This document shows, one piece after another, positions 1 to 38,683 of a stretch of DNA of 38,683 bases (its first letter is position 1; every line of letters starts with the position of its first letter). Under the pieces are notes generated by a model. The model saw only the letters and a list, made by a program, of their open reading frames with translations, was not told the DNA's origin and made no database searches. A program made the position numbers and the translations under genes. The stretch is from Planctomycetota bacterium (GTDB taxonomy: Bacteria; Planctomycetota; Phycisphaerae; Phycisphaerales; SM1A02): positions 1 to 38,683 of the forward strand of contig VGXR01000023.1 in assembly GCA_016873255.1 (NCBI GenBank). The letters are read 5' to 3'.

Positions 1-99
1 GTTGTACGGGGCTGGAACCTCTGCCTGCGCGGACGCCGCGATCGAGGAAAGGACGGCGATGGCGAGCCCGAGCGGCGCGCGGCGGGTCTTGGTGGGCAC
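1..99 (-). CDS. Exported protein, N-terminal fragment (runs off the window)
   Basis: Only the first 33 codons are present. They read as a GTG start followed by a basic stretch (KTRR), a hydrophobic core (LGLAIAVLSSIAAS) and an AQA-E cleavage-like site, so the product is very probably exported through Sec. The start is supported by a near-perfect Shine-Dalgarno sequence, AAGGAGGA on the minus strand at 114-107, seven bases before the GTG at 99-97. The mature protein lies outside the window, so no function can be given. It is on the same strand as the dockerin protein at 252-1214 but 150 bp away, with a terminator-like structure between, so it probably has its own promoter. Confidence 0.75.
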   Translation of the reverse strand, partial: MPTKTRRAPLGLAIAVLSSIAASAQAEVPAPYN

Positions 100-193
100 G
101 GTGTTGTCCTCCTTGGGAAGGCGCGAACGCATGTGGGCGGTCTATAAGTAATATCGCGGATCGGGAAGACCGCAAACTGCGCGCGGGCGGATT

Positions 194-242
194 GGCGTGA
201 CTTTCGGGTCGATTGCGATCCCGTGACGGGACTTATCACGCC
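194..242 (-). terminator. Nested inverted repeat after the dockerin gene
   Basis: GGCGTGA at 194-200 pairs with TCACGCC at 236-242, and inside it TCCCGT / ACGGGA (219-224 and 226-231) form a second small stem. The structure begins about 10 bases beyond the stop codon of the minus-strand gene at 252-1214, the usual place of a terminator. There is no clear T tract, so termination by this hairpin is an inference; the inner palindrome could instead be an operator for the gene at 1-99. Confidence 0.35.
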
Positions 243-251
243 TCGGCAATG

Positions 252-1214
252 TTACGGGGGTGGGTTCGTGCAGGGATCGGTGCCCCACGCGCTGAGCAGG
301 AGCGCGAGGTCACTGCCCTCGACCTCTCCGTCGCCGTTGAGGTCGGCGAGGCATGGGATGCCCCCGCAGGAGCCCCACCGGGCGAGCAGCGCGCCGAGAT
401 CGGCGCCGCCGACCGCGCAGTCGCCGTCGATGTCGGGGGAATGACGGGGGCAGGCGATGGTCAGGTCGATGGCCAGGTCACCGACCAGCACATCCTGGTC
501 GATCGCGCCGTTGCGCGCAGCGAAGACGAATGACCAGCTGCGGGGATCGATGCCGGCGGTGGCGGACTGCCCTGCATCGGCGAGCACGGTGATGGCGTTC
601 TGCCCCGGCGGTGCGATGGTCACGGTGGTTCCCGTGTCGCGGCGCCAGCGGACGGTGGCGACGGCCATGGAAGCGGGATTCCCCGCCTGCACATAGTCGT
701 CGTAGCGTTCGGCAGAGAAATCGAAGGGCACGAACGCCAACGGCGTGGCGCCCCACTTGATGGCGATGCCGTTGCCTGCCGCGCTGGGGTAGGTGACGAA
801 CCCGACGCTGAGTCCTGCGTTGTCGGCGACGAATGCCTCGACGCCCCACTCGCCTCCGGAGGCGCGCGTGCCCTGGGTGTTGCTCATGTCGCCCCATCCG
901 AACGAGAAGCCGTCGCCGGGGCCGCCGTTCAGGTTCTTGAGGCTGAAACGGAACGAGGCCCGGAACTCGACGACCTCCTCGTCGATCTGCGGGCTGACCC
1001 ACGAGCCCCACGATCCCGGCACGAAGTCGGAGACCAGCTTGGCGCGCGGGTAGCCGCCGACGTCCACGAACACGGCAGCGCCGTAGCGCACGCCCGCGGC
1101 ACCGGCGCCGAATGTCTCGATGATCGAGCGGGTGCATGGTGCATCCGCCGCAACCGGGGCAGCGAGCGTGAGTGCGGCAGCACAGAAGGCCCAGTGGTTG
1201 GATCGGGTGGCCAT
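252..1214 (-). CDS. Exported lectin-like protein with C-terminal dockerin-type doublet
   Basis: A 320-residue protein with a signal peptide (residues 1 to about 23, ending VAADA). Residues about 25-250 are rich in beta-strand patterns and contain GDGFSFGWGD, similar in style to the GDG motif of L-type lectin / concanavalin-like domains, so a carbohydrate- or surface-binding role is possible but not proven. The last 60 residues hold two dockerin-like repeats (DIDGDCAVGGADLGALLARW and DLNGDGEVEGSDLALLLSAW), each with the D-x-D/N-x-D-G calcium-loop pattern followed by a hydrophobic helix. This doublet is a common C-terminal tail of exported proteins in Phycisphaerae; in that group it is thought to serve in anchoring or sorting rather than in a cellulosome. 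The gene stands alone: 154 bp separate it from the relic upstream. Confidence 0.85.
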   Translation of the reverse strand: MATRSNHWAFCAAALTLAAPVAADAPCTRSIIETFGAGAAGVRYGAAVFVDVGGYPRAKLVSDFVPGSWGSWVSPQIDEEVVEFRASFRFSLKNLNGGPGDGFSFGWGDMSNTQGTRASGGEWGVEAFVADNAGLSVGFVTYPSAAGNGIAIKWGATPLAFVPFDFSAERYDDYVQAGNPASMAVATVRWRRDTGTTVTIAPPGQNAITVLADAGQSATAGIDPRSWSFVFAARNGAIDQDVLVGDLAIDLTIACPRHSPDIDGDCAVGGADLGALLARWGSCGGIPCLADLNGDGEVEGSDLALLLSAWGTDPCTNPPP

Positions 1215-1368
1215 GAGGCAAATGTAGCCCAGATGGCCGGGTGCTCAACATTCGCCCTACGAGATATCGGCCATTTTACGGCCACCGAATGGTGCATCGA
1301 TCCCCGTGGGGCGCCCAGGAAGGCCGCTCGGCCGGGGGACCCGCGGGGCACCGGCTCGGTGCCGCCGA

Positions 1369-2067
1369 TCAAGTCACGTGGGGCGTGTGCTTGCCCACGT
1401 GCTTTCCCTCCACCTCCGCCAGGTACTTGCGGGTGGCGTTGGGAAGGAGCGTCCACATGCGGATGGCGAAGATCAGCCCAACGATGGTGAACGGGAAGAG
1501 GAACATCGGCCCGTAGGACCAGCTCTGGGTGGCCAGGATGCCCACTGCCATCATGGTGGTGACGGCGCAGATGCCGATGACGAGCGGACGCGCGGCGATG
1601 AGCCATGCGCCGAAGGAACCCGGTGCGGCGGCGTCGGCGATGGCGCCCACGGGTTCGAGCGTCAGGCAGAGGGTCATGATGCCCGTGGTCGCGAACATGA
1701 TGATCTGCATGAACGCGGCGCTCGGTGCGCGTCGCGACTGGAACAGCTTGTCGCTGACCCATCCCGCGGCGAAGCCGCCGGCGACGAGGAAGAACGCACG
1801 TGGTTGTGTTTGCTCGCACCGAGCGGCACAACCACGCTGCGTTTCAGAAGTTAGCGGGGAGGTCTTCCACTCGGTGCTATTTGTCGCCGCTCCGTGCTGC
1901 CCCCAATTCTGCCCCCCGCTTGCCCCTGTCACCACCGCCCTGACCGCACGCGCGGCAAGATCGCCGGCGCGAACCCCGCCCAAGGGGCCGCCATGACGGC
2001 CGATGGGCGTGCGGACGGCCGCGGCGATGGCGACGCGGCGTGAGATGCAGGCGGTCGTAAAGGCCAT
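1369..2067 (-). pseudogene. Chimeric relic: thiolase 5' end fused to MFS transporter 3' end
   Basis: An open frame of about 230 codons made of two unrelated pieces. Residues 1 to about 47 match the start of the thiolase encoded at 25051-26256 (shared [12 protein letters not shown], then DLAA). From about 1788 down to 1369 the frame matches the C-terminal third of the MFS transporter at 27388-28956 (shared AGGFAAGW, SRRAPSAA, IMFATTG, MFLFPFTI, WTLLPNATR). Between them is a 130-bp stretch of lower GC and no recognised origin. The MFS piece also lacks about 46 residues that the intact transporter has between AVTTMMAV and the SWSY/DWSY segment. Neither enzyme nor transporter could work: the thiolase lacks its catalytic cysteine and the transporter its first 330 residues. 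The pieces are in the opposite order to the intact operon, where the transporter comes first. A small membrane protein could in principle still be made because the frame is open. Confidence 0.85.
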
Positions 2068-2118
2068 GCGAGCCTGTTCGGGGCACCAGAACGGGAAGCA
2101 GGTCCTATCCTCCCCGCC

Positions 2119-3021
2119 ATGCTTCAACCCTCCGTTCGTCGTGCGCCTTCCGCAGCGCTCACCACCGTCGTCCTCGCGTGCGTCGGTCTTGGTGCTGCGC
2201 CACAGGCGGGATCCCCCTCGGCCCCACCGCCTCCGGCTGCCGGGTCATGGCCCGCGAACGACGCGGGCCTCACCGCGCTCGCCACGAATCTGCTGAACGA
2301 CTGGATGTCACGCTCGACTGCGCCCGCGCTCGAGGCGGCGATGCTGCCGTGCTGCCAGATGGTGAGCTACCGCGGGGCATGTGATCGCGCCGGCACCGCG
2401 AAGCTTCTTGCCGAACTTGGTGACGGCAAACCAAGCGTCACTGAGGTGATCGCCACCCGCGCGGGCGATGCGCTGGTGGTGACCTGCATGCTCAGCATCA
2501 TTGAGACCGTCGACGGCAAGCCGCTCCCCACGGCTGGTTCGCCCCGCATCGGCGTGTGGCAGCAGGCCGAGGGCGCGTGGAAGCTCGCCGCGTGGGGGTC
2601 GCTCAACATGCCGGGCACGCGACCTGCACCTGCGGCACCCGCATTCGAGTGCGATGCGAGCCTGAATGCGGAGGGCACGAAGATGCTCGCCGGCTTCCTA
2701 GGCGCGCAGCATGCTCGCAGGTTCGACGCCTTCGGGAAGATGCTGTCCGACGGACTCCAGGTGATCAACTTCAAGGGCCAGAAGGGCCGCAAGGACATTG
2801 AGCAAGGTGCCCATGCCGCAACCACCGACGAGCCCAAGATCACAAACGCCCGCACCACTCGTTGCGGTGAACTCACCGTGGTCACCTGCACGCTGACCAT
2901 GGGACAGAAGATCGGCTTCACCTCGCTGCCCGCGGATCCCGCCCCCTTCTTGGCCGTCTTCCGAGGGTCGGGCGATGCCGCCGCCGTCATCGCGATGGCG
3001 AACACGAACAAGCCGAAGTGA
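2119..3021 (+). CDS. Exported protein with two NTF2/SnoaL-like domains
   Basis: A 300-residue protein. Residues 1 to about 30 form a signal peptide (RR, then a hydrophobic core ending GLGAAPQAG). Two similar halves follow: residues about 45-165 and about 178-298, each with an N-terminal helix pair, a strand with VVTCxLxxx, and a closing strand ([20 protein letters not shown] in the first, [20 protein letters not shown] in the second). This is the layout of the DUF4440/SnoaL-like cone fold of the NTF2 superfamily, duplicated. Such domains bind small hydrophobic ligands or act as simple hydratases or isomerases; no catalytic residues can be assigned, so the function is unknown. It diverges from the chimeric relic, whose first codon lies 50 bp upstream. 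Confidence 0.75.
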
Positions 3022-3059
3022 CGCCCGAGGCCTGACGCACGAGAGGTGCCCGCTCAAGG

Positions 3060-3200
3060 CGAAGTTGCGACCCAGCGGGTCTGCATACGGCATGGCGACC
3101 GTGGCGGCGGAACTCGGTATCCATGCGCTCGCTGACGAGGCCCGCGACTTCCGAGCCACGCCACGCGGCTGCCGGGGCGGCATGCGCGATCGCAGAGGCG
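3060..3200 (-). pseudogene. Relic of a divergent DoxX-like gene (paralogue of 10676-11035)
   Basis: On the minus strand one frame reads [20 protein letters not shown], which aligns without gaps to GYGVACLFSRHMDAEFKRYG of the intact gene at 10676-11035 (11 of 20 identical by eye). The placing is also conserved: the Met codon of this motif lies 148 bp upstream of the neighbouring DoxX-like start at 3272, and 149 bp upstream of the matching start at 10623 in the other copy. Outside this motif similarity fades and no complete gene can be read. It is therefore the decayed partner of a divergent gene pair that is intact, in inverted orientation, at 10.2-11.0 kb. Confidence 0.7.
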
Positions 3201-3271
3201 ACCTGCACCGGACTGCCACACGGCGAGGCGCGGTCGGGCAGATGGCAGGGCCGCCGGATATCGTGCCCAGC

Positions 3272-3646
3272 ATGAACCAGACGATTGGAACAATCCTCCA
3301 ACTCATCGTCGGCCTGGGTCTCCTCAACGTGTGGCTGCTGCGCCGCGAGAGCGCGACGGCCTACCGCGGCGGCGAGGCGAAGAACCTGAAGGACGAATTC
3401 GCCACCTACGGTCTGCCGGCGCCGGCGTTCTACGTCGTGGGCGGGCTGAAGATCGCCTGCGGCGCGCTGCTGCTGGTGGGGCTGGCGTACGCGCCGGTCG
3501 TGCTTCCGGCGGCGGCGGTGGTCGCGGTGCTCATGCTCGGGGCGGTCGCCATGCACCTGAAGGTCAAAGATCCCGCGTCGAAGTCCGTGCCGGCGGCGCT
3601 GATGCTCGCGATGAGCGTGGCGATCTGCGTGATCTCGCGCGCGTAA
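3272..3646 (+). CDS. DoxX-like small membrane protein (copy 1)
   Basis: A 124-residue protein with four predicted membrane segments, near residues 5-20, 47-63, 66-88 and 100-121. The segment AYRGGxAKNLKxEFAxYGLP joins the first two. It is about three-quarters identical to the protein at 10249-10623, and this fixes the start: the ATG at 3272 gives both proteins 124 residues and aligns MNQTIG with MQDWIG. A GTG at 3263 is possible but less likely. DoxX/SURF4-like proteins are small inner-membrane proteins, some linked to thiosulfate-quinone oxidation or redox stress; no such partner is seen here, so the role is open. It converges with the gene at 3667-4047, 20 bp away. Confidence 0.8.
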
Positions 3647-3666
3647 CCGCGCCTTCGCCGAAGCGG

Positions 3667-4047
3667 TCACCCCGCGGAAGGCGCAAGCAGGCGCCGCAGG
3701 TCCCGCGGGTTCAGCACCACGCCGAGGTTGACCACGAGCATCCCGATCGCGAGCGCAATGCCCCGCGGGAACATCGTGACGTTGAAGACGACGATCCCGA
3801 GGGTGACGGGCAGCTGCATCAGGCCCGCCGCGAAGCGGGTGCGCGGCACCAGGAGCAGGATGCCGAGCAGCAGGTGCCCGGCCGCGAGCCAGTTCATCAG
3901 CCCGCCCTCACGGATCAGATCCCACATCTGCGCGCCGCGCGAACCATCGCTCATCGGCGGCTTGACCCAGCCGAAGGCGTGGTTCGCCGCGGAACCGATC
4001 AGTGGAACCGACAGGAGGATTGCGCTGGCGGACTGGAGGCGTCGCAT
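3667..4047 (-). CDS. DoxX-family-like membrane protein
   Basis: A 126-residue protein with about four hydrophobic segments (near residues 5-24, 50-67, 73-92 and 97-113) and the pattern HLLLGILLLVPRTRFAAGLM, typical of the second and third helices of DoxX-like proteins. It begins 24 bp after the stop codon of the CIA30-fasciclin gene on the same strand, so the two are probably cotranscribed. That link suggests a role at the cell envelope, but the biochemical function is unknown. The last residues (LLAPSAG) are soluble. Confidence 0.65.
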   Translation of the reverse strand: MRRLQSASAILLSVPLIGSAANHAFGWVKPPMSDGSRGAQMWDLIREGGLMNWLAAGHLLLGILLLVPRTRFAAGLMQLPVTLGIVVFNVTMFPRGIALAIGMLVVNLGVVLNPRDLRRLLAPSAG

Positions 4048-4071
4048 GGCGGTTCACCGCTCCTCGGTCGC

Positions 4072-5787
4072 TTACTCCACCGGCCCCCTCGATGCGCGCA
4101 CGCCCTCCAGCGCACGGTCCATCGCGCGGCGGTAGATCCAGGCCCGCTCGGCCATGTCCTGGTGCTTCGATCCGCGGTCCAGCGCCTCGGTGAGATCGGC
4201 CTTCATGCCCGGGCCGATCGCATCCGCCCCGAGGAGCGCCACCGAGGTGATCGCGAGTTCGTACATCTCGGCGCAGGACGCCTCGTCACCGGCATTGAAC
4301 CGGGGAACGCCGCGCTCGATCGCAAGCTCGAGGATCGCGGCAGCCTGCGCGGCCCGTTGCGGCGGCGTGGAGGCTGCCGGCGCGGGAGCCGGGCCGCGGG
4401 CCGGCAGCACGCGGTCGATCACGTGGATGATGCCGTTGGCCGCCTCGATGTCCGCGACCTCGATGCGCGCGCCGCCCGCGGTGATGGCGCCGGACGCAAG
4501 CGCGAAGTCCACGGTGCCGTCACCCATGAGGGTGCGGGCCGAGCCCTGCGAGAGCATCTCCTCGCGCCGGATCTTCGTCGGCAGGACGTGCGCCGCAAGC
4601 ACCGCCGTGAGCGCGGGCCGGTCGGCAAGCAGCGCCTTCAGCGAATCCGCGGGGATGGCGCCGAACGCCTCGTTCGATGGCGCCAGCAGCGTCCACGGGC
4701 CGGGGTTGCGCGAGCCGAGCTGGGGCCCGAGCCCAGCCGCGCCGATCGCGGCGCGCAGCGTGGCGAAGCGCTCGTCCTCGGCAACGACCTGCTCGATGCT
4801 GCGGAGCTCGGGCAGCATGACCGAGTCGATCGCGTGCACCAGGCCGCCGTCGAACGCGACATCCGTGGCAACCAGGCGCGCCCCGTCGACCGTCAGCGCC
4901 CCGGGATCGACCTCGAGCGACTGCCCGGACAGCGCCGGGAGCCGCCGGCGGTCGAGCACTGCCGAGCTGCCGAGCGACTGCGCAACCACATGGTGCTTCA
5001 GGATCAGCTGGAGCGCCGGCTTTCCCTTGGCGCTCGTCAGGAACTCGACCTGCTCCTTCGGCAGCCTGGCGAACGCCTCGTTGGTCGGCGCGAAGATCGT
5101 GAGCTTGGCGTCCTTCGGCAGCTCGAGCTCCGCGGCCTTCACCAGTTCGAGCAGCGTGGTGAGGTTCGCCTTCGTCGCCACCGCGGCCAGCGAACCCGCG
5201 GACGGCTGCCCCGCGGCCTGCTTGCCCATCGGCCGGATCCAGTCGACTTCGATCGCGAACGGTCCTTCGCGCTTGTCGGCGAGGGTGATGCCCACCGACT
5301 CGATGGAGGCCGGGTCGAGCGCGGGTGCGTTGCGGATGCGCTGGCCGAAGCTGTTGGCCACGCACTGGTCGAACGGGATCTCCACCTCGACCCACTCGCC
5401 GGCCTTCGTCTTGAACGTCTGCTGGTAGCCGCCGGCCATGAGTCGCAGGCGCGAGGACCGGATGTCGCACTGGTACGTGCGACCGTCGCCCTTCACGCGG
5501 AGCGTGAGCCCGGTCGTTCCCGCGAACGTGCCTTCCGGGATGGCGGTACGGATCTGCGAGAACCCGCCGTTGTTCTCGAGCGAGAGCTCTCCGGTGAAAC
5601 GCAGCGTGCCGCCTTCGCCTTCGGCGATCCGGCCGGTGGAGAGCCCGCCCATCACGCCGTCGAGGACGGTCTGCCAGCCCTTGGTCCCCTGGTCGAACTC
5701 GAGGTTCGAGTCGGGCGCCGCGGGGCAGGCGGCGCAGATGAGCAGGGCGGCGACGAGGGACGGGAAGGTCGTGGTCGGGGTTCGCAT
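4072..5787 (-). CDS. Exported CIA30-domain protein with two fasciclin domains
   Basis: A 571-residue exported protein. The start at 5787 is chosen because it opens a signal peptide (MRTPTTTF then SLVAALLICAACPAAP); the open frame continues upstream only as a shadow of the helicase. Residues about 29-185 match the CIA30/NDUFAF1-type beta-sandwich (LEFDQG, then GGLSTG, NNGGFSQIR, KGDGRTYQCD). Residues about 198-325 and 330-455 are two fasciclin (FAS1) domains, seen from FAPTNEAFARLP, LKHHVV, VHAIDSVMLP and then LAPSNEAFGAIP and IIHVIDRVLP. The last 110 residues are alpha-helical and unassigned. FAS1 domains mediate adhesion or ligand binding outside the cell; pairing with CIA30 is unusual. It diverges from the helicase (75 bp between starts) and precedes the DoxX-like gene at 3667-4047. 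A shortened paralogue lies at 11055-11510. Confidence 0.85.
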   Translation of the reverse strand: MRTPTTTFPSLVAALLICAACPAAPDSNLEFDQGTKGWQTVLDGVMGGLSTGRIAEGEGGTLRFTGELSLENNGGFSQIRTAIPEGTFAGTTGLTLRVKGDGRTYQCDIRSSRLRLMAGGYQQTFKTKAGEWVEVEIPFDQCVANSFGQRIRNAPALDPASIESVGITLADKREGPFAIEVDWIRPMGKQAAGQPSAGSLAAVATKANLTTLLELVKAAELELPKDAKLTIFAPTNEAFARLPKEQVEFLTSAKGKPALQLILKHHVVAQSLGSSAVLDRRRLPALSGQSLEVDPGALTVDGARLVATDVAFDGGLVHAIDSVMLPELRSIEQVVAEDERFATLRAAIGAAGLGPQLGSRNPGPWTLLAPSNEAFGAIPADSLKALLADRPALTAVLAAHVLPTKIRREEMLSQGSARTLMGDGTVDFALASGAITAGGARIEVADIEAANGIIHVIDRVLPARGPAPAPAASTPPQRAAQAAAILELAIERGVPRFNAGDEASCAEMYELAITSVALLGADAIGPGMKADLTEALDRGSKHQDMAERAWIYRRAMDRALEGVRASRGPVE

Positions 5788-5862
5788 GGCTCCACGGGTT
5801 CGCTCGCTGCGGGCGGCTGGATGCTGAATGCGCGCTTCCCCCAAACCGCCTACCCTGCCTCG

Positions 5863-7506
5863 ATGAACGAGACGTTCGTTGATATCGGGCTGGGACAGGA
5901 ACTCGTGGCGGAGCTTGCTTCGCTCGGCTACGAGGAGCCGACGCCCATCCAGCGGGCGGCGATCGGGCCGCTGCTTGCGGGGCGCGACCTGCTGGGCCAG
6001 GCGGCCACGGGGACGGGCAAGACCGCGGCCTTCGCGCTGCCCATGCTGCAGCGGCTGGGCGCCGAGCGCCCGGCGCCGGGGAAGCCGCTGGCACTGGTGC
6101 TGGTGCCGACGCGCGAGCTGGCCGTGCAGGTGTCCGAGGCCTTCCACCGCTACGGCCGCAAGCTGGGCACCGCGGTGGTGCCGATCTACGGCGGGCAGGA
6201 GTTCCACCGGCAGACCACGGCCCTGCGCCGCGGAGCGCACGTGGTGGTGGCCACGCCCGGGCGTGCGCTCGACCACCTGCGCCGCGGCACGCTGGACCTC
6301 TCCGAGCTGCGCATGGTGACGCTCGACGAGGCCGACGAGATGCTCGACATGGGCTTCGCCGAGGACCTCGAGCTGATCCTCGAGGCGACGCCCGAGTCCC
6401 GGCAGACCGCGCTCTTCTCCGCGACGCTGCCGCCGCGCATCGCGTCGATCGCGGAACGGCACCTGCGCGACCCCGAGCGCATCCTGATCGCACGCGACGC
6501 CGCGAAGCCCGGCTCGATGCCCAAGGTTCGGCAGGTGGCGTACATCGTGCCGCGCGCGCACAAGGTGGCGGCGCTCGGGCGTGTCCTCGACCTCGAGTCG
6601 CCGACGCTCGCGCTCGTCTTCTGCCGCACGCGGCTGGACGTGGACGAGCTTGCCGACCGCCTCGCGGGCCGCGGCTACACCGTGGCGTCGCTCCACGGCG
6701 GGATGTCGCAGGCCGAGCGCGACCGCGTGATGGCGCGCGCGCGGGCCGGATCCGTCGACCTGCTGGTGGCGACTGACGTGGCCGCGCGCGGGATCGACAT
6801 CGAGCACCTGACCCACGTGGTGAACTTCGACGTCCCGAGCTCCGCCGAGGCCTACGTGCACCGGATCGGCCGCACGGGGCGGGCAGGGCGCGAGGGCGTG
6901 GCGATCACGCTTGTCGACCCGCGCGCGCACCGGCTGCTGCGCAACATCGAGCACGCCACCAAGCAGCGCGTCTCCATCTGCACGGTGCCCACGCCGCGCG
7001 ACGTGAAGGCGCGACGCATGGACCTGACGCGCGCCGCCGTGCGCGACGCGGTGGCGGCCGGCGACCTGGACGCGTTCCGCACCATCGCGGAGTCGCTTGC
7101 CTCGGAGTTCGACCCGATGGACGTGGCCGCCGCCGCGATCCGCCTGGCGCACGAGGCCACGGAGGGCGAGGGCTCGCAGGACGACGAGGCGCACATCCCG
7201 GTGATCGAGAGCTTCGCGCGCCCCCAGCGTCCGCAGGCGCGCCCCGAGGTGGTGGACATGGTGCGCATCTACATCTCGGGCGGCACCAAGATGGGCATGC
7301 GCACCGCAGACCTCGTGGGCGCCATCGCCAACGAGGCCCGCATCAATCCGCGCGTGATCGGCGACATCGAGATCGCCGAGGGCTACTCGCTGGTGGAGCT
7401 CCCGGCGCGCGACGTGGACCACGTCATCCGCGCGCTGCGCGGCGCCACCATGCGCGGCCGTCGGCTCAAGATCCACCGCGACCTGGGGATGCGGCCGAAG
7501 CAGTGA
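5863..7506 (+). CDS. DEAD-box ATP-dependent RNA helicase with C-terminal RNA-binding domain
   Basis: A 547-residue cytoplasmic RNA helicase of the DeaD/CsdA-like type that unwinds RNA duplexes, usually in ribosome assembly and cold adaptation. Motifs in order: Q motif GYEEPTPIQ (22-30), Walker A AATGTGKT (47-54), PTRELA (82-87), TPGR (131-134), DEAD (155-158), SAT (186-188), ATDVAARGID and HRIGRTGRAGR near residues 303-347. Residues about 470-545 (MVRIYISGGTKMGM to LKIHRD) fit the DbpA-type RNA-binding domain that CsdA-like helicases carry. The start at 5863 (MNETF) places the Q-motif phenylalanine normally; an in-frame ATG at 5821 would add 14 residues without homology. All catalytic motifs are intact. 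Confidence 0.95.
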   Translation: MNETFVDIGLGQELVAELASLGYEEPTPIQRAAIGPLLAGRDLLGQAATGTGKTAAFALPMLQRLGAERPAPGKPLALVLVPTRELAVQVSEAFHRYGRKLGTAVVPIYGGQEFHRQTTALRRGAHVVVATPGRALDHLRRGTLDLSELRMVTLDEADEMLDMGFAEDLELILEATPESRQTALFSATLPPRIASIAERHLRDPERILIARDAAKPGSMPKVRQVAYIVPRAHKVAALGRVLDLESPTLALVFCRTRLDVDELADRLAGRGYTVASLHGGMSQAERDRVMARARAGSVDLLVATDVAARGIDIEHLTHVVNFDVPSSAEAYVHRIGRTGRAGREGVAITLVDPRAHRLLRNIEHATKQRVSICTVPTPRDVKARRMDLTRAAVRDAVAAGDLDAFRTIAESLASEFDPMDVAAAAIRLAHEATEGEGSQDDEAHIPVIESFARPQRPQARPEVVDMVRIYISGGTKMGMRTADLVGAIANEARINPRVIGDIEIAEGYSLVELPARDVDHVIRALRGATMRGRRLKIHRDLGMRPKQ

Positions 7507-7518
7507 TGCCTCGGCGCG

Positions 7519-9924
7519 TCAGCGCGCTGCTGCGCCGTTGATCTCGCGCAGCCTGCGCGCCGCGTGAGCGCGCAGCTCGTTGGCGTCGTACTCGGCGGCG
7601 GAGAGCTCCGCGGCCTTGCGGCTGGCATCGGCCATGCGCTCCATCATGGCCTCGTCGGGGGTGCCGCCCATCATGTTGCCCATCGCCTCCTCGCTTGCTT
7701 CCGATCCCTTGATGAGCCGTGTAGCGATCGGGTCGAAGCCGGTGGTCAGCTTGTCCCAGGCGTCGGCGATCTCCACCTTGCGCTCGGCGGGCACGGACTC
7801 GTCGGCCATGGCCCGGTCGAAGGCCGATTCCGCCGCGTCCTGCGCGCGGTAGATCTCCGGGTACGACTGCCGCCGCACCGCGCGCCGGAACGCCGCGCCG
7901 TCGCGGTCGCCGAGCGCGCCGGCCACCGTCTCGAGGTCGGACGCCTGCTCCGCGCGGGCACGGCGGGCGCATTCGTCCGAGTCGCGCTTGTAGCGGGCCA
8001 TGGCTTCCTGGTACTTCGCCATGGAGTCCTCCGCCTGCGCGGACGCGTTGCTCATCTCCATCATGCGCTCCATCAGGCGCTCGGCGAGGCCGACGATCGC
8101 GTCGATCGAGGCGATCTTGCGCAGCCGCCAGTCGCCGAGCGCGGGAGCGGCCTTCTGGCGGGCCGCGGGAGAGAGCCGGTCCGTCGCGAGGTCGAGGTCG
8201 ACGTCGATCCATCGGTTGCCGCCGTAGCGCGAAAGCATCAGGAGCATCGCGCTCGACTCGATGGTTCGGCGCAGCGCGCGTCGCCCGCGCTCGGCATCGA
8301 TCGCGGGCTTCGCCACCGCGGGGAAGGCGGCCGCAACGGCATCGAACCACCGGTCCTCCGCCGCCGCGGCCCCGGCCATGAAGCGCTTGCGCGCCGCAAG
8401 AGCGTCGGTCCCGACCTTGGCGTCTCCGCCCTGCATGATCTTGCCGTAGGCCTCGCTTGCCTCGGCGCGTGCCGCCTCGGTCTGCGCGAGCACGTCGTTG
8501 GCCATGGTGTCCCAGAGCCCCTGCTGTGCCTCGGGAATGCCGAGGCGGTCGCGGATGGCGACCGTTTCGGCGTGGCGGAGCGACCGGAGCGCCATCACCT
8601 GCTGCATGGATTCCTCGCCGCCGAGCCGCTCGGCCGGTGCGGATTCCTCGGATGCGTCCTCACCGAGCGATGCAGCGGTCCGCGACCGGATGCGCTCCAT
8701 GGTCCCGGTCGCTCCGCCGTACGACGCAAAGCGGCTCGCGCGATCCTCGTCGGCATCGGCCTCGAGGCTCTCCGCTGCGGGCGCCCCGGCGTTTCCGAAG
8801 GCCTCCTCCCGCGAGACCTTCTCGGAGTAGTCCGGCTGTCCGATGGCCTCGGTCCCCGTGGACTTCGCCAGGTCCGCGAGGGCCGCGGCATCCAGCCCCT
8901 TGTACTGCTCGCCGATCTCGGCGCGCTCGGTCCAGTCGCCGGTATCCAGAATGCGCTGGTCGAGCGCCGCGCGTTCGGTCACCCACCGGTCGAAGCGCGC
9001 CTGGCCCTCCGCGCTCATGCGGTCGCCGATCTCCTGGCGCACTCGCGCCGACGGCACGGGCATCGGATAGATGTTGATGACCCACGCGGCCAGCGCGTGC
9101 CGGGCCGAGCGCAGCCATGACTCGCGGCCGGACTCGGGGAGGAGCTTCGCGATCTCGGTTACCGCTGCCAGCTGCGAGCGCTGGTAGATCCGCGACGGAT
9201 CGATGTCCGTCCAGTCGATGTCCTCGCCGACCCGCTGCGTCAGCTCCAGGTCCCGCGCGGCTTCCTCGGGGGTGCCGGTGCCCGTCCGCACGCGGGCCTC
9301 GCGCTCCAGCTCCTCGGTGGCCGCCTTGCTCCATGCACGCACGCGGTCATGCACGGACTTGCGGACCTGCGGGTCCGCGAGCAAGTCGTCCGGCACGCGC
9401 GGAAGCCGCAGCGGCGCAGACCAGACGAGTCCGAGGACCTCGGCGGCAGCGCGGCGACGACGGAGCATGGCCGCATCCTCGAGGGCGGGCTTGGCCGCCT
9501 CCGGCGCCGCTTCGCGCAGAGCGTTGAACAGCGTGGCCTCGGCCTCGCGCACCTGGGCCTGCGCGCGCCCGAGGCGTTCGATCGCAGCCGAGTAGGCGCG
9601 AAGGTCCTGCGCACCGGACTGCTGTTGGTCGTTCTGTGCAGCCTGTGCGGCAGCCTCGGCTGCACGCTTGGCCTGCGTCGCATCGCGCAGCTCGCCGTCG
9701 CGGAGCGCCTGCCACCGCTTGACGTAGGCGTCCATCGCCTTGCCGGCGGCAGCTCGGAACGTCTCGTCGGCTTCCAGCTTGGCGAGCAGGGCATCGAGCT
9801 GCGCACTGGTGACCGGCGGCGCGACGCCGTCGTCGCCCGAACCCCATTGCGCGCGCGCGGGGGCCGCGAGGAGGGCACAGAGAACGAACGAAAGGGCAAG
9901 GAATCGGCGATTGGTCAAACCCAT
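7519..9924 (-). CDS. Large exported helical protein of unknown function
   Basis: An 801-residue protein. The start at 9924 gives a clean signal peptide (MGLTNRRF, core LALSFVLCALLAA, PARA/Q) and has GGAGG nine bases upstream. The rest is almost wholly alpha-helical, rich in Ala, Glu, Arg and Met and in long amphipathic stretches such as RRRRAAAEVLGLVW and MERMMEMSNASAQAEDSMAK, so coiled-coil bundles are likely. No catalytic motif, beta domain, dockerin or PEP-CTERM tail was found, and no family is recognised. It would be a periplasmic or secreted structural or scaffold-like protein. It converges with the helicase (12 bp between stop codons) and appears to be monocistronic. Confidence 0.75.
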   Translation of the reverse strand: MGLTNRRFLALSFVLCALLAAPARAQWGSGDDGVAPPVTSAQLDALLAKLEADETFRAAAGKAMDAYVKRWQALRDGELRDATQAKRAAEAAAQAAQNDQQQSGAQDLRAYSAAIERLGRAQAQVREAEATLFNALREAAPEAAKPALEDAAMLRRRRAAAEVLGLVWSAPLRLPRVPDDLLADPQVRKSVHDRVRAWSKAATEELEREARVRTGTGTPEEAARDLELTQRVGEDIDWTDIDPSRIYQRSQLAAVTEIAKLLPESGRESWLRSARHALAAWVINIYPMPVPSARVRQEIGDRMSAEGQARFDRWVTERAALDQRILDTGDWTERAEIGEQYKGLDAAALADLAKSTGTEAIGQPDYSEKVSREEAFGNAGAPAAESLEADADEDRASRFASYGGATGTMERIRSRTAASLGEDASEESAPAERLGGEESMQQVMALRSLRHAETVAIRDRLGIPEAQQGLWDTMANDVLAQTEAARAEASEAYGKIMQGGDAKVGTDALAARKRFMAGAAAAEDRWFDAVAAAFPAVAKPAIDAERGRRALRRTIESSAMLLMLSRYGGNRWIDVDLDLATDRLSPAARQKAAPALGDWRLRKIASIDAIVGLAERLMERMMEMSNASAQAEDSMAKYQEAMARYKRDSDECARRARAEQASDLETVAGALGDRDGAAFRRAVRRQSYPEIYRAQDAAESAFDRAMADESVPAERKVEIADAWDKLTTGFDPIATRLIKGSEASEEAMGNMMGGTPDEAMMERMADASRKAAELSAAEYDANELRAHAARRLREINGAAAR

Positions 9925-10248
9925 GGGCGTGTTCCTCCAGAAAATCCAGTGTAGCCATGGGGTGTCAGCTTGCGGTTTCCCGCAACCGGAGCTCCCGGCC
10001 GGCGGAGCCCGTTCCGCTTCAGTCGATGGACCGGAGTTCATCGGTGGCCAGGGCCACCCCTTCGTCCGGCCGATCCAGGATCGCGAACGGGTCGAAACCC
10101 AAGCGCTGAGTCGGCGATGGCGGGTATCGACACTGCCGACGGTCGCGCGCTTCGGGACCGAATCGGCCGCGGGGATCGCGTCTCCGTCACCCGGGGCTCG
10201 GCCCCCGGCTGCCGGCGCCAAGCGCCGGGCGAAGGCCGTCGCATTCCG
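9925..10248 (-). other. Gene-poor stretch with a possible 3' relic
   Basis: Between the exported helical protein and the DoxX-like gene. No start-to-stop gene is seen. One minus-strand frame is open from about 10186 to a TGA at 10021-10019 and ends with GFDPFAILDRPDEGVALATD then ELRSID. That tail looks coding (third codon positions mostly G or C, balanced composition) but has no start codon, so it may be the 3' remnant of a lost gene. It matches nothing else in this window. The promoter and GGAGG ribosome site of the gene at 7519-9924 must also lie here. Confidence 0.3.
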
Positions 10249-10623
10249 TCACGCGCGCGCTATCACGCAGATCGCCGCGCTCATGGCGAGCATGAGCGAA
10301 GCCGGCACGAACTTGCTCACCGGATCGCCGACCTTCAGGTGCATGGCGACCGCGCCGAGCATCAGCAGGGCCACCACTGCCGCGGCAGGCATCACGACCG
10401 GCGCATACCAGAGGCCGACGAGGAGCAGCACGCCGCAGGCGATCTTGAGGCCGCCGACGATGTAGAACATCGGCGCCGGGAGCCCGTAGGCCGCGAACTC
10501 CTCCTTGAGGTTCTTGGCATCGCCACCGCGATAGGCCGTCGCGCTCTGGCGACGCAGGAGCCACACGTTCAGAAGGCCAAGGCCGACGACGACTTGGAGC
10601 GCGAGGCCGATCCAGTCCTGCAT
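10249..10623 (-). CDS. DoxX-like small membrane protein (copy 2)
   Basis: A 124-residue paralogue of the protein at 3272-3646, sharing [29 protein letters not shown] and GAVAMHLKV, with four membrane segments in the same places. The ATG at 10623 aligns with the start of copy 1; a GTG at 10632 would add three residues. It is transcribed away from the DoxX-like gene at 10676-11035, with 52 bp between the two starts, so both promoters must overlap there. Function unknown beyond the DoxX-like membrane fold. Confidence 0.8.
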
Positions 10624-10675
10624 TCCCGGCACGATATCCGGTGGCGATGATCGCTGCCTCGCCTAACCTTCCGGC

Positions 10676-11035
10676 TTGCCGTCCTCGCTGCCAATCGCCT
10701 TCGAAGCCGCCCGTGCAGCCTCGGTCCTCGCGTTCCTCGGCTACGGCGTTGCCTGCCTGTTCAGCCGGCACATGGATGCCGAGTTCAAGCGCTACGGCCT
10801 GGCACGCTTCCGTCGCCTCGTCGGCGCCCTCGAGTGCCTTGGCGCGCTCGGGCTGCTGGCGGGCCAGTTCAGCCACCCGGTGCTCGTCATGGCCGCCGCG
10901 GGCCTCGCGCTCCTGATGATCTTGGCCGTCTTCACGCGTGTCCGCGTCGGGGATCCCCTGGTGCAGGTGCTGCCGGCGATCGCGCTCCTGTGCCTGAATG
11001 CGTTCGTGCTCGGTGTCGCGCTCACGCGCTCGTAG
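10676..11035 (+). CDS. DoxX-like membrane protein, divergent partner of 10249-10623
   Basis: A 119-residue protein starting with TTG. Four hydrophobic segments (near residues 10-28, 48-62, 68-84 and 97-115) surround the charged loop SRHMDAEFKRYGLARFRR. The pattern LECLGALGLLAGQFSHPVLV resembles the second and third helices of DoxX-like proteins. The pair with the gene at 10249-10623 is a divergent unit; the same unit is present in inverted orientation at 3.1-3.6 kb, but there this gene is reduced to a relic. A relic of the CIA30-fasciclin gene begins 20 bp downstream. Function unknown. Confidence 0.65.
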   Translation: MPSSLPIAFEAARAASVLAFLGYGVACLFSRHMDAEFKRYGLARFRRLVGALECLGALGLLAGQFSHPVLVMAAAGLALLMILAVFTRVRVGDPLVQVLPAIALLCLNAFVLGVALTRS

Positions 11036-11054
11036 GCGCGGCCGGCGCGGATTT

Positions 11055-11510
11055 CGGCGTCTTCCGGCCCCCGCGGCCTGATCCTGCGCGCGAAGGGCGA
11101 CGGGCGAACTTGTCAGCGGGGCATCCGGTCCCATCGGCAAGGCGAGCCTCGCCACGCTCCTTGGACCTGCCAGGGCCGCCGGGATCGAACTGTCGAAGGA
11201 CGCAAAAGTCAGGGCCCTCGCGCCGACCACCAACGCGGCGAACGGGATCATCCATGCGATCGTCCGCATGCTGCCCGCCCCCAGCCAGGCCTCCGCATCG
11301 ACTGCCTCCACGCCGCTGCAGCAGGCTGCGCGGGCTGCCGAGATCCCGGAACTCGCGGTCGAGCGAGGCGCTCCGCGCTCCTCTGCCGGTGACGAGGAGT
11401 CGTGTGCCGCGATGTCCGAACGTGCGTTCGGCTCGGTGGTGCTGCTCGGCAAGGACGCCATCGGCGAGGATTCCTGCAAGCTCGGCAGGATGGCCCATCC
11501 GATGAAGCCG
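11055..11510 (+). pseudogene. Shortened relic of the CIA30-fasciclin gene
   Basis: Four pieces of the intact protein at 4072-5787 survive here with the middle missing. About 11057-11125 reads GLILRAKGDGRT (intact GLTLRVKGDGRT, CIA30 domain). After a frame change, about 11128-11225 reads ATLLGPARAAGIELSKDAKV, the start of the first fasciclin domain. This jumps directly to ANGIIHAIVRMLP, the end of the second fasciclin domain (intact ANGIIHVIDRVLP). The helical tail follows, with AGDEESCAAM for AGDEASCAEM. So most of the CIA30 domain, nearly all of the first fasciclin domain and most of the second are deleted. No start codon, signal peptide or single open frame remains. It lies on the same strand as, and right after, the DoxX-like gene at 10676-11035. 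Confidence 0.85.
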
Positions 11511-11550
11511 TTGGATGGACGAATGCATCGTCCGGAGCGCCAGCAAAGGG

Positions 11551-11582
11551 CCGCGGCCCCGCCGGTGAGGGCGGGGCCGCGG
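11551..11582 (-). terminator. Strong hairpin after the double-fasciclin gene
   Basis: CCGCGGCCCCGCC (11551-11563) pairs perfectly with GGCGGGGCCGCGG (11570-11582) around a six-base loop. It lies 45 bp past the stop of the minus-strand fasciclin gene at 11627-12571, and on that strand it is followed by CCCTTTGC, a weak T tract. An intrinsic terminator for that gene is the simplest reading; it would also block read-through from the relic on the plus strand. Confidence 0.7.
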
Positions 11583-11626
11583 CGGTTGCCTTCAGGCCGG
11601 AGCGTCGACCGCTCCGGAAAGCGCCG

Positions 11627-12571
11627 TCACTCCTTCTTGGCAGGCGGCAGGATCACGGTGTCGATGACATGGATGACGCCGTTGGACGCCTGCACATCCG
11701 CGGCCACCACGGTTGCGCCGTCGACCATCGCCTTGCCGTCAACGACCTTGACGGCCGCTGGCCGCCCGAGCACCGTCGGCACCGAGGTCATCGTCACCAG
11801 GGAGTCGCTGTACACGGCCTTGCCGGCGACGACGTGGTAGGTGAGGATGTCAGCGAGCTGCTGCTTGTTCTCAGGCTTCAGGAGCATCTCCAGGGTGCCG
11901 GCAGGCAGCTTTGCGAACGCCGCATCGGTGGGCGCAAAGACCGTGAACGGCCCCTTCCCCGACAGCGTTTCCGCAAGACCGGCTGCCTTGACGGCAGCGA
12001 CCAGCGTGTTGAAGGAGCCGTTCTTCGCCGCGACATCGACGACGGTCCCGTCGACCGGCAGGATCACGCGGTCGATCACATGGATGACGCCGTTTGAGCA
12101 CGCGATGTCCGTGGCCACGACATCGGCCCCGTCGACCTTGACCTTGCCGCCGTCCACGCCGATCTTGACGCGCTGACCGTTGGCGGTGCCCGCGCTCTGC
12201 AGCTTGACGACATCCGCTGCCTTCACCGTGCCCGGCACCACGTGGTAGGTGAGGATCGCGGCCAGCTTGCCCTTGTTCTCAGGCTTGAGGAGCATCTCCA
12301 GCGTGCCGGCGGGCAGCTTGGCGAAGGCCTCGTCGGAGGGGGCGAACACGGTGAACGGCCCGGGGCCGCTGAGCGTGTCCACGAGGCCGGCTGCCTGCAC
12401 GGCGGCAACCAGGGTCTTGAAGTTGCCGGCCGCGATGGCGGTCTGCACGATGTTTGACGTGGCGGCCGGCGCCTTGCCGGCGGGCGGCGTGGCCTCAGCG
12501 TACTGCGACGCGGCCAGGGCGGCGGAGGGATCGACGGACAGTGCGAGCGATGCAACGAGTGCGGTGAGCAT
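11627..12571 (-). CDS. Exported protein with two fasciclin (FAS1) domains
   Basis: A 314-residue exported protein. Its start (ATG at 12571) has AAGGA five bases upstream and opens a signal peptide ([20 protein letters not shown]). Two FAS1 domains fill the rest: residues about 38-175 and 177-312. Each has the FAS1 H1 motif ([20 protein letters not shown] and [20 protein letters not shown]), the central LTYHVVPG / LTYHVVAG and the H2-like [13 protein letters not shown]. The two domains are much alike, from an internal duplication. FAS1 proteins act in adhesion or surface binding; no anchor is visible, so the product is probably secreted or periplasmic. It is only distantly related to the CIA30-fasciclin protein. 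Confidence 0.93.
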
Positions 12572-13347
12572 GAGAATCCTTCGCGGAAGGTGCGGGCCGA
12601 GGGACAGCACTTGAGGGCACCTGCCTCGGCCGGCGGGACATGGGTGACAGGAACAACGGGACGCGGCGACGATTCGCCAGTTGCGGTTGCTTCGCCGGTC
12701 AGCGGGGCTCGGATTCACCCGGGACTGTCGATCGCATTCGGAACCCCCGTGGCCTGCGGATATGGCTGAAACTCTCTGCTCTTCTCGGTCGTCCGGAACC
12801 TGACCGCATGAGTTGCCGGGCGGCGCCCCCAGCAACTCACGGGACGATGTTTCCGGCACCCATCGAGGGCACCCTGCGCGATGCCTGTCGAACCGGTCCC
12901 GGCTTGACCCACCGCTGTCGGGGTCTTCACGCCCGCCACGCCGGCGGTGGCCGACCGCGCGAACATGCGTCCGACCTGTTTCGGCGCACCGACCGACCAC
13001 GCGCGCGACACAGCCGCCGTCGAACGCCTCGGGCGCGTTTTGCTTTCGGGGGAGTCTCGCCCGGGCTCAAGCCCCTTCTTCGGCCTTGACTTGGATAATC
13101 CGCACCACGAAAGATTCCCTTTCCCCCTTTTAGGTAAGGCATTTGCCGCCCCTTTCTCGCTTCTCGGCATGGGGTTCGGCATCGCCCCCAGCAGCGTGCC
13201 GGAGCGCGCATCGCAAGACGAGTTCGACTGCCTTGGTCTTGGCGAACAATCCCGGGTGACGGGTTGCTCGCCGACGGGATCGGCGGTGACGCACCTGCAC
13301 GCGGAGTGTGGGCAATCAAGCGGGGCCTCGCCCCAGGAGCTTTGGAA
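12572..13347. other. 776-bp region without a convincing gene
   Basis: Between the divergent fasciclin gene and the first PEP-CTERM-like gene. Open frames exist on both strands, but they are Arg/Pro-rich, lack ribosome sites and resemble nothing, as expected of random high-GC sequence. The part at about 13081-13150 is poorer in GC (pyrimidine runs CCCTTTCCCCCTTTTAGG) and contains TTGACTTGGATAAT, so a promoter may lie there. A hairpin or a small RNA could not be identified with confidence. Confidence 0.4.
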
Positions 13348-14228
13348 ATGCGTACTTGCTTGACACTGATTTTGGCTGCGGTGGCCCCTGCGGCCATCAC
13401 GGGATTTACGTGCACAGCCGCGATTCTCACCGGCGATCCGACGACCACCGTCGGCGTTGTGTTGCACCCGGTTGGCAACGCCCTGCAGTCCACCGGTGTG
13501 ATCTGGGCCGGTGGCAGTACGACGCGTAGCGTCTCTTTCTACTCCGGAGTGTTCGTTCATAGTTCCTCCGACACGGCGACTGCTACGTTTGGCAATGGAC
13601 CTAGCGTCGGCGGAGACGGATGGGAGGTGGGTGACCGCGTCGTGGCGTTCGGCTCGAAGGTGAACAACGGCCATGAGGCGGGCTGGCTTTACGGAGAGAC
13701 CGCCATCATGATGAATCCGGGCGGTGCCGGTACCTACACTGCGGCGGAGTTTGTCGGGGGCCCCTCGTCGCCGCCGCTCGGTTTTTCCAACTCCGTGAAC
13801 GGTGACTTCGCGCTGCAAGCAACTGCCAACTCCGGCAACCAGTCACGCGTCACGCAGTTCCTCTTTGCTGCCCCAGTCGGCACCGTTTATCCGTTGCAGG
13901 CTGGTGGCTCCCAGACTGGCTCGCTTTTGGCAAATCCCTTCCGTTCGTACCGCGTGCTGGCGGCCCCCGGATTGCCGGGTGCCGGAACTCCCAGATCGCC
14001 TCGCAGATCTTCCTGCTCAACACGACCTTCCTTGCGCGCGCGGGTTTGATGTACGGATTCTCCGCGAACGTGATCGGGGGCACGATTGGCAAGATGCAGA
14101 TCACTTTGGGGGGAAGCGGCAACAGCAACAGCACAGACGTCATCATGTCGAATGTCCTGGTCCCCGCACCCGGTGCGGTGGCGCTCCTGGGCATGGCAGG
14201 CCTCGTCGGCTCGCGCCGCCGCCGCTGA
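13348..14228 (+). CDS. Exported PEP-CTERM-like protein, frameshifted near 13966
   Basis: The reading starts at 13348 with AGGAG eight bases upstream and a signal peptide (MRTCLTLILAAVAPAAITGF). It proceeds through a beta-rich domain of unknown family (GDGWEVGDRVVAFGSKVNNG, TGSLLANPFRSYRVLAAP). As sequenced, this frame then turns into Arg/Ser-rich text and stops at 14049. If one C is added to the run of five at 13964-13968, it joins a frame that reads CRNSQIASQIFLLNTTFLAR and ends at 14228 with VPAPGAVALLGMAGLVGSRR and two more Arg, a PEP-CTERM-like sorting tail. So the gene is about 293 codons with a single-base deletion, real or a sequencing error. Function unknown; exported and probably surface-anchored if intact. 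Confidence 0.75.
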
Positions 14229-14840
14229 CCCTCACTTCGCGCATCCCCGCCGGCTCCTGGCCGGCGACCACACCTCTCGCCGTGTCGCCTCCGGGCGGCG
14301 CGAGCAGCAGTCCGGAGTGAACGCCCCGGCCTCACGGCCGGGGCGTTCGCGTTTTGCCGGGCGCGGACGCGCTTTCGCGGCAGGGGGTTGCGTGCGCGAT
14401 GGGCTCTCGCGGTGGGCCAACGGAGTGGCGTGGCCGAGTGTCTGGCCGACCGTGGCTCAGGCCTCGCCAAGTTGTCTCTTCGGGCATCGAGAGACGGTTC
14501 CGCGGTCGGGTGTCTCTGGTGAACGCTCTCGGCGTGTTGATGTCTCTGGGGTCATGACCGCGGATTTTGGGGGGGCGGTTGCCCGGCTTGCGCTCGCAGG
14601 CGCTGCGGGAGACGGCCACGGCACCCCGCGTGGAACGCTGGAAACGGGCTTGCGATGGCGAAATCGCAAAATATTGCAACCATCGCGAGACGCGGAGCGG
14701 GGGGATCGCGCTTCTAAGGGTGGATCGCGGTGCATCGCACCCGGCAGTGTGCTGGTGCTGGCATCGCAGGACACCGAATGTTCAGTTCGACGCGGTGTTC
14801 GAAGTCGTTTTGTGGACTCAAGAATATAGGACCCAATACC
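14229..14840. other. 612-bp intergenic region
   Basis: Directly after the stop is a diverged version of the 3' module shared with the next two genes, including the inverted repeat CGCCGG / CCGGCG near 14249-14268. It is followed by a strong terminator (separate entry). The segment 14430-14460 (CGTGGCCGAGTGTCTGGCC) recurs at 19390-19420 with few changes. The last 100 bp must hold the promoter of the gene at 14841; AATATAGGA lies 12-20 bases before its start. No gene is seen. Confidence 0.4.
14319..14348 (+). terminator. Intrinsic terminator-like hairpin
   Basis: GAACGCCCCGGCC (14319-14331) pairs perfectly over 13 bp with GGCCGGGGCGTTC (14336-14348) around TCAC, and is followed by GCGTTTTG. 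It lies 90 bp after the stop of the frameshifted PEP-CTERM-like gene and would end its transcript. Confidence 0.8.
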
Positions 14841-15482
14841 ATGTCGCACCTTTTGTTCCGCCAGCTCTCGGTCCGTTGCTCCTCGCTCATCTCCGTGGCC
14901 CTCGTCGCAGTGTCCTTGGCCGGGGCCACCTCGGCCAATGCCTCGATCACCCAGGTAACCATCAACGCAACCGTCACACCTAACACGAGCTACACCATGA
15001 CGATCTCCGAGGGTGGAAACGCCTACACGTGGGAAATCGGGATAGTGACAACTGGTCAGTTCGGCAGCTATTCGTTCTTCACGCCCACGAGCGTGCACAC
15101 CGGCGTTGCCGCAACAGTCTTGCAGCCGCTTAAGGCCAAGAGATTCGTCTTCCAGGAAGGCATCGGTCAAGCGGACTTCTTCAGCACGTACCCGACCGGC
15201 ACAGGCAGCTCAACCGAGAACATGCTTCTGCACAACTACGGCAACGGCACGGGCAACTTCTCGTCGTTCGGCGTCAACCAGTACGCGGGCTTCTCTTTCG
15301 GCACTGGGCTGAACACCTTCTTCGGCTGGGCGAGCTTCACCATGTCCGGGCCGAACTCGGTCACCCTGAACGACATTGCCTACACCCAGGGCACGATCGG
15401 CGCCGGGATGCTCATCCCCGCCCCGGGCGCAGTGGCGCTCCTTGGCCTCGCGGGTGCCGCGGGCACGCGTCGTCGCCGCTGA
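14841..15482 (+). CDS. Exported PEP-CTERM-like protein
   Basis: A 213-residue protein. The ATG at 14841 opens a signal peptide (MSHLLFRQLS, then SLISVALVAVSLAGATSANA). Residues about 36-185 are a beta-rich domain with FGVNQYAGFSFGTG and then FFGWASFTMSGPNSVTLNDI; an FGW-strand followed by a V-T-L strand is common in single-domain PEP-CTERM proteins. The C-terminus, IPAPGAVALLGLAGAAGTRR plus Arg-Arg, is a PEP-CTERM-like signal: short motif, hydrophobic helix, basic end. In organisms with an exosortase such a tail is cut and the protein is sorted to the surface or matrix; no exosortase is in this window. Ligand and function unknown. Confidence 0.8.
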   Translation: MSHLLFRQLSVRCSSLISVALVAVSLAGATSANASITQVTINATVTPNTSYTMTISEGGNAYTWEIGIVTTGQFGSYSFFTPTSVHTGVAATVLQPLKAKRFVFQEGIGQADFFSTYPTGTGSSTENMLLHNYGNGTGNFSSFGVNQYAGFSFGTGLNTFFGWASFTMSGPNSVTLNDIAYTQGTIGAGMLIPAPGAVALLGLAGAAGTRRRR

Positions 15483-15533
15483 GGTTCACCTCGTGCATTG
15501 ACGCCGGCCTCGGCCGGCGGCCAGACTCCTCGC
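15417..15533 (+). repeat. Shared 3'-end module, copy 1 (partner 16621-16737)
   Basis: These 117 bp cover the PEP-CTERM-like tail codons, the stop codon and 51 bp beyond. They match 16621-16737 without gaps at about 108 of 117 positions by eye. The non-coding part is as well kept as the coding part and includes the inverted repeat CGCCGGCC / GGCCGGCG at 15502-15519. Confidence 0.9.
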
Positions 15534-15558
15534 CGTGCCGCTTTCGGGCGGCACGGCG
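15531..15558 (+). terminator. Hairpin between two PEP-CTERM-like genes
   Basis: CGCCGTGCCGC (15531-15541) pairs perfectly with GCGGCACGGCG (15548-15558) around TTTCGG, followed by ATTTCC. It begins 48 bp after the stop at 15482 and ends 25 bp before the next start, so it may separate the two transcripts or attenuate read-through into the propeller gene. Confidence 0.65.
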
Positions 15559-15582
15559 ATTTCCGCTCCAGAAGGATTTCCA

Positions 15583-16686
15583 ATGCGACGAACAGCCCGT
15601 GTTTCTCCAGGGTGCCCGATCATGTCCGTCACCCTCCTTGCGTCAGCAGCGAGCATCGGGCTCCTGTTGCCCACGACACGCGCGCATGCGACGCCGCCGC
15701 CGTCCTACACCTTCACCAACTACAACTCCGCCAACGGGCTCGGGAACCCGAGCGGCAAGAATCCGAACGTCGTCAACAACGTTTTCGCGACCAGCAGCAC
15801 GATCTACGCGGCGACCTACAACGGTCTGGGCATCTCCACGGACGGCGGCAACTCGTGGACGAACCGTACCACTGGCAATGGACTGGCGAACAACGCGGTA
15901 TACGGCGTCTACGCGAGCGGCAGCACGATCTACGCAGCGACCTCGTCCGGCCTAGGCGTCTCCTCGACTGGCGGCACGAGCTGGACCAACTACACCACCG
16001 CCAACGGGCTCGTGAGCTCCGCCATCCAGGACGTCTATGCGAGCGGCAGCACGATTTATGCGGCGACCAGTGGCGGCCTGAGCGTCTCCACGAACAACGG
16101 CTCGAGCTGGACCAACTACACCAGCGCCAACGGACTCGGCGGAACCGGCGGCGACGCCGTCTACAGCGTCTACGCAAGCGGCAGCTCGATCTACGCGGCG
16201 ACCAATGGCGGCCTGAGCATCTCGGTCAATGGCGGCGAAACTTGGACGAACTACAGCAGTGCCAACGGGCTTGGCGTTGGCGGCAATGACGCCGTCCTCG
16301 GCGTCTATGCAAGCGGCGGCATCATCTACGCAGGGATCAGCAACGGCGGCCTGAGCATCTCAAGCGACGGCGGCAGCACCTGGGTCAACCGCACCACAGC
16401 AAGCGGGCTTGGGGACAACTGGGTCGGTGGTGTCTATGCAGCCGGAAGCACGATCTACGCGGCGACCGGCGGCGGCGTGAGCATCTCCTATGACGGCGGC
16501 GTGACCTTCCGCAACTACACCACCGCCAACGGGCTCGGAGACAACTTCGTCTACGGCATCTCCGTGGTCGGCGACACGATCTACGCGGCGACCTTCAACG
16601 GCGTGAGCGTCGGCGTTGTTCCCGCCCCCGGCGCGGTGGCCCTCCTCGGCCTCGCGGGTGTCGCGGGCACGCGTCGTCGCCGCTGA
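15583..16686 (+). CDS. Exported seven-repeat beta-propeller-like PEP-CTERM protein
   Basis: A 367-residue protein. The ATG at 15583 has GAAGGA six bases upstream and opens a signal peptide (MRRTARVSPG, then SVTLLASAASIGLLLP, AHA). Residues about 60-345 are seven tandem repeats of 42-45 residues, each with V-Y-A-S-G-S-T-I-Y-A-A-T, then G-L-S-I-S-x-D-G-G-x-S-W-x-N-x-T and A-N-G-L. The S-x-D-G-G-x-T/S-W part is the Asp-box (BNR) pattern of sialidases and other propellers, so a seven-bladed propeller is likely. The C-terminus VVPAPGAVALLGLAGVAGTR plus three Arg is PEP-CTERM-like. Ligand unknown. The very even repeats point to recent expansion by unequal recombination. Confidence 0.85.
   Translation: MRRTARVSPGCPIMSVTLLASAASIGLLLPTTRAHATPPPSYTFTNYNSANGLGNPSGKNPNVVNNVFATSSTIYAATYNGLGISTDGGNSWTNRTTGNGLANNAVYGVYASGSTIYAATSSGLGVSSTGGTSWTNYTTANGLVSSAIQDVYASGSTIYAATSGGLSVSTNNGSSWTNYTSANGLGGTGGDAVYSVYASGSSIYAATNGGLSISVNGGETWTNYSSANGLGVGGNDAVLGVYASGGIIYAGISNGGLSISSDGGSTWVNRTTASGLGDNWVGGVYAAGSTIYAATGGGVSISYDGGVTFRNYTTANGLGDNFVYGISVVGDTIYAATFNGVSVGVVPAPGAVALLGLAGVAGTRRRR
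15796..16610 (+). repeat. Seven tandem coding repeats of about 126-135 bp
   Basis: The segment around AGCACGATCTACGCGGCG recurs at 15796, 15922, 16048, 16183, 16318, 16447 and 16573, giving spacings of 126, 126, 135, 135, 129 and 126 bp, all multiples of three. The longer spacings come from small extra loops (such as GGTGGDA). They encode the blades of the propeller protein. Confidence 0.9.
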
Positions 16687-16737
16687 GCTTCACCTCGCGC
16701 ATTCGCGCCGGCCTCGGCCGGCGGCCAGACTCCTCGC
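16621..16737 (+). repeat. Shared 3'-end module, copy 2 (partner 15417-15533)
   Basis: The 3' end of the propeller gene plus 51 bp of its downstream sequence, about 92 percent identical to the end of the preceding gene although the bodies of the two genes are unrelated. It contains the inverted repeat at 16706-16723. After 16737 the copies part. Confidence 0.9.
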
Positions 16738-17040
16738 ACGCGGCACGCGCCGTCTCGACGACATGCGCCACGGGCGAATCGTCGCGGAATCCGCCGCGAC
16801 ATCCCTTGATCTCTCGGCCGAGTCGAGCGTCACTGTGCCGGTCGCGGAAAGCCCGCGGGCAGGGGAGGCACGATGACCGCCACCGGAGAGCGATTCGACG
16901 TGGGGGCCGAGCGCAGGAAGCTCGGGGCGATGGGACTGGCCGACGCGCTGGCGCGTGAGTTTGACGTGCGGGCCGCGCCGCCGCGCGCGCGTGATCAAGC
17001 GCTGCAGCAGGGGCGAGAAGGATCGGCCCGAATGCAAGGC
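16687..17040. other. Gap before the recombinase relic
   Basis: It contains the non-coding half of the shared 3' module (to 16737), then the 83-bp direct repeat A (16740-16822), then a short open frame of doubtful value (16873-17109). No terminator with a T tract was found here. A promoter for the recombinase was not recognised. Confidence 0.4.
16740..16822 (+). repeat. 83-bp direct repeat A (partner 19317-19399)
   Basis: It aligns without gaps to 19317-19399 at about 65 of 83 positions by eye. The best kept part is 16768-16822 (CGCCACGG, GAATCG, CGCGGAA, CCGCCGCG, CTTGAT, GGCCGAG). The two copies enclose the broken serine recombinase and the dockerin-TIG-FGE gene, so they could be the ends of a former mobile unit; they could also be a dispersed intergenic repeat. 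Confidence 0.65.
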
Positions 17041-17109
17041 GATGCGCTGCGCGACCTAACAGCGCAAGTCGACCGAGGAAGGGCTCGACCGGGACTTCAA
17101 CAGCCTTGA
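16873..17109 (+). pseudogene. Doubtful 78-codon frame before the recombinase
   Basis: The frame begins MTATGERFDVGAERRKLGAM and continues through GLADALAREFDVRA before turning into Arg/Gln-rich text and overlapping the recombinase relic. Short DUF2924-like proteins with an L-x-x-M-x-x-x-x-L-x-x-x-F start commonly sit just upstream of serine recombinases of this type, so this may be the damaged beginning of one. The similarity is only a pattern seen by eye; it may equally be non-coding. Confidence 0.25.
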
Positions 17110-17592
17110 CACCCAGCGCGAGGGCGTGGAGGCACACATCAAGAGCCAAGCGACCGAGGGCGGGACGATGCTGCCGACCCGCTACGGCGATGGCGGCCTC
17201 TCCGGCGGCAACCTCGAGCGCCCGGCGCTCAAGCGGCTCCCAGCTGGCATCGAGGCAGGCCACGTCGACTGCGTCGTCGTCTACAAGGTCGACCGCATGA
17301 GCAGGTCGCTCATCGACTTCAAGCTGGTGATGGAGGTCTTCGACCGGCGCAAGGTGTCGTTCGTCTCCGTCATGCAGCAGTTCAACACGGCGCAGTCGAT
17401 GGGCCGCCCGACGCTGCACATCCCCCGTCCCTCGCCCAGTTCGAGCGCGAGATGATCCGCAAGCGCGTTCGCACCAAGATTGCCGCCCATTGCCGCAAGG
17501 GGGAGTGGTCTGGTGGTGTGCCCGCCCTCGGCTACTGCGTCGACCGCAGCGGCCAGAGGCCACGCCTCGTCGTCGTCGCCCCGGTTCGATAA
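17041..17592 (+). pseudogene. Broken serine recombinase (resolvase family)
   Basis: The coding frame reads MRCAT-stop-QRKSTEEGLDRDFNSLDTQR from 17041, where the family has a tyrosine in place of the stop (TAA near 17056; normal text is about YTRKSTEEGLDQ). It then reads GDGGLSGGNLERPALKRL and VVVYKVDRMSRSLIDF, the nucleophile-domain core, and FVSVMQQFNTAQSMGR. Near 17415-17430 a frameshift occurs, after which another frame gives SLAQFEREMIRKRVRTKIAA and GEWSGGVPALGYCVDR before ending at 17592, far short of the several hundred further residues of a large serine recombinase. The gene is thus inactive on three counts: a stop, a frameshift and the loss of the DNA-binding part. It marks a former mobile element. 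Confidence 0.9.
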
Positions 17593-17629
17593 CCACCGGT
17601 CGGGGTTTGCGCGTTCTCAGACTTTCGGC

Positions 17630-17657
17630 TTGCCCCGTCGTGATTTTCGTCTACTTT
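17630..17657 (+). promoter_or_regulatory. Possible sigma-70-type promoter of the dockerin-TIG-FGE gene
   Basis: TTGCCC (17630-17635) and TACTTT (17652-17657) are 16 bp apart and lie 36 bp before the start at 17694, in a locally AT-richer stretch. The start itself has GGAG seven to eight bases upstream. This is a consensus match by eye only. Confidence 0.35.
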
Positions 17658-17693
17658 GCAAGTGGCGGGGGTTCCCTCAACCCGGAGTAGACA

Positions 17694-19190
17694 ATGCGAA
17701 GAGTCCTGTTCGGCGGCCTGGTGTTGGCAGCGGTGACGGCGTGCGTCTCTCCCGTGGCGGGGCAGGACTGCCAAGGCGACGTCAACGGCGACGGCGAGGT
17801 CAACGGCGCCGATCTGACGCTTGTCCTCGGCAACTGGGGGCTGTGCCTCGCGTCGATCTCGTCGGTCTCGCCGACCCAAGGCGGGATTCTCGGCGGCACC
17901 CTGCTGACGATCACGGGCACGAATCTCGGCGGCGCGAGCGAGGTTCGGGTCGGTGGGGTTCCCTGCACGGGCCTCGAGGTCGTTTCGCCAACGGCGGTCC
18001 GGGCGGTCACCCCGCCCGGCTCCGCGGGCGCGGCCGAGGTCGCGGTGACCACCCCGGCGGGCACGGTGACGGCGGGAACGGTGTTCACCTACCAGGCCCT
18101 GTCGGTGGGTTCGGTGACGCCGAACGTCGGTGTTTTCTCGGGGGGAACTCCCATCACGATCACGGGGGCCTATCTCAACGGCGTGAACAGCGTGACGGTC
18201 GGCGGCATTCCCGCCTCGGACGTCGTGGTGGTGAACTCGACGACGGTAACCGCGGTGACGCCGGTTGGGTCGCTCGGCCCGCAGGACGTGGTCGTGACCG
18301 GAGCGAAGGGAACGGCGACGGTGGCGGGTGGGTTCAGTTATGTCCTGGTCACGGTGCCGGCGTGGGCAACGCTCATCGAGGCGACCCCCGATCCGGCGGT
18401 GGTGACGAACGCGGCGTACCGGTCGGCGATCGTGGCGACGGGGTACGCCTGGCGGGTGCGGCACACGCAGACGCAGATCGAGATGCTCTTGGTGCCGCCG
18501 GGGACGTTCAACATGGGGTGCTCAGCGTCGATTCAGTACGGGTGCGAGAGTGACGAGTACCCCGTCCACGCGGTGACGCTGACGAACGCGTTCTACATGG
18601 GTCGTTACGAGGTGACGCAGGCGCAGTGGACGGCGGTGATGGGGTCGAACCCGTCCTTGTTCCAGAACGCAAGCGTCCATGTCCCGGCGGGCCAGGTTCC
18701 CCTGCGTCCGGTGGAGCAGGTCTCGTGGAACATGATCCAGGGTTTCAATTCGTCGACCGGGCTTCGTCTCCCGACGGAGGCGGAGTGGGAGTACGCATAT
18801 CGAGCTGGCACGACGACGGCGTTCCAATCGTCCTCGGGGTACCCGAACGGCACGAACGACGACACTCTGCTCGGGAACATCGCGTGGTTCAACGGGAACT
18901 CGTCTAGCCAGACCCACCCGGTCGGCGGAAAGCAGGCGAACGCCCTCGGGCTGCACGACATGAGCGGGAACGTGTACGAGTGGGTGAACGACCGGTTCCA
19001 GGCGACCTACTACCAGTCTTCGCCGTCGACGAATCCGCCCGGGCCTGCGACAGGGCCGTATCGGGTGTTGCGTGGCGGATCGTGGAGCGTCAATTCCTAC
19101 TACTGCCGCTCGTCGTCCCGTACCGCCGACACGCCCGCCGGCGTCGGTGTCTTCTACGGCTTGGGCTTCCGTGCCGCGAGGACGCCTTGA
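17694..19190 (+). CDS. Exported dockerin-TIG-TIG-FGE-like (SUMF1) protein
   Basis: A 498-residue exported protein. Signal peptide residues 1-23 (LFGGLVLAAVTACVSPVAGQ). One dockerin repeat directly follows (DVNGDGEVNGADLTLVLGNW, about 28-47), at the N-terminus instead of the C-terminus. Residues about 52-133 and 137-218 are two IPT/TIG immunoglobulin-like domains (PTQGGILGGTLLTITGTNLG; PNVGVFSGGTPITITGAYLN). Residues about 255-497 are an FGE-sulfatase/SUMF1-type domain (MLLVPPGTFNMGC, MGRYEVTQAQW, RLPTEAEWEYA, GLHDMSGNVYEWVNDR, RGGSWSVNSYYCRSSSR, GFRAAR). Of the two catalytic cysteines of true formylglycine-generating enzymes only the second (YYC) is kept; the first is replaced, so sulfatase activation is unlikely and a binding role more so. 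It lies between the two 83-bp repeats. Confidence 0.9.
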   Translation: MRRVLFGGLVLAAVTACVSPVAGQDCQGDVNGDGEVNGADLTLVLGNWGLCLASISSVSPTQGGILGGTLLTITGTNLGGASEVRVGGVPCTGLEVVSPTAVRAVTPPGSAGAAEVAVTTPAGTVTAGTVFTYQALSVGSVTPNVGVFSGGTPITITGAYLNGVNSVTVGGIPASDVVVVNSTTVTAVTPVGSLGPQDVVVTGAKGTATVAGGFSYVLVTVPAWATLIEATPDPAVVTNAAYRSAIVATGYAWRVRHTQTQIEMLLVPPGTFNMGCSASIQYGCESDEYPVHAVTLTNAFYMGRYEVTQAQWTAVMGSNPSLFQNASVHVPAGQVPLRPVEQVSWNMIQGFNSSTGLRLPTEAEWEYAYRAGTTTAFQSSSGYPNGTNDDTLLGNIAWFNGNSSSQTHPVGGKQANALGLHDMSGNVYEWVNDRFQATYYQSSPSTNPPGPATGPYRVLRGGSWSVNSYYCRSSSRTADTPAGVGVFYGLGFRAARTP

Positions 19191-19316
19191 CGTTCCCTTT
19201 CCGTCCCTTCCTCTTCCCGCTTACCCTGAGGGTGTCCGTGGGCTGAACAGAGCCAGCAGGACCGGAGGCGGCGCGGGGCGTGTCGCCGCGGCGCGCGCTG
19301 TCGCAGTTGACCGTTC

Positions 19317-19399
19317 GCGGCACCCGACGCCTCGATCGACTACGCCACGGTTGAATCGCCGCGGAACCCGCCGCGGCATCGCTTGATTTCGTGGCCGAG
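19317..19399 (+). repeat. 83-bp direct repeat B (partner 16740-16822)
   Basis: Same orientation as copy A, about 78 percent identical by eye. To its right, CGTGGCCGAGTG and the following 20 bp also resemble 14430-14460. It sits in the 275-bp gap between the FGE-like gene and the next dockerin gene; nothing else was recognised in that gap. Confidence 0.65.
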
Positions 19400-19465
19400 T
19401 GCCTGGCCGACGCTCGTGGCTGATGTTGGGGAAAGGTCAAGCCGGGTGTATGTTGAACCGGGACT

Positions 19466-20731
19466 ATGAAACCGCTCGCACTGCGCCGATTGCCGACGAT
19501 CGCCGCCTATTCGCTCGTCGCCTCCTCTCACGCCTTCGCCGGCGGGAGCACGGGTTCGTTCACGCTTCTCGGGTCGCTCGGTCTGACACCGTCCGATGCC
19601 TCCGCCGACGGCGGCGTGGTGGTCGGGTACAGCCAGTCGTCGTTCTGGTACTGGACCGCGGCGCAGGGTCTGGTGCCCATCGGCGGCATCACGCCGTCGG
19701 CGGGCGGAGCAGGCAGCGCCGGCATCAGCGACGACGGTGCGCGCATGGGCTACACGGTCATCAATCCCGACACCGGCAAGACCGAGGGTGCGTTCTACGA
19801 CATCGCCGCCGGCCAGACCACGCGCATCGGCAACTTCGGCTTCAGCTGCGACCTTGGCGCCACCAGCTGCTGGGGCGTGTCGGGCGACGGAAGCGCGATG
19901 GTCGGACTCGGCTGGCACAACCTGTGCGCGGCGCGTGCATATCGCTTCAATGCGTCGGGCGGCCTCGTTGACCTCGGGTCGACGGTTGCCGGATCGCCGT
20001 CGCGTGCAAACGCATGCAACGCGGATGCGCGCGTCATCGCCGGATGGCAGGACACGGCGGCGGGCGCGCGCCAGGGCGCGGTGTGGCGTGATGGCGTGCA
20101 GCGGCTCATCACCACCGCATCGGGTGCTGCGCTCGGCGAGGCCGGCGCCGTGAGCGCCGACGGCAACTGGGTCATCGGACAGGGCACATCGGTGAACGGC
20201 TTCCGCGGTTGGCGATGGAGCGAGGCCACGGGCACGATTGACCTGCCCGCGACGCCCATTCCGTCGCTGACTCGTACCTTCCCGACGGCCATCAGCGCCG
20301 ATGGCAGCCGCGTGCTGCTCTTCTACCGCACGCAGTTCCCGCCCTCGACGGGCGGAGAGGGGTATCTGTGGATCGACGGCGCGCTGGTGTCGCTCGAGGT
20401 GCTCGCTGCGGACAACGGCATCAGCGTTCCCGCGGGGACGCGCATGGCGCTGCCGCTTGGCATGTCGCGCGACGGATACACCATCGTGGGTTCCGCACGG
20501 ACCTCGGCCGGGGTGCAGGGATTCATCCTCGACCTGCCGCGACCGACGGTGCCGTGCCCAGCGGACCTGAACGACGACGGCATGGTCGACGGGTTCGACC
20601 TCGGGCTGCTGCTCGGGGCGTGGGGCGCCTGTGCAGGCACCCCGTGCCCGGCCGACATCAATGCCGACGGTTCGGTGGACGGCTTCGACCTCGGCCTGCT
20701 GCTTGGCGCGTGGGGTGCGTGCGGCCAATAA
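19466..20731 (+). CDS. Exported HAF-repeat/propeller-like protein with dockerin-type doublet
   Basis: A 421-residue protein with a signal peptide (RRLPTIAAYSLVASSHAFA). Residues about 35-360 are repeated units of about 45-60 residues with S-x-D-G-x-x-x-V-G (for example ASADGGVVVGYS, GVSGDGSAMVGLG, AVSADGNWVIGQG), the pattern of HAF-type extracellular repeats, which probably form a beta-propeller. Cysteines in FSCD and NLCAAR recur in its paralogues at 31103-32365 and 32362-33585. Residues about 365-419 hold two dockerin-like repeats (DLNDDGMVDGFDLGLLLGAW, DINADGSVDGFDLGLLLGAW). Ligand and function unknown. Monocistronic; 99 bp separate it from the KamA-like gene. Confidence 0.85.
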   Translation: MKPLALRRLPTIAAYSLVASSHAFAGGSTGSFTLLGSLGLTPSDASADGGVVVGYSQSSFWYWTAAQGLVPIGGITPSAGGAGSAGISDDGARMGYTVINPDTGKTEGAFYDIAAGQTTRIGNFGFSCDLGATSCWGVSGDGSAMVGLGWHNLCAARAYRFNASGGLVDLGSTVAGSPSRANACNADARVIAGWQDTAAGARQGAVWRDGVQRLITTASGAALGEAGAVSADGNWVIGQGTSVNGFRGWRWSEATGTIDLPATPIPSLTRTFPTAISADGSRVLLFYRTQFPPSTGGEGYLWIDGALVSLEVLAADNGISVPAGTRMALPLGMSRDGYTIVGSARTSAGVQGFILDLPRPTVPCPADLNDDGMVDGFDLGLLLGAWGACAGTPCPADINADGSVDGFDLGLLLGAWGACGQ

Positions 20732-20830
20732 GCCTTTCCACCGCGGGCTTTGTGCCTTCCACTCCTATCATTGCCGATTGACCTGTGTCACTCCCCCAAC
20801 CGGGCCCCGTCGGCCTGCAAGGACCTCCCC

Positions 20831-22294
20831 ATGTCAACCGCCACCGAAACGCCGGACTACGCCCCGACCGACCGCGAGAAGGCCTTCCTGGCCACGGTGG
20901 AGGACACCCGCCACGAGCGAGACATCATCAACGGCCTTGACCCCTTCCTGAGCGAGAAGGTGCCGGCCGACATGATGGGCCTGTACACGCCCAACGAGCT
21001 GGTGCAGCTGCGGGTCCTCAAGGGCACCGAGCGCGACCTCGAGAAGCGCATGCCCGTCAAGGTGACGCGCCACTACTTCGAGCTGGCCAAGCAGAGCGCC
21101 CCGCTGCGGCGCCTGGTGAAGGCGGACCCGGCCGAGACGCTCGACCTCGCAGGCAGCGAGGATCCCGGATTCCAGATGGACTACAGCCCCGTCGAGGGCA
21201 TGCTGCACAAGTACGAGATGGGCCTGCTGTACGTGATCTCCACGTGCTCGGCACACTGCCGCTTCTGCTACCGCGAGGAGCTGATCGCCCGCAAGGAGAT
21301 CAAGCGGCAGGACGGCACCGTGGCCAAGAAGGGCCTCGCCAACATCCCCGAGGTGGTGGCCTACATCAAGCGCTTCAACGCGGCGGTCGAGCAGAACGGC
21401 GGTCGCCACCCCGTGTGCGGCCGCGAGAAGCTGCGCGAGATCCTGATGTCCGGCGGCGACCCGATGGTGCTGCAGAACTCGAAGATCGCCGCCTGGCTCG
21501 CCGCGCTCGCCGAGGCGGGCATCGAGTCGATCCGCATCGGCACCAAGGAGATGGCCTTCTATCCGCAGCGCTTCGACGATTCGTTCGTGGCCATGCTGGA
21601 CAATTTCCACAGGAACTATCCCGAGGTGGGCCTGCACATCGTGGTGCACTTCGAGCACCCCGACGAGTTCCTCGCAAAGGACGCGGGCGGCGAGTACATC
21701 CGCAACGGGCAGGGCTTCCTGCAGTGGGTGCCGGCCACCGGCAGCGCCATGCGGCGCCTCGCGGGGCGCGGCTGGCTGAGCGTGGAGAACCAGTCGCCCA
21801 TCATCAAGGGCATCAACGACGACCCGGACGCGCTGCGCATCCTGCAGCGCGAGTTCAAGCGTGCCGGCGGCGAGAACCACTACTTCTTCTGCGGACGCGA
21901 CATCATCGCGTACCGCTCGTTCAACGTGCCGATCGAGCGCGCGTGGCAGATCCTCAACGAGTCGCAGAAGGGCCTGTCGGGCGTCGAGCAGCACGCGCGT
22001 CTCTCGATCACCCACTACAAGGGCAAGACCGAGGTGAACGCGGTCACCAACCAGCCGATCCCCGGCCTCACGGGCAGCGAGAACGGCGTGGTGCTCTTCA
22101 AGATCCTGCGCAGCTCGGGCAAGGCCGCCGACAAGGGCAGGGTCTGCATCGTGGGCCGCAACCCCGAGGCGCTGTGGTTCGACGGCTACAACGACCGCGT
22201 GCTCTTCGACGAGGCGGGCCTCTACGACTACTCGCGCGTCAAGATGGCGCGGGTGACGCACGGTGCCTCGGCGCCCGCACCGGCCTGCCGATGA
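20831..22294 (+). CDS. KamA-like radical-SAM/PLP protein (2,3-aminomutase family, divergent)
   Basis: A 487-residue cytoplasmic protein starting at the ATG at 20831, with AAGGA seven bases upstream. It carries the radical-SAM cluster motif CSAHCRFC (C139, C143, C146), SGGDP (near 211-215) and NQSPIIKGIND, all as in lysine/glutamate 2,3-aminomutases, which use SAM, an iron-sulfur cluster and PLP to move an amino group from carbon 2 to carbon 3. The PLP-lysine motif of that family, PGGGGK, is here HYKGKTEV; Lys399 (or 397) is in the right place but the glycine run is lost. It is also about 70 residues longer than typical KamA. So an aminomutase is the best reading but activity and substrate are uncertain. 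First gene of a coupled operon with the CoA-transferase and aminotransferase. Confidence 0.85.
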   Translation: MSTATETPDYAPTDREKAFLATVEDTRHERDIINGLDPFLSEKVPADMMGLYTPNELVQLRVLKGTERDLEKRMPVKVTRHYFELAKQSAPLRRLVKADPAETLDLAGSEDPGFQMDYSPVEGMLHKYEMGLLYVISTCSAHCRFCYREELIARKEIKRQDGTVAKKGLANIPEVVAYIKRFNAAVEQNGGRHPVCGREKLREILMSGGDPMVLQNSKIAAWLAALAEAGIESIRIGTKEMAFYPQRFDDSFVAMLDNFHRNYPEVGLHIVVHFEHPDEFLAKDAGGEYIRNGQGFLQWVPATGSAMRRLAGRGWLSVENQSPIIKGINDDPDALRILQREFKRAGGENHYFFCGRDIIAYRSFNVPIERAWQILNESQKGLSGVEQHARLSITHYKGKTEVNAVTNQPIPGLTGSENGVVLFKILRSSGKAADKGRVCIVGRNPEALWFDGYNDRVLFDEAGLYDYSRVKMARVTHGASAPAPACR

Positions 22295-23001
22295 TCGACA
22301 AGCGGTTTGCAAGCGCGCGCGACGCCGTGGCGGACGTCCACGACGGCGCCACGGTGATGATCGGCGGCTTCGGAGAGGCCGGGAGCCCGATCGAGCTGAT
22401 CCACGCCCTCATCGACCAGGGCGCGAAGGACCTCGTCGTGGTCAGCAACAACACCGGCACCGGCCTCGTGGGCCTGGCCGCGCTCTTGCGCGCCGGGCGG
22501 GTGCGGAAGGTGGTCTGCTCGTTCCCGAAGACCGCCGGGTCGACGGTGTTCCCCGACCTCTACCGCGCGGGCAAGGTGGAGCTGGAGCTCGTGCCGCAGG
22601 GGACGCTCGCCGAGCGAATCCGCGCGGGCGGCGCTGGGATCGCGGCCTTCTACACGCCCACCGCGGCGGGCACGCCGCTCGGCGAGGGCAAGGAGACGCG
22701 CGCCTTCAACGGCCGCGAGCACGTGCTTGAGCATGGCCTTCGCGCTGACTTCACGCTCATCAAGGGCCGCGTCGCCGACACTCACGGCAACGTGATGTAC
22801 CACCGTACCGCGCGCAACTTCGCGCCGATGATGGCCACCGCGTCGAGCTGCACCATCGTGCAGGCGGCCGAGGTGGTGCCGGCCGGCGAGCTCGATGCCG
22901 AGGCCGTGGTCACGCCCGGCATCTTCGTCGACCGCGTGGTGCACGTTGCCGAGCCCGCGCTGGAGAGCGCGCTCAACGAGGCGGGGGCGAGCTACCCATG
23001 A
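22291..23001 (+). CDS. 3-oxoacid CoA-transferase, subunit A
   Basis: A 236-residue alpha subunit of a family-I CoA-transferase (AtoD/ScoA/PcaI type). It shows GATVMIGGFGEAGSPIELIH near the start, VSNNTGTG, KVVCSFPKT, VPQGTLAERIRAGGAGIAAF and FYTPTAAGT, all typical. With subunit B it transfers CoA between an acyl-CoA (succinyl- or acetyl-CoA) and a 3-oxo acid. The start ATG overlaps the stop of the KamA-like gene (ATGA at 22291-22294), so the two are translationally coupled. The context suggests that it activates the 3-oxo acid made by the aminotransferase downstream. Confidence 0.95.
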   Translation: MIDKRFASARDAVADVHDGATVMIGGFGEAGSPIELIHALIDQGAKDLVVVSNNTGTGLVGLAALLRAGRVRKVVCSFPKTAGSTVFPDLYRAGKVELELVPQGTLAERIRAGGAGIAAFYTPTAAGTPLGEGKETRAFNGREHVLEHGLRADFTLIKGRVADTHGNVMYHRTARNFAPMMATASSCTIVQAAEVVPAGELDAEAVVTPGIFVDRVVHVAEPALESALNEAGASYP

Positions 23002-23699
23002 GCGCCGCGCCGAAGGACCGCGCCGCGGATGCCGCGCCGGCCGTGGGCTGGTCGCGCGACGGCATTGCCGAGCGCGTGGCGCAGGACATCCCCAGCGGGT
23101 CCTACGTCAACCTGGGGATCGGCATCCCGGAACTCGTGGCGCGCTTCGTGCCCGGGGGCCGCACCCTCGTCTACCACACGGAGAACGGGCTGCTCGGCAT
23201 GGGCCCGTCGCCGGCGGCCGGGCAGGGCGACCCAGAGCTCATCAACGCCGGCAAGCGCCGCGTCTCCATGATGCCCGGCGCCGCGTTCTTCGACCAGGCC
23301 ACCAGCTTCGCGATGATCCGCGGCGGGCACCTCGACCTGAGCGTGCTCGGCGCCATGCAGGTGGCGGCCAACGGCGACCTGGCCAACTGGTCGACCGGCG
23401 CCGACGACGCCATACCGGCCGTCGGCGGCGCGATGGACCTGGTGGCCGGCGTGAAGCGCGTCTTCGTGATGACCACGCACGTCACGAAGGAAGGCACCCC
23501 GAAGCTCGTCGAGCGCTGCACCTACCCGCTGACCGGGCGCGGCGTGGTCACCCGCATCTATTCGGACCTGGCCGTGGTGGACGTGACGCCGCGCGGGTTC
23601 GAGCTGCTGGAACTCGCCCCGGGCGTTTCCTATGAATTCGTCAAGGAACGGACCGGCGCGCCGCTCCTGCGGGACCGCATGCGCCAGCAAGGACCCTGA
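22998..23699 (+). CDS. 3-oxoacid CoA-transferase, subunit B
   Basis: A 233-residue beta subunit (AtoA/ScoB/PcaJ type). The catalytic glutamate is Glu62 in HTENGLLGMGP, the counterpart of the S-E-N-G motif that forms the glutamyl-CoA intermediate. Other family marks are YVNLGIGIPELVA, GGHLDLSVLGAMQV, GDLANW and the ending GRGVVTRIYSDLAVVDVT. It starts with an ATGA overlap on subunit A (22998-23001). The first 18 residues are an extra hydrophilic lead; the family usually begins near SRDGIAERVA, so an internal start is possible but has no better ribosome site. Confidence 0.95.
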   Translation: MSAAPKDRAADAAPAVGWSRDGIAERVAQDIPSGSYVNLGIGIPELVARFVPGGRTLVYHTENGLLGMGPSPAAGQGDPELINAGKRRVSMMPGAAFFDQATSFAMIRGGHLDLSVLGAMQVAANGDLANWSTGADDAIPAVGGAMDLVAGVKRVFVMTTHVTKEGTPKLVERCTYPLTGRGVVTRIYSDLAVVDVTPRGFELLELAPGVSYEFVKERTGAPLLRDRMRQQGP

Positions 23700-23700
23700 C

Positions 23701-25041
23701 ATGGCCACCAACGCCGCCGCCGAAACCGCCACCGCCGACCGCAGCCGCAGCGCGGAGCTGTTCGAGCGGGCCAAGAAGGTGATGCCGGGAGGCGTGAGCC
23801 GCAACACGGTGCTCTGGTCGTCGGTGCCGCCGTACGTGGCGCACGGCGCCGGTTGCCGCGTCACCGACATCGACGGCGTCACGCGCATCGACTTCGCCAA
23901 CAACGTGGCATCCCTGATCCACGGGCACGCCTACGGGCCGGTGGTGGAGGCCGCGGCGGCGCAGCTCGGCCGCGGCACCGCGTTCATGATGGCCACGGAG
24001 CAGGAGGTCCTGCACGCCGAGCACATCTGCTCGCGCAGCGACGGCTTCGACCGCATCCGCTTCGTGAACTCGGGCACCGAGGCCGTGATGGCCGCGCTGA
24101 AGGCGGCGCGCGCATTCACGGGCCGCCCGAAGATCGCGAAGGTCGAGGGCGCCTACCACGGCGGCTACGACTATGTGGAGACGAGCCAGGGCTCCACGCC
24201 CAAGGACTGGGGCAGCGTCGACCACCCGAACCGCGTGCCGCTGGTGCATGGCTCGCCGCAGTCGGCGATGGACGACGTGGTCATCATCCCGTTCGACGAT
24301 GTCGACCGCTCCGTCGCGCTGCTTGACGAGCATCGCGATGACCTCGCATGCGTGCTGCTCGACCTGATGCCGCACCGCGTGGGCCTCAAGCCCGCGTCGC
24401 CGGCGTTCGTCACGGCCATGCGCGAATGGACCGCGCGCAACGGCGCGCTGCTGGTGCTCGACGAGGTGATCACCTTCCGCACCGAATACGGCGGCGCGCA
24501 GGACTGCTACGGCATCCACGGCGACCTCACCGCGATGGGCAAGATGATCGGCGGCGGTTTCCCGGTCGGTGCGCTCGCCGGACGGGCCGGGGTGATGGAA
24601 GTGCTCAACCCGGCGGCGCCGAAGCTCCTCTTCCCGCTCTCCGGCACCTTCTCCGCGAATCCCGTCACCATGACCGCCGGCCGAGTGGCGATGGAGCACT
24701 TCGACCGTGCCGCGGTGAAGCGCCTCAACGCGCTCGGCGACCGCGTGCGCCATGGCATCGCCGAGGCGATCGGTCGCACCGGTGCGTGCGCGAGCGTCAC
24801 GGGCGGCGGCTCGATGTTCCGCGTCCACATGAAGGCGCAGGTGCCTGCCAACTACCGCGAGGCCTACGCCTCGCCCGAGGAGGGCAAGCGCCTCAAGCTG
24901 ATGCTCGAGCACCTCTTCGCCGAGGGATTCCTGATGGTCGGCACGTGCACGGGAATGCTCTCCACGCCGATGGGAGAGGCCGAGGTCGACGCGCTGGTGG
25001 CGGCGATGGAGAGCGGGTTCCGGCGGATGGCGAAGGCCTGA
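23701..25041 (+). CDS. Class-III PLP aminotransferase (glutamate-1-semialdehyde-aminomutase-like fold)
   Basis: A 446-residue enzyme. The ATG at 23701 directly follows the stop of subunit B (TGA, one base, ATG) and has AAGGA about six bases upstream. Marks: MPGGVSRNTVLW near residue 30, NSGTEAVMAALKAAR, EGAYHGGYDY, VLDEVITFR with the PLP-nitrogen aspartate, MGKMIGGGFPVGA with the PLP lysine K281, and LFPLSGTFSANPVT. This subgroup includes glutamate-1-semialdehyde aminomutase and also beta-amino-acid aminotransferases. No other haem genes are near, while a KamA-like aminomutase and a 3-oxoacid CoA-transferase are in the same operon; a beta-amino acid to 3-oxo acid transaminase is therefore the better guess. 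It ends 9 bp from the end of the convergent thiolase. Confidence 0.9.
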   Translation: MATNAAAETATADRSRSAELFERAKKVMPGGVSRNTVLWSSVPPYVAHGAGCRVTDIDGVTRIDFANNVASLIHGHAYGPVVEAAAAQLGRGTAFMMATEQEVLHAEHICSRSDGFDRIRFVNSGTEAVMAALKAARAFTGRPKIAKVEGAYHGGYDYVETSQGSTPKDWGSVDHPNRVPLVHGSPQSAMDDVVIIPFDDVDRSVALLDEHRDDLACVLLDLMPHRVGLKPASPAFVTAMREWTARNGALLVLDEVITFRTEYGGAQDCYGIHGDLTAMGKMIGGGFPVGALAGRAGVMEVLNPAAPKLLFPLSGTFSANPVTMTAGRVAMEHFDRAAVKRLNALGDRVRHGIAEAIGRTGACASVTGGGSMFRVHMKAQVPANYREAYASPEEGKRLKLMLEHLFAEGFLMVGTCTGMLSTPMGEAEVDALVAAMESGFRRMAKA

Positions 25042-25050
25042 CCGCCGCGC

Positions 25051-26256
<1,206 letters not shown>

Positions 26257-26298
26257 GCGGGGAATGGTAGCCCGCCCTCATTTCGTGCCGCGCCCGCC

Positions 26299-27345
26299 TC
26301 AGCCCTTCAGCGTCGCCATGTCGATCACGAAGCGGTACTTCACGTCGGCCTTCACCACGCGGTCCCAGGCCTCGTTGACCTGGTCCATGCGGATCCGCTC
26401 GATGTCGCACACGATGCCGTGCTTTCCGCAGAAATCGAGCATCTCCTGCGTCTCGGCGATGCCACCGATCAGCGATCCCGCCAGGTTCCGGCGCGGCATG
26501 ATCAGGCTGAACGCGCTGATCTGCTGCGGGCTCGGCGGGGCGCCCACCAGGGCGAGCGTGGCGTCGACCTTCAGGAGCTGCATGTAGGCGTCGAGCGAGT
26601 GGTCCGCCGAGACGGTGTCGACGATCAGGTCGAAGGTGCGCGCGTGCGCGGCCATCGCGTCGGCATCGGTGGAGAGCACCACCTCGTGCGCGCCGAGGCG
26701 CTTGCCGTCGGCCACCTTGCCGGCGCTCGTCGTGAAGAGCACGGTGTGCGCGCCGAGCGCGCGCGCGAACTTCACGCCCATGTGCCCGAGGCCTCCGAGG
26801 CCGACGATGCCGACCTTCCTGCCCGGCCCTGCGCCCCACCTGCGCAGCGGCGACCACGTGGTGATGCCCGCGCAGAGGAGCGGTGCCGCGGCCGCGGGGT
26901 CGAGATTGGCCGGCACCCGCAGCGTGAAGTCCTCGTCGCAGATGATGCGCTCCGAGTAGCCGCCGAAGGTCATGCCGCCGAGGTGCTTGTCAGGCGCGTT
27001 GTAGGTGAATGTGGCGCCGGAGGCGCAGAACTGCTCGAGGCCCTTGCCGCAGGAATCGCACGTGCGGCACGAGTCGACCATGCAGCCAACCGCGGCGAGG
27101 TCGCCGGCCCTGAACTTGGTGACCTTCGCGCCCACGCGGGTCACCCGTCCGAGGATCTCGTGCCCGGGCACCACCGGGTACTCGGCGCCGCCCCACTCGT
27201 TGCGCGCCATGTGGATGTCGCTGTGGCAGACGCCGCAGAAGAGGATGTCGATCTCGACGTCCGTCGGCCCGGGCTGGCGCCGCGTGATGGAGTGCGGTGC
27301 GAGCGGTGCGGTAGGGGAGCGGGCGGCGTAGGCCTTGGTGGTCAT
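26299..27345 (-). CDS. Zinc-dependent NAD(P) alcohol dehydrogenase (YahK/cinnamyl type)
   Basis: A 348-residue medium-chain dehydrogenase. Catalytic zinc ligands are in GVCHSDIH and GHEILGRV. The structural zinc loop has four cysteines (CRTCDSCGKGLEQFC), and the Rossmann motif is VGIVGLGGLGHMGVKFA. The pattern GGMTFGGYSE and CAGITTWSPLRRW is that of the YahK / cinnamyl alcohol dehydrogenase branch, which reduces a wide range of aldehydes, mostly with NADPH. It lies between the transporter and thiolase genes with 42 bp on each side, so one transcript is likely. In the proposed pathway it could handle an aldehyde or semialdehyde product; that is inference. Confidence 0.93.
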   Translation of the reverse strand: MTTKAYAARSPTAPLAPHSITRRQPGPTDVEIDILFCGVCHSDIHMARNEWGGAEYPVVPGHEILGRVTRVGAKVTKFRAGDLAAVGCMVDSCRTCDSCGKGLEQFCASGATFTYNAPDKHLGGMTFGGYSERIICDEDFTLRVPANLDPAAAAPLLCAGITTWSPLRRWGAGPGRKVGIVGLGGLGHMGVKFARALGAHTVLFTTSAGKVADGKRLGAHEVVLSTDADAMAAHARTFDLIVDTVSADHSLDAYMQLLKVDATLALVGAPPSPQQISAFSLIMPRRNLAGSLIGGIAETQEMLDFCGKHGIVCDIERIRMDQVNEAWDRVVKADVKYRFVIDMATLKG

Positions 27346-27387
27346 GGGCTGTGGCTTTCGTCGGGTCGATCAGCCAGGTGCGGCACT

Positions 27388-28956
27388 TCACATTCCCTGC
27401 TTCGCCTGGCGCTCGGCGAGCTTCTTCGCCTCCACCTCGGCCAGGTACCTGCGCGTGGCGTTGGGCAGCAGGGTCCACATGCGGATGGCGAAGACCAGTC
27501 CGAGGATCGTGAACGGGAACAGGAACATCGGCCAGTACGACCAGTCCCTGGTGGCCAGGAACCCGAGCGCGAACGCCTGCAGCGCACCGCCGAGCTTGCT
27601 GAAGGCATCGGCGATGCCGGTGGCCGTGGCCGCGGCGCGCTTGCCGCCGAAGTCGGCCGTGGCCGTGCCGGACATGATGCTGTGCACGCCGATGACGGCC
27701 ATCATCGTGGTCACTGCGCAGACCCCGATGATGACCGGGCGCGCGTTGATGAGCCACGCCGTGAACGACCCGGGCGCCGCGCCGGCGGACGCGGCCGTCG
27801 CATCGATGGGCACCAGCATCAGGCAGAGGATCATCGTGCCCGTGGTGGCGAACATGATCACCTGCATCATGGCGGCGCTCGGCGCGCGCCGCGAGTGGAA
27901 GAACCGGTCGCTGATCCAGCCCGCCGCGAACCCGCCGGCGATGCCGGTGACGGCGCCCCAGAAGCCCCAGTTCACGGTGATGGTCTCCACCCCGAGCCCG
28001 GTCTCCTTGGCGAAGAGGAGGTACCAGCTCAGGATCCCGTCGCGCAGCACGCCCGAGGTCAGCTCGATGACGCCGATCATCAGGATGATGGGGTTTGAGA
28101 GGACGCGCCAGATCAGCTGGAAGTAGCCGTCCTTGCGCGTCGGGTCGCCGGCCATCTCGTCGCTCGATGCATCGTGCGTATCGAGGGGGTCGAAGCCGGC
28201 CTGGTCCGGCGTGTCCTTCAGCACGATCACGTCGATCAGCGCCCACACCAGCATGATGGCGGCGGGGATGACGAAGATCAGCCACAGCGCGGGCACCGTG
28301 CGCCCGTCGAGCGCGAAGAGGTTGTTCAGCACGGTGCGCGCGAAGGTGGGCGTCTCCGGCTGCTCCAGCTTCACGGCGTCCGCGATGGCCCGGCCCCAGT
28401 CGAAGGCGAAGTAGACGCCCATCGAGATGAGCGTGCCGAAGATCGCCCCGAACGTGCCGCGCTCGCGCACGTGGAACCAGTAGCTCTTCACCTTGATGGT
28501 GCTCACGGCCCCGAAGCTCTGGCAGAGCATGTTGAGGCTGTAGAGGACCGCGAGCGCGGCGCCCATGCTGACGTCCAGGGTGCCGTTCAGCTTCATGTAC
28601 ACGGCGATGGCCATCGCGAAGTTGAAGATCGACGAGCCGATCGCACCGATCAGCATCCCGCGCTTGCCGCCGAGCCGGTCCACGAGCGGGCCCACGAAGA
28701 GCAGGCCGACGGCGTAGGTCGTGAGCCCCGACCCGGTCACGAGGCCGAACGTCTTCTTGTCCATGAGCGTGCCGAGCGCCACGGCCGCCACGGAGAGGTT
28801 GTATCGCCCCATGTAGAGGAACGAGTAGGTCATCCCCAGCGGGAACCAGTTGACGAACCGCCGCCACATGAACCTCCGCGTGTGCCCGAGCGGGTTGGTC
28901 AGGAAGTAGACGGTGATGATGTAGGCCAGGGCGGCGCAGACGAGGAGCAGGGTCAT
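27388..28956 (-). CDS. MFS transporter of the organophosphate:phosphate antiporter (OPA) type
   Basis: A 522-residue inner-membrane protein with about 12 hydrophobic segments and an extra N-terminal helix (LLLVCAALAYIITVYFL). The text GMTYSFLYMGRYNLSVAA, YAVGLLFVGPLVDRLGGKRG, SYWFHVRERGTFGAIFGT and the paired GGFAAGWISDRFFHSRRAPS follow the GlpT/UhpT family. Such proteins usually exchange sugar phosphates or glycerol-3-phosphate for phosphate, but related members carry other organic anions; the substrate here is unknown and may be that of the adjacent pathway. First gene of the minus-strand operon, preceded by a candidate promoter with a palindrome. The C-terminal third is duplicated in the relic at 1369-1788. 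Confidence 0.9.
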   Translation of the reverse strand: MTLLLVCAALAYIITVYFLTNPLGHTRRFMWRRFVNWFPLGMTYSFLYMGRYNLSVAAVALGTLMDKKTFGLVTGSGLTTYAVGLLFVGPLVDRLGGKRGMLIGAIGSSIFNFAMAIAVYMKLNGTLDVSMGAALAVLYSLNMLCQSFGAVSTIKVKSYWFHVRERGTFGAIFGTLISMGVYFAFDWGRAIADAVKLEQPETPTFARTVLNNLFALDGRTVPALWLIFVIPAAIMLVWALIDVIVLKDTPDQAGFDPLDTHDASSDEMAGDPTRKDGYFQLIWRVLSNPIILMIGVIELTSGVLRDGILSWYLLFAKETGLGVETITVNWGFWGAVTGIAGGFAAGWISDRFFHSRRAPSAAMMQVIMFATTGTMILCLMLVPIDATAASAGAAPGSFTAWLINARPVIIGVCAVTTMMAVIGVHSIMSGTATADFGGKRAAATATGIADAFSKLGGALQAFALGFLATRDWSYWPMFLFPFTILGLVFAIRMWTLLPNATRRYLAEVEAKKLAERQAKQGM

Positions 28957-28998
28957 GGGGGCGCGGCGGAGGGTAGCCGGGGGGGTGCCTGAAGACGT

Positions 28999-29028
28999 CC
29001 TATAACAAAATCCACTGGATGTCAGTGG
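28999..29028 (-). promoter_or_regulatory. Candidate promoter with overlapping palindromic operator for the MFS operon
   Basis: On the minus strand, CTGACA (29025-29020) and an extended -10 TGTTATAGG (29007-28999) are spaced 15 bp. The -35 element lies inside a perfect inverted repeat, CCACTG-N5-CAGTGG (29012-29017 and 29023-29028). A repressor bound there would block the promoter. On the plus strand the same palindrome is preceded by AAAA and followed by TTTTT, so it could instead form a small bidirectional terminator. Either way it is the one striking element in the 186-bp gap between divergent genes. Confidence 0.5.
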
Positions 29029-29142
29029 TTTTTGGCTTTCGCTTGAGCCAATCCTGCGTCACCTTACGTTCCTTAAGGAAAGCCACCGTGCCCGTCCGGC
29101 GCGTCTGGTGTTCGTGCGGTCCAGCATTCAGTAGCTTCGTCC

Positions 29143-30999
29143 ATGACTCATCGTTCGTTCATCGCCGTCCTTGCCGCCTCGTCCGCGACCGCCGCGGCCG
29201 TGGCGCAGTCCGTGACGTGGGAGTACGTCGCCCGGCAGTCGACAGATACCAACGTGGGCGGCGTGCCGAGCGCCGTCTGGGTGCCCGGCGCCTTCAACAA
29301 CGGCTGCATCGACAACGATGGCCGCGTGATCGTCAGCAACACCATCCAGAATGCCGACACCACGCTCACCAACGCCAACAACCGCGTGCTGCTGCGCGGA
29401 ACGCCCGGGAGCATGGCGCTGATCGCGCGCAACGGCAGCCCGGCGCTCGCCGGCGCGCCCGCCAACTCGGTGTTCAACACCTCCACCGGCATCAACGGCA
29501 TCACCACCACGTACTCCACCTCGGTGTCCGGCTACATGGTGGTGGGCGGCAGCCTGAACGGACCGAACATCGTCCACACGGCCGGCGCCTCGCAGAACAA
29601 CAGCGCGCTCTGGCTGGTGGGCCCCGACGGCACCGCCTCGATGCTTGCGACGGTCGGCATGCAGGCCCCCGGCGCCGCGGCGGGCACGTACCTGACCTCC
29701 AACTTCGGTTCCACCAACCTGTCAACGTCCACCGCACGGATCAGCGCCACCGGCAAGATGGTCTGGTACAGCGCGACGGCGGGCGGTGACACGGTGACCA
29801 CGGGCACCACCGCCAACAACAACGGCTTCTGGCTGCTGAGCACCGCCGGCCCGGCCAGTGCCGAGCTGCTCTTCCGCCGCGGCCAGGCCGCTCCCGGATT
29901 GACCGGCGGGACCTACCTCACCGCGGTCAGCTCCTTCAGCGGCATCATCAACGACAGCACCGTGCTGGTCACGGCCACCCTCGCGGGAGGCTCGGTCACC
30001 ACCGCCAACGACGCAGCCGTGCTCCTGTGGCGCAACGGCACCCGGTCCATCGCCGTGCGCGAAGGCGATGCTGCCTACGGAATCGCCGATGCCACGTTCG
30101 CCGGCACCTTCACGGTGAACGGCCGCGGCCTTGCCTCGGATGGCCGTTTCGTGTTCACCGCGACCCTTGCAGGACCGTCGGTGACCACCGCGGACGACCT
30201 GGTCTTCTGCCTCTACGACCCGAACGGCGGCTCGCGCGTCCTCCTGCGCGAGGGCGACGCGTCGTCCGTCTGGAACGGCGGCACGCTCTCGAACATCAAC
30301 GGCACCGGCCTGGCATTCGCGGCCAACGGGCACGTGATCTTCAACGCGGGCATCCTGACCGGCGGGAGTGCCTCCAGCGTGGGCGTCGACTTCGACCTGT
30401 CCAGCAACGCGATGACCCCCATCTTCCGCGGCGGCACCCAGGCCGCGGGCCTGCCGGCGGGCGTGCTCTACGCCACCAACTACGCCGGCTCCAGCGGCCC
30501 GAACATCAACGCCAACGGCGAGATGGTCGTGCGCATGCCGCTCGAGGGCGCCGTGAATCCCGGCGTCGACGACACGGCGCTGTATGCCTGGAGTGCCTCC
30601 TCCGGCGTCCGGCTCCTCATGCGCACCGGCTCGACCGACGTGACGGGCTACGCGCTCAAGAGCTTCTTCCCGATGGGCAATGCCGGCCAGAACGGCACGG
30701 GCGGCTCGACCGGCCTGAGCGATAGCGGCTGGTTCGTCACCAACGCAAGCGACGCCAACCCGGACACCCCCACGGGCACCGATTACATGGTGCTGCGTGC
30801 GCGGGTGTTTGCGCCCGCGCCGGCATGCCCGTCGGACCTCAACGACGACGGTCAGGTGGACGGCGCCGACCTCGGCATCCTGCTGGGCGCCTGGGGCCCG
30901 TGCGGTGCCGGCGCCTGCCCGTCCGACCTGAACGGTGACGGCCAGGTGGACGGCGCCGACCTCGGCATCCTGCTCGGTGCCTGGGGCCCGTGCCCCTGA
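29143..30999 (+). CDS. Large exported repeat protein with dockerin-type doublet
   Basis: A 618-residue protein. Signal peptide MTHRSFIAVLAASSATAAAVAQ. Residues about 25-560 contain about seven units of 60-80 residues, each with a phrase like R-x-G-x-x-A-P-G (FRRGQAAPGLTGGTY, REGDAAYGIADATF, REGDASSVWNGGT, FRGGTQAAGLPAGVLY) and a strand such as GKMVWYSATAG or GRFVFTATLAG. Such repeats are frequent in exported planctomycete proteins and probably make a beta-propeller; their ligand is unknown. The last 60 residues are two almost identical dockerin-like repeats (DLNDDGQVDGADLGILLGAW, DLNGDGQVDGADLGILLGAW). It is followed by a hairpin and then two more dockerin-tailed genes on the same strand. Confidence 0.85.
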   Translation: MTHRSFIAVLAASSATAAAVAQSVTWEYVARQSTDTNVGGVPSAVWVPGAFNNGCIDNDGRVIVSNTIQNADTTLTNANNRVLLRGTPGSMALIARNGSPALAGAPANSVFNTSTGINGITTTYSTSVSGYMVVGGSLNGPNIVHTAGASQNNSALWLVGPDGTASMLATVGMQAPGAAAGTYLTSNFGSTNLSTSTARISATGKMVWYSATAGGDTVTTGTTANNNGFWLLSTAGPASAELLFRRGQAAPGLTGGTYLTAVSSFSGIINDSTVLVTATLAGGSVTTANDAAVLLWRNGTRSIAVREGDAAYGIADATFAGTFTVNGRGLASDGRFVFTATLAGPSVTTADDLVFCLYDPNGGSRVLLREGDASSVWNGGTLSNINGTGLAFAANGHVIFNAGILTGGSASSVGVDFDLSSNAMTPIFRGGTQAAGLPAGVLYATNYAGSSGPNINANGEMVVRMPLEGAVNPGVDDTALYAWSASSGVRLLMRTGSTDVTGYALKSFFPMGNAGQNGTGGSTGLSDSGWFVTNASDANPDTPTGTDYMVLRARVFAPAPACPSDLNDDGQVDGADLGILLGAWGPCGAGACPSDLNGDGQVDGADLGILLGAWGPCP

Positions 31000-31022
31000 T
31001 CGCCTTCCGCGTGCCCCTTCGA

Positions 31023-31062
31023 GGCGTGCGGGTCGTCAGCCTTCGGCGGCGACCCGCACGCC
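31023..31062 (+). terminator. Hairpin after the large repeat protein gene
   Basis: GGCGTGCGGGTCG (31023-31035) pairs perfectly over 13 bp with CGACCCGCACGCC (31050-31062), followed by TTCGTTC. It begins 24 bp after the stop at 30999. The T tract is poor, but position and stem strength favour a terminator. Confidence 0.65.
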
Positions 31063-31102
31063 TTCGTTCAGCCGCCGCCTGCCATCCCCACGGGACGGAA
31101 TC

Positions 31103-32365
31103 ATGAAGGACGCACCAACCTCCTACCTCGTTCTCGCCGCCGCAGCTGCGCTCGCAACCGGCACCGATGCGGGCTCGCTGACCTTGATCCCCGTCCCCGG
31201 CGGCCAGTCCGTCTACCTGACGGACGTGAGCGATGACGGTCGTGTCGTGGTCGGCAACACGGGGACCGAGTACTTCTTCTGGACGAGCGAGTTCGGCGTG
31301 GTGTTCGTCGGTGGCATTGCGCCGGGCTCACAGGGCGCGGGCGGCACGGGGCGGGTCTCCGCCGACGGAACGCTGCTCGCGGGCGGGAACATCGGCCCGG
31401 CCGGGAAGGCCGATGCCTCGATCTTCTCGATCGTCGGCGGCGGATGGACGAATGGGCCGAACCTCGGTTCCTTCTGCGACATCTCCTCGACCTCGGCGTG
31501 GGGCATGTCCGCGGACGGAAACGTCGTGGTGGGGCTTGGGTACCCAAGCCTTTGCACTGCGCGCGGCTTTCGCTGGGATCGCTCGACGGGCACGATCGCC
31601 GCGATGCAGTCGTGGTTTGGGTGGAGCTGCCGCGCGAGCAACGTGAGCGGTGACGGCAACACCGTCGTGGGATGGCAGGCCGACAACACGGGCCAGTGGC
31701 GCCCGTGCTTCTGGCGGCAGAGCGGCACGAGCTGGGTGCAGACGCGCCTGCCCGCGCCGGGCGGAGCCGCCACGCTCTATGGCGAGTCGGTCGCGGCCTC
31801 CCAGGACGGCCAGTCAATCGTCGGCTATGCAACGATCAACGGCCTCCGCCAGCCGTTCCGCTGGACGCAGGCGACCGGAACCGTCGGGCTCGGCCTCGGA
31901 CCGGACCCGGTCCTGCCGGGTTCGGCCACGGACTGCAACTCGGATGCATCGCGCGTGCTTTGCTACTTCCGTGCAGGACCGCCGCCGACATCCGGCGAGG
32001 GGTACCTCTGGATCGCCGGACGCGGATACGTCCCCCTCGAGACGGTCGCCGCCGAGGCTGGCGTCACCGTCCCTCCTGAGGTGCACCTTTCGCTGCCGCT
32101 CTCGATGTCCTCGGACGCGAAGACGATCGTCGGCACCGGCCGCAACACCGCGCTCGGCATCGACGTCACGTTCGTGCTTGACCTGCGCGCGGGCGGCGGC
32201 GGATGCGCGGCCGACCTCGATGGCGACGGATTCGTCGGCGGCGCCGACCTCGGACTTCTGCTCGGAGCCTGGCTGACGCCTGGGCCGGGCGACCTCAACA
32301 ACGACGGCGTCGTGGACGGCGCCGACCTTGGACTCTTGCTCGGACAATGGGGACCTTGCCCGTGA
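31103..32365 (+). CDS. Exported HAF-repeat/propeller-like protein with dockerin-type doublet
   Basis: A 420-residue paralogue of the protein at 19466-20731, closer still to its neighbour at 32362-33585. The ATG at 31103 opens a signal peptide (SYLVLAAAAALATGTDA). Repeats carry S-x-D-G-x-x-x-V-G (DVSDDGRVVVGN, GMSADGNVVVGLG, NVSGDGNTVVGWQ), with the shared cysteines in FCD and SLCTARGF and the shared PPPTSGEGYLWI. The C-terminal 60 residues hold two dockerin-like repeats (DLDGDGFVGGADLGLLLGAW, DLNNDGVVDGADLGLLLGQW). Its stop overlaps the likely GTG start of the next gene, so the two are coupled. Function unknown. Confidence 0.85.
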   Translation: MKDAPTSYLVLAAAAALATGTDAGSLTLIPVPGGQSVYLTDVSDDGRVVVGNTGTEYFFWTSEFGVVFVGGIAPGSQGAGGTGRVSADGTLLAGGNIGPAGKADASIFSIVGGGWTNGPNLGSFCDISSTSAWGMSADGNVVVGLGYPSLCTARGFRWDRSTGTIAAMQSWFGWSCRASNVSGDGNTVVGWQADNTGQWRPCFWRQSGTSWVQTRLPAPGGAATLYGESVAASQDGQSIVGYATINGLRQPFRWTQATGTVGLGLGPDPVLPGSATDCNSDASRVLCYFRAGPPPTSGEGYLWIAGRGYVPLETVAAEAGVTVPPEVHLSLPLSMSSDAKTIVGTGRNTALGIDVTFVLDLRAGGGGCAADLDGDGFVGGADLGLLLGAWLTPGPGDLNNDGVVDGADLGLLLGQWGPCP

Positions 32366-33585
32366 CCGACCTCCGCTCCTGCTCGCTGCTCCTCGCGCTC
32401 GCCGTCGCCTCGCGCGCGTCGGCCGCGGATCTCACCGTGATCCAGGCCACCGGCGGCTTCATGACCGGCGTGAGCGGCGACGGCTCGGTCGTCGTCGGCT
32501 ACGGCGCGCAGTACTTCTACTGGACCAAGGCCACGGGGTCGATCTTCATCGGCGGCATCCCGCCGGGGATCCAGGGCGCAGGCGGATCCGCGCAGATCTC
32601 CACCGACGGCACGCGCCTGTGCGGGAACGTCCTCAACGATCTCGGCAAGGTCGAGGCCGCGACCCATGACATTGCCGCCGGCGCATGGCAGACCATCGGC
32701 ACGCTCGGCTTCAACTGCGACATCAATTCGTCCACCGCATGGGGAATCTCCGGCGACGGTCGCACGGTGGTGGGCGGCGTCTATCCGTCGTTCTGCACGC
32801 ACCGCGCCATGAAGTGGAGCGAGGGCGGCACCATGGGCACGCTCTTCTCGTGGTTCGGCTGGACCACCCGCGCCAACGGCACCAACGCCGACGGCTCGCT
32901 GGTGTTCGGCTGGCAGGACATCGACACCGGGTTCCGGCAGGGCTGCTTCTGGGTGAACGGCGTGCAGACGCGGCTGGCGTCGCCGACCGGCGTCCGCATG
33001 GGCGAGGCGCAGTGCAGCACCGACGACGGCAGCGTCGTCTTCGGGTTCGGCGACTTCAACGACGGTCAGGGGCGCGTGCCATTCCGCTGGACCGCAGCCT
33101 CCAAGGCCGTGCCGCTCGGTCCGGACCCAGAGCTCGCGCCCGGTTACGCCACGGGGTGCAGCGCGGACGGCTCGGTGGTCTCATGCTTCTTCCGCTGGGG
33201 CCCTCCGGCGGTAAGCGGCGAGGGCTACGCATGGATCCAGGAGCGCGGCTTCGTCGCGCTCGAGGTGCTTGCGGTCGAGAACGGCATCACCGTCCCGGAC
33301 GGTCTTCGCCTCTCGCTGCCGCTCGACGTCTCTGCCGACGGCAAGACGATCGTGGGCGCGGGCCGCGATGCGGTCGGCCAGCAGGTGATCTTCGTGCTCG
33401 ACCTGCATCCCGCGAGCGCTCCCTGCACCGCCGACGTCAACTTCGATGGCACGGTCGATGGCCTCGATCTCGGCCTGCTGCTCGGCAACTGGGGCCAGTC
33501 CGGGGTCGGCGACATCGACAACGACGGCGTCGTGACCGGCTTCGACCTCGGCGCGCTGCTCGGGCAGTGGGGCCCCTGCCCGTAA
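32362..33585 (+). CDS. Exported HAF-repeat/propeller-like protein with dockerin-type doublet (coupled paralogue)
   Basis: A 407-residue protein if it begins at the GTG at 32362, which overlaps the stop of the preceding gene as GTGA and has GGGGA nine bases upstream; an ATG at 32347 would add five residues. Signal peptide: TDLRSCSLLLALAVASRASA. The body repeats S-x-D-G-x-x-V-V-G (GVSGDGSVVVGYG, GISGDGRTVVGGV) and shares FNCD, SFCTHRAMKW and PPAVSGEGYAWI with the two paralogues. It ends in two dockerin-like repeats (DVNFDGTVDGLDLGLLLGNW, DIDNDGVVTGFDLGALLGQW). Probably cotranscribed with the gene before it, the result of a tandem duplication. Confidence 0.85.
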   Translation: MTDLRSCSLLLALAVASRASAADLTVIQATGGFMTGVSGDGSVVVGYGAQYFYWTKATGSIFIGGIPPGIQGAGGSAQISTDGTRLCGNVLNDLGKVEAATHDIAAGAWQTIGTLGFNCDINSSTAWGISGDGRTVVGGVYPSFCTHRAMKWSEGGTMGTLFSWFGWTTRANGTNADGSLVFGWQDIDTGFRQGCFWVNGVQTRLASPTGVRMGEAQCSTDDGSVVFGFGDFNDGQGRVPFRWTAASKAVPLGPDPELAPGYATGCSADGSVVSCFFRWGPPAVSGEGYAWIQERGFVALEVLAVENGITVPDGLRLSLPLDVSADGKTIVGAGRDAVGQQVIFVLDLHPASAPCTADVNFDGTVDGLDLGLLLGNWGQSGVGDIDNDGVVTGFDLGALLGQWGPCP

Positions 33586-33591
33586 GCGGCC

Positions 33592-34884
33592 ATGGTCCCG
33601 CCCGGATCCGCCACGCCCCCGGTCGTTTTGCGGCGCGGCTACGCTCCGGCGGCCGTGACCCCGCCCGTCGCCCAGGACTTCGCCCCCCACTGCAGTGCCT
33701 GCGTGGTGGCGCTGCAGGGCTCGCTGCGTGCGCTCTACGGCGTGGTCGACGCCGATGTCGCGAAGCCGCAGGACGTGGCGCGCAGGTTCCGGCTCAACAA
33801 GAACCTCACCTGGAAGATCGCGAAGCTGCTGCAGACGGCGGACCCGCTCGAGGCCGTCCCGGCCATCCCGGGCGCCGAGGGCATCGGCATCCTGCTCACG
33901 GCCATGGAGCGCGAGGGTGCCGGCACCGCGGTGACGGGGCCGGTGCGGCGCGACTTCGAGTCCTTCGACGCCATGATGCGGTCGCATGCCGGTGACCGCG
34001 CCACGCTGGACCTGCTGATCGACGGGATGGCGCAGGGTGCCAAGGCGCTCGAGGTGTCGCGCAAGCTCGCGTTCCGCGGCAACTCCGGCATCTGGGGACT
34101 GCAGGCGCGGGTTCGCTCCATGCTGCAGGTGCTAGCGCCCACCGCCGGGCGGCCTGACCGCCTCGACGACGTGCTCGTCGGCGGACTGCATGACCTCCGT
34201 CGCCTGCGGCCCGTGCAGGGATGGCCGATCTTCCGATTCAGCCACTACGGCTTGGGTGGCGAGGGGCAGGCGCGGCCGCGCGATTTCTCGCCGATCGAAC
34301 CGCCCGCCTCGCCCGACGAGCCCGCACTCATCATGCGCTCGTTCTGCTCGCCGCCCGGCGCCGAGGTGCGCAGCGTGCGCACCGACCGCGACATCCGCCA
34401 CGAGCTCGTGGATGGCCCGATCGGCCAGCGCGGCGCGGTGACCTTCGTGTTCGGCTCGATCGAGCGCGGCGTGTTCGGCCGCTACGCGCCGCCCGGCGCC
34501 ACCGAGCCCGAGTACGGCGAGATGATGGCCTTCGTCACGTTGCCCACGGAGCTGGTGCAGATGGACGTGCTGGTGCACCGCTCGATGCTGGCGGAGTTCG
34601 CGCCGGAGCTGGCGGTGTACGGACGCCCGTTCGGGACGCTCGAGTCCGACCCGGCCACCCGCGAGAACTACAGGCTCCCGATCACCGAGGTCATCGAGCG
34701 CATCGATCCTTCGGTGCAGACCCTCGACTCCGAGGCGCTTCCCGACCGCACCGAGCTCGTGGAACGCGTCGTCCGGCGTGCGGGATGGGCGCTCGGGGAC
34801 TTCATCGCCTTCCGCGCGAGCATCGCGTATCCGCCGATGCCTTCGTCGGTGCTCCTGCGATATCGGCTGCCGTCGGAGCCCTGA
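33592..34884 (+). CDS. Conserved-looking protein of unknown function
   Basis: A 430-residue protein without signal peptide or membrane segment, thus cytoplasmic. The N-terminal 45 residues are weak and the true start may be later (for example near residue 22 or 38), since the ATG at 33592 has no good ribosome site and lies only 6 bp after the preceding stop. Residues about 45-170 are helical, with DVARRFRLNKNLTWKIAKLL, which could be a helix-turn-helix-like segment, and a stretch GAEGIGILLTAMEREGAG. Residues about 220-425 are mixed alpha/beta. No family is recognised. It is followed after 31 bp by the TPR-glycosyltransferase gene on the same strand, which may link the two. Confidence 0.65.
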   Translation: MVPPGSATPPVVLRRGYAPAAVTPPVAQDFAPHCSACVVALQGSLRALYGVVDADVAKPQDVARRFRLNKNLTWKIAKLLQTADPLEAVPAIPGAEGIGILLTAMEREGAGTAVTGPVRRDFESFDAMMRSHAGDRATLDLLIDGMAQGAKALEVSRKLAFRGNSGIWGLQARVRSMLQVLAPTAGRPDRLDDVLVGGLHDLRRLRPVQGWPIFRFSHYGLGGEGQARPRDFSPIEPPASPDEPALIMRSFCSPPGAEVRSVRTDRDIRHELVDGPIGQRGAVTFVFGSIERGVFGRYAPPGATEPEYGEMMAFVTLPTELVQMDVLVHRSMLAEFAPELAVYGRPFGTLESDPATRENYRLPITEVIERIDPSVQTLDSEALPDRTELVERVVRRAGWALGDFIAFRASIAYPPMPSSVLLRYRLPSEP

Positions 34885-34915
34885 GCACGCCGCCGCTACG
34901 ATCCGGCTGGCACGC

Positions 34916-36673
34916 ATGTCCAGCCAGCAGACCCTCCAGCGCGCGTTGCAGGACGCCCAGTCGGGCAGGCTGGATGCCGCCATCGCCGCGGTGCGCACCG
35001 TGGTCCGCGTGCAGCCGCGCAATGCCGATGCGCTGCAGATGCTGGGGCTCCTCCTGGCGCAGTCCGGCCAGCATGGGCAGGCGGTGGTGCAGCTCGAGCG
35101 CGCCGTGTCCATCGCGCCGCAGGTGGCCGGGTACCGCAACAACCTGGGCAACGCGCTGATGGGCGCGGGGCGGGCGCGCGACGCAGCCGCGCAGTTCCGC
35201 GCCGCCGTGGAAGTCGACCCGAGCTATGCGCGTGCCTTCCTCGGGCTGGGGCTGGCGCTCGCCGAGGTGCACGACTCCGACGGTGCCGTGGAGGCCTGCC
35301 GCCGCGGGCTGGCCCTGCGGCCGACGTGGCCCGAGCTTGCGCTCTGCGCCGCGAGCGCGCTTGAGGCGGCCGACCGGCTGCCCGAGGCCATCGACTGGCT
35401 GCGCTCGGCCGTTGCCTCATCGCCTGCACACGAGCAGCTCCGGGGGCGGCTTGCGTTCGCCCTCAATTACGCAGCACTTCCGGCAGTGGAGCTGGCTGCC
35501 GAGCACCGCGCGTATCGCGACCGGATCTCGCGGGCGCAGATGCAGCCGCCGGACCGTCCGCGGGACCCTGCGCGCCCGATCCGGATCGGCGTGCTCTCCG
35601 GAGACCTGCGCACGCATTCGGTGGGCTTCTTCGCCGAGCCCATCTACCGCACCAAGCTCCCGGGCGACGCGCTCGTGTCGTTCTCGTCATCGGCCCCGGC
35701 GCCGCATGATGCCGTGCAGGCGCGCTTCCGCGAGATGAGCGATGCCTGGGTGGAGGCCGCCATGCTCAGCGACGATGCGCTCGACCGCGCCGTCCGCGAG
35801 CAGGGGATCGACGTGCTCGTGGAACTGAGCGGCCACACGCGCGGCGGGCGCCTTGCCGCGCTCGACCGCAAGCCGGCGCCCGTCATCGTGACCGCGATCG
35901 GCTACCCGAACACCACCGGCCATCCCGCGGTCGACTGGCGCATCGTCGATACCGTGACCGATCCGGCCGGCGCCGAGGACCTGTGCACCGAGCGGCTCCT
36001 GCGCATCGACCCGTGCTTCCTCTGCTACGTGCCGAGCGCCGACGCCGGGCAGCCTTCCATGCCGCCCGCGGACGGGCCCGTCACCTTCGGATCCTTCAAC
36101 CTGACGAGCAAGGTGACCGATGCGACCATCGCGCTCTGGGCAGCGGCGCTCGACGCGGTTCCGGGGTCGCGGCTCCTGGTGAAGTCGAAGTCCATCGCCG
36201 ACCCGTCCACGCGCGAGCGCGTCCAGCGACGCCTGGCCTCGGGCGGCATCGCACCCGAGCGCCTCGAGACGGTCGCGTACACCGCGGGCGCTGCCGAGCA
36301 CTTCGCGCTCTACGGGCGCGTGCACGTGGCGCTCGACACCACGCCCTACAACGGCACCACCACCACGTGCGAGGCGCTCTGGATGGGCGTTCCGGTGGTG
36401 ACGCTCGAGGGCGACCGCCACGCGGCACGGGTCGGCGCCAGCCTGCTTCGCGCCGCGGGGAAGCCCGGCTGGATTGCGCGGACGCCTGCGGAGTTCGCGT
36501 CCATCGCCGCAGGCCTTGCGCGTGACCGCGAGGGGCTGGTCGCTTGGCGCGCCGGAGCGCGCGGGGCGCTGCGTGCGTCCTCGCTCCTCGACGTGGATGC
36601 CTACGGTGCGCGCTTCCATGGCGCGCTCCGCGATGCGTGGGCGGCGTGGTGCGGCGGCGCACCTCAGCGGTAG
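34916..36673 (+). CDS. TPR protein with O-GlcNAc-transferase-like catalytic domain (GT41)
   Basis: A 585-residue cytoplasmic protein. Residues about 1-185 are five tetratricopeptide repeats (ALQMLGLLLAQSGQHGQAVV, RNNLGNALMGAGRARDAAAQ, AFLGLGLALAEVHDSDGAVE). Residues about 218-580 match the catalytic half of O-GlcNAc transferases: IRIGVLSGDLRTHSVGFF with the conserved histidine, VELSGHTRGGR, IGYPNTTGHPAVDWRIVD, TFGSFNLTSKVTD, LLVKSKS with a UDP-site lysine, and TTPYNGTTTTCEALWMGVPV. Family GT41 moves a sugar from a UDP-sugar to Ser/Thr or other protein side chains; bacterial members also include N-glucosyltransferases. Acceptor unknown. The start (ATG 34916) is the first in frame after the preceding stop. 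The gene overlaps the convergent malic enzyme gene by 10 bp. Confidence 0.9.
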   Translation: MSSQQTLQRALQDAQSGRLDAAIAAVRTVVRVQPRNADALQMLGLLLAQSGQHGQAVVQLERAVSIAPQVAGYRNNLGNALMGAGRARDAAAQFRAAVEVDPSYARAFLGLGLALAEVHDSDGAVEACRRGLALRPTWPELALCAASALEAADRLPEAIDWLRSAVASSPAHEQLRGRLAFALNYAALPAVELAAEHRAYRDRISRAQMQPPDRPRDPARPIRIGVLSGDLRTHSVGFFAEPIYRTKLPGDALVSFSSSAPAPHDAVQARFREMSDAWVEAAMLSDDALDRAVREQGIDVLVELSGHTRGGRLAALDRKPAPVIVTAIGYPNTTGHPAVDWRIVDTVTDPAGAEDLCTERLLRIDPCFLCYVPSADAGQPSMPPADGPVTFGSFNLTSKVTDATIALWAAALDAVPGSRLLVKSKSIADPSTRERVQRRLASGGIAPERLETVAYTAGAAEHFALYGRVHVALDTTPYNGTTTTCEALWMGVPVVTLEGDRHAARVGASLLRAAGKPGWIARTPAEFASIAAGLARDREGLVAWRAGARGALRASSLLDVDAYGARFHGALRDAWAAWCGGAPQR

Positions 36674-38283
36674 GCCGGGTCGTACACCCTCGCGCGCACG
36701 AACTCCGCCACGTCGGCCGGGCGCGGCACGCGCGCCAGCCCGCGGTCGAAGATGAGCTCCGCCACGCGGATCGCCACCTCGACGCTCGCCTCGCGGATGT
36801 TCGCCATCGGCGGGTAGATGAGGTTCACCGCCAGGTCCTGGTCGGTCACCTGCGCGGCCAGGCTCTCGGCCGCCCTGAGGAACATCTCGTCGGTGACACG
36901 GCTGGCCTCGGTGGCAAAGACGGCAAGCCCCACCGCGGGGTAGATGTAGACGTTGTTGCCCTGGCCGGGCACGAACAGCCGGTCGCGGTAGTGGATCGGA
37001 GGGAACGGGCTTCCCGAGGCGAAGATCGCCTTGCCCCTGGACCACTCGATGGCCTCCTGCGCGGTGCACTCGCTCTTGGAGGTGGGGTTCGAGTAGGGGA
37101 AGACCACGGGCCGCTCGTTGATCCGCGACATGGCCTCGATCACCGCGCGGCTGAAGCTGTGGGGGATGGTGCTGACGCCCACCAGGACGCTCGGACGCAC
37201 GGTCTCCACGATCTGCGCGAGGTCCTTGGTGGCTCCATGCGGGTGCGCGAAGGGCAGCTGGAACTCACTGAGCCCGGTGGTTTCCGCGGTCACCAGCCCG
37301 CGGCTGTTCACCAGCCAGCAGCGGCGATCGGCCTCGGCGCGCGGCAGTCCCTCGCGCACCATCTGCTGGCACACGAGGTCGGCGATGCCGACGGCCGCGC
37401 TGCCCGCGCCGAAGAAGAGGTACGTGTGGTCGCGGAGCTGCTTCCCGAGGATGCGGTTTGCGCCGAAGAGCCCCGCCACCGCCACGGAAGCCGTGCCCTG
37501 GATGTCGTCGTTGAAGCAGCACACCCGGTCGCGGTAGCGCGTGAGCAGCGGCATGGCCGTGCGGTTGGTGAAGTCCTCGAACTGGATGCAGCAGCGCGGG
37601 AACACCTCCTGCACCGCCTGCACGAACTCGTCGACGAACTCGTCGTAGGCCGGGCCTTCGATGCGCTTCATGCGAAGCCCCGGATAGAGCGGGTCCTCCA
37701 GGAACGCCTCGTTGTTGGTGCCCACGTCGAGCATCACGGGCAGCGTGTGCTGCGGCGGCACGCCTGCGCACGCGGTGTAGAGGGCGAGCTTGCCGATGGG
37801 AATGCCCATGCCGCACACGCCGAGGTCCCCGAGGCCGAGGATGCGCTCGCCGTCGGTGACCACGATGAAGCGCACGTCCTCAACGGGCCAGTTGCGCAGG
37901 ATTTCCCGGATGCGTCCCTTGCGCCGGTAGCTCACGTACAGGCCCTTCGGGCGGCGCATGATGTGCCCGAACTTCTGGCAGGCCTCGCCCACGGTGGGCG
38001 TGTAGACGAGCGGCATGTACTCGGCGGGTGCGCTCGTCAGCAGCTGGTAGTACAGGCGCTCGTTGCGGTCCTGCAGCTCGGAGAGGTAGATGTACTTCTC
38101 GAGCGCGTTCGGCTTCTGCGCAAGCTGCAGTCGCTGGCGCTCCAGCTGCGTGCCCGAATCCTCCACGTTGTCCGGGAGCAGGCCGACAAGCCCCAGCCGC
38201 TCGCGCTCTGCCTCCGTGAAGGCGGTTCCCTTGTTGAGGCGCGGGTTGAAGAGCAGGTCGAAGCTGGAGTGGTCGCCGTCCAT
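36664..38283 (-). CDS. maeA: NAD-dependent malic enzyme (large form)
   Basis: A 539-residue malic enzyme that oxidatively decarboxylates malate to pyruvate and carbon dioxide. It has the large MaeA/SfcA-type layout: FNPRLNKGTAFTEAER near the start, MPLVYTPTVGEACQ with the catalytic Tyr94, VTDGERILGLGDLG, GMGIPIGKLALY with the catalytic Lys165, the metal ligands in FEDF and FNDDIQGTA, the dinucleotide motif FFGAGSAAVGIA, and FPYSNPTSKSE. The ending (RVYDPAYR) is normal. All key residues are present. It stands alone, convergent with the glycosyltransferase gene (10-bp overlap of the ends). Confidence 0.95.
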   Translation of the reverse strand: MDGDHSSFDLLFNPRLNKGTAFTEAERERLGLVGLLPDNVEDSGTQLERQRLQLAQKPNALEKYIYLSELQDRNERLYYQLLTSAPAEYMPLVYTPTVGEACQKFGHIMRRPKGLYVSYRRKGRIREILRNWPVEDVRFIVVTDGERILGLGDLGVCGMGIPIGKLALYTACAGVPPQHTLPVMLDVGTNNEAFLEDPLYPGLRMKRIEGPAYDEFVDEFVQAVQEVFPRCCIQFEDFTNRTAMPLLTRYRDRVCCFNDDIQGTASVAVAGLFGANRILGKQLRDHTYLFFGAGSAAVGIADLVCQQMVREGLPRAEADRRCWLVNSRGLVTAETTGLSEFQLPFAHPHGATKDLAQIVETVRPSVLVGVSTIPHSFSRAVIEAMSRINERPVVFPYSNPTSKSECTAQEAIEWSRGKAIFASGSPFPPIHYRDRLFVPGQGNNVYIYPAVGLAVFATEASRVTDEMFLRAAESLAAQVTDQDLAVNLIYPPMANIREASVEVAIRVAELIFDRGLARVPRPADVAEFVRARVYDPAYR

Positions 38284-38338
38284 GGCGGGGTGGAGGATAC
38301 GGGGCGGGGGGCGCGGGGCCCCGATGGGGCCCGAAGCA

Positions 38339-38370
38339 CACCGCCCGCACCCCGAGGGGTGCGGGCGGTG
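38339..38370 (-). terminator. Long perfect hairpin between the dockerin gene and malic enzyme
   Basis: CACCGCCCGCACCCC (38339-38353) pairs with GGGGTGCGGGCGGTG (38356-38370), a 15-bp stem with a two-base gap. It lies 36 bp past the stop of the minus-strand dockerin gene at 38407. There is no T tract, so it may act with a protein factor or as a 3' stabiliser instead of a classical terminator. Confidence 0.6.
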
Positions 38371-38406
38371 GAAGAACCACTGCGCTTCGTCAGGCCTTCG
38401 CCTGGC

Positions 38407-38683
38407 TCAGGGGCACGGCCCCCACGCTCCGAGGAGCAGGCCGAGGTCGGCGCCGTTCACCTCGCCGTCGAGGTTCAGGTCGCCGGGGCACGGCGTGCCG
38501 GGGCACGCGCCCCACGCGCCGAGGAGCAGGCCGAGGTCGGCGCCGTTCACCTCGCCGTCGAGGTTCAGGTCGCCGGGGCAGGGGCTGGCCTCGGGACCGC
38601 TGATGTTGAGCGTGCCGTTCACCACGGAGGTGCCGGTGAAGCCGCCCACGCAGATGTAGTAGCTGGTGCCCGCCACCAGGTTC
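38407..38683 (-). CDS. Exported protein, C-terminal part with dockerin-type doublet (runs off the window)
   Basis: The last 91 codons of a minus-strand gene that begins outside the window. The visible text starts NLVAGTSYYICVGGFTGTSV, like the closing strands of a beta-sandwich domain found before sorting tails (a pre-peptidase-like or choice-of-anchor fold). Two dockerin-like repeats follow, identical in sequence (DLNLDGEVNGADLGLLLGAW), ending GPCP. An internal ATG at 38676 should not be taken as the start, since the frame is open to the edge. Exported and sorted like the other dockerin-tailed proteins of the window; function unknown. Confidence 0.85.
   Translation of the reverse strand, partial: NLVAGTSYYICVGGFTGTSVVNGTLNISGPEASPCPGDLNLDGEVNGADLGLLLGAWGACPGTPCPGDLNLDGEVNGADLGLLLGAWGPCP
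38431..38580 (-). repeat. Perfect 60-bp direct repeat encoding the two dockerin units
   Basis: The 60 bases at 38431-38490 and 38521-38580 are identical, with a 90-bp period; the 30 bases between also resemble the flanks. Such identity at the third codon positions means a recent duplication or gene conversion between the two repeats. Confidence 0.95.

Follow-up and report, generated by a model that had tools for sequence, protein, structure and literature searches.

Here, we conclude that positions 11063-11473 of the window (the whole 38,683-nt stretch of DNA that was analysed) are very probably what is left of a second CIA30-fasciclin-fasciclin gene, a fragment without function that decays neutrally; the intact copy lies 5.3 thousand bases away. 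We call the fragment a relic, and we read it as a pseudogene fragment because its nonsynonymous to synonymous ratio (N:S) is neutral, because 20 of 66 otherwise invariant residues are altered, and because its first piece is out of frame with the rest. The annotation is corrected in that there is no gene at 11063-11473. That redundant gene copies decay is well known, and the relic offers a readable example of such decay of a duplicated gene in a planctomycete draft genome.

The relic and its loss of constraint

When 10901-11640 was compared by blastn with the reverse complement of 3901-5900, three collinear blocks were found on the same strand (Table 1). An nhmmer search with a DNA profile, which is partly dependent on the blastn test as the profile is built from 18 intact genes (the window's own and those of 17 relatives), recovers the pieces at 11063-11131, 11138-11238, and 11231-11473. 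In both searches the similarity is far beyond chance. The three pieces, ordered and on one strand, are 76.6% identical to the intact copy over 384 nt (43/57, 74/99, and 177/228 nt, respectively), so that about 22% of the gene (384/1716 nt; 128 of 571 residues) can be aligned.

The original prediction placed decayed scraps of a CIA30-fasciclin gene at 11055-11510 and held that they kept only the ends of the domains. Blocks and profile bear out the scraps themselves, but the supported similarity is confined to 11063-11473, and the last ~45 codons of the intact gene have no profile match in the relic. The start of the first fasciclin domain (residues 206-238), and the end of the second together with the beginning of the tail (450-525), are indeed domain ends, but the CIA30 piece (93-111) is from the middle of its domain (Pfam match 34-181). 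In the intact copy, the second fasciclin domain has its Pfam match at residues 340-461 and the first lies at window 4810-5166; by eye, the start of the 571-residue protein resembles a putative signal peptide.

Table 1. Coordinates of the relic, its parts, and the neighbouring genes in the window (G001, a congeneric genome)
Feature	Position	Strand	Details
Intact paralog, 571 aa: CIA30, two fasciclin domains, C-terminal tail	4072..5787	-	Translation; Pfam PF08547, PF02469
DoxX-like gene b	10249..10632	-	PF13564; blastn paralog of 3272-3646 (+), 318/398 nt identical
DoxX-like gene d	10676..11035	+	PF13564, E 1.2e-14; matched in 8/13 congeners; stop codon 27 nt from relic
Relic piece 1, mid-CIA30	11063..11131	+	Core 11075-11131 = residues 93-111 = window 5511-5455; nhmmer E 6.9e-9
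blastn block	11084-11131		E 2e-7, 79%, 48 nt
Probable scrap of the CIA30-FAS1 linker	11132..11141	+	~10 nt; resembles P-I-G-K of G001; by-eye match to orthologs at 5238-5197
Relic piece 2, start of fasciclin domain 1	11139..11237	+	Residues 206-238 = window 5172-5074; nhmmer E 4.6e-13
blastn block	11139-11237		E 2e-14, 75%, 99 nt
Joint of the largest deletion (633 or 636 nt)	11228..11241	+	Two nhmmer matches overlap; joint fits
blastn block	11235-11465		E 7e-51, 78%, 231 nt, gap-free
Relic piece 3, end of fasciclin domain 2 and first part of C-terminal tail	11238..11473	+	Residues 450-525 = window 4440-4213 and a few bases; ungapped; nhmmer E 6.1e-37
Intact two-domain fasciclin gene, convergent with relic	11627..12604	-	PF02469, E 1e-82; 12604 is the end of the translated stretch

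On the relic's branch we counted 54 polarised changes, a figure that omits 23 of the 90 relic-intact differences as ambiguous and so preferentially removes variable third positions. They fall as 13, 25, and 16 at codon positions 1, 2, and 3, and 40 are nonsynonymous to 14 synonymous, a ratio of 2.9; the neutral expectation on the relic's codons is 2.7, 2.5, or 2.3 at transition weights of 1, 2, and 4. Control branches filtered alike (22-37 omitted out of 63-92 differences) gave, in ten counts from nine intact relatives, 8:23 to 17:13 (0.35-1.3), and second positions had 0-6 changes. For the intact copy itself, N:S spans 0.9 to 1.6, somewhat high among functional genes: four comparisons gave 10:11 to 13:10, and the one with the relic, based on 13 changes, gave 8:5 (1.6). 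The invariance count was repeated by leaving out each of the 18 intact genes in turn, which gave 0-2 altered residues. The differences in piece 1 are mostly at third positions (1/4/9), and given this bias part of the divergence between relic and intact copy may be older than the decay.

The reading frame of piece 1 differs from that of pieces 2 and 3 (11075 to 11139 is 64 nt, a shift of +1). The relic thus combines homology to an intact gene with disabling lesions (missing ends, the +1 shift, and internal losses) and lost purifying selection, as a pseudogene does, and it lacks the complete CIA30 and fasciclin domains of a functional CIA30-fasciclin gene.

Origin of the second copy and the DoxX neighbourhood

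How might a second copy have come to lie here? We favour a duplication of the gene within this lineage, judging from gene order and trees. The copy would have arrived with a duplication and rearrangement that also split a trio of DoxX-like genes, possibly without its 5' end from birth, because the relic begins so soon after the stop codon of DoxX d, and would have been expressed never or only briefly. The trio d(-) a(+) c(-) stands together in 8 of 13 congeners (G002, G003, G004, G005, G008, G009, G010, and G013; d runs off the contig end in G004, and in G009 a contig end carries an additional partial d), d being unmatched in the other five. In the window, a(+) and c(-) (3272-4047) lie by the intact CIA30-fasciclin gene and an inverted b(-) d(+) (10249-11035) by the relic, and these surroundings point to a local rearrangement. 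In the best tree the relic and the intact copy are paired, with support of 95 in the 384-nt tree and 90/97 in the full alignment (where the pairing is not starred), and grouping the relic with G001 is disfavoured (p-AU 0.025). Other groupings, with p-AU values of 0.14 (intact copy with G001), 0.10 (relic with G005), and 0.087 (intact copy with G001, G075, G081, G062, and G007, the relic excluded), were not rejected. Two were rejected, the intact copy with G081 (p-AU 1e-6) and with G081, G062, and G007 (0.005), but both conflict with the best tree elsewhere as well and so carry little information on the relic.

The relic may instead be an older paralog, or the former resident beside the fasciclin gene, the copy at 4072-5787 being the one that moved; we hold this to be a possible, if doubtful, origin, and it contradicts only the origin given above and not our main claim. 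In G075, which belongs to the same family, the full gene and the fasciclin gene converge, with 174 nt between the match ends, just as relic and fasciclin gene do here (in G012 the two genes are adjacent but divergent). The relic's branch is also about ten times that of the intact copy (0.37 vs 0.037; across the trees, 0.36-0.37 and 0.04-0.05), which we judged, rather than computed, to be too long for a late duplication followed by neutral decay. DoxX a and b, moreover, are each closer to the G005 copy (86% and 85%) than to each other (80%), the three forming a trichotomy in which the grouping of a with b is not rejected (p-AU 0.08). Against these points stand the pairing in the best tree, the disfavoured grouping with G001, and G004, where the fasciclin gene is separated from DoxX d by another long frame (L088:5869-7146, minus strand) and no relic is present. 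By eye, the product of that frame looks like a putative acetyltransferase fused to an AAA ATPase.

In the eight congeners with DoxX d, no profile match to the relic better than E 0.88 was found within ~1.5 kb of d. Longer stretches around d matched only the intact gene of G005, the fasciclin gene of G004, and 42 nt of G005 (E 0.049, 12 kb from d), which we take as chance.

Several further observations were made in this neighbourhood. In G005 (G005:C10, L074:5384-5452), a fasciclin scrap corresponding to residues 186-208 of the product of 11627-12604 (83%, E ~2e-5) has DoxX c on one side and the intact CIA30-fasciclin gene on the other. In G010, an N-terminal CIA30-fasciclin scrap of ~48 residues with one in-frame stop (L089:3514-3657, G010:C31) lies within a 23-kb contig, and seems to represent a second such decayed copy within the genus. 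Copies thus seem to come and go around the CIA30-fasciclin gene, the fasciclin gene, and the DoxX trio, and the G005 and G010 scraps look like further leftovers. Downstream of the window's fasciclin gene, 11540-11600 carries G+C-rich inverted repeats, by eye with a similar hairpin seemingly after the G004 fasciclin gene, and 11553-11601 matches G001:C137 (80% over 49 nt). Farther off, a short frame at 17126-17455 (+) may encode a truncated serine recombinase, as it resembles the N-terminal portion of such a protein.

Proposed internal deletions and their joints

Two or three internal deletions would have shrunk the copy, with point mutations accumulating alongside. Slippage or illegitimate recombination at short direct repeats probably produced some of these deletions. 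Of the gene's 1716 nt, 1332 cannot be aligned: 276 nt precede the core of piece 1, 141 nt belong to the 3' end, and ~0.91 kb is internal. Several internal deletions had indeed been predicted, but the predicted internal loss of over 1 kb is reached only when the missing gene ends are included (1716 - 384 = 1332 nt).

The number of deletions depends on the sequence between pieces 1 and 2, which is ATCCGG TCC CATCGGC AAG in the relic and ATCCGG CCG ATGGGC AAG in the intact copy, while the end of CIA30 in G001 reads ATCCGC CCG ATCGGC AAG. Judging from this likeness, a ~10-nt scrap of the linker, containing one extra base that would shift the frame, has probably been kept. With this scrap accepted, there would be three deletions of 225, 51, and 633 nt (or 636 nt for the last), and the nucleotide alignment with the intact copy, proposed with the original prediction as its check, maps the three pieces and places direct repeats of the intact copy of 6 (ATCCGG), 3 (AAG), and 7 bp (CGAGGCG) at the inferred joints. 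Joints and repeats are approximate, as they are read from a 77% identical paralog and 23% of sites differ from the relic.

Among all deletions of 42-701 nt within the intact gene, which served as the null, a repeat of at least 6 bp arises by chance in 0.47% (in-frame 0.84%) and one of at least 7 bp in 0.19% (in-frame 0.34%), while at least 3 bp, as at the third inferred deletion (AAG), which rests on the linker scrap, arises in 8.5-11%. Under a looser null, 3.7-4.2% of random deletions have a 6-mer repeat near both ends. The repeats favour repeat-mediated deletion at these inferred joints, and such a mechanism is likely for the deletion within CIA30, as far as joints drawn from a 77%-identical paralog allow.

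For the largest deletion, the original prediction had named a joint (TNEA / IEAA) and microhomology there. The 7-bp repeat is present in the intact paralog, but a 633-nt deletion using it leaves 39 mismatches, and the better fit, with 36, is a 636-nt deletion with a 3-nt insertion and 0-1 bp of overlap. Equally good joints fall at 11228-11235 without the insertion and at 11235, 11236, and 11241 with it. Deletion at microhomology as proposed is no more than plausible, and the earlier interpretation is partly supported, being right in kind and too precise at the joint.

All of the inferred lengths are multiples of three. Could the shrinking copy still have worked, passing through a fasciclin-poor CIA30-tail protein before the frameshift? 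We consider this improbable. Chance alone would leave the frame intact through three independent deletions in 1 of 27 cases, a figure that needs the 10-nt linker scrap and takes no account of same-phase repeats in coding DNA, which make in-frame deletions likelier.

More improbable still is that the region is a short functional gene encoding a compact CIA30-tail protein. The frame is stop-free from 11082 to 11840, or from an ATG at 11268 (11268-11840), the deletion lengths just noted fit an open frame, and three other genomes have CIA30 and tail without a fasciclin match between them (G034, G035, where the tail match has one TGA, and G092). The neutral N:S, the altered invariant residues, and the frameshift that separates pieces 1 and 2 all speak against such a gene, however, and frame 11082-11840 has no Pfam match at E 0.01 and extends onto the fasciclin gene in antisense direction. 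The window is rich in long overlapping frames (160 of at least 90 aa), and its G+C content is 64-74% per kilobase. A scan of 10950-11700 found neither promoter nor terminator, the sigma-70-like promoter model saying little for Planctomycetota. That an assembly or binning error joined unrelated scraps, as a 152-contig draft might allow, can practically be dismissed, since a misjoin would not yield pieces that have diverged from the intact copy by 23% in a neutral manner, and the flanking DoxX d and fasciclin genes are near neighbours in G004 too, with one frame between.

The gene family and comparison with known systems

Decay by internal deletion had been set against a contiguous short gene conserved in other genomes. 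Such a homolog was searched for in 60 relatives and none was found, which, with the neutral substitutions and the long orthologs in 10 of 13 congeners (G001, G002, G003, G004, G005, G007, G008, G010, G012, and G013), upholds a relic formed by deletion. Contig ends cut the long gene in four of these (G002, G003, G010, and G012). It was not matched in G006 and G009, and G011 gave only a 37% match to its fasciclin part; all three assemblies are 64-79% complete. The ortholog set (the intact copy and 17 relatives) includes genes that are partial at contig ends (G002, G012, G010, and G090) and one without its start (G003). The relic's DNA was matched in 10 of 61 genomes, its own included, the longer matches being separate pieces inside long genes. 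The remaining short matches, of 27-49 nt, are in G001:C8, G001:C137, G015, G016, and G030:C7, and by a profile check of G001 its two are not CIA30-fasciclin pieces.

Among named carriers, the close relatives of the gene are planctomycete drafts, mostly titled Phycisphaera or Phycisphaerae/Phycisphaerales. In more distant members of the family the order of modules varies or a fasciclin match is absent (CIA30 then tail, or tail then CIA30, in G015:C13, G034:C199, G035:C13, G070:C45, G077:C268, and G092:C18), suggesting module shuffling. Among the papers that a literature search gave on any two of fasciclin, CIA30, and Planctomycetes, none appears to treat the CIA30-fasciclin-fasciclin gene.

The relic's parent family is the CIA30-fasciclin-fasciclin gene as it occurs in Phycisphaerae relatives and in further planctomycete drafts (L042-L049); unlike these genes, the relic is without both ends and without two or three internal stretches. 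The family members in which CIA30 and tail lack a fasciclin match are like the shortened intermediate considered above. The relic is an ordinary bacterial pseudogene, and no new mechanism is needed. As in bacterial pseudogenes in general (a subject treated in PMC2916853), a disrupted, unconstrained copy stands beside an intact relative, and it differs from them in how little of the gene is alignable. Prokaryotic deletions at short direct repeats are described for Haloquadratum walsbyi (PMC3119063), where indels between two strains could be located with single-base resolution, whereas the joints of the relic are inferred across 23% divergence.
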